Below, one piece after another: positions 1-53,734 of a stretch of 53,734 nt of DNA; positions within the stretch are counted from its first letter, which is position 1; every line of letters starts with the position of its first letter. The notes below the pieces were generated by a model that did no database searches, was not told the DNA's origin, and worked only from the letters and a program-made list of their open reading frames with translations. Location: NCBI GenBank assembly GCA_009886115.1, contig VFJJ01000053.1, positions 1-53,734 on the forward strand, given 5' to 3'. A program made the translations under genes and the position numbers. This stretch comes from Actinomycetota bacterium. GTDB taxonomy: Bacteria; Actinomycetota; Acidimicrobiia; IMCC26256; VFJJ01.

Positions 1-1
1 G

Positions 2-61
2 GTCGCCGACATCACGGTGGCCGAGGTCACGGTGGCCGACGTCGAGCACCGGGCTTTGTGA
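2..61 (+). CDS. C-terminal end of an upstream gene (partial)
   Basis: The window opens inside a reading frame that runs without a stop to TGA at 59-61. Its last 19 residues are VADITVAEVTVADVEHRAL, with a short repeat of the form VAxxTVA. The stop overlaps the GTG start of the next gene as GTGA, the usual sign of translational coupling. Too little is visible to name the protein. Operon membership with the CysQ-like gene is inferred only from the overlap. Confidence 0.45.
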   Translation, partial: VADITVAEVTVADVEHRAL

Positions 62-1122
62 GCATCACCGGCGACGATCCCCGCGCCGACCCGCTCGACG
101 GGGCCCTCGATCCCCGACGGGCCCGGCCCCATCCCAGCCGCTTCCCGCCCGACGCCCCCGGTTACGACGAGGCGCTGCGCCGCCATCGGGTGGCCATCGA
201 CGAAGGCGACCCCGGCTATCTCGACCCGGTGAGCGGGTTGTTCGTGCTGACGGCCGCCCACCACGCCGACCGGGGCACCTGCTGCGAACAGGGCTGCCGC
301 CACTGCCCCTATATCTGGGATCGCCCGGACGCCGCGCTCGAGGCCATCCCCGCGAGCGAGCAGACCCTCGTCAGCGACGACGATCACCGCATCGCCGTCC
401 AGGTCGCGCACACGACCGGCGTGATGCTGGTCGCGCTCCGAACCGAGCTCACCGGGCGCGGTGTGCACCCGTTCACCGTGCGCGACGAGGGCGACCGGCT
501 CGCCCACCACCACATCATCGACGCGCTGGCCCTGGCCCGCTCGGGCGACCACGTGTTGTCGGAGGAGGGCTATCCCGATCCCGCGCGCCTCCTGGCCCGC
601 CGCGTGTGGATCGTCGACCCGCTCGACGGCACACGCGAGTACGGGATCCCCGGGCGCCCCGATTGGGCCGTGCACATCGCCCTCACGGTCGACGGGCGAC
701 CGGCCGCGGGTGCCGTCGCCCTTCCCGCAATGGGGCTGGTGTTCGGAACGTCACCCGCGCACGCCACACCCGAGCGGCCCGACGGGCGACCGTTGCGCAT
801 CGCCTGCTCGCGCACCCATCCCGCGGGCGCTGCGGTGTACGTGGCGAGGAAGCTCGACGGGGAGCTGGTGCCGATCGGCTCGGCGGGGGCGAAGGCCATG
901 GCCGTGGTGATGGGCGACTGCGACGCCTACATCCACCACGGCGGCCAGTACGAGTGGGACTCGTGCGCTCCCGCAGCCGTGGCCGCCGCCGCCGGGATGC
1001 ACACCTCGCGTCTCGACGGCTCTCCCTTGCGCTACAACCGGCCCGACCCCTGGCTCCCCGATCTCCTGATCTGTCGTCCCGAGCTGGCCGAGCCCATCCT
1101 CGATCTCGTCCTCAACGGCTGA
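58..1122 (+). CDS. DUF5522 domain fused to a CysQ/inositol-monophosphatase-family phosphatase
   Basis: Residues 51-85 form a DUF5522 module with four cysteines (C75, C76, C80, C83) in the pattern CC-x3-C-x2-C followed by Pro-Tyr. Residues about 100-354 are a Mg-dependent inositol-monophosphatase-fold phosphatase. It has the metal-binding Glu pair at 169-170, the DPLDGT motif at 187-192 and the second metal motif WDSCAP at 300-305. CysQ-type members hydrolyse 3'-phosphoadenosine 5'-phosphate to AMP in sulfate assimilation; others act on inositol phosphate. The C-terminal fold is clear, the substrate is not. The GTG start at 58 overlaps the previous stop. DUF5522 is normally a small stand-alone protein, so the fusion is unusual. 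Confidence 0.85.
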   Translation: MSITGDDPRADPLDGALDPRRARPHPSRFPPDAPGYDEALRRHRVAIDEGDPGYLDPVSGLFVLTAAHHADRGTCCEQGCRHCPYIWDRPDAALEAIPASEQTLVSDDDHRIAVQVAHTTGVMLVALRTELTGRGVHPFTVRDEGDRLAHHHIIDALALARSGDHVLSEEGYPDPARLLARRVWIVDPLDGTREYGIPGRPDWAVHIALTVDGRPAAGAVALPAMGLVFGTSPAHATPERPDGRPLRIACSRTHPAGAAVYVARKLDGELVPIGSAGAKAMAVVMGDCDAYIHHGGQYEWDSCAPAAVAAAAGMHTSRLDGSPLRYNRPDPWLPDLLICRPELAEPILDLVLNG

Positions 1123-1125
1123 GCC

Positions 1126-1545
1126 TCAGTAGCTGCGGAGCTCGACCATGGTGTCGTCGGGGTCGAGCACGTAGATCGACCAGCCCGTTCCCCTGGCGCC
1201 GAAGCGTCGGGCGGGGCCGTCGACGACACGGAGCTCGCCGGGTGATGCGGCCACGGCGTCGACGACGCCGGGTTCGACCACGAGGCACAGGTGGTCGAGA
1301 TTGCGCACCCTGGGCGGCTCGGCGCCGGAGGGTGCGCCACCGCCCGCGACCTCCACCGGGATCAGGTCGATGATCGAGGTGGCGTCGATGCGGATCGACG
1401 GGAACGGCGCCTCGCCCCTTCGCCATTCCTCGACCCTGACCCCCGCCAGCCCGAGCACGTCGAGATACCAGGCGAGTGTGGTCTCGACGTCGGCACAGCG
1501 CAGCACCAGATGATCGAAGCCGATGACCTTGATCACCCCGCCCAT
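1126..1545 (-). CDS. VOC-family (glyoxalase/bleomycin-resistance fold) protein
   Basis: A 139-residue protein with two beta-alpha-beta-beta-beta halves. It has the metal-ligand positions of the vicinal oxygen chelate superfamily: His near the N-terminus (FDHLVLR), His in the second half (LDHLCLV) and Glu at the C-terminus (MVELRSY). An isomerase, dioxygenase or resistance role is possible; the substrate cannot be told from sequence. A GGGAGG Shine-Dalgarno lies 5 nt before the ATG. It converges on the CysQ-like gene with only 3 nt between the two stops and is divergent from the thioesterase. Confidence 0.8.
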   Translation of the reverse strand: MGGVIKVIGFDHLVLRCADVETTLAWYLDVLGLAGVRVEEWRRGEAPFPSIRIDATSIIDLIPVEVAGGGAPSGAEPPRVRNLDHLCLVVEPGVVDAVAASPGELRVVDGPARRFGARGTGWSIYVLDPDDTMVELRSY

Positions 1546-1621
1546 GGCGGCCTCCCGTTCACGTGACCCTGAACGCCAGTATGGTCCTCAAGCGGCGGGC
1601 AGATCATCAGGAGGGCCGTCG

Positions 1622-1987
1622 GTGACGATCGAGATCGGGATCACCAACGAAGCGGTGATCGACGTGACAGCCGACCTGGCTACCGACCATGCCGGACCGG
1701 GGGTGCTGTCGACGCCGGGGATGATCGGCCAGGTCGAGCGCATCTGTCAGGCCGCCACCGCGCAGCGCCTCCCCGATGGCCACACCACGGTCGGCGTGCA
1801 CGTGTGCATGAGCCACGAGGCGTCGGTCGCGGTGGGTGGGCACGTCACGATCTCGGTGCGCCTGGCTGAGATCACCAAGCGCCGCTTGACGTTCGAGATC
1901 GAGGTGACCGACCCCGCGTCGGGTCGTATCGTCAGCCGAGGCACCCATCAACGGGCGATCGTCGACACCCGGAGGTTCGGATCATGA
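1622..1987 (+). CDS. FlK-like hotdog thioesterase
   Basis: A 121-residue hotdog-fold protein. It matches the fluoroacetyl-CoA thioesterase FlK and its many non-fluorinated relatives, with conserved STPGMI near the N-terminus, a VGxxV strand, RRLTFEIEV and GTHQRAIVD at the C-terminus. The family hydrolyses small acyl-CoA esters. The GTG start is fixed by a perfect AGGAGG at 1609-1614, 7 nt upstream; a longer frame from 1523 lacks a ribosome site. Its stop overlaps the cupin start (ATGA), so the two genes are probably co-translated. The acyl-CoA substrate is unknown. Confidence 0.8.
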   Translation: MTIEIGITNEAVIDVTADLATDHAGPGVLSTPGMIGQVERICQAATAQRLPDGHTTVGVHVCMSHEASVAVGGHVTISVRLAEITKRRLTFEIEVTDPASGRIVSRGTHQRAIVDTRRFGS

Positions 1988-2424
1988 ATGACCCCAGCGA
2001 CACGACGGCGCCGACGACCGCCGGGCCCTTCCGCCGCTTCGCCGAGGTGCCGTGGGTCGACGAGGTCGCCTACGGACGGGTACCGGCCGAGCTCGCCGCC
2101 GAGGCCATGGCAGCGGGAGCGCTGCGCAAGTTCGTGACCCGGGGCGAAGAAGGCCTCTACGTGCAGTACTCGACGATGCCCGCCGGGTACCGGGTGGCGC
2201 CGCACACGCACACCCAGGGCGAGGTGCTCTTCGTGCTGCGCGGAGGCTGCGTCGTCGAGCCCGGCGCCACGGCACTGGGGCCGAACGACTCCGCCGTCGT
2301 GCCCGCCGGCGAGGAGTACGGCTTCACCTGCGGCCCGGACGGGATGGACTTCCTCACCATCCGCGCCGGCGACGCCATCTTCCAGCTGTCAGCGTCAGAC
2401 CCCGTATCCGGGGCGCCACGCTGA
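1984..2424 (+). CDS. Single-domain cupin protein
   Basis: A 146-residue cupin. Motif 1 is PHTHTQGEVLFVLRG (two His and a Glu as metal ligands). The second motif is weak (PAGEEYGFTC), lacking an obvious His, so metal binding may be altered. It could be a small-molecule dioxygenase, isomerase or sensor. It starts in an ATGA overlap with the thioesterase. The last 13 residues (from QLSA) and the stop codon are encoded by a palindromic repeat element at 2386-2427. That tail is therefore probably not part of the ancestral cupin. Confidence 0.8.
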   Translation: MNDPSDTTAPTTAGPFRRFAEVPWVDEVAYGRVPAELAAEAMAAGALRKFVTRGEEGLYVQYSTMPAGYRVAPHTHTQGEVLFVLRGGCVVEPGATALGPNDSAVVPAGEEYGFTCGPDGMDFLTIRAGDAIFQLSASDPVSGAPR

Positions 2425-2440
2425 CATTTGGAGCAATGGG
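2386..2440 (+). repeat. Dispersed hairpin repeat, copy A
   Basis: Left arm CTGTCAGCGT (2386-2395), 22-nt spacer, right arm ACGCTGACAT (2418-2427), then TTTGGAGCAATGGG. The spacer folds into an inner stem closed by a TATC loop. A second copy with the same arm, spacer length and loop is at 45634-45683. The cupin stop codon lies inside the right arm. A short hairpin (GCGCG-AAC-CGCGC, 2440-2452) follows. It may act as a terminator or mobile palindrome; its function is inferred only. Confidence 0.75.
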
Positions 2441-2530
2441 CGCGAACCGCGCTGGTGCGCCTCAACCCCGCGTGCACCCTGACCGACGTGAGTGGTGGGC
2501 GGCTGGGACCTCATCGATGAGAGGCCCACC

Positions 2531-2629
2531 ATGAGCAAGCGCACCACCCTGGGAATCGTCTTCACCACCACCATGATCAGCCTCGCCGGCTTCGTCACGC
2601 CGGTGATCGGCTGGATCAAGTGGATCTGA
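2531..2629 (+). CDS. Putative 32-residue single-pass membrane peptide
   Basis: A short frame starts MSKRTTLGIVF and ends GWIKWI. It has a basic N-terminus, one hydrophobic helix of about 20 residues with a Thr-rich centre, and an aromatic/basic end, as expected of a small inner-membrane peptide. GAGAGG at 2519-2524 lies 6 nt before ATG. Its last 14 nt overlap the 3' end of the convergent LuxR-type gene. No family was recognised. Evidence is composition and ribosome site only. Confidence 0.4.
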   Translation: MSKRTTLGIVFTTTMISLAGFVTPVIGWIKWI

Positions 2630-5627
2630 GCTGACTGAGCTGTTGCGCCAGGCCAAGTCGGTGTGCCATCGCTGCGGCCTCGCCGCGGGTGGCCACACCG
2701 AGCTTGGCCAGGATGCTCGAGACGTGAGCCGCGACCGTTTTCGGGCTCACATAGAGTTGCGGCGCGATCTGCTTGTTGGTGAGGCCTTCGCACACGAGAG
2801 CCAGGACCTCGAGCTCTCGGATGCTGAGCCCGAACGGCGCTGACTCGGCCGGAGAGCTGGGCGGGTCGCGCAGGTCGATCTCGGTGTCTCCGAGATCGAG
2901 GCGGGCCCGGCGGGCGAGCAACTCGAGCTCTCCCTGGATCAGCCAGACGCCGAGCCCGGTCGCGGTCCGGTGAACCCTGCTCCCGATCGTGGCGCTCGCG
3001 GCGCGGTCACTGACACCAGCCAGGGCCTCGGCGGCCCGAAAGCCGCACACGAGTGCCTCGAGACCCAGCCCCACGCGTTCGAACTCCGCCTCCGCCATCA
3101 AGAAGAGTGCCGGATCGGCAGCGCCTCGGATCCGTCCCCGCTCCGCGTTCACCGCGACCTGGAACACCCGATCGAGGTCTTGCGCCGCCGGGGTGTCCGC
3201 TGCCCAGCTCGCGGTTTGGTGCAGTCGATCGGCGAGATCGCTCCTCTTGATCGCAGAGGCCTCGGCTTCGACGCGAACGGCCTCGAGCGCGACAACTCGG
3301 TTGTGGTACGTGCCACCGGTCTCGGCGATGACATCACAGGCCCGCTCCACTGCCGCGGTTGCGGCATCGATGTCGCCACGCCACCGCGCTATGGCCGATT
3401 CGAGCATGCAGATCCACACGACCGACTCGGGATCGTCATAGCTGCTCCCGATCTCGCGGGCGCGACGGCACTGGTCGTGCGCTCGCGCCAGGTCGCCTCT
3501 CCACAGCGCCAGCTGAGCCTCCGTGAGGTGCAAGCTGACCCCGTCGAGACCTGGAGCCTGCCAACCCCTGACGCGATCGAGGAGCTGATCGGTGCTTGCG
3601 AGATCACCGGTGTCGATGGCCAGCGCGGCGGCTGGAATGACCAACGATCGGATCCGCGATCGGCCGAGCCCGGCCCGCTCGACGAGCGCCAGGCCTTCCA
3701 ATGCGATGTCGACTGCTTCTGCTGCACGACCGTTGGCTGCGAGTACCGCCGCCCTGTTGCAGATGCTGCGGACGACGGCCTCGATCTCGTCGAAGTCCAT
3801 CGCCCTGACCCGAGCCTCCGACAGCAGCGGCTCGGCGCGCCCGAGATCGCCCTTCAGGCCGATCGCCGTCCCCAGCGTGCACAGGGCGTCCGCGGTCCCC
3901 GCTTCGAGAGCGACAACACCAGCAACGGCCAGCGCCTCTTCGGCCAGGGCGATCGCGGCATCGAATCTCGACTCGATGAGCAGGAGCTGGGCCTTCCAGG
4001 CCAGGGCGTGGAAGCGCTCCGGTGACGGCGGCTCGCCGGGGATCAGGGCCAGCCCGGCGGTGAGCTCGGTCATGCCGTCGCCGGCGGCGCCGCCGTACCA
4101 GAGACAGCGGCCGAGCTTGGCTCGCAGAAAACCGGAGCGCACGGGCAGCGACGAGGCGTCGACGAGCCCCACGGCCCGCCGAAGGTGGAGCTCGGCGCGA
4201 GCGAACTCGGCTTGGGCATCACAGACGCCGGCCGTCTCCGCCAAGGCCTGGGCGAGGTCGCAGCCGGCCAACGCCGGAGCTTCGGGCACCCGGTCCCACA
4301 GCCCGAGCGCCATCTCGAAGTGCTCGATGGCCTCCGACCGGGCGCCGACGGCGAGCTCGGCGCGGGCGGCCGCGAAGGCGGCTTCCAAAGCCCGGGGCAG
4401 ATCACCGGCGCCCGTCCAGTGGGCAGCCAGCTCGGCGGCCACGGCGCCCGGACCTTCGGCGCACAGCTCGGGCCGCGCCACGAGCGTCTCGGCCACCAGG
4501 CGGTGCAGGCCCGAGTGCTCGAAGGGCAGGAGTTCCTCGTCGACGGCTTCCTGCAAGAGGGCGTGGCGGAACGTGTAGACGGACGAGCCCCGCTCGGCCC
4601 GCAAGATCCCGAGGTCGGTGACTTCCCGCAGGCCCCGATGCAGCTCGGCCTGCGACAGGCCGTCGGCCGAGGCCACGGCGGCCAGCAACTCGTGGTGCAC
4701 GACCCGGCCGGCGACGGCGGCGGCCTTGAGCACGGTCATGGCTTCGTCGGACAGCCGGGTGAGGCGGCTGGCGAGGAAGCCCCGAAGCGAGTCGGGCAGC
4801 GCTGCACCGGCGCCCGGATGGGCGGCGACGAGCTCCTCGGCGAAGAACGGATTGCCCTCGGACCGTCGCCGCACGGCGTCGAGGAGCTCGGCCTCGAGCG
4901 CTCGTCCACCGAGGAGCTCGGTCGCCAGCTCGGCCACCTCGGCGTCGTCGAGTCCAGCCAGCAGGATCCGGGTGACCCGGGGCAGGCGTTCGAGCTCGGC
5001 CACGAGCGAGCGCAGGGGATGCCCTCGGTCGACGGCGTCGGCTCTGAGCGTGGCCACGATCAGGAGAGGCTCGGTGGTGAGGTTGCGGCCCAGGTACTCG
5101 AGCAGGTCGAGTGTGGAGCGGTCGGCCCAATGCACGTCCTCGAAGACGATCACCGTGGGTTGTCGGGCAGCGAGCGATCCGAACAGGCCCAACAGCGCGT
5201 CGAAGAGCCGATCGGTGTCGAGCCCCGCCTCGACGCCCGCCGCCGAGTCAGCTCCTCCCCCGCCGGTTCCCGTTCCCGCGGCACCTCCGGGCAGCAGCCG
5301 TCCGAGCGCGGGCCGCCACGGGTCGAGGATGCGTTCGACCAGTGCCGGAGGGCCGTCGTCGACGAGCTGACGCAGCACGCCGGCCACCGGTGCGAGCGCC
5401 GGAGCCCGGTCGAGGAACTGGACGCAATGGCCGATCAGCGCCCGGGCGTCGCCCCGAGCGGCCTCGCCCACGAGCTCGCCGACCAGGCGGGTCTTGCCGA
5501 TCCCGGCATCGCCTTCGACCATGACCAGCTGAGGATGACCCCCGGCGGCGGTCGCGAGCAGACCCCGAAGCGTGTCGAGATCGTCGACCCTCCCGATGAA
5601 GCGCTCACTCGTGGTTCGCCGAGCCAC
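2616..5627 (-). CDS. LAL-type LuxR-family transcriptional regulator (ATPase-TPR-HTH)
   Basis: A 1003-residue regulator of the large ATP-binding LuxR (LAL/MalT-like) class. Walker A GDAGIGKT is at 39-46 and Walker B VIVFEDVHWAD follows in an AAA_16/NACHT-like ATPase. A long alpha-helical TPR-like middle comes next, then a C-terminal LuxR winged helix from about residue 935 (SIRELEVLALVCEGLTNKQI...VSPKTVAAHV). Such proteins are ATP- and ligand-gated activators. The GTG start (5627) is followed by ARRTTSERFIGR, the normal N-terminus of the class. The gene is alone on its strand; the long upstream region holds repeats that may be its targets. The ligand is unknown. Confidence 0.93.
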   Translation of the reverse strand: MARRTTSERFIGRVDDLDTLRGLLATAAGGHPQLVMVEGDAGIGKTRLVGELVGEAARGDARALIGHCVQFLDRAPALAPVAGVLRQLVDDGPPALVERILDPWRPALGRLLPGGAAGTGTGGGGADSAAGVEAGLDTDRLFDALLGLFGSLAARQPTVIVFEDVHWADRSTLDLLEYLGRNLTTEPLLIVATLRADAVDRGHPLRSLVAELERLPRVTRILLAGLDDAEVAELATELLGGRALEAELLDAVRRRSEGNPFFAEELVAAHPGAGAALPDSLRGFLASRLTRLSDEAMTVLKAAAVAGRVVHHELLAAVASADGLSQAELHRGLREVTDLGILRAERGSSVYTFRHALLQEAVDEELLPFEHSGLHRLVAETLVARPELCAEGPGAVAAELAAHWTGAGDLPRALEAAFAAARAELAVGARSEAIEHFEMALGLWDRVPEAPALAGCDLAQALAETAGVCDAQAEFARAELHLRRAVGLVDASSLPVRSGFLRAKLGRCLWYGGAAGDGMTELTAGLALIPGEPPSPERFHALAWKAQLLLIESRFDAAIALAEEALAVAGVVALEAGTADALCTLGTAIGLKGDLGRAEPLLSEARVRAMDFDEIEAVVRSICNRAAVLAANGRAAEAVDIALEGLALVERAGLGRSRIRSLVIPAAALAIDTGDLASTDQLLDRVRGWQAPGLDGVSLHLTEAQLALWRGDLARAHDQCRRAREIGSSYDDPESVVWICMLESAIARWRGDIDAATAAVERACDVIAETGGTYHNRVVALEAVRVEAEASAIKRSDLADRLHQTASWAADTPAAQDLDRVFQVAVNAERGRIRGAADPALFLMAEAEFERVGLGLEALVCGFRAAEALAGVSDRAASATIGSRVHRTATGLGVWLIQGELELLARRARLDLGDTEIDLRDPPSSPAESAPFGLSIRELEVLALVCEGLTNKQIAPQLYVSPKTVAAHVSSILAKLGVATRGEAAAMAHRLGLAQQLSQLRST

Positions 5628-5694
5628 GACACCAGTCTGACGCCCTCACGCCCGGCGTCCAAGATGGCCACGCTGGCCTGCCGCGAACCGTTCG

Positions 5695-5713
5695 ATCTGG
5701 AGCAATGGTGCGA
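5695..5713 (+). repeat. Fragment resembling the 3' flank of hairpin repeat A
   Basis: TCTGGAGCAATGGTGCG closely matches the sequence after the right arm of copy A (2427-2444), and is likewise followed by a small hairpin (TGCG-AATGC-CGCA). The two similar stretches flank the LuxR-type gene and the small membrane peptide in direct orientation. The match is short and could be chance. Confidence 0.3.
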
Positions 5714-5747
5714 ATGCCGCACATCTGGTCGTTTCCACCACGCTCAC

Positions 5748-5768
5748 TGGTCATCTGACCGATGACCA
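5748..5768 (+). repeat. 17-bp direct repeat, copy 1, within a 21-bp palindrome
   Basis: TGGTCATCTGACCGATG occupies 5748-5764 and recurs exactly at 6086-6102. This copy also forms a 7-bp inverted repeat, TGGTCAT (5748-5754) and ATGACCA (5762-5768), and both copies contain GGTCA-TC-TGACC. The symmetry suggests a protein-binding site, perhaps for the adjacent LAL regulator; that link is inference. Confidence 0.55.
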
Positions 5769-5865
5769 GGAGCCCGGACGAGGCCACGATGGACCGGACG
5801 GGACCTTTGGCCGGCACCGATTCTCACGAACGGGTGGCCGATCTCCGTTACCGGTGCTGCACGCA

Positions 5866-5947
5866 CGATCGGGGGAGCACCGCCCCCGAGCCATGCTCTC
5901 CCGATCGCAGCGGCATGCGGGCCTGACGCCCACCCCGTCGGGCCCGC
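5866..5947 (+). ncRNA. Candidate structured RNA: two hairpins with C-rich loops
   Basis: Hairpin 1 has 14-nt arms at 5866-5879 and 5894-5907 (one mismatch) and a loop containing CCCCC. Hairpin 2 has 11-nt arms at 5917-5927 and 5937-5947 (one G-T pair) and the loop GCCCACCCC. They are 9 nt apart. Paired stem-loops with C-rich loops recall the actinobacterial 6C RNA motif, although neither loop shows six unbroken C residues. No convincing ORF covers the region. This is a structural guess, not an identification. Confidence 0.3.
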
Positions 5948-6085
5948 TTGTCGCGCCCGGACTCCCCCCGGCTCGCCCGGCCCTCCCGAGGCCGCCACCG
6001 GACCATGAGGACCTGGGCAATCCGACACAACGGTCGACACCGGACAGCTGGCGGCGACCAATAGGTCACTCCCGAGCCTCCCGAT

Positions 6086-6102
6086 TGGTCATCTGACCGA
6101 TG
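6086..6102 (+). repeat. 17-bp direct repeat, copy 2
   Basis: Exact second copy of the site at 5748-5764, 338 bp away and in the same orientation, including the inner palindrome GGTCA-TC-TGACC. It is followed by a run of seven C. Confidence 0.55.
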
Positions 6103-6127
6103 TCCCCCCCGCCACCGAGCCGCATCA

Positions 6128-6157
6128 TTGATCTCAGTTGATCGCAGTTGATCGCAC
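6128..6157 (+). repeat. Three tandem 10-bp units TTGATCKCAS
   Basis: TTGATCTCAG, TTGATCGCAG and TTGATCGCAC follow one another without gaps. A 10-bp period is close to one helical turn, so three protein monomers could bind on one face of the DNA. The array precedes a small hairpin, a ribosome site and an 8-codon frame. Confidence 0.5.
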
Positions 6158-6205
6158 CACACACAGCGAACCTCGGGGGTTCGCTCCGGCTCGGGAGGCA
6201 CGACG

Positions 6206-6232
6206 ATGTGTGACTTCGCCAAGATCCGCTAG
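6206..6232 (+). CDS. Possible 8-residue leader-like peptide
   Basis: ATG at 6206 has GGGAGG (6193-6198) 7 nt upstream and encodes MCDFAKIR before TAG. A hairpin GCGAACC/GGTTCGC (6166-6184) lies before it and a strong terminator hairpin 18 nt after it. No same-strand gene follows for 1.3 kb, so it is not an obvious attenuator leader. It may be a tiny expressed peptide, or part of a small RNA, or chance. Confidence 0.25.
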   Translation: MCDFAKIR

Positions 6233-6250
6233 ACCCATCACACCCATCAT

Positions 6251-6290
6251 CGATGAGACCCGGGGAACCCACCCTCCCCGGGTCTCATCG
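6251..6290 (+). terminator. Strong bidirectional terminator hairpin
   Basis: Perfect 15-bp arms CGATGAGACCCGGGG (6251-6265) and CCCCGGGTCTCATCG (6276-6290) with a 10-nt loop. It lies 6 nt past the stop of the minus-strand MFS gene and would also end any plus-strand transcript from the repeat region. There is no T tract, as is usual in high-GC actinobacteria. Confidence 0.8.
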
Positions 6291-6296
6291 CGTCCG

Positions 6297-7505
6297 TCAG
6301 TCCTCGGCGGCGAGAACGGGCGCGATCTGATCGCCCACCGTCGCCAGAGCGCCGACGACCACGACCACGCCGAGCACACACGCCATCGCCATCCGCACCC
6401 CGATGAGGTCGCTCAACACCCCCGCGACGAGGACGCCCAGCGCCTGGGCCCCCGTGAACGCAGCCTGGAGCACCCCGTAGACCGAGGCCCGCACCTCGTC
6501 GGGCACGATCACCGAGAAGACGCTGTTCGCGAAGACGGCAGTGGAGTAGACCAGCCCGATCGCGGCGAACCCGCCCAGAGCCAGCGCCAACGAGTCAGCC
6601 AAGGCCAGGCCCACCATCCCCAACGCGGCGCCCGCGGCCGCAACTGCGCCGATCCATCGCAGCGGGCTGCCCCGAGCCAGGTCGAACGGGATCACAACGG
6701 TGGCCACGATGGTCCCCAACGGGACCGCCGCCGAGAGGAGCCCCGCGGTTCCCGCGCCGCGATCGAGGATGTCGGAGGCGTACACGACCGCGAGCCCTGA
6801 CGCGGCCATGGCTCCGAAGACGAGGGTGCACGCGACGACGGTGACGGTTCTGATGGTTCCGGGACCGGCCACGACCCCGACTGCTGATCGGAGGGCCGAC
6901 GACGCGGTGTGCTCTTCGAGCGCAGCTTCTCGACCGATCCTCACCGACGCGACGAGCACCCCCGATACGACGAACGTCGATGCGTTCACGATGAGCGCCC
7001 AACGAACCCCCAGCACGCCCGTGAGGCCGCCACCGGCTGCGAAGCCCAGGAGCACGGCCCCGTAGCCCGTCATCGACCTGACCACGACCACGTTGTGGCG
7101 ATCTTCGACCGCCACCGACTCGGCGACGAGTGCACTTCGGGCCGCCTCGAACGGCGCCGATGCCGCCGAGGCCAGGAACGCCACGGCCAGCACCGCGAGC
7201 GGGGCTTCGATGAAGGCCAAGCCGACATAGAGAGCGGCTCGCACGACGTCGGTGACGATCATCACGGTGCGGCGCGGGAACCGATCGCCGTAGGTGCTGA
7301 GCCAGGGGCCGAGGCCCACCGTGGGGATGACCACCACGGCGAACGGAGACGCCGCCCAGGTGGCCGACCCCGTCCGATCGTGCAGGAGGATGGCGAGCGC
7401 GATCAGCGCGGCCCAGTCGCCCAGCTCACTGAGGATCTCGGCGATCCACAAACGCAGAACGTCGCGCGCCCACATCGGCCTCAGCAACGTCGACAGGCGC
7501 CCCAT
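6297..7505 (-). CDS. MFS transporter (EntS/MFS_3-like exporter)
   Basis: A 402-residue polytopic membrane protein with about 12 hydrophobic helices. It has the MFS_3 signature: an N-terminal WIAEILSELGDW helix and, after TM2, GDRFPRRTVMIVTDVVRA, the motif-A-like loop of this family. Family members export siderophores or drugs by proton antiport. It stands alone between the LAL regulator region and the divergent GGDEF-EAL gene. The substrate cannot be deduced. Confidence 0.88.
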   Translation of the reverse strand: MGRLSTLLRPMWARDVLRLWIAEILSELGDWAALIALAILLHDRTGSATWAASPFAVVVIPTVGLGPWLSTYGDRFPRRTVMIVTDVVRAALYVGLAFIEAPLAVLAVAFLASAASAPFEAARSALVAESVAVEDRHNVVVVRSMTGYGAVLLGFAAGGGLTGVLGVRWALIVNASTFVVSGVLVASVRIGREAALEEHTASSALRSAVGVVAGPGTIRTVTVVACTLVFGAMAASGLAVVYASDILDRGAGTAGLLSAAVPLGTIVATVVIPFDLARGSPLRWIGAVAAAGAALGMVGLALADSLALALGGFAAIGLVYSTAVFANSVFSVIVPDEVRASVYGVLQAAFTGAQALGVLVAGVLSDLIGVRMAMACVLGVVVVVGALATVGDQIAPVLAAED

Positions 7506-7530
7506 GATCCCCCAGGCTCGTGTCCCGGCA

Positions 7531-7618
7531 CGATATCCCGTGGTGCGCGATCCCGTGGTCCGCGATCCCGTGGAGGTCCGCGATCCCGCGGAGGTGCGCG
7601 ATCCCGTGGAGGTGCGCG
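7531..7618 (+). repeat. Tandem repeat (15/18-bp) carrying Shine-Dalgarno sequences
   Basis: Four copies of the core CGCGATCCCGYGG begin at 7546, 7561, 7579 and 7597, with partial copies at each end. Spacing is 15 then 18 and 18 bp. The 18-bp unit includes GGAGG, found at 7572, 7590 and 7608; the last is 10 nt before the ATG of the GGDEF-EAL gene. Copy number could vary by slippage and change expression. Confidence 0.8.
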
Positions 7619-7622
7619 GTGA

Positions 7623-9920
7623 ATGGGTGGTGTTGTTCCCTCAGGCTGGTTCCCCGTCAGGCCGATGTTCCGAGGAGCTGAACACCTGCATCGTGAGCGG
7701 AGGCCCGTGGCATCGATCCCGAATGGAACGGAGCGCGATGTCGCCGCCCCACCGGGATTCGGGCCGGGCGCTGTCGCAGCTGCACGTCCTGGGCGGCCGA
7801 GCCCCTCCAACCGGAGGGACCGGCGCACGGCCGTGTACATGGCCGCCGTCATCACTTCAGGTATCGCCATGATGGTGCTCGGGATCGTGGGCCCCTTCGA
7901 GATGCGGCGCTCGTTGAGCGAGCCTGGCTTCTGGATGCTGTGCTCCTTCGCACTCGTCGGTGAGCTGCGGCCGGTCAGCGTGCGCTGGGGCACCCAGGAA
8001 CAGGTGTTCTCGCTGTCGACGCCGTTCGTGTTCGCGTCGCTGCTCGCCTACGGGGTCGGCCCGTCGTTCATCACCCTGCTCATCGCGGTCGTCGTGGTCG
8101 ACGCGGTGGCCCGGTGCCATCCGGTGAAGATCGCGTTCAACTGCGCCGGCACCGTGATCGCGTTGGGTGCGGCCGGAGCGATCCTCCACGCGGCAGCGCC
8201 GGACGATCTCGGCACGGTGAACGTCGTCGCCGGCCGGTACGCACCAGCCATCGTTCTCGCGTCGTTCGCGCTGTTCGCGGTGAACATGACGCTGACCTCG
8301 GCCTACGTGGCGCTCAAGCAGGGGATGGTCGTCGTCAGGCATCTCCGCCGGTCGGTGACCATCAACCTCGTGACCACCCTGGCGCAGCTGGCGTTCGGAC
8401 CCTTGGTGGCCCTGTCGATCCTGACCCGGCCCTGGCTCGTGGCGCTGGTCCTCGTCCCGCTCTTCGCGGTCTTCAAGGGGGCCGAGGCGGTCTCGAAGGT
8501 CGAGTTCCAGGCCATGCACGATTCGCTGACGGGTCTGCCGAACCGGGCCTTCCTCCGCGACCGGGTCGAAGAGGCGATCGAGGCCGCGAGCGAGGCGCAC
8601 GGCTCGAGCCCGACCGGCCGGGTGGCCATCTTGCTGTGCGATCTCGACGGGTTCAAGGAGGTCAACGACACCCTCGGCCACCACGTCGGCGACGAGCTCC
8701 TCAAGGAGGTCGGGACCCGGCTCCAGCAGGCCCTGGGCGACAACGTCAACGTGTCACGGCTGGGCGGTGACGAGTTCGCCCTCTCGGTGCAGGTCCACGA
8801 TCTCGACGAGGCCACCGTGATCGCCGCCCGGCTTCAGGAGGCGCTCGATCAGCCATTCGTCTTCGGCGCGGCACGCCTGAACGTGGAGACGAGCATCGGG
8901 ATCGCGACGTTCCCCGACCACGCCACCGACTTCGACACCCTGCTGCAGAAGGCCGACGTCGCCATGTACCGGGCCAAGGCCCATCACACCGGGGTCGAGG
9001 TCTACGACCCGGCGAACGACCGCAACAGCCAGGCCAAGCTGAACCTGCTGGGCGAGCTGCGTGACGCCATCCCCAACAACGAGCTGGTGCTCTACTACCA
9101 ACCCAAGATCGACCTGGCGACCAATGAGATCGTGGGCGTCGAGGCCCTCGTGCGCTGGAACCATCCCGAACGCGGCTTCACGCCGCCGGACGACTTCATC
9201 CCTCTGGCCGAGCGCACCGGGCTCATCAACCCGCTCACCGACTGGGTGGTGGAAGCGGCGCTGGCCCAGTCGCACGCCTGGCGTGGTCAGGGCCTCGACC
9301 TCGGCGTGGCCGTCAACATCTCGGTGCGCTGCCTCTATGACCGGAGCTTCCCCGAGCGGGTGGCCGACGCGCTGGCTCGCTGGATGGTCCCGGCGAGCAG
9401 CCTCAAGCTGGAGATCACCGAGGGCATGCTCATGGCCGACCCCCGCCGGGCCATGCCCGTGTTGGCCGAGCTCGAGAAGATGGGGCTCTCGCTGGCCCTC
9501 GACGACTTCGGGACGGGCTACTCGTCGCTCGCCTACCTGAAGAGGCTGCCCGTCGCCGAGCTCAAGATCGACAAGTCGTTCGTGATGCACATGACCGAGG
9601 ATCAGGCCGACTCGACGATCGTCCGCACCACCATCGACATGGCCCGCAACCTCGGGCTGCACGTGGTGGCCGAGGGCGTCGAGAACCAGGAGGCACTCGA
9701 CCTGCTCGTGCTCTTCGGCTGCAACCTCGCCCAGGGTTACCACATCAGCCGACCGCTTCCCGTCGACAAGGCCGACGTCTTCCTCACCGAGAGCGGGCTC
9801 CTCGTGCCCCGCCTGGCGCCCCGGATCCCCGACGTCGCCTGGCCCGTGCAGACGGTGCCTCCCGTTGTCGCAGCAGCCGAGGCACGGACCTTGATTCGGC
9901 CGCTCCAGTTCACCACGTGA
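7623..9920 (+). CDS. Membrane-anchored GGDEF-EAL protein (cyclic-di-GMP synthesis/breakdown)
   Basis: 765 residues. The N-terminal third (about 70-290) is hydrophobic with several membrane helices forming a putative sensor. A GGDEF domain has the intact motif at 381-385, followed by an EAL domain with EAL at 507-509, DDFGTGYSSL at 627-636 and EGVE. Both active sites look intact, so it could make cyclic-di-GMP, cleave it to pGpG, or switch. The ATG at 7623 is served by GGAGG in the last tandem-repeat unit. An internal start nearer residue 78 would remove a basic, poorly conserved leader and is a real alternative. No inhibitory-site motif RxxD was checked rigorously. Confidence 0.93.
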   Translation: MGGVVPSGWFPVRPMFRGAEHLHRERRPVASIPNGTERDVAAPPGFGPGAVAAARPGRPSPSNRRDRRTAVYMAAVITSGIAMMVLGIVGPFEMRRSLSEPGFWMLCSFALVGELRPVSVRWGTQEQVFSLSTPFVFASLLAYGVGPSFITLLIAVVVVDAVARCHPVKIAFNCAGTVIALGAAGAILHAAAPDDLGTVNVVAGRYAPAIVLASFALFAVNMTLTSAYVALKQGMVVVRHLRRSVTINLVTTLAQLAFGPLVALSILTRPWLVALVLVPLFAVFKGAEAVSKVEFQAMHDSLTGLPNRAFLRDRVEEAIEAASEAHGSSPTGRVAILLCDLDGFKEVNDTLGHHVGDELLKEVGTRLQQALGDNVNVSRLGGDEFALSVQVHDLDEATVIAARLQEALDQPFVFGAARLNVETSIGIATFPDHATDFDTLLQKADVAMYRAKAHHTGVEVYDPANDRNSQAKLNLLGELRDAIPNNELVLYYQPKIDLATNEIVGVEALVRWNHPERGFTPPDDFIPLAERTGLINPLTDWVVEAALAQSHAWRGQGLDLGVAVNISVRCLYDRSFPERVADALARWMVPASSLKLEITEGMLMADPRRAMPVLAELEKMGLSLALDDFGTGYSSLAYLKRLPVAELKIDKSFVMHMTEDQADSTIVRTTIDMARNLGLHVVAEGVENQEALDLLVLFGCNLAQGYHISRPLPVDKADVFLTESGLLVPRLAPRIPDVAWPVQTVPPVVAAAEARTLIRPLQFTT

Positions 9921-9983
9921 CGACCAGCGGCCGGCCTCACCCCCCGGGGGGCGCGCCTGGCTGCAGTTCGCCCGTCTCTGCCG

Positions 9984-10352
9984 TCAGCGCGCGGCCGGAA
10001 CGGTCACGGTGAAGCGGGCGCCGCCGAGCGGGGCGACGCTCACCATGACCCGCAAGCGAGCCAGGAGGACGACGAGAGAGAACGGCTTGCGCAGGTAGTC
10101 GTCGGCCCCAGTGTCGAGGGCCTCGGCCTCGTCGAGCTCGCCGTCTTTTGCCGTGAGCATGAGGATCGGTGTCCACACGCCGGCCGCCCTGAGGTCACGA
10201 CAGACCTGGAAGCCGTTCTTTCCGGGCAGCATGATGTCGAGGACGATCGCGGCGTCGTCGAGCTCCTGGGCCCGCCACAGCCCGTCGAGACCGTCATGCT
10301 CGATGTCGACCGCGTAGCCCGTCTTCCAGGCGGCCTCGTCCGACGAGTCGAA
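9984..10352 (-). pseudogene. Relic of a two-component operon: receiver fragment joined to a histidine-kinase tail
   Basis: The frame reads TGYAVDIEHDGLDGLW, then VLDIMLPGKNGFQV (phospho-acceptor Asp region), ILMLTAKDGELDEAEALDTG and ADDYLRKPFSLVVLLARLR, an OmpR-family receiver. It then jumps straight into GGARFTVTVPA, the typical C-terminus of a sensor kinase ATPase domain. The N-terminal DD pocket strand of the receiver, its DNA-binding domain and nearly all of the kinase are missing. The simplest reading is an internal deletion of about 1.5-2 kb in a regulator-kinase pair plus loss of the 5' end. The rest of 9921-10426 holds nothing else that I recognise. Confidence 0.7.
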
Positions 10353-10413
10353 GGGCGCCGGCCATGGAGCGGCGCTGAGCGGGCCCCCCGTGGCGTGTCG
10401 CCCACGGCCGCCG

Positions 10414-10419
10414 TAGCCT
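10414..10419 (+). promoter_or_regulatory. Leaderless -10 box TAGCCT
   Basis: TAGCCT ends 7 nt before the LLM oxidoreductase ATG; transcription would begin at or next to the start codon, and there is no Shine-Dalgarno. Confidence 0.55.
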
Positions 10420-10426
10420 GCGCGCC

Positions 10427-11302
10427 ATGCAATTCTGGCAATCGATCGCCTTCACCGAGACCGACCAGCTCATCGACATCGCCAAGATCGCCGAGGAGGT
10501 CGGCTTCGAAGGCCTCGGCCTGGCCGAGCATCTTGTGACCCCCGACGAGATCGCCTCGACCTACCCGTACTCTGCCGACGGCACGGCCCGCTGGGACGGC
10601 AGCGCCCACTTCCCCGAGCCGTGGGCGCTGGCTTCGATGCTCGCATCGCACACCCGAACCCTGCGCTTTTGCACCAGCGTGTACATCCTGCCCATGCACG
10701 ACGTGTTCAGTGCAGCCAAGGCCGTCTCCACCGCGGCGTACCTGTCCGACAACCGGGTCATCCTCGGGGTCGGCGTGGGCTGGATGAAAGAGGAGTTCGT
10801 CCTCACCGGACAGGACTTCCACACTCGGGGCCGACGGATGGACGAGATGCTCGTGGTCATGGGCAAGCTCTTCGCTGGTGGCATGGTCGAGCACCACGGC
10901 CAGTTCTTCGACTTTCCCGCGATGCAGATGGAACCGCACCCGTCACGGCCCGTTCCCGTCTACACCGGCGGGCACTCCGAGCCGGCGCTGCGCCGAGCGG
11001 CGCGCTGGGACGGGTGGTTCGGGGCCGGGCCGTACACGATCGACGAGCTGACCGGCCACATGGCCCGTCTCGACGAGATCCGGCGCGAGGTGGGGACAGC
11101 CGACCGGCCGTACGGGATCATCGCCGGGCTCTGGGAGTTCCCCGACCTCGACACCTGCAAGCGTCTCGAGGACCGGGGCGTCACCGGGCTGGTGAAGATC
11201 CCCTGGTTCTTCGATGGCATCCCCACCTCCACCGTCGAGTACAAGCGCGAGACCATGGAGCGCTTCGCCGAGCAGTACATCGAGCCTCTCCGCTCGCGCT
11301 GA
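10427..11302 (+). CDS. LLM-class (luciferase-like) F420-dependent oxidoreductase
   Basis: 291 residues of the bacterial-luciferase-like TIM barrel fold. Landmarks are the N-terminal AEEVGFEGLGLAEH, the barrel strand LRFCTSVYILP, the phosphate-binding GVGVGWMKEEF and the PVYTGGHSEPALRRAAR loop. Actinobacterial members usually bind F420 and oxidise or reduce alcohols, ketones or imines; the substrate is unknown. It appears monocistronic and leaderless, and converges on the molybdopterin enzyme with a shared terminator. Confidence 0.9.
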   Translation: MQFWQSIAFTETDQLIDIAKIAEEVGFEGLGLAEHLVTPDEIASTYPYSADGTARWDGSAHFPEPWALASMLASHTRTLRFCTSVYILPMHDVFSAAKAVSTAAYLSDNRVILGVGVGWMKEEFVLTGQDFHTRGRRMDEMLVVMGKLFAGGMVEHHGQFFDFPAMQMEPHPSRPVPVYTGGHSEPALRRAARWDGWFGAGPYTIDELTGHMARLDEIRREVGTADRPYGIIAGLWEFPDLDTCKRLEDRGVTGLVKIPWFFDGIPTSTVEYKRETMERFAEQYIEPLRSR

Positions 11303-11326
11303 CCACCCCGGGGCGACCCGGCGCCC

Positions 11327-11369
11327 GGCATCCCCATGCGGTCTATTGGGAGAGCCGCACGGGGATGCC
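11327..11369 (+). terminator. Bidirectional terminator between convergent genes
   Basis: GGCATCCCCATGCGG (11327-11341) pairs with CCGCACGGGGATGCC (11355-11369): 15 bp with one mismatch and a 13-nt loop. The loop contains the TAG stop of the minus-strand oxidoreductase, and the hairpin starts 24 nt after the LLM stop. Confidence 0.75.
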
Positions 11370-13382
11370 GCTCTGGATCACCATGCCCGTCAGGGGGTCG
11401 ACGCCGCCGCCGCCGGGTCGGGTCGCGGTGAGAACGCTCACGTTCTGGCCCGCCAGCCCGTGGGGAACGGCCAGCGCGCCGGGCACGATGTCGTCGGTGA
11501 TCCTGATCTCGACCCTGAGCTCGGTGTCACCCGTCATCGCGTGCAGGACCGCCGTCGTGGCGTTCGGGTCCAACCCGGCCTCGGCCGCGGTGAGCGGATG
11601 CACCCAGACCGCGATGTCGTCGCCACCCCGGGCGATGTCGCGCAGGCCAGAATTCATGCGGCGCAACGATCTCCGGGGAATGACGACCGTCGTCGGTCGT
11701 CCGTTGCGGGCCTCGCGGCCGGCGGCCGTCCCACTCCCCGGCTCGGCCTCCGTCCACCGATCGAGCTGCTCGACGAGCGCCGAGGGGGCAAGCCGCCATC
11801 GGCCATCGGGCAGCACGCGCTCGTGGACCCATCCCCGCGGGCGCGGCTCGTCAGCGATGTACAGGCCGGGTTCGCGCACCTCGGGAGCCATACGCACCAT
11901 GGCCGCCAGCGGATCGGTCTCGGGTTCGTAGCCGAGACGCGATCCGAGCTCGGCGAGGACCTCGCTCAACACACGCCGATCGGCAGCCGGGCTGAACACG
12001 GGCGGCGTGTGGTGGGCGAAGCGCATCGTGGGGAACACGTCGGTGTAGAAGCTCACGTCGGTGCGTTCCAACTGGCCGGCCACGGGGAGCACATGGGTCG
12101 CCAGCGCGACCGTGTCGCTCTCGATCACGTCGGCGACAACGAGCACCTCCAACTGCGCCATGGCTTCGGTGAGTCGCCGGGCGTCGGGGAGGGCCGTCAC
12201 CGGGTTGCCGCCGAACACGAGCAGCGCCCGCACGTTGCCGGCCTCGATCTCGTCGGCCAGGGCCGCGCACGGCAACTCGCCGAAGCGCCCCGGGAGGTCC
12301 GGACGACTGGCGGGCCCGGGCGCAGGGCGACCGTCAGACCTCGCGAGGGTGCGCTCGTCGAGGCGCATGAGGTAGCCGGGGTTGAACCAGGCGCCGTCGG
12401 GATGCTCGAACGAGCCGGTGACGATCTGCAGCGTCCAGGCGAGCCACTCGGTGATGTTCGCCGCTGCTGCCATGGTGCAGCCGGTTCCCGTCGCCACCGT
12501 GACCTTGTGACCGGGCGACGACCGGAGCGCGTCGAGGAGCCCGTCGAGCTCGCCCGGTGCGAGCCCGGTGCGCTCCGCAGCCCGGTCGACGGTCCACGGC
12601 TCGACGGCTCGGGCCACCGCGGCCAGATCGTCGGCCACGCTCCGACGGTTGAGATACCCGCGATCGTCGAGGCCCTCGGCCAGCACGGCCCGCACGAGGA
12701 AGGCCAGGACCGCCGGGTCGCTCCCGGGGCTGATCGCCAAGTGCCCGTTGGCCAGGCGGGCCGTCTCGGTGCGTCTCGGATCGGCCACCCACAGCCCGCC
12801 GCGCCCGGCGAGCGTCCGCATCACGGTCACCGGATCGACGAGGCCCGACGAGTGCCCGTGCGACACGACGGGGTTCGAGCCGAGGAGGAGCGTGAGCCCC
12901 CGGGTGTCGGGGTCGAGGCTCGGGATGAGACTGGGCGAGCCGCCCATGACCTCGGCGACGAAGCTACGGGCGATGGCGTCGACGCTGAGCGCCGAGTACC
13001 GGCTGCGGGAGCCGAGCTGGCGCCAGAGGCGATCGGCGGCTCGCTTGCCGAATGCGTCGATCCACGACCAGGTGCCGAAGTAGACGGCGATCCCGTCGGG
13101 GCCCTGCCGGTCGACGATCTGGCCCAGGCGTTGTGCGAGATCGGCGAGCAGCGCGTCCCACGAGACCTCGACCGTGTGGCCCGTCGGTCCCATGCGGGGC
13201 CGGTCGAGCCTGAGGGGATGATGGTGGAACTCGCCCAGCGCCCGACCCTTCGGGCACGTGTAGCCGCGAGACACCGGATGGTCGGCGTCGCCGCGCACCC
13301 GAACGACACGCCCGTCGTCGACGGTCGCGACCACGCCGCATTGCACGGGGCAGATCCGACACGTGCTGCGGTGCTCCGGCAT
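11343..13382 (-). CDS. Molybdopterin oxidoreductase (formate dehydrogenase/BisC-like large subunit)
   Basis: 679 residues from ATG at 13382. A 4Fe-4S site is formed by C8, C11, C15 and C43 (TCRICPVQC...YTCPKG). Molybdopterin-guanine-dinucleotide binding segments follow (LLLGSNPVVSHGHSSG, VADPRRTETARLA, AISPGSDPAVLAFL) and a C-terminal dinucleotide-binding domain (VLHAMTGDTELRVEI, PHGLAGQNVSVLT). No Sec codon lies in the Mo-ligand region, so I do not call it a formate dehydrogenase. No electron-transfer subunit gene is adjacent, so it may use a soluble partner. A longer in-frame extension to 13745 antisense to the next gene is not credible. Confidence 0.9.
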   Translation of the reverse strand: MPEHRSTCRICPVQCGVVATVDDGRVVRVRGDADHPVSRGYTCPKGRALGEFHHHPLRLDRPRMGPTGHTVEVSWDALLADLAQRLGQIVDRQGPDGIAVYFGTWSWIDAFGKRAADRLWRQLGSRSRYSALSVDAIARSFVAEVMGGSPSLIPSLDPDTRGLTLLLGSNPVVSHGHSSGLVDPVTVMRTLAGRGGLWVADPRRTETARLANGHLAISPGSDPAVLAFLVRAVLAEGLDDRGYLNRRSVADDLAAVARAVEPWTVDRAAERTGLAPGELDGLLDALRSSPGHKVTVATGTGCTMAAAANITEWLAWTLQIVTGSFEHPDGAWFNPGYLMRLDERTLARSDGRPAPGPASRPDLPGRFGELPCAALADEIEAGNVRALLVFGGNPVTALPDARRLTEAMAQLEVLVVADVIESDTVALATHVLPVAGQLERTDVSFYTDVFPTMRFAHHTPPVFSPAADRRVLSEVLAELGSRLGYEPETDPLAAMVRMAPEVREPGLYIADEPRPRGWVHERVLPDGRWRLAPSALVEQLDRWTEAEPGSGTAAGREARNGRPTTVVIPRRSLRRMNSGLRDIARGGDDIAVWVHPLTAAEAGLDPNATTAVLHAMTGDTELRVEIRITDDIVPGALAVPHGLAGQNVSVLTATRPGGGGVDPLTGMVIQSGIPVRLSQ

Positions 13383-13509
13383 GACGCCATCTTGGCGCAC
13401 CGTGGCGCCCGACGGGTGAGCCGATGGTGAGCAGGCGCGGCGTCGGGGCGCGTACGGTGACGGCCGCGCGGCTCGGAGCGAGACAGCCGCCGGAGCCCAG
13501 GGAGCGGCG

Positions 13510-14403
13510 ATGTCCGAGCGGTTGCTGTCAGACGACGAGCTCCGTGCGCTGAGCACGCCTCCGAGGGCCCAGGTCGCGGCGGCCATCGAGGCCGGCGACC
13601 ACGAGCGGGCGGCCACGCTCGTACGCGACTTCACCAGGGGCTTTCGCGACTTCATCGTGGGCTTCGACGCCTGGATGGCCGCCATCCAGGAATGGCTGGC
13701 CATGCCGACGACCGAGGGGGGCGGGGGCGGCTTCGAGGCGCTCACCTCGGCGGCCGCTGTCGAATGGGAGGTGGCCCGTCACGCGCTCCGCCTCGGCATC
13801 ACCGACGATGACTGGACCATCTGGAACGTCGCGAACGTCGCGAACGAGCCGCAGGCGTCCGAGGCCGATCTCGACGAGTTCATTCGCATCGAGAACGCCT
13901 TGCGCCGCCTGCACGATCTCGGCCGCGACCGGGTGGCCCTGGCGCTCTCGCACGTCTATCGCACCCACGGCGTCGACGCGCTCGAGCGTTGCCTGCGCCA
14001 CGCGGCCGATCTCACGATCCTCCGCGCCATGGAGCGCGACCTCCAGCGCGACCCCGTCGCCCGGGTGCGCCGCTGGAGTCGGATGGGGCTCTACAACTTC
14101 ACGAGCATCACCGTCGAGGAGTCGGACGACGCCTTCACGATCGTGCAGGACCCGTGCGGGACCTGCGGCCGTCAGTTGCTCGACGGTCTGTACGGACCGC
14201 CCCTCGACCTCGCCGTGGTCACCGAGCACTGCGCCATCACCTGGGGACGCGGCACCACGCCCATCTACCGCTCGCACGTCCCGCTCATGCACTCGGTGAT
14301 GCCCATCGAGCGCGTCGGCGTGCCCTGGCCGCTGCTCGAGTGCCCCGAAGGGATGATCGCGGGTCCGTGCCGCATCGTGCTGAAGAAGGATCCCCGTGCC
14401 TGA
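13510..14403 (+). CDS. Uncharacterised protein with a Cys-rich DPCGTCGR motif
   Basis: 297 residues. The first 180 are predicted mostly helical with many charged residues. The C-terminal third has DPCGTCGRQL, then EHCAITWGRGTTPIY, then LLECPEG and AGPCR, a spacing of Cys and His that suggests a metal site. It resembles hypothetical proteins carrying a DPCGxxGR motif that I cannot name. It starts 127 nt from the divergent molybdopterin enzyme and overlaps the following methyltransferase by 8 nt, so it probably works with that enzyme. Confidence 0.7.
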   Translation: MSERLLSDDELRALSTPPRAQVAAAIEAGDHERAATLVRDFTRGFRDFIVGFDAWMAAIQEWLAMPTTEGGGGGFEALTSAAAVEWEVARHALRLGITDDDWTIWNVANVANEPQASEADLDEFIRIENALRRLHDLGRDRVALALSHVYRTHGVDALERCLRHAADLTILRAMERDLQRDPVARVRRWSRMGLYNFTSITVEESDDAFTIVQDPCGTCGRQLLDGLYGPPLDLAVVTEHCAITWGRGTTPIYRSHVPLMHSVMPIERVGVPWPLLECPEGMIAGPCRIVLKKDPRA

Positions 14404-15076
14404 GCCGACCCCGGCCGCGACCCCGGAACCAGAACCAGAACCGGCGATCGACATGGCGCCGACCGACGGCGGGTTCGGGCCCGGGTTCTTCACCCGGGCC
14501 GACGAGACCTCCGACGCCCGCTTCTATGCCCCGCCCCGGCTCGTGACCCACATCGACGCCGGAGCGATCGAGGCCGTCGGGCTGCTCTACGAGGAGCTCG
14601 ACCTCACCGGCGCCGTGCTCGACCTCATGAGCTCGTGGGTCTCGCACTTCCGTCGGGCTCCGGCCCATCTCACCGTCCTCGGCATGAACGAGGCCGAGCT
14701 GGAAGCGAATCCCCTTGCGGCCCAACGGGTCGTTCACGATTTGAACGCCGACCCCCGCGTGCCCTTTGGTGATGCCAGCTTCGACGCGGCCACGTGCTGC
14801 GTGTCGGTCGACTACATCACCCAGCCCGTTGCTGTGTTCACGGAGGTGGCCCGGGTCTTGCGACCGGGCGCGCCTTTCGTGTGCACGTTTTCGAACCGGT
14901 GCTTTCCCACGAAGGCCATCAGGGGATGGCTGGCGACCGACGATGCCGGTCACTGCGAGATCGTCGCCCGCTACTTCCGGGCTGCGGCCAGGTACAGCGA
15001 ACCCACGGTGCGGCACTGCAACCCGGGCGCCCGAAGCGACCCTCTGTACGCCGTGTGGGCCACGACCATCGGCTGA
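14396..15076 (+). CDS. SAM-dependent methyltransferase-like protein (class I)
   Basis: 226 residues with a Pro/Glu-rich N-terminal tail (PEPTPAATPEPEPEPA). Landmarks of a Methyltransf_11-type Rossmann fold are VLDLMSSWVSHF (motif I position), VHDLNADPRVPFGDASFDA (acidic loop and motif II), and VLRPGAPFVCTFSNR (motif III). Motif I lacks the usual DxGxG glycines, so cofactor binding may be altered or lost. The GTG start overlaps the end of the previous gene by 8 nt. The substrate is unknown. Confidence 0.78.
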   Translation: MPEPTPAATPEPEPEPAIDMAPTDGGFGPGFFTRADETSDARFYAPPRLVTHIDAGAIEAVGLLYEELDLTGAVLDLMSSWVSHFRRAPAHLTVLGMNEAELEANPLAAQRVVHDLNADPRVPFGDASFDAATCCVSVDYITQPVAVFTEVARVLRPGAPFVCTFSNRCFPTKAIRGWLATDDAGHCEIVARYFRAAARYSEPTVRHCNPGARSDPLYAVWATTIG

Positions 15077-15102
15077 CCGGCTCACCCCGGCCGGAGCGAC
15101 CA

Positions 15103-15762
15103 TCACGAGCTGAGGTGCGTCCCGAAGAAGGCCAGCATCCGGTGCCAGGCATCGGCGGCGGCTTCGGGATGGTGGTTGGGTGAGCCGTCGCGCATGAACC
15201 CGTGCTCGGCACCCTCGTAGACGACCACGTCGCCCGGATGATGCGCCCGCACGGCGTCGACGTCGGCATTGGGGATCCACTCGTCGCGGTCACCGAAGAA
15301 GGCCAGGAGCGGACACGTCGGTTCGCCGAGGATGCTGGCGATCTGGCCCCCGTAGAACGGCACGGCGGCGTCGATCGGGACGCCCGAGACGGCGGACCGG
15401 TACGTGAGCCGCCCACCGTTGCAGAACCCGGTGAGGCCCACCTTGGTCGCGCCCATCGCCCGGGCCTCGAGCACGGCCGCAGTGACGTCGGTGAGAGCGA
15501 GCGGATCGGGAAGGTTTCTGAACCACATCTCGCTGGCCGCCCGCTCATTGTCGGGGCCGCCGAAGCGGGCGAAGAGGTCGGGGGCGATGGCGAGGTACCC
15601 GGCGTCGGCCAGCCGCTCGCAGAACCGAAGGAGCTGCAAGGTCAGCCCGTGCCCTTCGAGGAGCACGACCACCGCGGCACCCGTCGCCCGGTTCGATCGG
15701 GGTCGGGCGCAGAAGTACGGCACCGGGAGGGCGTCCTCGGTTCGAGCTACGACATCGGTCAC
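15103..15762 (-). CDS. Dienelactone hydrolase family protein
   Basis: 219-residue alpha/beta hydrolase with the dienelactone-hydrolase triad: C114 in GFCNGG, D160 in GDRDEW and H187 in AEHGFM. The oxyanion-side motif LLEGHGL replaces the more common QEIFG, so the substrate probably differs from dienelactone. It converges on the methyltransferase and is divergent from ACC deaminase. A GTG start is used. Confidence 0.88.
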
Positions 15763-15895
15763 GGAGTCTCCGATCGGGGGGCCACGTTCGCGCAGGCGGC
15801 CCTGCTCACGCGCTCCGCCTCGTCGCCGGGATCGTCGACCCGCGAGCTACCTTCCGTCAAGACCACCCCCGTTCGATTTTGGAGGCACCACAGCC

Positions 15896-16909
15896 ATGCC
15901 GAGCCTCGACGACTATGAGCGGTACCCGCTCACCTTCGGCCCGTCCCCGATCCATCCGCTGAAACGCCTCAGCGCGCACCTGGGGGGTCGGGTCGAGATC
16001 TGGGCCAAACGCGACGACTGCAACTCGGGGATCGCCTTCGGTGGCAACAAGATCCGCAAGCTCGAGTACCTCGTGCCCGACGCGCTGGCCCAGGGCTGCG
16101 ACACGCTCGTCTCCATCGGCGGCGTGCAGTCGAACCACACCCGGCAGGTCACCGGCGTCGCCGCGTACCTCGGTCTCAAGGCCGTCACGGTGCAGGAAGC
16201 CTGGGTCGACTGGCCCGATGTCGTGTACGACAAGGTGGGCAACATCCAGCTCTCACGCATCATGGGTGGCGACGTGCGTCTCGATCCGGCTGGTTTCGAC
16301 ATCGGCATTCGCGACAGTTGGCAGCGGGCCATCGACTCGGTCATCGAGGCCGGGGGCAAGCCCTACCCCATCCCGGCCGGTGCCTCGGAGCACCCCCTGG
16401 GAGGTCTCGGGTACGCCAACTGGGCCCGTGAGGTTGCAGCGCAGGAGCTCGAGCGCGGCATCTTCTTCGACCACGTCATCGTGTGCACCGTCACCGGCTC
16501 GACGCACGCCGGGATGATCGCTGGCTTCGCGCTCGAGAACCGGCGCGACCGCCAGGTGATCGGCATCGACGCCTCGGCCACGCTCGACAAGACCGTCGAC
16601 CAGGTGAGCCGCATCGCCCGTCGCACGGCCGAGATGATCGGCCTCGATCGCGACCTCCGGCCCGACGAGATCACCATCGTCGACGGCTACTCGGCCGGCA
16701 TCTACGGCATTCCCGACGCGCAGACGATCGACGCCATCCGAACCTGTGCCCGCCTGGAAGGAATGCTCACCGACCCGGTGTACGAAGGGAAGTCGATGGC
16801 CGGGCTGATCGGCATGGTGCGATCGGGCGAGATCCCCGCCGGGTCGAAGGTGCTCTACGCCCATCTCGGGGGCCAGACCTGCCTCCCCGCGTACGCCGGA
16901 GTTCTCTGA
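15896..16909 (+). CDS. acdS: 1-aminocyclopropane-1-carboxylate deaminase
   Basis: 337 residues, the normal length for ACC deaminase (EC 3.5.99.7), which opens the cyclopropane ring of ACC to 2-oxobutyrate and ammonia. The PLP lysine is K52 in [13 protein letters not shown]79 in QSNHTRQ matches the catalytic Ser. E297 (VYEGKS) and L324 (YAHLGG) match the Glu and Leu that separate true ACC deaminases from D-cysteine desulfhydrases. The ATG has GGAGG at 15881-15885, 10 nt upstream; longer in-frame starts overlap the divergent hydrolase. The gene stands alone. It could indicate contact with plants or algae, or use of ACC or related amino acids as nitrogen source. Confidence 0.95.
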
Positions 16910-17030
16910 GCGTTCGCATGACGGGTTCAGCGGGGGCGAGGGCGGCTGTTCCCTGACCCGGCCCCAGCCCCGGGGGCGGGGCGGGGGCGGAGGCGGTCAA
17001 GATGCCGTCTCGAGCGTCCGATACCACAGC

Positions 17031-17861
17031 GTGAACGAGCAGACAGCCATGTTCGCGGCCAGTCTCGGCGTCACGTTGATCGTCCTCCTGGCCAAGAGCC
17101 TGAGGAGCTCCGGCGCTCGACGACGCACGGCCCAACTCGCGCAGGTCGCCGCGAAGCTGAACCTCCAGTTCACGCCATCCGACCCGATGGGTTGCGAGCG
17201 GCTCCCGTTCTCGGCCTTCGAGCGCCTTCGAGAGCCCCGAGGCGAAAACCTGATGTCGGGCACGGCCGGGCCGTGCCCGGTACGGATCTTCGACCTCCGT
17301 TGGGTCGTCGATCGCGAGTCCGGCCACGCCAGCGAACGGTCACGCACGTTCATGGCTGTCGACCTCGGCGGGGTCTTCCCGCATCTGCGCCTGAGCCCGC
17401 AGGGCCTGTTGGGAACGCTCGTCGAGCACACCCACGCCAACGACATCCAGCTCGAGTGGGAGGAGTTCAACGACGCGTTCGTCATCACCTGCGACGACGA
17501 GCGCTTCGCCCGGGCCCTGCTCGACCCACAGATGATGGAGTTCCTCCACAAGGTTGGTCGGGGTACGACGATCGAGCTCCGCGGGCGGTGGCTGCTGCTC
17601 GACCCGGAGCGCCTGCTGGCGCCCGAGGAGTGGCGACTCCTGCACATCTTCGCCGTCGAGTTCCCGGCTCGGGTTCCCGGCGCGGTGTGGAGCTTCTACC
17701 CCGGCCCGGGGGCGAACCCCGATCGCCGGCCCCAGCCTGAAGCGCCACGCCCGGAGCTGCTGGCTCCTCGCCACGAGTACACGGGGCAGTTCAACTGGCT
17801 CACGGGGCGCGACGACAGGCCCGAGCTCCCGCCGCTCGGAACTGCGAGAGAGGCACGATGA
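17031..17861 (+). CDS. Uncharacterised membrane-anchored protein coupled to LemA
   Basis: 276 residues with one N-terminal membrane helix (about 7-22, FAASLGVTLIVLLA), a basic RRR stop, then a soluble domain. Features include LNLQFTPSD, a DDERFARALLDPQMMEFL helix, an ELRGRWLLLDPE strand and a Pro-rich C-terminus. No family was recognised with confidence; some LemA neighbours are of the DUF3137 type and this may be a distant relative. It overlaps lemA by ATGA, so the two are surely co-expressed. GTG (17031) is used; ATG at 17049 is an alternative. Confidence 0.7.
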   Translation: MNEQTAMFAASLGVTLIVLLAKSLRSSGARRRTAQLAQVAAKLNLQFTPSDPMGCERLPFSAFERLREPRGENLMSGTAGPCPVRIFDLRWVVDRESGHASERSRTFMAVDLGGVFPHLRLSPQGLLGTLVEHTHANDIQLEWEEFNDAFVITCDDERFARALLDPQMMEFLHKVGRGTTIELRGRWLLLDPERLLAPEEWRLLHIFAVEFPARVPGAVWSFYPGPGANPDRRPQPEAPRPELLAPRHEYTGQFNWLTGRDDRPELPPLGTAREAR

Positions 17862-18421
17862 GCCCGCTCGTGCTCGCCGGAGCCGTCACCGGCTTCGTGG
17901 TCGTGGTGCTCAGCGCCATGTCGTACAACAGGTTCGTGCGGCAGAGAAACTTCGTGAGCGACTCGTGGGCCAACATCGATACGGAGCTCAGGCGCCGTCA
18001 CGACCTGATCCCGAACCTGGTCGAGACCGTCGCGGGCTACGCCGTTCACGAGCGCGCCAGCCTCGAGGCGGTGATCGCGGCGCGCGCCACAGCTGCGACC
18101 GTGACCACCGACGTTGCAGCGCAGTCGCGCTCGGAAGCGGTCGTCAATGCCGGGCTACGCAAGCTGATGGCCGTCGCCGAGCGTTACCCCGAGCTTCACG
18201 CCAGTGCGCACTTCCTCGATCTGCAACGCCAGCTCGTGAGCACCGAAGATCGCATCCAAGCGGCCCGCCGGATCTACAACGCCAACGTCCGCGCGTACAA
18301 CACCCGTCTGGAAACCTTCCCCACCAACGTGATCGGACGCCTGGGGCGATTCGAGCGAGCCACGTACTTCGAGCTTCAGACCGCACCGATGCCCACGTCG
18401 GCCCCGACCGCCGCGTCGTGA
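17858..18421 (+). CDS. LemA family protein
   Basis: 187 residues: an N-terminal membrane helix, then the LemA signature YNRFVRQRN...WANIDTELRRRHDLIPNLVETVAGYA...E, and a second block EDRIQAARRIYNANVRAYNTRLETFP. LemA proteins form a three-helix bundle exposed on the membrane; their role is poorly known. It overlaps the preceding gene (ATGA) and ends at a hairpin terminator facing the SurE lipoprotein gene. Confidence 0.92.
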   Translation: MSPLVLAGAVTGFVVVVLSAMSYNRFVRQRNFVSDSWANIDTELRRRHDLIPNLVETVAGYAVHERASLEAVIAARATAATVTTDVAAQSRSEAVVNAGLRKLMAVAERYPELHASAHFLDLQRQLVSTEDRIQAARRIYNANVRAYNTRLETFPTNVIGRLGRFERATYFELQTAPMPTSAPTAAS

Positions 18422-18424
18422 CGT

Positions 18425-18460
18425 AGCCGGCCGGGACCGTGCGTCAGGCTGCGGCCGGCT
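18425..18460 (+). terminator. Hairpin between convergent lemA and surE-like genes
   Basis: AGCCGGCCG (18425-18433) and CGGCCGGCT (18452-18460) form a perfect 9-bp stem with an 18-nt loop. The SurE-like stop codon (18444) lies in the loop. Confidence 0.6.
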
Positions 18461-19394
18461 CGGGCGACACGGCGCTCTGGGCCACGAAGCCGTTCAGGAA
18501 CGCGTCGACGTCGTCGATCGGGTCTTCCAGCGTCGAGTCGCACTTCACGGCGTTCGCGTCCCGGCCCGCGAAGTCGGTGGCCGTCGGGACCTCGATCGTT
18601 CCCCGGACTGCGTCATCGGGACACGTGGGCGCGTTGAAGGTGACGACGTCGAGGGGCTCGGAGTCGGACCCGTCGGATTGCTCGAGCTCGCTCCGGTGCT
18701 CGCCGATCCAGACGATGACGGCGTCGACCCCGGCCTTGAACGAGAGCGGATCGGCAAGACCATGGCTGACCGCAACGGCGGGGATTCCTCGACGAGCGGC
18801 CGCCCTGGCCGCGCCGACCGTCCCCGAGAGCTCGTTGAACGGACCGATGTTCTGGCCGGCGTTCACCCCAGACACCACGAGATGCGGGGGCTCGTCGAGC
18901 ACGTTGTCGAGCGCGTAGTTCACGGCATCAGCCGGGAACCCTTTCACGGCAAGGGCTTCGTAGCCGCTGGCTGTGGTGGTCTCGGTGACCTCGAGCTCGC
19001 CTTCGGTCGTGGAGCCGCCCGTGCCGCTCTGGTTCTCGAGCGGAGCGACGACCGTAACCTCGATGTCGTCGAGCTCGAGCAGCGCCTGGACGAGGGCGTC
19101 GATGCCCGCCGCGGCCACCCCGTCGTCGTTGCTCACGAGCACCCGGAGGACCACCGGCGCCAGGGTGGTCGTGGTCGCCGGCTCGGTCGTGGTGGTGGTC
19201 GCGGCGGCCGTCGTGGTCGTCGCCGGCGCGGCCGTCGTGGTCGTGGCGACGGTGTCGACGATCGCAGCCGTCGAGGCCGTCGTGGGCTCGGGTGCTCCGG
19301 CATCGTCGTCGTCGTCGCCACACGCGGCGAACACCATCGACCCTGCCAACAGGACGGTCAGCGAGCGGAGCGAGATGAGCCGGGTCGTGAGCAT
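18444..19394 (-). CDS. SurE-type 5'-nucleotidase with lipoprotein signal peptide
   Basis: 316 residues. Residues 1-25 are a lipoprotein signal peptide with lipobox FAAC (C25), followed by an acidic GDDDDD stretch and a Thr/Ala-rich linker to about residue 77. The SurE domain then begins (VLRVLVSNDDGVAAAGI) with the metal-binding Asp pair D90-D91, and SGVNAGQNIG supplies the conserved Asn. SurE acid phosphatases normally are cytosolic; this one should be anchored on the outer face of the membrane, perhaps salvaging nucleotides. The start is supported by TAGCAT 5 nt upstream. Domain call is firm; location is inferred from the signal. Confidence 0.9.
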   Translation of the reverse strand: MLTTRLISLRSLTVLLAGSMVFAACGDDDDDAGAPEPTTASTAAIVDTVATTTTAAPATTTTAAATTTTTEPATTTTLAPVVLRVLVSNDDGVAAAGIDALVQALLELDDIEVTVVAPLENQSGTGGSTTEGELEVTETTTASGYEALAVKGFPADAVNYALDNVLDEPPHLVVSGVNAGQNIGPFNELSGTVGAARAAARRGIPAVAVSHGLADPLSFKAGVDAVIVWIGEHRSELEQSDGSDSEPLDVVTFNAPTCPDDAVRGTIEVPTATDFAGRDANAVKCDSTLEDPIDDVDAFLNGFVAQSAVSPEPAAA

Positions 19395-19399
19395 CCGGC

Positions 19400-19405
19400 A
19401 TGCTA
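19400..19405 (-). promoter_or_regulatory. Leaderless -10 box TAGCAT (minus strand)
   Basis: On the minus strand TAGCAT ends 5 nt before the SurE-like ATG. The divergent ROK gene has the same hexamer, 75 bp away. Confidence 0.5.
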
Positions 19406-19479
19406 CCTGACGAACGACGGTCGCAACGGGGGCGAAGGGAAGGCCGGTCCCGTCAGACATGCGGTCCAGAGGGGGTCGG

Positions 19480-19485
19480 TAGCAT
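19480..19485 (+). promoter_or_regulatory. Leaderless -10 box TAGCAT
   Basis: TAGCAT ends 6 nt before the GTG start of the ROK kinase; no Shine-Dalgarno is present. Confidence 0.5.
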
Positions 19486-19491
19486 CCGCGG

Positions 19492-20436
19492 GTGGAGCGA
19501 GCAGCGGTGGGCGTCGACGTGGGGGGCACGAAGATCCTGGGCGTCGCCGTCGACCCGGCCGAGCCGAACGTCATCGTGCATGAGCGCAAGGTCGCCACGC
19601 CCGCCGGCGGCGCCGCCGCCCTGCTCGCCGCCATCGAGGACCTCGTCACCAGCCTGAGCCCCGACTGCCTGGCGCTCGGGATCGGCGCCGCCGGGCTGGT
19701 CGACCTCGACGGCGTGCTCCGGTACGGGCCCAACCTCCCCGGTGCGATCGAGGTCGACTTCAAGCACCGGCTGGCGCATGTCGCGCCGGCGATCGCCGTC
19801 GACAACGACAACACCTGCGCGACCTGGGCCGAGTTCCGCATCGGAGCGGGCGCGGGCGCTTCTGACGGCGTGTTCGTCGGGCTCGGCACGGGGCTCGGCG
19901 CGGGGATCGTCGCCGCCGGGGCGATCGTTCGTGGTGCGCACGGCTTCGCGGGCGAGGCCGGTCACATGATCGTTCAGCCGGGCGGGGTCGAGTGCGTCTG
20001 CGGAAGGTTCGGCTGCTGGGAGCGCTACGCCTCGGGTGCGGCGCTGGCCCGCATGGCCCAGGAAACGGTCGCAGCCGGCCGGGGCCTGGCGTTCATGGCC
20101 ACCGCGGCCACAGCAGCCGACATCAGGGGCGAGGACGTGACGCGCGCCTTCCGGGCGGGTGACCGCGATGCCGCCGAGGTCGTCGACACCATGGCCGGCT
20201 GGACCGCTCAGGGTCTGGCCATCCTCATCGGGCTGCTCGACCCCGCGGTGATCGTGCTCGGCGGCGGCGTGACCGAGGAGCTCGGCGAGGATCTGAGCCG
20301 ACGCGTGGCGTCACGGGTTCCCGAGTTCCTGATGGGAGCGGCGTTCCGTCCACCGGTGCCGGTGCGGCCCGCGGTGCTGGGCAATCGAGCGGCTGCCCAC
20401 GGCGCGGTTCTGCTCGCCCTCGACGAGCTCTCATAG
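19492..20436 (+). CDS. ROK-family sugar kinase (glucokinase-like)
   Basis: 314 residues. The phosphate-binding motif VDVGGTK is at 8-14, the catalytic Asp lies in VDNDNTCATWAE, and the ROK zinc site is GHMIV followed by CVCGRFGCWE. FVGLGTGLGAGIV and VLGGGV complete the actin-like ATPase fold. No N-terminal helix-turn-helix is present, so it is a kinase and not a NagC/XylR-type regulator. ATP-glucokinase activity is most likely (glucose to glucose-6-phosphate), though N-acetylmannosamine or other sugars are possible. Confidence 0.88.
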   Translation: MERAAVGVDVGGTKILGVAVDPAEPNVIVHERKVATPAGGAAALLAAIEDLVTSLSPDCLALGIGAAGLVDLDGVLRYGPNLPGAIEVDFKHRLAHVAPAIAVDNDNTCATWAEFRIGAGAGASDGVFVGLGTGLGAGIVAAGAIVRGAHGFAGEAGHMIVQPGGVECVCGRFGCWERYASGAALARMAQETVAAGRGLAFMATAATAADIRGEDVTRAFRAGDRDAAEVVDTMAGWTAQGLAILIGLLDPAVIVLGGGVTEELGEDLSRRVASRVPEFLMGAAFRPPVPVRPAVLGNRAAAHGAVLLALDELS

Positions 20437-20477
20437 TTCCGGGTTCGCCCCGACCCCGCCCGGCGCAGCGGAACGCC

Positions 20478-20499
20478 GCTGGGTCGACGCTGGGTCGAC
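20478..20499 (+). repeat. Two tandem 11-bp units GCTGGGTCGAC at an ArsR-type promoter
   Basis: Two exact GCTGGGTCGAC units, each holding the palindrome GTCGAC, lie just upstream of the TAGTAT box of the ArsR-type gene. Their position over the -35 region fits an autorepressor operator; this is inference. Confidence 0.5.
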
Positions 20500-20504
20500 G
20501 TCGG

Positions 20505-20510
20505 TAGTAT
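20505..20510 (+). promoter_or_regulatory. Leaderless -10 box TAGTAT
   Basis: TAGTAT ends 9 nt before ATG 20520, which is why the ATG is preferred over TTG at 20514. Confidence 0.5.
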
Positions 20511-20519
20511 GCTTTGGAA

Positions 20520-21335
20520 ATGTCCAACGTACTGAATTATCCGCTCGATGACACCGTCATCGCCGATCGGCCCGAGCAGCTCAAGGCCCTGGGCGATCCG
20601 CTGCGCACCCACATCCTCGACCTGGTGCTCGAAAGTGCGATGAGCATCACCGATCTGGCAGCCACGTTGGGGCGGCCCAAGGGCACCGTCGCTCATCATG
20701 TGGAGGTGCTCGTCTCCGCCGGGCTCCTGGCCGTCGTCCGGACGCGTCAGGTACGAGCTGTCACCGAGCGCTTCTACGGCCGTACCGGGCGCACCATCGT
20801 GATCTCCGTCCATCCCGAGGCGGAGGGCCCGCTCCCGTTCGTGCGCGAGGCCGAGCAGGAGGTCGACCGCGAGCTGTGGGAACAGCTCGGACGGTCGACG
20901 TTCACGCTACGCCACGCACGCATCCCCGCCGACCGCGCAGCCGAGTTCGCTGAACGAGCCCTGGCCTTGGCCATCGAGTTCACCGAGCTCCCCCGTGAGG
21001 GTGATGTCGAGTTCGGGTTCCTCGTGGGTCTGTATCCGACCACGCGCCGAACCGCCCGTCCCGCGAAGCCCTCGACGAAGGCGGTCAGGGAGTCGGCCGC
21101 GCCGGCCGCGGCGGCCCGCCGCCCGGCAACCGTGGGAGCTGCGACAGCGGCGGCACCTCCGGCGACCGTGGGAACTCCGACAGCGGCGGCACCTCCGGCG
21201 ACCGTGGGAGCTCCGGCAGTGCAGGCAGTGCAGGCAGTGCAGGCCGCCGGAAAGGCCAAGAAGGCCAAGAAGACCAAGAAGGCCAAGAAGCACCAGCCCA
21301 AGGCCCCGAGCGATCCGGACCATCCGGCCTTGTGA
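20520..21335 (+). CDS. ArsR-type winged-helix regulator with histone-like Ala/Lys tail
   Basis: 271 residues. Residues about 15-90 form an ArsR/HTH_20 winged helix (LGDPLRTHILDLVLESAMSITDLAATLGRPKGTVAHHVEVL). A sensor-like middle follows to about 170. The rest is low complexity: tandem ATVGxxTAAAPP units, AVQ triplets, and a Lys-rich end (KAKKAKKTKKAKKHQPK) resembling histone-H1-like tails. The tail is encoded by tandem DNA repeats and probably adds non-specific DNA affinity. It overlaps the following MFS gene, so it is likely that exporter's regulator. Confidence 0.85.
   Translation: MSNVLNYPLDDTVIADRPEQLKALGDPLRTHILDLVLESAMSITDLAATLGRPKGTVAHHVEVLVSAGLLAVVRTRQVRAVTERFYGRTGRTIVISVHPEAEGPLPFVREAEQEVDRELWEQLGRSTFTLRHARIPADRAAEFAERALALAIEFTELPREGDVEFGFLVGLYPTTRRTARPAKPSTKAVRESAAPAAAARRPATVGAATAAAPPATVGTPTAAAPPATVGAPAVQAVQAVQAAGKAKKAKKTKKAKKHQPKAPSDPDHPAL
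21125..21242 (+). repeat. In-frame tandem repeats inside the ArsR-type gene
   Basis: Two near-identical 36-bp units (21125-21160, 21161-21196) and a partial third are followed by three exact GCAGTGCAG units (21216-21242). All periods are multiples of three, so copy-number changes would keep the frame and alter tail length. Confidence 0.8.
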
Positions 21336-22660
21336 TGGCCCGCTCCCTCGGGCCCGGCTACCGGAAGCTCTTCACGGCCCACGTGGTTTCGAACCTGGGT
21401 GACGGGGTCGGCCTCGTCGCCTACGCCTGGCTGGCTTCGGCGGTCACCCGCAACCCGCTCCTCGTCGCGCTGGTCCTGGTCGCCCAGCGCATCCCGTGGC
21501 TCGTGTTCACCCTCCCGGCCGGGGTGATCACCGACCGGGGCGATCGCCGGGTCCTCATGGTGCGCATGGACGCGCTCCGCTTCGTCATCGCCCTCGGCCT
21601 GGGCATCGGTGTGCTTGCGAGCCCCGGTGAGCTCCCGGCGCCCGACGAGTTGGAAGCCGTCGTCGGGACCGACGTCGTGCTGTACACGCTGATCCTCGTG
21701 TCGACGCTGCTGATGGGGATGGCGGAGGTGCTGCGTGACAACTGCGCCCAGACGTTGATGCCATCGGTGGTCGAGCCCGCGCAGCTCGAACGGGCCAATG
21801 CCCGCCTTGGAAGCGCCGAGCTCGTCGCCAACGCGCTCGCCGGGCCCCCGCTCGGGGCGTTGATGCTCGGCCTCTCCTTCGCCCTGCCCGTGTTCTTCGA
21901 CGCCGCATCGTTCGGGGTGTCGGCCCTCGTGGCGTCGCTCATCCCCGGCGTGTTCCGAGCCGGTCCGGGTGCCCAAGGTTCCGACGGCGTCGAGATCGCG
22001 GGACGGGCGACCGCATGGCACGTCGAGCTGCGCGACGGCGTGCGCTGGCTGTGGGGCCACTCGCTGCTGCGGCCCATGGCCATCACCCTGGGCCTGCTCA
22101 ACGGTTCGGCGATGATCGGCGGCGCGACGCTGGTGCTGTTCAGCCAGGAGGTGTTGGGAACGAGCTCGACCGAGTTCGCGCTCCTCGGGATGGGCGGTGC
22201 TCTCGGGGGCGTGGTCGGCGGCTACGCAACCCCTCGGATCGTCGCCCGGGTCGGACCCGGTGCCTGTCTGGCCCTCACGCTCGGCGCCAGTGGGGTGGCG
22301 TCGGTGCTCACCGGGTTCGTGAGCAGCTGGGGCCTGGCCTTCGGGTTCTGGTTCGTGGAGTGGTTCTTCGGGGCGCTGTGGAACACGATCACCGTGAGCC
22401 TGCGCCAGCGCCTCATCCCCGATGCCCTGCTCGGACGGGTGAACAGCGTCTACCGGTTCTTCGCCTGGGGGATGATGCCCATCGGCGCCGCCGTGGGAGG
22501 CCTGGTGGTACTGGTGGTGACCCGGGTCGGTGATCGCGAGACCGGCCTGCGCGCCACGTGGTGGGTCGCAGGAGGCATTCAGCTGGTGCTCCTCGTGCTC
22601 GCCAGCCGCTCGCTCACCACCGCCAAGATCCACTCCGCCGAAGCCGCTGCCAACGTCTGA
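21335..22660 (+). CDS. MFS transporter
   Basis: 441-residue, 12-helix MFS_3-type exporter: FTAHVVSNLGDGVGLVAYAWLAS in the first helix and a motif-A loop ITDRGDRRVLMVRMDALRF between TM2 and TM3. The ATG at 21335 shares one base with the stop of the upstream ArsR-type gene (TGATG); GTG 21332 is the alternative. The regulator-exporter pair suggests inducible efflux of an unknown compound. Confidence 0.88.
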   Translation: MARSLGPGYRKLFTAHVVSNLGDGVGLVAYAWLASAVTRNPLLVALVLVAQRIPWLVFTLPAGVITDRGDRRVLMVRMDALRFVIALGLGIGVLASPGELPAPDELEAVVGTDVVLYTLILVSTLLMGMAEVLRDNCAQTLMPSVVEPAQLERANARLGSAELVANALAGPPLGALMLGLSFALPVFFDAASFGVSALVASLIPGVFRAGPGAQGSDGVEIAGRATAWHVELRDGVRWLWGHSLLRPMAITLGLLNGSAMIGGATLVLFSQEVLGTSSTEFALLGMGGALGGVVGGYATPRIVARVGPGACLALTLGASGVASVLTGFVSSWGLAFGFWFVEWFFGALWNTITVSLRQRLIPDALLGRVNSVYRFFAWGMMPIGAAVGGLVVLVVTRVGDRETGLRATWWVAGGIQLVLLVLASRSLTTAKIHSAEAAANV

Positions 22661-22717
22661 CCCGGGGCCTCATCCGTGCCTGGCGCAATCCCGGGGAGAG
22701 GGCCCAACGGAGAGGCC

Positions 22718-24118
22718 TCAGTGCCCGAGGCGGGCCAGGGTCCTGAGCTTGTTCATCACGTCGAGGGCGGCGACCTTGTAGGCCTCCGAGAGGGTCGGGA
22801 AGTTGAAGACGGCCTCGACGAAGTAGTCGACCGTCCCGCCGCAGCCGATGACGGCCTGGCCGATGTGGATCAGCTCGGTGGCGCCGGTCCCGAAGATGTG
22901 GATGCCCAGGAGACTCCGGTCGTCGGGCGAGACGAGCATCTTCAGCAACCCGTACGCATCGCCGGCGATCTGACCCCGGGCGAGCTCCCGATACTTCGAG
23001 ATCCCGACCTCGTACGGCACCTTGTCGCGGGTGAGCTCGCTCTCGGTGCATCCGATGTACGAGATCTCGGGGACGGTGTAGATGCCGATCGGCATCAGCC
23101 CCTCCGACCGCACGTCAGCCTCACCGAAGGCGTGGTACGAGGCGTGGCGGCCCTGTTCCATCGACGTGGAGGCCAAGGCAGGGAAGCCGATCACGTCGCC
23201 CACCGCGTACACGTTGGCGACGGTGGTGCGGTAGCAGTCGTCGACCGTGATCCGCCCCCGATCGTCGGTGGCGATGCCGACGGTGTCGAGCCCGAGGGAG
23301 GTGGTGGCTCCGACGCGGCCGGCCGAGTACATCACGGCCTCGGATGCGATGGCCTTGCCCGACTCGAGGATGGTGACAGCGCCGTCGGGCATCGACTCGA
23401 CGGCGGCGACCCGCTCGCCCAGGCGGAACGTGACGTTGTGGTCGCGGAGCTGGTACTGGAGTGCCTCGACGATCTCACGGTCGCAGAAGTCGAGGATCTG
23501 CTCGCGGCCTTCGACCACGGTGACCTTGGTGCCCAAGGCGGCGAAGATGGAGGCGTACTCGATGCCGATCACCCCGGCTCCGACCACCACGAGCGACGCC
23601 GGCAGGTCGTTCATCCAGAAGATGTCGTCGGAGTCGAGCACCCGGACACCGTCGAACTGCACCGACGCCGGGCGCGCCGGGGTCGTCCCGGTGGCGATGA
23701 CGATCTTGTCGGCGGTGACGACGCGATCGCCCTTCAGCTCGGCCACGACCACGGTGTGCTCGTCGAGGAAGCGGGCCGTGCCGGCCATGAGCGTCACGTG
23801 GTTGCGGTGCAGCTGATCACGCACCACGTGCACCTCGCGCCCGACCACGTGCTCGATGCGCGCCGTGAGGTCACCCATCGTGATCTCGTCCTTGACCCGA
23901 TAGCTGCTGCCGTAGAGCTCCCGTTGACTGAGGCCGGTCAGGTACAGCACGGCCTCGCGGAGGGTCTTCGACGGGATGGTCCCGGTGTTGACGCACACGC
24001 CGCCAACCATGTTCTCGCGCTCGACGATCGCCGCCCGTTTGCCCAGCTTGGACGCGGCGATGGCGGCTTTCTGGCCTCCTGGGCCACAGCCGATCACCAC
24101 CAGGTCGAAGTCGTGCAC
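22718..24118 (-). CDS. sthA: Soluble pyridine nucleotide transhydrogenase
   Basis: 466 residues of the flavoprotein disulfide reductase fold. FAD-binding GCGPGG lies at 10-15, [13 protein letters not shown] at 39-51, an NAD(P)-binding [15 protein letters not shown], the second FAD motif [16 protein letters not shown] and a C-terminal dimerisation domain. Only one Cys (C42) occupies the position of the redox pair, as in SthA and unlike lipoamide dehydrogenase. SthA exchanges hydride between NADPH and NAD+. The GTG start has GGGAGG about 4 nt upstream; a longer frame to 24181 lacks that support. Confidence 0.93.
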
Positions 24119-24246
24119 AGCGCCTCCCGAGCCCGCGTGTGAGCCTGCGGGTCCCTGTCGACCCCGTTCGATGCCGATCAAGCGGTTGCGTCGGCAGCGG
24201 CCCCGAGGCAGGCTGCCGCCTGGTCCGACCAGCCGAGAGGAGCCCC

Positions 24247-24906
24247 GTGAGCTTCGAGATCATTGCCACGAAGGCCATGGTGTTGCTGGCTGCCCGGGAG
24301 GGCGCGATCGACGACGCCGTCGCTGACGCACGCGAGAGCCTTCCCGGTGCGGTGCTGATGCGCCGCCTGACGGACGATGCCTTCGCACACATGTATCCCG
24401 CCCGGCGAGCCTTCGACGTTGTCGTCGAGCTGGTCAGCGACACGCCGGCCCAGCTGGTTGCGACCGTCGACGGACTCGGCGCCTCGTTGGCCGCGACGGT
24501 GCACACCGACCTCTCGGGCGTGATCGTGGGCGGCCTCCGGCGCGTGCTGGGCGACGGGCGGGGCCCGGTGCGATTCCTCTACCTCATGCGGCACAAGGTC
24601 GACGTCGACCACGACCACTACCGCAACCACTGGGCCGGACCTCACGCCGAGTTCGGGCTCACCACCCCGGGCATCCTCGGCTACGACCAGTTCCACGTCG
24701 ACCCCGTCGCATCGCAGGCTGCTGCGGCCGCGGCGGGCCTGGCGGTGTGGCGGGTCGACGGCGTGGCCGAGCTCCACCTGAACAGCCTGGCCGAGTTCTT
24801 CGAGGCGGCCGTCGGATCGTCGACCGGCGATGCCGCCCTGCAGGACGAGAAGAGCTTCGTGGACGGGGCCAACTCCGTCGGCTTCACCGTGGACGTGCTG
24901 CCGTGA
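24247..24906 (+). CDS. EthD-domain protein
   Basis: 219 residues, probably two ferredoxin-like dimeric barrel domains. The second carries the EthD signature [31 protein letters not shown] and a C-terminal LAEFFEA...DEKSFVD. EthD-type proteins accompany degradation of ethers, polyketides and hydrocarbons, often with no known catalytic role. GTG 24247 follows GAGAGGAG. Its stop overlaps the next gene (GTGA), the first of a three-gene operon. Confidence 0.82.
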
Positions 24907-25922
24907 GCACGCCCGACGGCCCCGCAGCCCGTCACGGTGCACCGGGCGTCGTCGCCCCGAGCGCGCTCGACGGCAGCGCCATGGGCGAGGTCGACGAGTG
25001 GGGGCTCACCCCCGGCGACGACGATTTCCACCCGCACGCCGGCGACGATCCCTGGTGGACCGAGACCGTGTGGTTCGCGTGGATGGTGCCCGAGCGCAAG
25101 CTGCTCGGATACTTCTACCCCGTCTTTCGGCCGAACAAGGGCGTGGAGTTCGGCGGCGTGCTCGTGTTCGACGACACCGCCGAGCTGCCGTGGGAGCTCC
25201 CGATCTTCCACTACGACTGGCATCTCGAGATCCCACCGGGTCTCGACCTGCGCAACGCCCAACTCCCCAACGGGATGACGATCACGTGCCTGACGCCTGG
25301 GAGGGTGTTCGAGCTCGGCTACCGCCATCCCGATCTCGAGCTCGACCTGCGCTACGAGGCGCTCATGCGGCCGATGCTTTCTCGGGGCACGCCTCCGTTC
25401 TCCGTGGCGGGTCACCTCGACCAGCCCGGGCACGTCACCGGGCGGATGAAGCTCCACGGCGAGGAGATCGCCGTCGACTGCTTCGCCATGCGAGACCGGG
25501 CCTGGGGGCCACGCCGCGACGGGCGTCAACCCAAGGTGGGCTACGCCTATGCGACCATCTCGGCCACGTCGGCATTCCTGGCGGTGTCCGTGCAGCGGCG
25601 GGACGACCTCGACCGGGTCACCACCGGGTTCTTGATGCGCGACGGCGTGTGGTCGCGTCTCGCCACCGGCTTGCGGGACGTGCGACGCGACGAGCAGGGC
25701 CGGCCCGTGACCATCGAGATCGACGCCGAGGACGAGCTCGGTCGCCCGCTGCAGGCGCTCGGCGCCGCGGTGAGCCGTCAGGTCTTCACCGCCTATCCGA
25801 GCATGTTCTGCTGGAACAGCCTGGCCCGCTGGGAGTTCGAGGGCCAGGAGTGCTGGGGCGAGGATCAGGACGTGTGGAACCCCAAGTACTGGCGCCAGTA
25901 CGCCGCGTCGCTGCGAGCGTGA
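24903..25922 (+). CDS. DUF7065/DUF7064-like (CrtC/AttH lipocalin-type) protein
   Basis: 339 residues, beta-rich. Blocks are DDPWWTETVWFAWMVPERKLLGYFYPVFRPN, HYDWHLEIP, a GHVTGRM strand and CFAMRDRAWGPRRDG, which match the tandem lipocalin-like domains of the CrtC/AttH fold annotated DUF7065 and DUF7064. Members are thought to bind or hydrate lipid-like substrates. The GTG start overlaps the EthD stop, and a phosphotransferase-type gene follows after 28 nt, an arrangement consistent with lipid or steroid breakdown. The exact reaction is unknown. Confidence 0.7.
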   Translation: MSTPDGPAARHGAPGVVAPSALDGSAMGEVDEWGLTPGDDDFHPHAGDDPWWTETVWFAWMVPERKLLGYFYPVFRPNKGVEFGGVLVFDDTAELPWELPIFHYDWHLEIPPGLDLRNAQLPNGMTITCLTPGRVFELGYRHPDLELDLRYEALMRPMLSRGTPPFSVAGHLDQPGHVTGRMKLHGEEIAVDCFAMRDRAWGPRRDGRQPKVGYAYATISATSAFLAVSVQRRDDLDRVTTGFLMRDGVWSRLATGLRDVRRDEQGRPVTIEIDAEDELGRPLQALGAAVSRQVFTAYPSMFCWNSLARWEFEGQECWGEDQDVWNPKYWRQYAASLRA

Positions 25923-25950
25923 CCGGCACGCAGGATGGGTTGGGAGCCCG

Positions 25951-27330
25951 ATGCTCGACGGTGAGCTGACCGAGTGGATACGTGACGTCACCGGCGGCGT
26001 CGACGTCACCGCGCAACGCCACGCCGGGGGAGCCTCGCGGGAGGGCTGGGCCATCGAGGTCAGCCGGGCCGACGGGTCCGTCGAGCACCTGTGGCTGCGT
26101 CTCGACACCGGCCACGGTCCCCAGTCGGACACCATCTACACGCTCCGCCGTGAGGCGACCGTCTACAAGGCGCTGGAGCACACCGCGGTCCGTGTTCCCC
26201 GCGTCATCGCCGTGCACCCCAGTCGGGAGGCGTTCCTCCAGAGCCGCCTGTACGGACGGAACTGGTTCTCGGAGATCACCGACCCGCTCGAGCAGGTAAC
26301 GGTCGCGACCGACTTCATGGCGCAGCTCGCCGAGCTGCACCGGCTCGACGTGACCGAGCTCGATCTCCCCGGGTTCGACACGACGGCGAGGCTGCGTGAT
26401 GCGGTCGTCGACGAGATCGCCGTCTGGGAGCAGCAGTACAGGGGACGGCCGCCGGGCGAGGAGCCCGAGACCCTGGTGGAGGTGGCGATCGCCTGGTTGC
26501 GGCGCAACGCTCCCGTCGACGGCCCGGTGATGTTGGTCCAGGGCGACACCGGACCCGGCAACTTCATGTATGCCGATGGTCGTGTCGTTGCCGTGCTCGA
26601 CTGGGAGATCGCGCACATCGGCGATCCGCACGACGACCTGGCCTGGATCTGTGTACGCGACCTCCAGGAGCGCTTCACCCATCTCCCCGACCGGTTCGAC
26701 GACTGGCAGCGAGCGAGCGGCCACACCTTCGATCTCGACCGGCTCCGCTACTTCCGGGTGCTGGCCCAGATGCGCTGCGCGATCGGGACCTTGTGTGGTT
26801 TGGCCGCACGCGACGCCGGTGGCGAGATGGCCAACCACCTCATCTACAGCACCCTCCATCTGCGCATGCTCGGTGAAGCCCTGGCCGACGTGCTCGAGAT
26901 CGACGTCGAGCTCGAGCCGCTTCCCGAGACCGGGACCGGTCCCGGATCGGCCGCTTCGGAGCGGGCATGGCTCTACGACCTGGCGCTCGACGAGATCCGC
27001 GACACGTTGGTCCCCGGAACCGATTCAGCGTTCGTCGCCCGACGGGCCAAGGGCCTGGCCCGGCTGATCAAGTACCTGAAGGAAGCCGACCGGTACGGGG
27101 CGATCGCCGATCGGGCCGAGATGGCCGACCTCACCGCCGTGCTCGGCCACGAACCGCAGACCACCGCGCACGGGCGCGCCGAGGTGGCGGCGGCGGTCGT
27201 GACGGGAACGATCGACGACAGCGCGGCCGTCACGTACGGCCTCCGCCGCATGGCTCGCCTCACCCAGATCATGCGGCCGGCGATGGGAGCGCTCGCCGAT
27301 CGCCACTACTCCCCGATCACCCGCGACTGA
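25951..27330 (+). CDS. Phosphotransferase family protein (APH/ACAD10-like kinase fold)
   Basis: 459 residues with an aminoglycoside-phosphotransferase-type kinase fold. The catalytic loop is LVQGDTGPGNFMY (Asp base and Asn), and the metal-binding Asp is in AVLDWEIAHIGDP. A C-terminal extension of about 120 residues (from about 340) is helical and not part of the kinase. Relatives sit next to acyl-CoA dehydrogenases and phosphorylate hydroxylated acyl substrates; a resistance role is unlikely. It ends 25 nt inside the convergent DHA2 gene. Confidence 0.85.
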   Translation: MLDGELTEWIRDVTGGVDVTAQRHAGGASREGWAIEVSRADGSVEHLWLRLDTGHGPQSDTIYTLRREATVYKALEHTAVRVPRVIAVHPSREAFLQSRLYGRNWFSEITDPLEQVTVATDFMAQLAELHRLDVTELDLPGFDTTARLRDAVVDEIAVWEQQYRGRPPGEEPETLVEVAIAWLRRNAPVDGPVMLVQGDTGPGNFMYADGRVVAVLDWEIAHIGDPHDDLAWICVRDLQERFTHLPDRFDDWQRASGHTFDLDRLRYFRVLAQMRCAIGTLCGLAARDAGGEMANHLIYSTLHLRMLGEALADVLEIDVELEPLPETGTGPGSAASERAWLYDLALDEIRDTLVPGTDSAFVARRAKGLARLIKYLKEADRYGAIADRAEMADLTAVLGHEPQTTAHGRAEVAAAVVTGTIDDSAAVTYGLRRMARLTQIMRPAMGALADRHYSPITRD

Positions 27331-28922
27331 TCGTCGGTCGTCTCGGGCTCGAGCCGACAGCGGGAGCCGTGGCCGTCCGAAGGACCTCCGCGCAGCGGCA
27401 CTTCCCGCAGCCGAGTCGCGAGAACGGCCGCCAGCGCGATGACCGGAAGCAACACGAGGTACATGTGCCCCATGGCCCCGGCGAGAGCTTCGACGACCGC
27501 CGAGTGCAGCGGCTCGGCCAGTCGGGCAATGACATCGGGGCTGTCGGCGAGGGTTTCGGCCGTCACCCCGGCCGGAAGGGGATTTGTCGCGATCACAGCC
27601 TCGAGGTTGTGCGCGAGCCGCGACGTGAGCACGGCCCCCGAGACGGCGATCCCGATGGCACTGCCGACCGATCGGGCAAACGAGACGGTGCTCGTCGCCG
27701 TACCCAGATCCGCGAAGTCGACGGCATTCTGAGCCGCGAGGTTGAGGATCGGCGTGAACATCCCCATCGAGAACCCGAACAGGAACATCACCACCATCAC
27801 CGTCTCGGGCTGCGTCGACGGCGCGAGCTGGGTGAAGAACGCTATGCAGGCCACCATCAAGGAGGCTCCACCGACGAACCAGTGCTTGTACCGGCCCGTG
27901 CGCGTCGTGGATCGCCCCGTGTAGATCGAGCTGACGAGCACCCCGATCATCATCGGCGCGACCCGCAGCCCCGAGTTGGTGGCCGAGACCCCAGTGACCA
28001 CCTGCAGGAACGTCGGGAGGTAGACGTTGACCGCCAGGATCGCCGCGCTCGACAAGAACGCCACCGCGCACGTGATGCGGATCACGTCGTTGCCGAACAG
28101 CCGCAAGGGCAGAACGGGCTCGCTCACCCGCCGCTCCCATAGCACGAAGCCAATACCCAGGATCGCCGATGCTCCATACAGCGCAACGGTTTCCCGGGCC
28201 AACGCACCATACTCTCGAGTCGCCCACGAGGTGGCGAGCACCACGCTGACGATCGCCCCCACCAAGATTCCGGCGCCGACCCAGTCGATGCGGTGCTCGC
28301 GCGCCGCGAACGGATAACGCATGACGACCGCGATCACCGCCAAGGCCGCGAAGCCCAAGGGAACATTGATCCAGAAGATCCAGCGCCACGAGAGATGGTC
28401 GGCGAAGAACCCACCCATCAGGGGTCCGGACACGCCGGCCAGGGCGAACGTCCCCGTGAAGTAGCCCATGTAGCGGCCGCGCTGACGCGGCGTGACGATG
28501 TCCCCGAGGATGATGAACGGCATGGAGATCAGGCCACCGCCCCCGATGCCCTGAACACCGCGCGCCAGCGCGAGCTGCACCACCGACTGGGCCAAGGCGC
28601 ACAGCACACTGCCGGCGATGAACGCGCTCACTGCGAAGAGCATCAGCGCGCGGCGGCCGAGCAGGTCGGCGAGCTTGCCGTACAAGGGGGTGACAGCCGT
28701 GGCGACCAATGCGTAGGCCACGAAGACCCAGGTGATCTGATCGAGGCCGCCGAGCTCGCTGACGATGCGCGGGACGGCCGTCGACACGACCGTGGCATCG
28801 ATCGCAGCGAGGAAGTTGCCGACGAGCAGGCCCGAGATGATCGTGACGACCTGTCGATGGCTGATGATCCCGCGCAGGTCGTCGACCGGGCCCACCGGGA
28901 CCGCTGAGGTCGCCGAGGTCAT
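27306..28922 (-). CDS. DHA2-family MFS drug exporter (second of a tandem pair)
   Basis: 538 residues, 14 predicted helices. N-terminal FLAAIDATVVSTAVPRI (motif D1), ALARGVQGIGGGGL and GRYMGYFTGTFALAGVSGPLMGGFF (motif C) are typical EmrB/QacA-type landmarks. Start ATG overlaps the upstream paralogue's stop as ATGA. The protein shares long identical blocks with that paralogue (GVSATNSGLRVAPMM, RTGRYKHWFVGGA). A Cys/Arg-rich tail is unique to this copy. It exports unknown compounds by proton antiport. Confidence 0.92.
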   Translation of the reverse strand: MTSATSAVPVGPVDDLRGIISHRQVVTIISGLLVGNFLAAIDATVVSTAVPRIVSELGGLDQITWVFVAYALVATAVTPLYGKLADLLGRRALMLFAVSAFIAGSVLCALAQSVVQLALARGVQGIGGGGLISMPFIILGDIVTPRQRGRYMGYFTGTFALAGVSGPLMGGFFADHLSWRWIFWINVPLGFAALAVIAVVMRYPFAAREHRIDWVGAGILVGAIVSVVLATSWATREYGALARETVALYGASAILGIGFVLWERRVSEPVLPLRLFGNDVIRITCAVAFLSSAAILAVNVYLPTFLQVVTGVSATNSGLRVAPMMIGVLVSSIYTGRSTTRTGRYKHWFVGGASLMVACIAFFTQLAPSTQPETVMVVMFLFGFSMGMFTPILNLAAQNAVDFADLGTATSTVSFARSVGSAIGIAVSGAVLTSRLAHNLEAVIATNPLPAGVTAETLADSPDVIARLAEPLHSAVVEALAGAMGHMYLVLLPVIALAAVLATRLREVPLRGGPSDGHGSRCRLEPETTDDQSRVIGE

Positions 28923-30490
28923 ACCGGCTCGCCAGCGGTGTCGGACGCCGCCTCCAGCCGGTGCTCGATCGCGCCGGTCTTGAGCGGATATTCCTTGAGC
29001 CGCATGGAGTTCACGACGGCGATCAGAGAGATGGGGATGGTGAACCAGTAGATGTGCGAGATCGAATCCGCCAGCACCGACACCACTTCGGAGTGGAGCG
29101 GCTCGCTCAGACGGGCGATCGCCGCCGGGCTCGATGCCAGCTCCCGGGCCGTCATCCCTTCCGGCAACGGGTTCCGAGCTGCGACACCTCGCAACCCGGA
29201 GTCGAGCTTCGAGACGAGCACGGCGCCGCTCAGCGCGACGCCGATGGCCTGACCGACCGAACGGGTGAACTGCAGCGTCGAGGTGGCCGTCCCGACGTCG
29301 GCGAGGTCGACCGAGTTCTGGGCGGCCAGGTTGAGCACCGGCGACGACGTGCCCATCCCGATTCCGAGCACGAACATCAGTCCCATCACGAACCACGGCG
29401 AGATCGACGTGTCGAGCCTGGTGAAGGCCAACTGGCACAACAACGTCACGACGGCTCCACCGACGAACCAGTGCTTGTACCGGCCCGTGCGCGACGTGAG
29501 GCGTCCGGAGACGACGGAGCTGATGAGCACGCCAACCATCATCGGAGCGACGCGCAACCCCGAGTTGGTTGCCGACACGCCGATCACCACCTGAAGGAAC
29601 GTCGGGAGATAGATCGTCGCGCTGACGAGGGCCGCCGACGACAAGAAGCCCTGGAGGCACGTGATCCGCATGACGTCGATACGGAACAGCCGCAAGGGCA
29701 CCAACGGTTCACTGGCCCGCCGTTCCCACCAGAGGAACAGCCCGGTCCCACCGGCGGCGACACCGAACAACGACATCGAGATCGGGGCGGTCCAACCAGC
29801 CTCTGGTCCGGCCCACGACGTGGCGAGCACCAGCGAGCTGATCGCCCCCATGAGCAGGGCCGAGCCGAGGTAGTCGATGGAGTGCTCCCGGGGTGTGAAC
29901 GGGAGCTTCAGCATCAGCTGGATCACCACGAACGACACGATGCCCAAGGGAATGTTGATGTAGAAGATCCAGCGCCACGACAGATGATCGACGAAGAAGC
30001 CACCCACCATCGGCCCGGTGACGCCGGCAACGGCCCACACTCCGGTGAAGTACCCCATGTATCGGCCGCGCTCGCGGGGCGCGAGGATGTCGGCGACGAT
30101 GATCATCGGCACCGAGAGCAGCCCGCCCCCACCGATCCCCTGGATGCCCCGGAACACCGCGAGCTGCAGCAGCGACTGCGCGACGCCGCAGAGCACCGAT
30201 CCCACGAGGAAGGTCACCACGGCGATCTGGAAGATCAGCTTCCGGCCGTAGAGATCGGACAGCTTGCCCCACAAGGGCGTGACGGCGGTGGAGGTCAGCA
30301 CGTAGGCGATCACGACCCAGGCGATGTGCTGGAGCCCACCCAGATCGCCACCGATGCGGGCCAACGCCGTGTGGACGATCGTCCCGTCGAGCGCGGCGAC
30401 GGCCGTTCCGATCATCAGGCCACTGAAGACCGTCATGATCTGACGGTGACTGAGCGTCCCTCGCAGGTCGGCCGTCGGTTGAACCGGCAT
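28919..30490 (-). CDS. DHA2-family MFS drug exporter (first of a tandem pair)
   Basis: 523 residues, 14 predicted helices, with AVAALDGTIVHTALARI in TM1, FRGIQGIGGGGLLS and GRYMGYFTGVWAVAGVTGPMVGGFF (motif C), and the same internal blocks as the downstream copy. The two genes arose by tandem duplication and may now differ in substrate or pair up. The leaderless start is 3 nt from the divergent GH26 relic, which leaves no room for a separate promoter in that gene. No TetR/MarR-type regulator is next to the pair. Confidence 0.92.
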   Translation of the reverse strand: MPVQPTADLRGTLSHRQIMTVFSGLMIGTAVAALDGTIVHTALARIGGDLGGLQHIAWVVIAYVLTSTAVTPLWGKLSDLYGRKLIFQIAVVTFLVGSVLCGVAQSLLQLAVFRGIQGIGGGGLLSVPMIIVADILAPRERGRYMGYFTGVWAVAGVTGPMVGGFFVDHLSWRWIFYINIPLGIVSFVVIQLMLKLPFTPREHSIDYLGSALLMGAISSLVLATSWAGPEAGWTAPISMSLFGVAAGGTGLFLWWERRASEPLVPLRLFRIDVMRITCLQGFLSSAALVSATIYLPTFLQVVIGVSATNSGLRVAPMMVGVLISSVVSGRLTSRTGRYKHWFVGGAVVTLLCQLAFTRLDTSISPWFVMGLMFVLGIGMGTSSPVLNLAAQNSVDLADVGTATSTLQFTRSVGQAIGVALSGAVLVSKLDSGLRGVAARNPLPEGMTARELASSPAAIARLSEPLHSEVVSVLADSISHIYWFTIPISLIAVVNSMRLKEYPLKTGAIEHRLEAASDTAGEPV

Positions 30491-30507
30491 GGTTGCACGC
30501 TACAACC
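30491..30507 (-). promoter_or_regulatory. Leaderless -10 box TAGCGT inside a GGTTG/CAACC inverted repeat
   Basis: On the minus strand TAGCGT (30497-30502) ends 6 nt before the DHA2 ATG. The box sits within the inverted repeat GGTTG-N7-CAACC (30491-30507). A repressor bound there would block the start site; the binder is unknown. Confidence 0.45.
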
Positions 30508-32046
30508 AACTATCCGAGGATCACGTCTCGGGGTCGCCCCACCTTCGTCGCGGGACGAGGCAGGGCCGGAAACCACATCGCTGGAATTACCTGGGCCAAC
30601 CAGGAGTGGCCCGACTGGCAGGCCGACGCCTGGCGTCGGTTCGGGAACGCCAAGATGGTGCTCGGCTCCACGGGGATCTTCCCCAGAGGGGGATCGTGGG
30701 CGCAGGCTGCGAGCGGCGCGTACGACCAGCACTGGCTGACCCTGGGGCAGCGACTCGTGGCGACGGGCCAGGAGAACGCCGTCCTCAGGGGCGCCCACGA
30801 GTTCAACGGCGACTGGTTCCACTACGGCGTCGACCAGGGCGAGGTGCAGGACTTCATCGTGTCGTGGCGCCGGTAGGTCGACATCATGCGGTCGGTTCCC
30901 GGCCAACAGTTCACGTTCGACTGGAACCCCTCGGTCGGGATCAACCCCGGTCTCGCCCACGCCGACGTCGCCTATCCCGGCGACCAATGGGTCGATCGGA
31001 TCGCGCTCGACGTCTATGACGGTTGGTACAACCGTGGATGGGCCCCGGGTTCACAGCAGCCGTCGCAGGCCGAGCGCGACGTCGTCTGGGACGAGGTCCT
31101 CAACGGACCCCGAGGGCTGAACTACTGGCGATCCTTCGCCAGCACCCACGGCAAGCACGTGAGCTTCCCCGAGTGGGGTCTCCAGCTGTGGACCGTCGGC
31201 GACGGCTTGATCCACGGCGGCGGCGACAACGCCTCGTTCATCTCGCGCATGTCGGCCATCATCAATGACCCGGCGTGGAACATCGACTACCACGCGTTCT
31301 GGGAGCAGCGGGGCTACGGGGTCATGGATCCCGACAGCGACTCCGCCCGCATCGTGGCGGTACCCCAGAGCCGAGCCGTGTTCTTGTCGCAGCTCGGCGG
31401 CGGCGCCGCGCCGCTTCCCCAGGTGACCACCTCCTCGACTCCGCCGACGCAGCTCCCGAGCACCACGTTGGGCACCCTGCCAGCGTCCTCGAGCACGACC
31501 GCGCCGGCGCCGACCACGACGACCACCGCATCCACGCCCCCTTCGGGATCCGACGACCGGGTGCTGCTCCGGGCGCTCGACCTGGGTGGACCCGATCACC
31601 AGTGGGAGAGCCGACCGTACGCCGCCCACGACGGGGAGACGCCGGTGCCGGACTTCACGACCAACGGTCTCGTCACGTGTCTCGACCCGGCCGCGGCCGG
31701 CACCCCGCCCGACAGTCCCGAGTTGGCCGAGATCGTCCGCTGCGGGTTGGCCAAGGACCCGCAGCAGCCCCCGCTCACGTTGACGTTCACCAACCTGGCA
31801 CCGGGCCGCTACGAGGTCGTGCTCGTGACGACCGATCTCGATCCGGTGACGGGCTCCCGTCCCCGGGCGACGGCGTTCATCAACGGCGAGCAGCGACGAC
31901 TGGAGAGGCCCGCCACCGACGGTGGATGGTGGATGCGACGCCGCCCCTGGAAGCTCGAGGTCACAGGCACCTCCCTGGAGCTCACCTTCCCCGATGATGG
32001 GCTCGCGCCGAGCATCGCCGCTGTCGAGCTGTGGCAGAGCCCCTGA
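30493..32046 (+). pseudogene. GH26 beta-mannanase-like gene with in-frame amber codon and missing 5' end
   Basis: One continuous frame interrupted by TAG at 30874-30876. Before it: GAYDQHWLTLGQRLV and AHEFNGDWFHY (GH26 acid/base Glu). After it: VDIMRSVPGQQFTFDWNP and SFPEWGL (GH26 nucleophile Glu). Homology continues across the stop (WRR-stop-VDIMRSV). Then come a Thr/Ser/Pro linker and a C-terminal malectin-like beta domain. The N-terminus lacks a signal peptide and begins 2 bp from the divergent exporter start, so the 5' end was probably also lost. Other genes here end in TAG, so general amber recoding is unlikely. If intact it would be a secreted mannan/xylan hydrolase. Confidence 0.8.
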
Positions 32047-32065
32047 AACCACCATGATCGGCAAC

Positions 32066-32089
32066 GCCGGAGCCCGCCGGGGGCCCGGC
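32066..32089 (+). terminator. GC-rich hairpin after the GH26 relic
   Basis: GCCGG-A-GCCC and GGGC-CCGGC pair around a GCCGG loop with one bulged A, 20 nt after the GH26 stop. Confidence 0.5.
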
Positions 32090-32154
32090 GTCAACCTCGA
32101 GCCGTCGGCGGCCCGGTGTGCCTCATCGACACCGAGCCGTCGGCGGGCCGCGAC

Positions 32155-32160
32155 TACCGT
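32155..32160 (+). promoter_or_regulatory. Leaderless -10 box TACCGT
   Basis: TACCGT ends 9 nt before ATG 32170 of the ATP-grasp gene. A 14-bp direct repeat CGAGCCGTCGGCGG lies just upstream (32098-32111 and 32133-32146). Confidence 0.45.
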
Positions 32161-32169
32161 CTCGCGACT

Positions 32170-33036
32170 ATGCCTCGAATCGGCTTGGTCACCGACACGG
32201 CCTCGGCCAATCTCGACGAGGACCTCCCTCAACTCGTGGAGGCGCTCGAAGCAGCCGGTGCGCGGCCCGAGATCGTCTGCTGGGACGATCCGCAGGTGCC
32301 CTGGAGCGATCTCTCGATCGCGGTCGTCAGGTCGCCGTGGGAGTACCACGAGCACCGGGCCGATTTCTGCGCCTGGGCCCGGGCGACGAGCACCCGCACG
32401 CGGCTGTGCAACCCCGCCGCCGTGCTGGAGTGGAACACCGACAAGCGGTACCTCCTCGATCTGGTCGCGGCCGGCATCGAGTGCACACCCACGACGGTGC
32501 TGCACCGCGCCGACGGACCGATCCCGTTCCCCGACGGCGAGTTCGTCGTCAAACCCACGATCTCGGCCGGCTCCAGGAACACGGCCCGATTCCGACCCGG
32601 CGATCACGCAGCAGCCGAGGCGCACGTCCACCGGCTGAGCGCCTTGGGCAAGACCGCCATGGTCCAGCCCTATCTCGACAACATCGACACTCTCGGCGAA
32701 ACCGCGCTCGTGTACATCGATGGCCAGTTCAGTCACGCGCTGCGCAAGGGTCCCCTCCTCGTCGCCGGCGCCGAGCCGGCAGCGGGACTCTTCGCCGTGG
32801 AGGAGATGAGCCCCCGCACACCCACGGCGGCCGAAGCTGCACTGGGGGATCGGGTCATGGCCCACCTCGCCGTCCGCTTCGGCGAGCCTTTGCTCTATGC
32901 CCGGGTCGACCTGGTGCCGCTCGACGCGGCCACGCCGCTCGTGCTCGAGGTCGAGCTCACCGAGCCGTCCCTGTTCCACGTTTACGCGCCGGGGTCGGCC
33001 GAACGGCTGGCCGAGGCGATCGTCCGCCGAGCCTGA
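32170..33036 (+). CDS. ATP-grasp family ligase-like protein
   Basis: 288 residues. N-terminal RIGLVTDTASANLDEDLPQL and VRSPWEYHEHRADF form the pre-ATP-grasp domain. FVVKPTISAGSRNTARF supplies the ATP-binding Lys and glycine loop, MVQPYLDNI and ALVYIDGQFSHALRK follow, and LVLEVELTEPSLF at the end supplies metal-binding acidic residues. It resembles the RimK/glutathione-synthetase-like ATP-grasp family that includes the cycloserine ligase DcsG; a peptide- or amide-forming reaction is expected, the substrates unknown. It lies 33 nt upstream of argG, which has its own -10 box. Confidence 0.82.
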   Translation: MPRIGLVTDTASANLDEDLPQLVEALEAAGARPEIVCWDDPQVPWSDLSIAVVRSPWEYHEHRADFCAWARATSTRTRLCNPAAVLEWNTDKRYLLDLVAAGIECTPTTVLHRADGPIPFPDGEFVVKPTISAGSRNTARFRPGDHAAAEAHVHRLSALGKTAMVQPYLDNIDTLGETALVYIDGQFSHALRKGPLLVAGAEPAAGLFAVEEMSPRTPTAAEAALGDRVMAHLAVRFGEPLLYARVDLVPLDAATPLVLEVELTEPSLFHVYAPGSAERLAEAIVRRA

Positions 33037-34389
<1,353 letters not shown>

Positions 34390-34394
34390 CCGCG

Positions 34395-34459
34395 GACACT
34401 GCTCCCAAATTTGTGCGGAAATGCTCACGGGGTGAGCGTTTCCGCACAAGTTTCGTGTC
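34395..34459 (+). terminator. Long palindrome, bidirectional terminator
   Basis: Arms 34407-34428 and 34432-34453 form 22 bp with two G-T pairs and a GGG loop; GACAC/GTGTC adds a further outer stem. It lies between the convergent argG and carboxylase stops. On the minus strand the end of the palindrome reads AAATTTGGGAGCAGTG, similar to the flank of hairpin repeat A, so it may belong to the same repeat family. Confidence 0.85.
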
Positions 34460-34463
34460 GGGA

Positions 34464-35996
34464 CTACGGGGTGATGCCGATGCGGGCGACGGGGGCGGCC
34501 GCGGTCTGGCGGCGAGACAGTGCGAGCTGCAGCGCCCGCAGCAACACGTTCCTGGTTTCCCGGGGATCGATCAGCTCGTCGAAGCCCAGCGACTGCGCCG
34601 AACGGTACGAGGCGTCGAGCTCGGCTCGGCGGAGCTGGTCGGCCAGGTCGGCATCAGCCTTCATGGCCCGCCCCGAAGCCTTGGCCCCCATGGCTCCCAG
34701 GGTCACGCCGGGATATGCGTACGAGGCGGTCTGACGGTCGAAGCTGACCATGCCCATGACCATCGATCCGAAGCCGTAGGCCTTGCGCATGGTCACCTGG
34801 AACTTGGGCGTGGTCGCCAGGGTCTGGGCCGCGAACATGCGGGCACCGCTACGGAGGATCCCCTGTTGCTCGGACTTCGAGCCCGGCATCACGCCCGGGT
34901 TGTCGGCGAGGAACAACAGAGGGAGATGGAACGAGTCGGCGACGGTGATGAAGTGCGCCGCCTTGTCGGCGGCATTGGCGTCGACCGATCCGGCCATCAC
35001 CTTGGGCTGATTGGCGATCACGGCCACCGGTTCGCCCGCGAGACGGGCCAGCCCACAGATGATGACCGGCCCGAACGTGGGCTGGACCTCGAACCAGTCG
35101 CCGCCGTCGACGATGCAGTCGATGACACGCCGCATGTCGTAGACCTTGCGATTGTCGCGAGGAACGATCGAGAGGATGGCGTCGGTGCGGCGCGGTCCCT
35201 GGTCGCTGGTCTCGACCCGGCCCGGGTACGACCACGCGCTCGCCGGGAAATACGACAGGTAACGCCGAATGATCGCGAGCGCCGCCACGTCGTCGTCGGC
35301 CACGTTGTGCACGAGACCACTGGCGATCGCCACGCCGGGCCCACCGAGCTCGTCCTTGGTGATGTCCTCGCCGATCGACTCCCTGACGACCGGCGGCCCG
35401 GCCGTGAAGATCGACGCCTGGCGGGTCATCACGGCGAAGTCGCTCATGGGGGCGATGAGTGCTCCGTGACCGGCCGAGGCGCCCATGACCCCGGTCACCA
35501 TCGGCACCTTCCCCGAGAGCTGCGACTGCATGATGAGATCGGTCGGCGATCGCCCGTGTGAGCGCTCGGTGGGACGGTATCCGGCGCCTTCGAGGAGCAT
35601 GATCAACGGCATGCGCTCCTGGAGGGCGATCTCGGCGATGCGGTACCGCTTGGCGTTGCTGCCACTGGCGATCGTCCCGGCAACGGTGGTGAAGTCTTCG
35701 GCGCCCACCATCACCGGTCGTCCGTCGATCAGGCCGCTGCCCGCGACCAGCGCGTCGGCCGGCACGTCGCCGACCAGCGTGCCGATCTCCTGGAACGAGC
35801 CGGGGTCGAGGAGAGCGTCGACCCGGGCGCGAGCGTCGAGCTTGCCGGCTGCCCTGTGCCGAGCGAGGCGATCGTCGCCGCCCATCACGCGGGCCGACGC
35901 CCTGCGAGCATCGAGATCGGCGAGCGTGGGGCCCCAGCCGTTCGGTAGCTCGTCGTGCTCTGGCGGGTTCGTGCGCTTGTCGTTCGTCTCGTCCAT
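34464..35996 (-). CDS. Acyl-CoA carboxylase carboxyltransferase (beta) subunit
   Basis: 510 residues with two crotonase-like carboxyl-transferase halves. N-terminal GKLDARARVDALLDPGSFQEIG is typical of the family. Oxyanion-hole glycines are in MVTGVMGASAGHGA and AYGFGSMVMGMV. The second-half block VADSFHLPLLFLADNPGVMPG binds the biotin side. It would move CO2 from biotin to an acyl-CoA such as propionyl- or acetyl-CoA. No biotin-carboxylase alpha subunit lies nearby, so the partner must be elsewhere. A leaderless -10 box supports the ATG. Confidence 0.9.
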   Translation of the reverse strand: MDETNDKRTNPPEHDELPNGWGPTLADLDARRASARVMGGDDRLARHRAAGKLDARARVDALLDPGSFQEIGTLVGDVPADALVAGSGLIDGRPVMVGAEDFTTVAGTIASGSNAKRYRIAEIALQERMPLIMLLEGAGYRPTERSHGRSPTDLIMQSQLSGKVPMVTGVMGASAGHGALIAPMSDFAVMTRQASIFTAGPPVVRESIGEDITKDELGGPGVAIASGLVHNVADDDVAALAIIRRYLSYFPASAWSYPGRVETSDQGPRRTDAILSIVPRDNRKVYDMRRVIDCIVDGGDWFEVQPTFGPVIICGLARLAGEPVAVIANQPKVMAGSVDANAADKAAHFITVADSFHLPLLFLADNPGVMPGSKSEQQGILRSGARMFAAQTLATTPKFQVTMRKAYGFGSMVMGMVSFDRQTASYAYPGVTLGAMGAKASGRAMKADADLADQLRRAELDASYRSAQSLGFDELIDPRETRNVLLRALQLALSRRQTAAAPVARIGITP

Positions 35997-36004
35997 CGCC
36001 GGCG

Positions 36005-36010
36005 ACGCTA
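36005..36010 (-). promoter_or_regulatory. Leaderless -10 box TAGCGT (minus strand)
   Basis: On the minus strand TAGCGT ends 8 nt before the carboxylase ATG. Confidence 0.45.
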
Positions 36011-36058
36011 GCCCCGGCCGACCCGGGCGACCTACCGTGCGGGCAGTTCGACACGAGG

Positions 36059-37087
36059 ATGGCGGGGGCGGCGATGGTCTTCACGAAGCGGCGGGTGGTC
36101 ACGGGTCACGACGACGGAGTCAAGGCGGTGTTTCTTTCCGATGGAGAGCCGGCCAAGGTGATCGAGGTGCCCGGCAGCTTCGCCGTGTCCGAGGTGCTCT
36201 GCCTCGACGGCCGTCCGACGAGCGCGACCGATGGCGGCGACTCGACCGAGGATGGCTTCGGGCTACACCCCGAGCCGGGTGGGGCGACCTTTCGGATCAT
36301 CCGCTTCCCCCCTCCGCCCGCCGACGCGGCCGAGGAGGATCGCTGGATCCGCATCGACATCGAGGATCCCGAGCGCCCGGGCATGCACACCACCGACACG
36401 CTCGACTTCGAGATCATCCTCGACGGCGAGATCGTCCTCGGCCTCGACGACGGCGACCATCACCTGAAGGCCGGCGACGTCGTGATCCAACGGGCCACCC
36501 CCCATCGCTGGGGTGTCGTCGGCGATCGCCCGTGCACCTACCTCGTGGTGATGCTCCGCCCCGATCCGTCGGCCCCCACGCCGCCGGTGGCACTGTCACC
36601 CCGGACGTCGAGTGACACCAAAGGCATCGGGTTCCGGCGTCTGGTGACGGGTACCGACGAGCACGGCCGCTCGTACGCCGTCGACTTCGGGGCGCCCGCG
36701 GTCATCGCCCGACCCGGAGGGCCCGACGGGGTCATCATGGCCGATCTGTGGCAGACGGGTGGGGCCCTCGTGCACGCCGATCAGGGCGGCGACACCACCG
36801 AGCCCAGCCCGCTCGAGCCGCTCGGGGCGGGCGTGTCGTTCCGTTACGTGGAGCTCCCCGCCGGGCACGACCCGGGTGAGCGGGGCTGGCACACCACCGA
36901 CACCATCGATGTCGACGTGATCCTCAGCGGCCGCATGGAGCTGTCGTTGCCCGATGTCGATCCGGTCGTGCTCGTGGCTGGCGACGTGGTGATCCAACGG
37001 GCCACCAACCACCGCTGGCGCCCGCTCGGCGACGAGCCCGTCCGCATGGCGGCGGTGATGCTCGGCCTCGGGTCCGCCTCGGACTGA
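36059..37087 (+). CDS. Bicupin protein formed by internal duplication
   Basis: 342 residues in two halves of about 165 each. Both start with RRxVTGxD and carry HTTDTxDxxxILxGxxxLxL, then AGDVVIQRATxHRW. Each half is a cupin with a His near the first motif and a His-Arg-Trp in the second. Single-domain relatives with the HTTDT and RGTxHxW pattern are common in bacteria and act on small aromatic or sugar-like compounds; the function here is unknown. The start may instead be ATG 36074. Confidence 0.82.
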   Translation: MAGAAMVFTKRRVVTGHDDGVKAVFLSDGEPAKVIEVPGSFAVSEVLCLDGRPTSATDGGDSTEDGFGLHPEPGGATFRIIRFPPPPADAAEEDRWIRIDIEDPERPGMHTTDTLDFEIILDGEIVLGLDDGDHHLKAGDVVIQRATPHRWGVVGDRPCTYLVVMLRPDPSAPTPPVALSPRTSSDTKGIGFRRLVTGTDEHGRSYAVDFGAPAVIARPGGPDGVIMADLWQTGGALVHADQGGDTTEPSPLEPLGAGVSFRYVELPAGHDPGERGWHTTDTIDVDVILSGRMELSLPDVDPVVLVAGDVVIQRATNHRWRPLGDEPVRMAAVMLGLGSASD

Positions 37088-37167
37088 GCGTCAGGTTCGG
37101 CGTCGGGTTCCTGCGGGCCGCCGTCGCGACGCTGCGCACCGAAAGCGCGCCCGTACACTCAAGCGAG

Positions 37168-37656
37168 ATGGGTCGACGCCACGGTGCCGGGATGGCCGCG
37201 ATGCTTGTGGCCTGTTCATCGCGGCGTGCGCTGAGCCGGATGTCGAAGCGGCGTCTGGCGACCACGGCGAGGGACTCGAAGGGACCCACCATCGAACGGC
37301 GAGATCTCGGGACGACCGCCTGCAGAGAGGCGTCGAACGAGGCGCTCGAGCGCCCCAACGAGCGTGTCCGTGATGATGGGCAGGATCGTACCGAGCCGCT
37401 GCGGGCCGCTTTCTCGTGTGCGGTCAGGCGCACGTTCACTGGCCCGACGTCATGTCCGGTCAGTTCGGTTCAACTCGTCGACGAGTCGACCGGGTCGACG
37501 ACCTCGTGGCTTCGGACGTTCGGCACTGGTGAGACTGCGACGATCCCCAACCCGATGCTGCGAGCCCGTTCCGGAATCGAACAGTTGACACTGGAAGTGA
37601 GCGATGGGCGATCGACCTCGATCGTTACATCGTACGTCACCTGGGGCCAGTGCTGA
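37168..37656 (+). pseudogene. Degenerate PKD-domain relic
   Basis: The only readable part is the C-terminal 75 residues (from about 37432). VQLVDESTGSTTSWLRTFGTGE, IPNP, IEQLTLEVSDGRSTSIVTSYVT follow the PKD-domain pattern, in which WxFGDG is normally intact; here the Asp is Thr. The preceding 85 residues look like non-coding translation. The stretch is less GC-rich than its neighbours. It is probably the last remnant of a secreted PKD protein. The rest of 37088-37678 holds nothing I can identify. Confidence 0.45.
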
Positions 37657-37678
37657 ACGACCTACCCCATCGGGCAGA

Positions 37679-38680
37679 TCACCAACGGCCCGGTCGAGGG
37701 CCGGCGGAGTAGCCGGAGCGGCTCCGGCGGGGCGTGCCCGTCGAGCGTGCCGCCTCGCTGCGGAGAACGTCGTTGACGGGACGGCCGGGGGCTCGCCGGG
37801 GATGGTGGATACCGGCGGCCGAGATCAGCCGCCACACGCGGGCCTCGTGGCCGGGGAACTCGGCGAGGAGCGCGGCCATCATGCGGTCGTCGCCTCGCAT
37901 CTCGCCGGTGAGGGCGAACACGACATCACGGCCGACGTGCCAGTCGCCAATGAGCACGGCCGACGGATCACCATACGCCACATGGCGAACGAGGCTCAGC
38001 GTCCACGGCCCGATCCCGGGGATGGTCGCCAGCCTTCGACATGTGCGCTCCACGTCGTGAGCGCTCGCGAGCAGAGCCGGCGCCTCGGCGGCGACCATGC
38101 GAAGCGTGACGGCACGCCGGTGCTCGAGGCCCACTCGACGAAAGTCCCACACCGGCAGGCCGGCGACGACGGCCGGGTCGGGGGGCAGCCACAGTCCGGC
38201 CACGGGGCCCGGAGCCGGCTCGCCGAAGCGGCGCACGAGGGCCGACCAGGTCCTGGTGGCCTCCTGGGTCGTCACCCTCTGCTCGACGACCGCTCGCATC
38301 GCCAGCTCCACGGGATTCGCGCCGGCGGTCAGGCGCAGCCCCCTCACGCGCGACGCCAGCGCCGACACCACGGGGTGCGCCGTGCTGAACGTCTCGGGAT
38401 CGTCGGCCTGACCGAGCAGTCCCGGTGCCCGGGCGATCGCTTCACGGGCGCCGGCCCCGAACGCCCGAACGTGAACCACCCCTTCGGCGGGCGTGAAGAC
38501 CAGGGTCGCCGGGCCCGAGGCGGTCCGGGTGGCGAGGGCGGCGCCCGAGCGGCCCACGCGCACACACGGATCGGACGGGCCCCGACCGACGACGCCGAGG
38601 GTGCGGGCGAGGTCGAGCGGCCCCCTGGGAGTCACGACCGACGTGTGCTCGTGAACCGCACCGGGCTCGGTCGCGCTCAT
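37679..38680 (-). CDS. AlkA-like DNA glycosylase (HhH-GPD superfamily)
   Basis: 333 residues. A helix-hairpin-helix RLATIPGIGPWTLSLVRHVAYG is followed by IGDWHVGRDV, whose Asp is at the catalytic position of the superfamily. Upstream helices (NPVELAMRAVVEQRVTTQEATRTWSALVRRFG) match 3-methyladenine/8-oxoguanine glycosylases. It would excise damaged bases in base-excision repair; lesion choice is unclear. The Arg/Pro/Gly-rich C-terminal tail is probably unstructured. TACGTT 8 nt upstream supports ATG 38680 over 38725. Confidence 0.83.
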   Translation of the reverse strand: MSATEPGAVHEHTSVVTPRGPLDLARTLGVVGRGPSDPCVRVGRSGAALATRTASGPATLVFTPAEGVVHVRAFGAGAREAIARAPGLLGQADDPETFSTAHPVVSALASRVRGLRLTAGANPVELAMRAVVEQRVTTQEATRTWSALVRRFGEPAPGPVAGLWLPPDPAVVAGLPVWDFRRVGLEHRRAVTLRMVAAEAPALLASAHDVERTCRRLATIPGIGPWTLSLVRHVAYGDPSAVLIGDWHVGRDVVFALTGEMRGDDRMMAALLAEFPGHEARVWRLISAAGIHHPRRAPGRPVNDVLRSEAARSTGTPRRSRSGYSAGPRPGRW

Positions 38681-38688
38681 CAGGGCGC

Positions 38689-38694
38689 AACGTA
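38689..38694 (-). promoter_or_regulatory. Leaderless -10 box TACGTT (minus strand)
   Basis: On the minus strand TACGTT ends 8 nt before the glycosylase ATG at 38680. Confidence 0.4.
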
Positions 38695-38776
38695 CCAGGC
38701 CAGAGCGGGCCCAACCCCCGCTCACGGGTTCATCCCATGTTCACTCCACGGCTACCCGACCGGTCTGCTCTGCACC

Positions 38777-38782
38777 TATGGT
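38777..38782 (+). promoter_or_regulatory. Leaderless -10 box TATGGT
   Basis: TATGGT ends 7 nt before GTG 38790 and overlaps the alternative ATG at 38778, which argues for the GTG start. Confidence 0.5.
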
Positions 38783-38789
38783 GGCGCCC

Positions 38790-39497
38790 GTGCCCACGAT
38801 CCTCGTGGTCGATGACGAACCTGCCTACCGCGATGCGCTGCGCGCAGCGTTGCAACGTGAGGGGTTCGGCGTCGACCTAGCCGCCGATGGCCCCGACGCC
38901 TTGCGCAGGGTCAAGGCGAGCGCGCCCGACCTGGTGCTGCTCGACCTCATGCTCCCAGGCATGTCGGGCATCGACGTGTGCCGGGAGATCCGCAAGATGT
39001 CGGCCGTGCCCATCATCATGGTGACGGCCCGCGACTCCGAGCTCGAGACGGTCGTCGGTCTCGAGGTTGGCGCCGACGACTACGTGACCAAGCCGTTCCG
39101 ACTGCGCGAGCTCGTCGCCCGCGTTCGGGCCACGCTGCGGCGCTCGGCAGCTGCATCGCAGATCGCCGCCGGCAATGGAGCCGTCGGGACAGGCGAGGTC
39201 GTCGAGATCGCCGACGTGAGGCTCGACGGCGCCAGCCACGAGGTCCTCGTCAAGGGAGCTACCGTCCACATGCCCCGCAAGGAGTTCGAGCTCCTCGAGT
39301 TGCTCATGCTCAATGCCGGGATCGCCATCACCCGCGACACACTGATCGACCGGGTGTGGGGCGGCGACTACGTCGGTGACACCAAGACCCTCGACGTCCA
39401 CGTGAAGCGCATCCGCGCCAAGATCGAGGACGATCCCGCCAGCCCCAGGCGGATCACCACGATTCGCGGGGTCGGTTACCGCTACGAGAAGCGATAG
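38790..39497 (+). CDS. OmpR/PhoB-family response regulator (orphan, RegX3-like)
   Basis: 235 residues. The receiver starts PTILVVDDEPAYRDAL (D8-D9), with the phospho-acceptor D52 in LVLLDLMLPG and the conserved Lys in DDYVTKPF. The OmpR winged helix follows: MPRKEFELLELLMLNAGIAITRDTLIDRVWG and RRITTIRGVGYRYE. RegX3/PhoP-like proteins control phosphate or envelope responses. No histidine kinase is adjacent. Starting at GTG 38790 gives the normal N-terminus of the family. Confidence 0.92.
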   Translation: MPTILVVDDEPAYRDALRAALQREGFGVDLAADGPDALRRVKASAPDLVLLDLMLPGMSGIDVCREIRKMSAVPIIMVTARDSELETVVGLEVGADDYVTKPFRLRELVARVRATLRRSAAASQIAAGNGAVGTGEVVEIADVRLDGASHEVLVKGATVHMPRKEFELLELLMLNAGIAITRDTLIDRVWGGDYVGDTKTLDVHVKRIRAKIEDDPASPRRITTIRGVGYRYEKR

Positions 39498-39509
39498 CGG
39501 CGACGCTAC

Positions 39510-42119
39510 TCAGATGCTGAAGGCCGCCACCGCGGTCACCGGGCGCGACGGCGGATCGGAGCCGAGCGAGCCGGCGAACGGCCTGTCGGAGAAGGCGAAC
39601 GCGCCGCCGTCCTCACCCACCATCAGGTAGCCGCTCCCGAATGCAACCATCCCGGCGATCGGACGGCGCAGGGGCTGATCGGGTGGGAGGACGCCTGGGA
39701 TCGATCCCCGGAACTCGGCCAGGAAGGCGAACACACCCCCGTCGGACGCAACCAGCCAGTACCCGGAACCATCACGATCGGGAACCAGTGACCGTACCGG
39801 CGCGTTGAGCTGATGCCCGCCCATCGAGCCGTGAAACTGGGCGTCGCCGAACGCGAACACCCCACCGTCGGACGCGACCAGGTAATAGCCGTTGCCGGAT
39901 GGGCTCCGGATCGAGTCGCGCACGGGGCCGTTGAGTTGCAGGCTCGACAGATCGCCGAACGATGCGATGTTTCCGAACCTGATGACGCGACCACGATTCG
40001 TGAACACCCAGTATCCCAATCCGGTCGCGGTGGCCGAGATGCTCACCGCGCTCTCGTCGCCGACGAGCTGCCCGACCGGCACCGAGCCGTGGTCGACCGC
40101 GTCGCCGAAAGGGTGAACGCCACCGAGGGAGTCGAGGAGCCAGTACCCCCCGGCCGAGACGGTCGGCTCGATATCGACCACGACCACGTTGCCACGTCCG
40201 TCCGCTCGAGCCGCGGCGACCATCGACGATGCATCACCCAGCACCCGGGAGTCGCCGAACGCGTAGACCACTCCGGCATCGTCGACCATCCAATATCCCG
40301 AGGCTCGCGGCGGCGCCCCGACCGGGCTGCCGAGCGTGACACGGTTCGAAGCGGCCGAAGGTTGACCCGTGCCGGCCGCGTTGATCGCCGTGACCGTGAA
40401 CGAGTACACGCCGTCAGCCAACGGTGCGACGGTCGCCGATGTGGCCGTCGCACCGGCTCGCACCGATAACCCACCCGGGATGGCCGTTATCTCGTACGCC
40501 GTTGGCGGCGTTCCCCCGTTGGCTCCCGGAGCGATCCACGAGACCTCGGCTGAGCCCGATCCCGGCCGAGCCTGAACCCCGGTGGGAGAGCCCGGCGCGA
40601 TGTCGTCGGCGATCACGAGGCCCACGACCGATCGACCGTGGAGCACGGGCACACCGTTGCCTGCGGTCCGGTGGCCCATCAGGCTCACCGTGTGCGGCCC
40701 GGAGCCGACCCGGGTGAGCAACGAGACGGCGATCGACTGGTCGTACCCGTCGTTCGACGGGTCGACGAACGAGTCGACCCAGCGGTCGGTCCGGTCGTCG
40801 CCGGATGTCGCATCGAGCCCCAACCGGAAACGTCCCTGCGTGTACCCGACACCGTTCTCGACGTTCATCGAGGTCGTCGCCGTCGCGATGAGCGTTCCTG
40901 GGAACCGGGCCTCGAGCGTGCACGCCCCGAGCCTCTGCCACACCGGAGCGCTCGCCATGACCGCAACCGCTCCGGTGCCACGTTCGGAGCACCCCGTGAC
41001 AGCGGGACTGTCGGCCGGGAACGTGATCACCACGAGGCTCGGGTCGTCGAGGACAACGGTGCCGGTACCGACATCGCGGGCGACGCTGAGGTCGAAGGCC
41101 CGGGTCCCGGCGGCGACCGGGACCATCGACGCGATCCCGATGCTGCCGTAGGTGTGCCCCAAGGTCGGGGCGTCGTCGACGGTTGCCCAGTGATCGACCA
41201 CCGTCGGAGAGAAGTCGTTGGCCACACGGAGCCGGGCCTCGTAGGGCTGCCCACGCTCGCCCGGGAGCCGGCCGAGCGACCCGCTGCCCAGCACCAGCGC
41301 GAACCCGTCGACCGGGACCTCGATGGTGCAGCCGCCCGCGGGCACGAATGAAGCCGAGGCGGTCACGACCCGGGACGCGGCGCCGGGTGCCGACCCGGGC
41401 GACCAACAGGCCGCCGAGTCGGGGCTGTCGCCCGGGACGGCGATGGCCACGATCGACGGGTCGACGACGATCATCCTGTTCCCCGACAAGGGTTCCAGGC
41501 TCGCCATGAGGGCGATGACATGGACACCCGGGGCCATGAGGGTGCCGGTCGTGAGGGTGAACGTCCGACTGACCGGATGGTTCACGTCGAGGTGTGCGCC
41601 GTCGACGGTGATCAGCCGCTCGGCGGCGGTGTCGGCGGCGGAGTCGGAGTCGGCGGCGGTGTCGGAGTCGGAGTCGGCGGCGGGCCTCGGGCCGTCGACC
41701 GCCACCGAGAAACGGGCGTGATAGGGCCCGTTGTTCGGGAACACGTCGTCGTGCTGGACGATGGTGCCCGTCGAAGTGATGACGACCACGCTCTCGACAG
41801 CCAGAGCCAACGAGCACGAGCCGACCACCGCGGGGGTCGTGGAGGTGCTCGTCCAGGTGGTGTCGGCCGAGTACCCACAGGTCACGGGGATCGACGGCGC
41901 CGCGACAACTCCGGTGGCCGGGCCCGGCGATCCGGCAGGCTCGGCCGCACCGGCAGCCAACGGAGCGATCGCCAGGCTGGCGATCGCCGCGACGGCGATC
42001 CCCGTGACGGCGACTCGGGCGACGGCGACTCGGGCGAGGAGCAGCGCGACCGACGACGGCACGCCGCCTCGACGGCACGGTCGCCGACCACGGGGCGCGC
42101 CGGACGGACGTCGGATCAT
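39510..42119 (-). CDS. Large secreted protein: beta domains, fibronectin III, C-terminal FGD repeats
   Basis: 869 residues from ATG 42119, which has GGGAGGG 5 nt upstream. It has a long Arg-rich start followed by a signal peptide (VAVTGIAVAAIASLAIAPLAAGA). Three or so Ig-like beta regions with a Ser-Asp/Ala-Asp run near 165 come next. A fibronectin III domain (SPTGVQARPGSGSAEVSWIAP...YEITAI) precedes at least five C-terminal repeats of the form GYWLVxSDGGVxxFGDAxFxGS. Such repeats are common in actinobacterial exported proteins and probably form a beta-propeller-like surface module. Its role, perhaps adhesion or binding, is unknown. Confidence 0.85.
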   Translation of the reverse strand: MIRRPSGAPRGRRPCRRGGVPSSVALLLARVAVARVAVTGIAVAAIASLAIAPLAAGAAEPAGSPGPATGVVAAPSIPVTCGYSADTTWTSTSTTPAVVGSCSLALAVESVVVITSTGTIVQHDDVFPNNGPYHARFSVAVDGPRPAADSDSDTAADSDSAADTAAERLITVDGAHLDVNHPVSRTFTLTTGTLMAPGVHVIALMASLEPLSGNRMIVVDPSIVAIAVPGDSPDSAACWSPGSAPGAASRVVTASASFVPAGGCTIEVPVDGFALVLGSGSLGRLPGERGQPYEARLRVANDFSPTVVDHWATVDDAPTLGHTYGSIGIASMVPVAAGTRAFDLSVARDVGTGTVVLDDPSLVVITFPADSPAVTGCSERGTGAVAVMASAPVWQRLGACTLEARFPGTLIATATTSMNVENGVGYTQGRFRLGLDATSGDDRTDRWVDSFVDPSNDGYDQSIAVSLLTRVGSGPHTVSLMGHRTAGNGVPVLHGRSVVGLVIADDIAPGSPTGVQARPGSGSAEVSWIAPGANGGTPPTAYEITAIPGGLSVRAGATATSATVAPLADGVYSFTVTAINAAGTGQPSAASNRVTLGSPVGAPPRASGYWMVDDAGVVYAFGDSRVLGDASSMVAAARADGRGNVVVVDIEPTVSAGGYWLLDSLGGVHPFGDAVDHGSVPVGQLVGDESAVSISATATGLGYWVFTNRGRVIRFGNIASFGDLSSLQLNGPVRDSIRSPSGNGYYLVASDGGVFAFGDAQFHGSMGGHQLNAPVRSLVPDRDGSGYWLVASDGGVFAFLAEFRGSIPGVLPPDQPLRRPIAGMVAFGSGYLMVGEDGGAFAFSDRPFAGSLGSDPPSRPVTAVAAFSI
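41621..41682 (-). repeat. Microsatellite-like run encoding Ser-Asp/Ala-Asp
   Basis: Short GGAGTC and GGCGGC units alternate and on the coding strand give SDSDTAADSDSAADTAA. The run may expand or contract by slippage, in frame. Confidence 0.65.
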
Positions 42120-42279
42120 GGCGGCCCTCCCCCGGCTCCCGGCGTCCCGGCGTCCCCGGCTGTTGGTCACCCGACCCGTCGAATCGGATGACATCCACGG
42201 CTGAACCGATCGGGATCCCGCAACCGCAGCGCTCCCCCGACGGCCCGGCCACCCAGCGTGGCTGGCATCGGGCGACGAG

Positions 42280-43074
42280 TCAAGCCGAAGCCGCCAACCG
42301 GGCCCGCTCGTGGGCCTCGCGAACGACGGGGGCCTTGGGGAGGGTCACGTCGAGCACCCTCGCCAACGGGATCACCGCCGCCCGCACAGCCGGCGTCGCC
42401 GGGCTCAGCCACGGCAGCCGGTAGAGCCGGCGGATGCGCCGGGGCAGGATGGCCACCGCCGCGGTCACCGGGACCGCCCACAGCGGCCGGTACCGCAGCG
42501 GCATCGGCGGGAACATGAGCAGCCGGAGGCCCTCGCGAGACGCCGACGTCACCCGGAGGCCCTCGACCGACCGGAGGTACTCCCGGAGCTCGCCGTAGGT
42601 CGTCGGAGCGAGCCGGGCCGGCAGGCCCACCATGACGGCCACGGTGGCCATCTCGGCGACGTACTGGTCGGCATCGCCGGGCGAGACCCGTCCGGCGTAG
42701 GCCCGGTAGGCCGCAAGGAACGAGTGGACCTCGACGGCGTGGATCCACAGGAGGAGGTCGGGGTCGGCTGCCGAATAGGCCCGACCGGTCACCGGGTCGA
42801 CGCCCGCCACGTGCCCGTGCACGGCCCGTACCCGGCGCACGAGTCGGCGAGCGGTCGCCGTGTCGCCGTAGGTGGTGCCGAGCACGAACTCGGCCGTGCG
42901 GTGCAAGCGGCCCCACGGGTCGGCGCGGTAGGCGCTGTGCTCGACGACGCCGGCCATGGCCCGGGGCTCGCAGGCCTGGATCAGCAGGGCCCGCAATCCA
43001 CCGACGAGCATCACCGGGTCGGCATGGAGCCGCCAGGCTACGGAGTCGGGCCCGAACAGCCCCAGGTCACCCAT
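42280..43074 (-). CDS. MpaB/DUF2236-family oxygenase-like protein
   Basis: 264 residues, mostly helical. Landmarks are DPVMLVGGLRALLIQACEPRAMAGVVEHS, DPWGRLHRTAEFVLGTTYGD, VRAVHGHVAG, DPDLLLWIHAVEVHSFLAAY and PTTYGELREYL, matching the DUF2236 family that includes the latex-clearing-protein-like and MpaB oxygenases, thought to bind heme b with conserved His and Arg. Its substrate is unknown. Divergent from the amidohydrolase, 68 bp apart. A leaderless -10 box supports the start. Confidence 0.9.
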   Translation of the reverse strand: MGDLGLFGPDSVAWRLHADPVMLVGGLRALLIQACEPRAMAGVVEHSAYRADPWGRLHRTAEFVLGTTYGDTATARRLVRRVRAVHGHVAGVDPVTGRAYSAADPDLLLWIHAVEVHSFLAAYRAYAGRVSPGDADQYVAEMATVAVMVGLPARLAPTTYGELREYLRSVEGLRVTSASREGLRLLMFPPMPLRYRPLWAVPVTAAVAILPRRIRRLYRLPWLSPATPAVRAAVIPLARVLDVTLPKAPVVREAHERARLAASA

Positions 43075-43082
43075 CGCCTCGA

Positions 43083-43088
43083 ACGGTA
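43083..43088 (-). promoter_or_regulatory. Leaderless -10 box TACCGT (minus strand)
   Basis: On the minus strand TACCGT ends 8 nt before ATG 43074 of the DUF2236 gene. Confidence 0.45.
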
Positions 43089-43142
43089 GCGTGCTTCGGG
43101 TGACGGGCCGAGGGCGCCCTCGAAGCCCACGGGAGGTCCACG

Positions 43143-43985
43143 ATGACGTTCGACGTGCTCGACTGCCACCATCACGTCGGCGATCCGATGACGGCCCTCG
43201 GGGGTGCGCTCGGTGAGGGTGCACCGGGTACCGACGACGCGGCACTGGCCGAGATGGCGACGTGGGAGCTCGTCGAACGCCTGCGGATCATGGACGCCGG
43301 CGGCGTGCGCCAGGCGATCGTGATCCCCGGTCACGGCTACCTCAGGCCCGACGGGATCGCCGATACCCGGCGCGTCAACGATGAGATCGCCACCTACCGT
43401 GACCGCACGCCCGACCGCTTCCCGGGCGCGGTGGGGATCGTCGAACCGCAGCACGGGATGGCCTCGTTCGGCGAGCTCGACCGGTGCCGCGCCGAGTTGG
43501 GTCTCGTCGGCATCAGCTTCCACACCCGGTTCCAGGGCGTGTCGCTCGACAGCCGTTGGATCACCAGGTACGTGGAACGCATGGGGGAGCTGGGTCTCGT
43601 GCCTGTCATCCACTGCATCCCCGAGTCGCCGGACGAGGCGCTGTGGAAGCTCCTCGCGCTGGCACGGGCCTTCCCCGATCTGCCGATGCTCGTCCTCGAC
43701 GCGTTCGAGGCCTACGAGACCACGCGAGAGATCTCGGCCATCGCCGACCTGGTGCCGGCCGTCTGCTTCGACACCAGCCTGTCGTACAACTTCGACTTCA
43801 TCGAGGAGTTCGCCCGACGCTTCGGAGCGGAGCGGGTCGTGTTCGGCACCGACCTCTACTCGGCGCCCCTGGGCCGACGCATCAGTCACCTCCTCCCCCA
43901 GATCCTCGAGTCGTCGCTCCCCGACTCCGACAAGGCCCTCATCCTCGGCGGCAACGCCCGACGCCTCTTCGGCCTGACGTCGTGA
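43143..43985 (+). CDS. Amidohydrolase-family (amidohydrolase_2 type) protein
   Basis: 280-residue TIM-barrel metal hydrolase or decarboxylase. It has the N-terminal metal motif DCHHHVG, a barrel His in VIHCIPE, MLVLDAFEAYE, and the C-terminal Asp in VFGTDLYS followed by ILGGNARRLFGL. These fit the ACMSD/2-pyrone-dicarboxylate hydrolase-like group. GGAGG lies 6 nt before the ATG. It is 87 nt upstream of the unrecognised gene and the UGSC selenoprotein and may belong to the same pathway. Confidence 0.87.
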   Translation: MTFDVLDCHHHVGDPMTALGGALGEGAPGTDDAALAEMATWELVERLRIMDAGGVRQAIVIPGHGYLRPDGIADTRRVNDEIATYRDRTPDRFPGAVGIVEPQHGMASFGELDRCRAELGLVGISFHTRFQGVSLDSRWITRYVERMGELGLVPVIHCIPESPDEALWKLLALARAFPDLPMLVLDAFEAYETTREISAIADLVPAVCFDTSLSYNFDFIEEFARRFGAERVVFGTDLYSAPLGRRISHLLPQILESSLPDSDKALILGGNARRLFGLTS

Positions 43986-44060
43986 TCGAGCGCTGACGGC
44001 GCCGTCCCGGCTCGCTCGGCAGTCGCACCGAAGCCCGTGTGCCCCACCGGCTGCAGGCGT

Positions 44061-44066
44061 TACGCT
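44061..44066 (+). promoter_or_regulatory. Leaderless -10 box TACGCT
   Basis: TACGCT ends 6 nt before ATG 44073. This would be the promoter of the two-gene UGSC operon. Confidence 0.5.
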
Positions 44067-44072
44067 GCGCCG

Positions 44073-45089
44073 ATGGGCACGGTGCAGGCTCCCCAGCACG
44101 AGTACCTCGATGTCGACGCCCTGGTCGACGACTACCACGAGCGAGGCTGGACCGACGGGCTCCCGATCGTCGCGCCCACGCCCGAGAAGGTCGAGCGCTT
44201 CCTCGCTGTGGCTGGCCTGCGAGGCGACGAGGTGCTGGGTCATGTGCCCACCCGCGAGGTGACCGTCACCGCCGAGCAGGTGGCGATCAACGCCGTGATG
44301 GCCGGATGCCGGGCCGAGTACCTCCCGACGGTGATCGCCGCCGTCCGGGCCCATCTCCACGAGAAGGCCAACTGCCACTCGACCACGGGGACGCTCTCGG
44401 GTGCGTTCCAGATGGTCATCGTGAACGGCCCGGCCCGCGCCGCGCTGGGTGTCGCGTGCGAGGGCGCGTGCTTCGGGCCGGGCTTCAGAGCCAACGCCAC
44501 CATCGGGCGAGCGCTGCGCCTGGTGATCCGCAACGCGTGCCGGGCGATTCCGGGGTTCCTCGACCGGGCCTCGTTCTCGACGCCGGCCCGCTACTCGATG
44601 TGCTTCGGCGAAGACGAGGAGGGCTCCGGGGCCACCTGGCGGCCGATGCACGTCGAGCGGGGCTTCGCGGCCACCGACTCCACGGTCACCGTGCAGTCGG
44701 TGATGGTCGTGGTACCGGCCACCGACTTCACGGCCCGGACACCGGAAGCCGTGTGCGACACGCTCGTGGCGACCATCAGATCGAAGGGCACGAGCGGCGA
44801 TGCCTTCCTCGAAGGCGCAGGCGAGGTCGTGGTCGTGATCGGCCCCGAGCACCGCCGCTTCTTCCTCGAGGCGGGCTGGTCGAAGGACGACATCCGCGCC
44901 AACCTGCACCCGCGCATCACCGCGCTCGATGGACCGGGACGGCCGGTCAAGTTCCCCGACACCGAGCCCGAGCGGCTCCTCCTGGTCGCCGCAGGGGGTC
45001 CCGGGATGGGAGAATCGTGGGTGTTCATCCCCCACCTGTCGCGAGCGATCACCGAACCCATCCGGACCGCGGTCACCACGTCACCCTGA
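44073..45089 (+). CDS. Unrecognised Cys-rich protein upstream of, and likely partner to, the UGSC selenoprotein
   Basis: 338 residues. Conserved-looking blocks are DDYHERGWTDGLPIVAPTPEKVERFL, AINAVMAGCRAEYLPTVIAAV, EKANCHSTTGTLSGAFQMVIVNGP and ACEGACFGPGFRANATIGRALRLVIRNAC. The five cysteines in the middle third suggest redox or metal chemistry. No membrane segment or signal peptide is seen. It ends 19 nt before the UGSC gene, so the two form an operon; a link to GrdB-like selenoprotein chemistry is conceivable but unproved. I do not recognise the family with confidence. Confidence 0.75.
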   Translation: MGTVQAPQHEYLDVDALVDDYHERGWTDGLPIVAPTPEKVERFLAVAGLRGDEVLGHVPTREVTVTAEQVAINAVMAGCRAEYLPTVIAAVRAHLHEKANCHSTTGTLSGAFQMVIVNGPARAALGVACEGACFGPGFRANATIGRALRLVIRNACRAIPGFLDRASFSTPARYSMCFGEDEEGSGATWRPMHVERGFAATDSTVTVQSVMVVVPATDFTARTPEAVCDTLVATIRSKGTSGDAFLEGAGEVVVVIGPEHRRFFLEAGWSKDDIRANLHPRITALDGPGRPVKFPDTEPERLLLVAAGGPGMGESWVFIPHLSRAITEPIRTAVTTSP

Positions 45090-45108
45090 ATCAGCTGGAG
45101 GAACGCCC

Positions 45109-45645
45109 ATGATCGTCGGCCTCGACCCCACGAGTGGTTCCCTCGACAAGCTGCCCGACAAGGGCGCCGCGCCACGCCCCAAGACCCTCGACGGTACCGT
45201 GATCGCCTTCATCGCCAACGGTCTCGGCCGCGGCGCCGATCTGATGGACGCTCTGTACGCGGAGCTCAGCCGCGACACCACCTTCGCCGGGTCGATCAAG
45301 GTCGTCAAGAACAGCGTGTCGATACCGCCAGAGCCCCAAGACTGGGAACGGATCCTCGCCGAGGCCACCGTCGCCGTCACCGGCTTCGGTGGTTGAGGCT
45401 CCTGCAGCGCCCGCAGTTTGCGGGACTCCGTGGAGCTGGAATGGAACGGCATCCCGTCGATCACCTTGGTGCACGAGGCCCTGCGGGGCTCGGCCGAGGC
45501 GATCTGCCGGGTGAGCGGCATGGCCGGCTACCCGTTCATCACCGTCGACTATCCGCACGTCCCCACGGCGATCTGGACCGACGACGAGATCGCCAGCATC
45601 GCCAAGGCCGTCGCGCCCGAGGTCCATCGGCAACTGTCAGCGTGA
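45109..45645 (+). CDS. UGSC-family selenoprotein (TGA at 45394 read as selenocysteine)
   Basis: 178 residues if TGA 45394-45396 is read as Sec (U96). The sequence around it is VTGFGG-U-GSCSARSL, exactly the UGSC motif that names this (seleno)protein family. Both flanks share one frame: upstream GTVIAFIANGLGRGADLMD and downstream SVELEWNGIPSITLVHEAL, YPFITVDYPH. A stem-loop follows the TGA. Sec96 and C99 (U-x2-C) would form a redox pair. GGAGG at 45097-45101, 7 nt upstream, fixes the start. Family members are thought to be thiol/selenol redox proteins, with unknown substrates. The real stop is TGA 45643-45645, supplied by a hairpin repeat. Confidence 0.9.
45394..45436 (+). promoter_or_regulatory. 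Selenocysteine codon and bacterial SECIS-like stem-loop
   Basis: After the TGA (45394-45396) an upper stem CCCGC (45410-45414)/GCGGG (45420-45424) closes the loop AGTTT; a lower stem GCTCC (45398-45402)/GGAGC (45432-45436) frames it. The loop G-U is 20 nt past the TGA, inside the 16-37-nt window known for bacterial SECIS elements that bind SelB. Confidence 0.75.
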
Positions 45646-45683
45646 GGGTCCGTATCCGGCCCCCCACGCTGACAGTTGGAGCC
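45634..45683 (+). repeat. Dispersed hairpin repeat, copy B
   Basis: Arms CTGTCAGCGT (45634-45643) and ACGCTGACAG (45666-45675) are a perfect 10-bp inverted repeat around a 22-nt spacer with CCGTATCCGG at its centre, then TTGGAGC. Copy A is at 2386-2440. The left arm supplies the stop codons of both the UGSC gene (plus strand) and coaE (minus strand). Confidence 0.8.
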
Positions 45684-46263
45684 AGAGCCCGTCGACGGCG
45701 GCCTCCAGCTCGACCCGGTCACCTGCGTTGACGATCACCACGTCGGCGATCTTCCGGCGCTCGTCGTCGCTGGCCTGATTGGCCAACCGGGCGAGCACGT
45801 CGTCTCTCGCCATGCCCCGGGCCACGGCCCGCTCGATGCGCAGCTCGACGGGCGCCTCCACGACGACGACCATCTCGTAGAGCCCGCGCCCGAGCCGGCT
45901 CTCGGCCAGCACCGCCATGTCGAGCACCACGATCTCGGGTGGACGGTGTGAGCGGGACAGGTGGGAGATCGAGTTCGCCAGCTCGGCGTCGATGGCCGGG
46001 TGCACGATGGCCGTGAGCCGGGCCAGGGCCGCCGGATCAGCGAAGACGATCTGCGCCAGCGCCGGACGGGCGATGCCGCCGTCGTCGCCCTCGACCGCCG
46101 GGCCGAACTCGGCCAGCACGGCGTCGACGGCCCGCCCGCCCGGCATCTGCACCTCGCGACCGAGCGCGTCGACATCGATGACCGCGGCCCCGCGCTCGGC
46201 CAGCATGCCAGCCGCCGTCGATTTCCCGGCCCCGATCCCACCGGTCAACCCCACGACGATCAC
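45637..46263 (-). CDS. coaE: Dephospho-CoA kinase
   Basis: 208 residues from GTG 46263. P-loop GGIGAGKS at 8-15, the dephospho-CoA-binding VIDVDALGREVQ, HPAIDAEL and the DDVLARLANQASDDERRKIADVVIVNAG block are all typical of CoaE (EC 2.7.1.24), the last step of coenzyme A synthesis. GTG 46263 has GGAGG 7 nt upstream and gives the usual length; GTG 46326 would add a Pro/Gly-rich stretch. The last 13 residues (QLSAWGAGYGPSR reading) come from the hairpin repeat. It overlaps the UGSC gene end by 9 nt. Confidence 0.92.
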   Translation of the reverse strand: MIVVGLTGGIGAGKSTAAGMLAERGAAVIDVDALGREVQMPGGRAVDAVLAEFGPAVEGDDGGIARPALAQIVFADPAALARLTAIVHPAIDAELANSISHLSRSHRPPEIVVLDMAVLAESRLGRGLYEMVVVVEAPVELRIERAVARGMARDDVLARLANQASDDERRKIADVVIVNAGDRVELEAAVDGLWLQLSAWGAGYGPSR

Positions 46264-46350
46264 TCCGGCGCCTCCGGGCGGGGTTGCGGGCCCGACGGGC
46301 TCCGGGCCTCCGATCGTGACGGACACTAACGAACGAGCACGAGCACGAGC

Positions 46351-49275
46351 TCAGGGAGTGTTGACGGCCTGACGGCGCCGGACGCCGGTGAAGGTCTCGT
46401 GCACGATCTCGATCTCTTCCCGGAACTCCTCGTCGGGCGTCCCGTCCATGCCGTTGACGCTGAGCGTGTCGAGGCCGACCTCGGGGGTGTCCGAGACCAC
46501 GAGCAGCGCGCAGGCCGTGACCCACGGCCGTCGCCACCGGGCGTCGCGATCCTCGATCAGGTCTCGCACGACGCTGCGATGGGTCGCCGGAGCGACCAGG
46601 AAGGTCCGCGAGAGCGCTCGCAGCTGCGCCTCCACGGACAGTCCCGGCTCGAGCACCGCCATGGCCAGGCGGTCGGTGCCGACCAAGGTGACGTCGAGCC
46701 ATTCGAGAGCCAGTGCGTGGGCGTGGGCGTTCCGTTGGGCGAGTTGGAACGCCACCCGGTTGAGGGGCTCGGCACCGTGGAACATCGACAACCCGGCGAT
46801 GACGCGCCTGCGGAGGAGCATCAGTTCGTCGTGCAGCGCGCCCCGCAGCGTTCCCGCCGACGGCGTGTCCTCGAGCATCGCCAAGGCATGCAGCACATGC
46901 GCAGCATGCTCGAGGTCGGCCCGGACCACCGCCGAGCCGGCAACCTCGTCACTGCGGGGCACACCTGCAACCGTGGCCGTGGCCCCGTCGATGTCACTGC
47001 CGGGCGGCCCGAACCACACCGACGCTCGCGACGGCCCTGGCGCCGATGTTGCCGTCTGCGACGACGAGGGGGCCGACGACGGCTCCGACGCGCCGGGGCC
47101 GCCCAGCGCCGCGAGGGCCTCCATCACTGCCAGACCCACCTCTCGATCGCGATGATCCACGTGACGTCGCAGGATCGCCGCCGCTTCGGGGTCGCCGATC
47201 AAGCGGCACACCCGGGCGAGGAGCTCCTGGGCCGGTCGCCCCAGACCGAGATGGCCGTCCAGGCCCCGGTCGACGAGATCGAGCGCGAGGTCCCCGAATC
47301 GCACCAGCGCTTCAACGGCTTCCCCGGCGGTGTGACGCTCCCGGAGACAACCGATGGTCGCACCGAGCAACGGCGCGTCGTCAGGGCAACGCAACGCGGC
47401 GAGCGCGGCGTTGACGACGTGACGGTCAGCGTCGGCCAGCAGATCGCGCAACAGACCGCGTTCCAGCCACGGACCGGGCTCGCATCCTCCCAGCATCCGC
47501 GCCGCGAGCACACGCTGCGTGAGCGATGGGGAGCGAGCGCTGGCGACGATCCGCGCGGCGACGTCTCTCAACGTGCGGTCGTCACCGAGCCGGCTCAACG
47601 CCACCGAGGCTTCCAACATCACGTCGTGGTCGGCGTCGCTCAGCCCGGCTTCGATCAAGGGGAGGTCGGACGGATCACCGACCCGGCCCAGCGCCCGCAG
47701 GCCGGCAGCACGGACGCCGGGGTTGGCGTGGTCGAGCCCGCCGCGGGCGATGAGCCTGGCGGGCGCCGGATCGACGGCCACGAGGCGATCGAGCGAATCC
47801 GACCGCACGCCGACCCGATCATCGAGCGCGAGCTGCTGGAGCCTGCCGGCCAGATCTGGATGGTGAGCGATGGTCAGCACGTCGAGCCCGAGGCGGACAT
47901 CTCGTTCGTCGGCGCTGTCGAGCAGGCGCTCGATCACCTCGTGCGTGCCCGCGTCATCGATCGACAGCTCGGCGGGGTCGAGAGTGCGGTGCCGGAGGTT
48001 GGCGAGGAGGTTGGTCCGGTACTCCCGATACACGGCAATGGCGACCGCCGCCCAGGCGACGACCACGACGGCGGTGAGCACCGGCAGCACCATCCCGTCG
48101 GTACCCACGGTGGACCGCACGACGATGAGCACCAGCCCGCTGAAGCCGATGGCCACGGGCACCGCCAGACCTTCCACGTTGGCCTGGGCGGCCAGTCGCT
48201 GGGGAAGGGGGATCGCCTGGTACGCCGCACCCACCGACGAACGGGTCGCGCCGTCGCTCAGGACCATGTCGCTCGCCCGGGTGGCGACGATCAACCCGAA
48301 CACGATCGTGGCACCCGATCCCCGGATCGCCGCTGCGATGATCGTCGCCCCAACCAAGGTCAGCACCACACCCGGGTTGGCGGTCACGCCGTAGCGGAGC
48401 CCGAAGCGACGCAACAAGAACCCGGCGACGACGAGCAGGAAGATGATGTCGATCCCGTACGCTACGCCCAGGAACCGGCTGATGAAGCGGGCCAGATCCT
48501 CGCTGTCCTGGTATCGCTGATCGGCCCGGTCGAACACGAGGTAGTCGAGCCATTGGCTCTCGATCGCCGACAGGCCCTGGTACGCCATGAGCAGCAGGAC
48601 GTAGCGATTCGACAGGAGCGCCCGCAGGTTCGGCCGAACGACTCCGACCTCGTCGTGCTCGACGATCGACAGCTCGCGGGGGAACGTCCGCCTGGTGCGG
48701 GCCACCAACTCCCAGAACACCGCCGCGACAACGGCGGACGCGGCGAGGAGGTGCTCGGTACGCCCGAGCACGCCAAGCAGCAGCGGCCCGGCGACTCCAC
48801 CCACCACGAAGCCCAGCGCGAACCCAGCGATCACCCGGCCGTAGAGCGCCTTGATGGCGCGGACGTCGAGGAGCATCCCTGCCTGGCCGATGACGAACAC
48901 GAAGCCGACAGGTACCAGGATCGGCACCACCGCCAACAACGCGAACGAGACCCAGTCTGCGTCGAGGCCCACGAGCAACAGCCACGACGTGACCAGCGCC
49001 ACCGTCATGGCTCCGAGCACCCGCATGGCCACCGAGACCAGCGGACGGCGCCGCAGGGCCCGGGCCAGCATGGTGGTGGCAGCCGCTCCGGCAACGGCGG
49101 CGCCGATGTAGGTGACCGGCAAGAGCCCCGAGCCGTAGGTCTCGAGGAAGAGCGCGCTGGCTGGAATGAGGACCCAAGCGGTCGTCAGACCGAGGGTGAA
49201 CGCCTGCCCGGCCAGCAACGCGACCTTGAGCCTCGGGGACGAGATCGGGTCCCCTCCGAGCGCTGTCGCGGTCAT
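46351..49275 (-). CDS. Membrane carrier (MFS/nucleotide-transporter-like) fused to HEAT repeats
   Basis: 974 residues. About the first 415 are hydrophobic with 10-12 helices in an MFS/NTT (ATP:ADP-antiporter-like) arrangement. The next 350 or so are alpha-helical HEAT-type repeats (PGVRAAGLRALGRVGDPSDLPLIEAGLSD; ASVALSRLGDDRTL). A polar Ser/Pro linker at about 735-760 leads to a final helical domain. Such carrier-HEAT fusions occur next to or fused with cyclic-nucleotide-binding domains, as here: it overlaps the cyclic-nucleotide-binding gene by ATGA. The transported molecule is unknown. Confidence 0.82.
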   Translation of the reverse strand: MTATALGGDPISSPRLKVALLAGQAFTLGLTTAWVLIPASALFLETYGSGLLPVTYIGAAVAGAAATTMLARALRRRPLVSVAMRVLGAMTVALVTSWLLLVGLDADWVSFALLAVVPILVPVGFVFVIGQAGMLLDVRAIKALYGRVIAGFALGFVVGGVAGPLLLGVLGRTEHLLAASAVVAAVFWELVARTRRTFPRELSIVEHDEVGVVRPNLRALLSNRYVLLLMAYQGLSAIESQWLDYLVFDRADQRYQDSEDLARFISRFLGVAYGIDIIFLLVVAGFLLRRFGLRYGVTANPGVVLTLVGATIIAAAIRGSGATIVFGLIVATRASDMVLSDGATRSSVGAAYQAIPLPQRLAAQANVEGLAVPVAIGFSGLVLIVVRSTVGTDGMVLPVLTAVVVVAWAAVAIAVYREYRTNLLANLRHRTLDPAELSIDDAGTHEVIERLLDSADERDVRLGLDVLTIAHHPDLAGRLQQLALDDRVGVRSDSLDRLVAVDPAPARLIARGGLDHANPGVRAAGLRALGRVGDPSDLPLIEAGLSDADHDVMLEASVALSRLGDDRTLRDVAARIVASARSPSLTQRVLAARMLGGCEPGPWLERGLLRDLLADADRHVVNAALAALRCPDDAPLLGATIGCLRERHTAGEAVEALVRFGDLALDLVDRGLDGHLGLGRPAQELLARVCRLIGDPEAAAILRRHVDHRDREVGLAVMEALAALGGPGASEPSSAPSSSQTATSAPGPSRASVWFGPPGSDIDGATATVAGVPRSDEVAGSAVVRADLEHAAHVLHALAMLEDTPSAGTLRGALHDELMLLRRRVIAGLSMFHGAEPLNRVAFQLAQRNAHAHALALEWLDVTLVGTDRLAMAVLEPGLSVEAQLRALSRTFLVAPATHRSVVRDLIEDRDARWRRPWVTACALLVVSDTPEVGLDTLSVNGMDGTPDEEFREEIEIVHETFTGVRRRQAVNTP

Positions 49276-49742
49276 GGCGCTGCTGTTCGTTCCGGCCCCG
49301 AGCCCAGCGCGAACTCGTCGTTGAGCGTCTGCAACTGGGTGGCGAGCGAGGCGATGACGGCGCGAGCGATCTCGGATCGGTCGTCGAGCAGTTCCTCGAA
49401 CGGACGTCGGCGGAGACGCAGGAGCAGGGTGGGCTCGAGCGCGGTCACCGTCGCCGATCGCGGCGCCGGCGCGAGGACGGCGAGCTCACCGACGACGCCG
49501 CCCGGGCCCTGCTCGGCCAGGGTCCGCTCGCCAACGTGGGCTCTGACCCGTCCGTCGGCCACCACGAACAGCCAGTCCTCCATGGCCCCCCGCTCGATCA
49601 CCGTGGCGCCGGCGTCGACGCGCACCTCGTCGAGGAGTCGTGCCACGGGAACGAGCGCGTACCCGGGCACCGAGCTGAACAGGGCGACGCGCTGCAGCAC
49701 GCCGACCCGCTCGATGCTCAACAGCTCGTCGGACCGGTTCAC
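49272..49742 (-). CDS. Cyclic-nucleotide-binding (Crp-type) domain protein
   Basis: 156 residues. A cNMP-binding beta-roll is seen: LQRVALFSSVPGYALVPVARLLDEVRVDAGATVIERGAMEDWLFVVADGRVRAHVG, then GGVVGELAVLAPAPRSATVTALEPTLLLRL with the phosphate-binding GEL...RSATV cassette. No DNA-binding domain follows. Its stop overlaps the start of the carrier-HEAT gene, so it is probably the cAMP- or cGMP-sensing regulatory subunit of that protein. The start is uncertain: GTG 49742 gives a normal domain; the frame continues upstream. Confidence 0.8.
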   Translation of the reverse strand: MNRSDELLSIERVGVLQRVALFSSVPGYALVPVARLLDEVRVDAGATVIERGAMEDWLFVVADGRVRAHVGERTLAEQGPGGVVGELAVLAPAPRSATVTALEPTLLLRLRRRPFEELLDDRSEIARAVIASLATQLQTLNDEFALGSGPERTAAP

Positions 49743-50115
49743 AGAAACACCCGAGCGGAGCGGACCGGCGGGGTCGTCCCGGACCGCTCCGAGCACCGGT
49801 GTCGACCCGACCGCGTGCAGGCAGCCGGGCGAACCAGCGCGGTCGCCCGCACGTCGGTGCATCGAACCGTCATGACGTCTCCGGGAGATCAAGGCCCGAT
49901 CCGTTCGAACCCCAGCTGCTGCGCAACCAGTGTCCCGACCCCGACGTTGCGCATCGGTTCCACGCTTGTTTCGGGGGCGTGAACGCAGCCGGGCCGAATC
50001 GAGCCGGGCGCTTGCCGATGTGACCGTGCTCAGCCGCGCGGCTCCAGCCCCAGCGCCTATCCTCCGCGTTCCAGGACCGGTGCAGCTCCGCCGGGACAAG
50101 ATTCGGGGGACCATC

Positions 50116-50562
50116 GTGGGACGCATCGTCGTTGGACTCGAGGGCTCGGACGGCTCGCAGGCCGCGCTGCGCTGGGCGCTCAGGCAAGCGGCCATGGCCG
50201 GCCACTCCGTCGAGGCCATCACCGCGTACTCCTTCCCCAATGCCCCCATCTATCCCGAGGTGAGCTACGTGCCCACCGAACAGCCCGGGTTGATGCAGCA
50301 GATCACCGAGATGCAGGAGAAAGCGGTCGCCGATGCCCTCGCGGCGACCGCCACCGAGGTCGAGGTCTCACGCCTGATCCTGCCCGGCCCGGCCCCCGGA
50401 GCCCTCGTGAAGGCCGCTGAGGGAGCCGATCTGCTGGTGGTGGGGTCGAGGGGTCGAGGGGGGTTCCTCGGGCTCATGCTGGGCTCGGTGAGCAACTACG
50501 TCACCCATCACGCGACCTGCCCTGTGGCCGTGGTCCGCGGGCAGGCCACGCAGTCGAGCTGA
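50116..50562 (+). CDS. Universal stress protein (UspA fold, ATP-binding type)
   Basis: 148 residues. N-terminal RIVVGLEGSDGSQAALRWALRQA and C-terminal GSRGRGGFLGLMLGSVSNYVTHHATCPVAVVR carry the G-x2-G-x9-GS ATP-binding signature. Single Usp domain. GTG 50116 has GGGGGA just upstream and a TATCCT box further up (about 50056). Only 7 nt separate it from the following deaminase-like gene, so the pair may be co-transcribed. Confidence 0.92.
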   Translation: MGRIVVGLEGSDGSQAALRWALRQAAMAGHSVEAITAYSFPNAPIYPEVSYVPTEQPGLMQQITEMQEKAVADALAATATEVEVSRLILPGPAPGALVKAAEGADLLVVGSRGRGGFLGLMLGSVSNYVTHHATCPVAVVRGQATQSS

Positions 50563-50569
50563 GCCGTTC

Positions 50570-51919
50570 GTGCCCCACACCCCCGTGCCGAGCTCGCGGC
50601 TTCGCAACGCCAGGCTGGCTGACGGGCGACAGGTCGATGTCATCATCGACGGTGGCCTGATCACCGAGGTCCAACCGGCCCAATCGTCGACCGTCGGCGC
50701 CGCGGCTGGCGACGGTACGACGGGCGCGACCACCGGAGCGGGTGGGACGGTCCGGACCGCCGGGGCGGGTCGCATCGTCGATCTCACCGGGTACGTCCTG
50801 CTCCCCGCTGCTGCCGAACCCCACGCCCACCTCGACAAGTCCCTCACCTCGGAGCTCGTCCCCAACCCCACGGGCGACCTGCCCGGGGCCATCACGGCAT
50901 GGCTCGAGTTCCGGAGCTCCCTCACGGTCGACGACATCGCCGGACGAGCCCGCGCCGGTGCGCTGGCGCTCCTGGCCAACGGGGTGACGGCGATCCGCAC
51001 GCACGTCGATGTTGGCGTCGGCATCGGGTTGCGTGGCGTCGAGGCGCTGCTGCGGGTCCGGGCCGAGCTAGCCGAGATGCTCGACCTGCAGATCGTGGCG
51101 CTCGTGAGCCGTCCGCTCGTGGGCATCGAAGGCGCCGAGAACCGTGCATTGCATCGTGAGGCCATGGCCATGGGGGCCGACGTGGTCGGCGGCTCGCCCC
51201 ACGTCGACCCCGACCCGGCTGGGCATCTCCGGGAGTGCGTGGCGCTCGCGTCTGCGCTCGGCGTGGCGCTCGACCTGCACGCCGACGAGAACCTCGACCC
51301 GGCGTCGAGTGATCTCGAGCGCCTCACGGCGGCGATTCGCGACCTCCACGGGACGCCGGGGAAACCCTGGGCCCACGGGGTGACCGCGAGCCACTGCGTG
51401 AGCCTGGGTGTCCGCCAACTCGCCGATCAGCGCCGGATCGCCGAGGCCGTCTCGGCTGCGGGCATCGGCGTCGTGACGCTGCCGATCACCAACCTGTACC
51501 TCCAGGCGCGAGGCATCGCCACCGCCGCGCCCCGCGGCCTGACCGCGATCGACGTGCTCCGCGCCGCCGGGGTCGTGGTGGCCGGCGGGGCCGACAACCA
51601 GCGCGATCCCTTCAACCCCATGGGCCGGGCCGATCCCATGGAGACCGCTGCGCTCCTGGTCGTGGCTGGGCACATGGCACCCGACGCGGCGTACGACGCC
51701 GTGAGCACCTCGGCCCGCTCGGTCATGGCACTGCCCCCGGTCGAGGTGGTGGTCGGGTCCCCCGCCGAGCTGCTGGCGATCAGGGCCGAGTCGCTCACCG
51801 AGGCGATCGGCGCCGCGGGGGGCGACCGCCTCGTGTGGCACGCCGGTCGCCTGGTGGCCCGCAGCCAGCGCCGGATCGAGCTCGACCCCGATCTGGAGAC
51901 CACGGCACACCGTGTGTGA
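50570..51919 (+). CDS. Cytosine-deaminase-like amidohydrolase
   Basis: 449-residue metal-dependent hydrolase of the cytosine deaminase (CodA-like) group. It has metal ligands H85 and H87 in PHAHLDKS, the HVDVGVGIGLRGVEALL block, HADENLDP (third His), SHCVSL and the metal Asp in GGADNQRDPFNPMGRADPMETAALL. Deamination of cytosine or a related ring, such as isoguanine, creatinine or an N-containing xenobiotic, is likely. It lies just upstream of an ABC ATPase of the nitrate/sulfonate class, which suggests uptake and deamination of an imported pyrimidine-like compound. Confidence 0.87.
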   Translation: MPHTPVPSSRLRNARLADGRQVDVIIDGGLITEVQPAQSSTVGAAAGDGTTGATTGAGGTVRTAGAGRIVDLTGYVLLPAAAEPHAHLDKSLTSELVPNPTGDLPGAITAWLEFRSSLTVDDIAGRARAGALALLANGVTAIRTHVDVGVGIGLRGVEALLRVRAELAEMLDLQIVALVSRPLVGIEGAENRALHREAMAMGADVVGGSPHVDPDPAGHLRECVALASALGVALDLHADENLDPASSDLERLTAAIRDLHGTPGKPWAHGVTASHCVSLGVRQLADQRRIAEAVSAAGIGVVTLPITNLYLQARGIATAAPRGLTAIDVLRAAGVVVAGGADNQRDPFNPMGRADPMETAALLVVAGHMAPDAAYDAVSTSARSVMALPPVEVVVGSPAELLAIRAESLTEAIGAAGGDRLVWHAGRLVARSQRRIELDPDLETTAHRV

Positions 51920-51954
51920 ACATGGCGGTCCTCCGCCAGCGACAGGACCGGTCC

Positions 51955-52770
51955 ATGAGCGAGATCGTTGAACCGGCGACCAGCCCGGCGATCACACCGT
52001 CGGCCATTGGCGCGAGCTCACTGAGCTTCGAAGGCGTCTCCAAGACCTATCCCGACGGTACCGAGGCCCTCCTCGACGTGACCTTCTCGGTCGAGGCCGG
52101 CGAGTTCGTGACCGTCGTCGGACCGTCCGGCTGCGGCAAGTCGACGCTCCTCAAGATCGCATCCGATCTCACCCCGGCCACCGGGGGAAGGGTCGCCGTC
52201 CAGGCCCGGAACCTGGGCTACGTCTTCCAGGACGCAACGCTGCTCCCGTGGCGCACCGTGCAGAAGAACGTCGAGCTGCTGGCCGAGCTGCACCGCATCC
52301 CCAAGCCCCAGCGGATACGCCTGGCGACCGACGCCATCCACCTCGTGGGCCTCGACGGCTTCGAGAAGCACCACCCGCGACGGCTCTCGGGAGGCATGCG
52401 CATGCGGGTGTCACTTGCTCGGGCGCTGACCCTCAAGCCCGAGGTCTTCTTGTTCGACGAGCCGTTCGGGGCCCTCGACGAGATCACCCGCGAGCGACTC
52501 AACGACGAGTTGCTCCGCCTGTTCATCAGTGAGCGCTTCGCCGGGCTGTTCATCACGCACTCGGTCTACGAGGCGGTGTTCCTCTCGACGAGAGTCCTCG
52601 TCATGTCGGCCCGGCCCGGGCGGATCGTCGCCGACTTCGCCATCCCCTTCGCCTATCCCCGTCCGCCCGATCTGCGCTTCGCTCCCGAGTTCGCCGAGCT
52701 CTCGGGCGCGGTCTCGCACGCGCTCCGGGCCGGCTACGCCGATGCCGCGGGAGACCCCGCGTTGGGTTGA
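51955..52770 (+). CDS. ABC transporter ATP-binding protein, nitrate/sulfonate/taurine type
   Basis: 271 residues. Walker A GPSGCGKST is at 56-64, a Q-loop is in YVFQDATLLPWRTV, the signature is LSGGMRMRVSLARAL, Walker B is VFLFDEPFGALDE and the switch His is in FITHSVYEA. The LPWRTV after the Q-loop is typical of the SsuB/TauB/NrtD group. ATG 51955 has AGGA upstream; ATG 51922 is an alternative. No permease or substrate-binding gene follows, so partners lie elsewhere or were lost. Probably co-transcribed with the deaminase-like gene. Confidence 0.9.
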   Translation: MSEIVEPATSPAITPSAIGASSLSFEGVSKTYPDGTEALLDVTFSVEAGEFVTVVGPSGCGKSTLLKIASDLTPATGGRVAVQARNLGYVFQDATLLPWRTVQKNVELLAELHRIPKPQRIRLATDAIHLVGLDGFEKHHPRRLSGGMRMRVSLARALTLKPEVFLFDEPFGALDEITRERLNDELLRLFISERFAGLFITHSVYEAVFLSTRVLVMSARPGRIVADFAIPFAYPRPPDLRFAPEFAELSGAVSHALRAGYADAAGDPALG

Positions 52771-52788
52771 GCGCCGTCCGCAGGCGCG

Positions 52789-52816
52789 GGCGGTCCGGGC
52801 GGTCCGGGCGGTCCGG
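52789..52816 (+). repeat. Three tandem GGGCGGTCC-type units
   Basis: A 9-bp unit GGCGGTCCG is repeated three times between the ABC ATPase stop and the convergent reductase gene. It may be part of a terminator region; no clean hairpin was found. Confidence 0.5.
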
Positions 52817-52837
52817 CGGCGGCGCAGGCTGCTCGGC

Positions 52838-53422
52838 TCAGAGCCGGGCGAGGCGCCGCTCGACGCTCGAGAGGAACTCGAGGCGGTCGTCGTCGGTGGC
52901 CCGGTCCATGCCGTACATGGCGATCCAGCGCGTCCGGGCCAACGGATGGCACAGCACGCGGATGCCCCGTCCGATGAGGTGCTTGCCGGCCTCACCCTGG
53001 ATGACGTTGACGAGCTTGGACGAGCCGTGCGTGGTGACGACCGCCAACCGGTGCACGTTGCGCAGCTTGGGCTTGATGCGCTTCGATCCCGGCGCCTGGG
53101 TGAACGCCACCCCCTCGATGAAGACCCGATCCAACCAACCCTTCAGGATGGCCGGTTGGGCACCCCACCAGGTGGGGTGCACGAACACGATGCCTCGGGC
53201 CCATCGCACCGCGCGTACGTACGTGCCGATATCAACCCGATCTTCTGGTCGCGCGCCCGACGCGTTCTCATCGAGGGTGCGGCGGGGCTCGAAGCCTTCG
53301 GCGTAGAGGTCGATGAGCCTCACGTCGTGACCGGCGCCGCGAAGCGCCTTCAGCGCCGTATCGCGCGCCGCCGCTGCGAAACTGTCCTCCACCGGATGGG
53401 CGTACACCACGAGCACGTTCAC
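52838..53422 (-). CDS. NAD(P)H dehydrogenase (quinone)/NQO-type flavodoxin-fold reductase
   Basis: 194 residues. NVLVVYAHPVEDSFAAAARD at the N-terminus binds FMN/FAD phosphate; IVFVHPTWWGAQPAILKGWLDRVF is the flavin-ring and dimer motif of the NQO/KefF/MdaB family; VVTTHGS supports it. It would pass two electrons from NAD(P)H to a quinone. The GTG start overlaps the stop of the next gene upstream (GTGA), which is a paralogue. C-terminal RLEFLSSVERRLARL is shared with that paralogue. Confidence 0.87.
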   Translation of the reverse strand: MNVLVVYAHPVEDSFAAAARDTALKALRGAGHDVRLIDLYAEGFEPRRTLDENASGARPEDRVDIGTYVRAVRWARGIVFVHPTWWGAQPAILKGWLDRVFIEGVAFTQAPGSKRIKPKLRNVHRLAVVTTHGSSKLVNVIQGEAGKHLIGRGIRVLCHPLARTRWIAMYGMDRATDDDRLEFLSSVERRLARL

Positions 53423-53734
53423 CGACGACCGAGCGTTTGGCGCGTTCGGCGCATCAGGCGCGTCCGGTGCATCCCGCCGAGCGTGTTCTCGACCTTCGAG
53501 AGGAACTCCAGACGCTGGTCGTCGGTGGATGTGTCGATCCCGTAGAGGCCGAGCCAGCGGGTGCGGGCGAGGGGATGGCACAGCAGGCGCAGGGCGCGGG
53601 TGAGCGTGCGCCGGCCCCCATCGGCGGCGAAGCGGATCGACCACCGCGGCGAGCCGTAGGTGGTGATGCCCACGATGCGGCGCACCTTCCCCAAGCCCCG
53701 CTTGACCTTGTGCGTGCTGGGATCGAGCACGAAC
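53419..53734 (-). CDS. Second NQO-type reductase, 3' part only
   Basis: The frame is open to the window edge, so the N-terminal flavin-binding part lies outside. Visible are RRIVGITTYGSPRWSIRF, LCHPLARTRWLGLYGID, DDQRLEFLSKVENTL and an Arg-rich end. The block LCHPLARTRW, the GID/GMD and the RLEFLS stretch match the downstream paralogue, so the two genes are a tandem duplication. Confidence 0.8.
   Translation of the reverse strand, partial: FVLDPSTHKVKRGLGKVRRIVGITTYGSPRWSIRFAADGGRRTLTRALRLLCHPLARTRWLGLYGIDTSTDDQRLEFLSKVENTLGGMHRTRLMRRTRQTLGRR

Follow-up and report, generated by a model that had tools for sequence, protein, structure and literature searches.

A UGSC-family selenoprotein gene with an in-frame TGA and its upstream partner gene in an acidimicrobial genome

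In the 53,734-nucleotide contig analysed here (the window), a reading frame preceded by a strong ribosome binding site runs into a TGA and stays open beyond it. This raises the question whether the TGA ends a gene or is read as selenocysteine (Sec) and, if it is read, what the protein might do together with the gene directly upstream. Our comparison of sequences confirms that 45109-45645 is one gene whose TGA is read as selenocysteine. The gene is a further member of the UGSC selenoproteins, a family already published (PMC2398784, PMC13188914) and reported to be among the commonest selenoprotein families of aquatic metagenomes (PMC2398784, PMC9402790). The newer and more interesting part lies less in the gene itself than in its obligate partner and in a possible remote relation to GrdB, neither of which we found described in the published UGSC-family work covered. 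Searching the literature on selenoproteins in Acidimicrobiia gave nothing relevant. The coordinates of the features are collected in Table 1.

Table 1. Features of the UGSC locus in the window
Feature	Position	Strand	Remarks
Partner gene, 338 aa, uncharacterised family	44073..45089	+	stop 19 nt 5' of UGSC start; linked to all 8 UGSC copies
Ribosome binding site GGAGGA	45097..45102	+	6 nt 5' of ATG; read from sequence
UGSC selenoprotein gene	45109..45645	+	178 residues, Sec at residue 96; PF24696 across TGA, TGA/TGC relatives, AF2 pLDDT 92
TGA decoded as selenocysteine, U96 of UGSC motif	45394..45396	+	TGC in Cys homologues at same column; invariant family column
Full predicted SECIS stem-loop incl. 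lower stem	45397..45437	+	MFE -21.3 kcal/mol
SECIS hairpin, apical part; triloop GUU 45416-45418, 19 nt after TGA	45410..45424	+	pairing and covariation in 46 sequences

One gene across an in-frame TGA

The frame that opens with the ATG is followed, after the TGA, by 82 further codons up to a stop at 45643-45645, and re-reading it bore out the preliminary description on this point. The prediction that standard gene calling would yield two fragments was also right, as the open reading frames in question are 44929-45396 and 45418-45645. The length of the open frame was dropped as an argument for selenocysteine. At 70% GC, the plus strand of the window has 82 or more open codons after 26% of its TGA triplets, so that an open frame past a TGA is weak evidence and homology across the TGA must decide. 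The residues directly after the TGA are G-S-C, which places UGSC at residues 96-99, and the proposal that this is the motif of the UGSC family is supported by a family match on both sides of the TGA. The Pfam UGSC model PF24696 matches residues 5-177 of the joined protein with an E-value of 1.4e-38 (133.2 bits against a cut-off of 25). The stricter NCBIfam model NF041046 gives 84.5 bits, below its equivalog cut-off of 125, and the window protein is therefore a divergent member. Residues U96, G97 and C99 are invariant across 27 UGSC sequences, and alignment with family members, Cys forms included, gives a whole-length match.

The relatives decide in the same direction. None of the homologues in sister species stops at the TGA: six relatives within the order, 52-56% identical, have the same TGA and read on through it, while a seventh (45% identical) has TGC for Cys at this position. 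Measured on the TGA relatives, the better conserved half is the one that follows the TGA, with 57-66% identity as against 46-49% for the one that precedes it. Cys homologues with TGC in place of the UGA are found at five loci (L034, L035, L044, L057 and L099), and 78 loci with named hosts have Cys forms. The complete Sec machinery that selenocysteine decoding implies was sought in the source genome (G000; 5.4 Mb, 95.6% complete), and SelB, SelD, tRNA-Sec (66 bits) and a SelA adjoining SelB were all found. Across the class, tRNA-Sec is present in 76 of 83 genomes with a TGA-containing UGSC gene and in 3 of 11 with stop-free UGSC genes only (Fisher 7.6e-6), counted among the first approximately 150 matches listed. 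Four genomes of at least 95% completeness (G020, G032, G239, G251) have a TGA-type UGSC gene and no tRNA-Sec at the gathering score, which reflects either an assembly gap or a divergent tRNA-Sec.

The source genome carries eight UGSC genes (loci L009-L016, on contigs C1, C179, C154, C44, C193, C149 and, with two copies, C101), every one of them containing a single TGA and belonging to a clade of its own. This is the highest count among 296 genomes of the class, the next being 7 and 6. In a tree of 129 sequences the eight copies stand in eight separate places, and they are thus old paralogues or separate acquisitions rather than recent duplicates. Sec and Cys have been interchanged at least 9 times in this tree, which has several long branches and in which single placements are unsure. 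One copy (L013 / L028, G000:C193:148675-150339) is a fusion of UGSC and partner in one frame which keeps its TGA and is nested among Cys-type fusions; it looks like a Cys-to-Sec conversion with a SECIS of its own (loop CGUGA at +24).

A bacterial SECIS is a hairpin just 3' of the UGA with a G in the first two loop positions, 16-37 nt from the UGA. In the window the stem CCCGCA/UGCGGG (45410-45415 / 45419-45424) carries a GUU loop at +19 on a covarying helix. The two-part stem-loop with a GU-containing loop given in the preliminary description is hence present, lower stem included, at a distance of 19 nt and not 20. An Rfam scan of the window gave no match. Folding energy is not striking (z -1.8), and z is about 0 for some clear SECIS elements, so we set these scores aside as weak evidence and relied on covariation instead. 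In an ungapped alignment of 46 TGA genes, 98.9% of the cells of the six-pair helix around the triloop are paired, and pairing collapses when the alignment is slid by one column. Cells in which both bases have changed number 22, compared to 3.8 in shuffles, a value reached by 0 of 500 shuffles. The codons illustrate this: the hairpin is written GCC CGC AGT TTG CGG GAC in the window, GCG CGC AGT TTG CGC GAC within its clade, and TCG TGC AGT GTG CAC GAC or TCG TGG AGT GTC CAC GAC elsewhere. The step from GCC..CGG to GCG..CGC within the window clade consists of two synonymous changes that swap a C-G pair for a G-C pair, and the family as a whole varies its amino acids so that the helix is kept.

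The Ser codon in the loop is AGT at 45 of 47 TGA loci and AGC at 4 of 5 Cys loci; AGT makes up 3.5% of the Ser codons in the genes of the window. The hairpin is broken in Cys homologues, with a stem pair lost at one column in 4 of 5 Cys genes. Two further copies in the source genome deviate: L016 has one mismatch in the hairpin, and L013 has largely lost the standard helix, whose place may be taken by another hairpin, CUCAUG-CGUGA-CAUGAG, with a loop 24 nt past the TGA. The comparative evidence from these genes shows that the hairpin just 3' of the UGA directs Sec insertion by SelB.

The upstream gene as an obligate partner

The preliminary description had suspected a redox system formed with the upstream, Cys-rich gene. 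The link between the two genes is real, and far stronger than had been suspected, but Cys-richness is not its basis: only 2 of the 7 Cys residues (C79 and C177) are conserved in relatives, and we rejected the Cys content as a redox clue. A homologue of the partner lies close to 8 of 8 UGSC copies in the source genome, and at L013 the two share one reading frame. Among the 296 genomes of the class, 102 have both genes, 3 only UGSC and 2 only the partner (p 3e-73), and the copy numbers of the two are identical in 39 of 43 genomes of the order. The 78 named Cys loci come from sphingomonads, Frankia, relatives of Streptomyces, Nocardioides, haloarchaea and others; all of them have the partner directly beside UGSC in the same orientation, and at 34 the two are fused into a single open frame. 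In one genome (G226), a single UGSC gene is accompanied by two partner genes in tandem (L109, 6466-7578 and 7582-8592), and the genome has seven partner matches to five UGSC matches in total.

Comparison across these genomes shows the pairing of UGSC and partner to be obligate. Co-occurrence, linkage and the many natural fusions together give strong support to the partner as a large subunit and UGSC as a small subunit, and the two are probably halves of one redox enzyme that would act as a complex. The Global Ocean Sampling study of 2008 (PMC2398784) reports UGSC fused to a domain called only Unknown_1, which is probably the partner.

The partner has no match in sequence searches of Pfam, NCBIfam and the PDB, and PDB sequence searches with profiles of UGSC and partner likewise returned nothing. 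When 28 partner sequences were compared with Pfam at E 5, only chance-level matches appeared, and a pyruvoyl-forming subunit like GrdE or PrdA was not recognised among them. A kinship of the partner with GrdB was considered and rejected (hhalign E 0.61). The predicted structure of the partner (pLDDT 83) gives weak Foldseek matches to barbiturase and cyanuric acid hydrolase, which are cyclic amide hydrolases (E 1.6e-4, TM 0.21). A pocket with the conserved elements GWxDGLP, GRA and E180 is assigned to it.

Thioredoxin genes adjoin a handful of UGSC loci, and none lies in the window. A thioredoxin gene stands directly downstream of the fused gene in L136 (Streptomyces hyaluromycini, a Cys form) and L144, and a fusion of thioredoxin reductase and thioredoxin upstream in L170. 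The other neighbours of UGSC loci are catabolic, with SDR, CoA-transferase, acyl-CoA ligase and dehydrogenase, FMO-like monooxygenase and amidohydrolase genes. A conserved link to the amidohydrolase gene at 43143-43985 was rejected, as no homologue of its product was found beside the relatives; five of their loci have a different, Amidohydro_2-type protein. At two loci (L178, 4653-4925; L187, 1864-2181) a Cys-containing protein of about 90 aa, NifU-like by eye, is encoded beside a UGSC-partner fusion or a thioredoxin. In the window, a perfect 14-nt inverted repeat (45631-45644 / 45665-45678; CAACTGTCAGCGTG / CACGCTGACAGTTG) spans the region where UGSC and coaE, which converge, come to their ends and is probably a terminator shared by both, one that has no T run.

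Predicted fold and possible function

The AlphaFold2 model of the window protein has five alternating beta-alpha units, and U96 sits where a strand gives way to a helix. Among the matches listed by Foldseek are flavodoxin- and receiver-like folds, and none falls below E 0.001. The fold is thus predicted to be alternating alpha/beta, at odds with the thioredoxin-like fold assumed in reviews (PMC13188914). Profile comparison suggests a remote homology between UGSC and the Sec-bearing domain of GrdB from glycine reductase. A single hhalign comparison of profiles set UGSC against GrdB proteins from its own phylum, whose TGA lies in a U-G-T-G-T-R motif; the whole of UGSC aligns with the last approximately 200-215 GrdB residues and Sec falls on Sec (E 1.8e-4, probability value 23%). 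The score of 23.5 compares with a maximum of 12.4 after shuffling of columns, and with both motifs masked it is 21.0 compared to 9.0 (E 5.1e-4). Searched with the GRDB model PF07355 at E 5, 27 UGSC members gave no match. Four loci of the phylum (L064-L066, L068) are GrdB selenoproteins with a TGA. PF07355 stops immediately ahead of the Sec position and so leaves out the part of GrdB that bears Sec, which conceals a relation of that part to UGSC.

These observations can be joined in one explanation. SelB and Sec-tRNA read the UGA as Sec, steered by the downstream hairpin, and UGSC would serve as the catalytic small subunit of an enzyme whose large subunit is the partner. U96 lies where a helix begins, in an alternating alpha/beta domain that may be remote kin of the GrdB Sec domain, and its selenolate may attack or reduce a small organic substrate, which the partner would hold and select. 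C99 could then close a Se-S bond with U96 for thioredoxin to reduce. Divergent paralogues, each with its own partner, might serve different substrates in catabolic clusters. We put the probability of this explanation at about 0.85; to the mechanism we infer, the chain from selenolate attack to reduction by thioredoxin, we would give slightly less than an even chance. The pair is most likely a thioredoxin-reduced two-subunit seleno-reductase, a reading in which complex formation, thioredoxin as the reductant and the chemistry are inferred.

Other explanations have to be weighed against this one. If the TGA were a sequencing error or a genuine stop, the downstream half would be a pseudogene or a chance open frame, and open stretches of this length are indeed common after TGA at this GC content. 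This would have to account for eight TGA-bearing paralogues in a single assembly, as well as for the six TGA relatives, the hairpin covariation and the Sec machinery; the relatives already refute it, and we give it almost no weight. It is also conceivable that the selenoprotein is genuine and acts as a free-standing thioredoxin-like thiol or selenol oxidoreductase, with the partner merely a frequent neighbour. This agrees with the UxxC motif and its invariant C99 and with the literature, in which reviews place UGSC among proteins of thioredoxin-like fold (PMC13188914; PMC2398784). The confident model with its five beta-alpha units argues against it, since it has no thioredoxin-type beta hairpin and none of the 50 listed Foldseek matches is a thioredoxin-fold protein. 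A mere neighbour is also hard to square with co-occurrence in 102 of 107 genomes and fusion at 34 of 78 loci, and we regard this explanation as improbable.

Less improbable, though still unlikely, is that UGSC and partner form one two-protein enzyme in which Sec or Cys serves a non-redox step, for example nucleophilic C-N or C-S cleavage, and in which the partner is distantly related to cyclic amide hydrolases. The barbiturase-like Foldseek matches and the amidohydrolases beside several UGSC copies would fit. The TM-score of these matches is very low, however, the partner has no sequence match to cyclic amide hydrolases, and the use of Sec and the adjoining thioredoxin genes point to redox chemistry.

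With the often fused, obligate pair, the putatively GrdB-like domain and some thioredoxin neighbours, what was a 'hypothetical redox protein' becomes a two-subunit enzyme that can be tested for. Fused versions with Cys exist in cultivable strains, which makes the two-subunit idea approachable without selenium biochemistry. More tentatively still than the mechanism, UGSC and partner might represent a class that has so far gone unrecognised: seleno- or thiol-reductases of two subunits, reduced by thioredoxin and distant kin of the anaerobic glycine and proline reductases. Such a class, with Sec and Cys as well as split and fused forms and up to eight paralogues per genome, would have diversified through actinobacteria, sphingomonads and haloarchaea and would act on organic substrates in catabolic clusters.

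Comparison with known systems

The window gene shares with the UGSC family (PF24696, NF041046) the U/C-G-S/A-C motif, the length, the whole-length profile match and the mixture of Sec and Cys members; it differs in scoring under the NF041046 cut-off and in belonging to a divergent clade with the motif UGSCSARSLRD. Compared with the bacterial SECIS consensus (PMC13188914), the UGSC hairpin has a clade-specific triloop GUN inside AGUNU, closed by an A-U pair, at a fixed 19 nt. The reported UGSC/Unknown_1 fusion (PMC2398784) resembles the present pair in that UGSC is fused to another conserved domain. The UGSC partner is not recognised as a subunit like GrdE or PrdA of glycine and D-proline reductases. 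UGSC also differs from GrdB in being without its N-terminal part, and PF07355 does not match it. Like GrdB (PF07355) and PrdB, however, UGSC has its Sec at the end of a beta-strand in a U-G-x-x-T motif, followed by a helix and by LExxGIP and PHP-like motifs.
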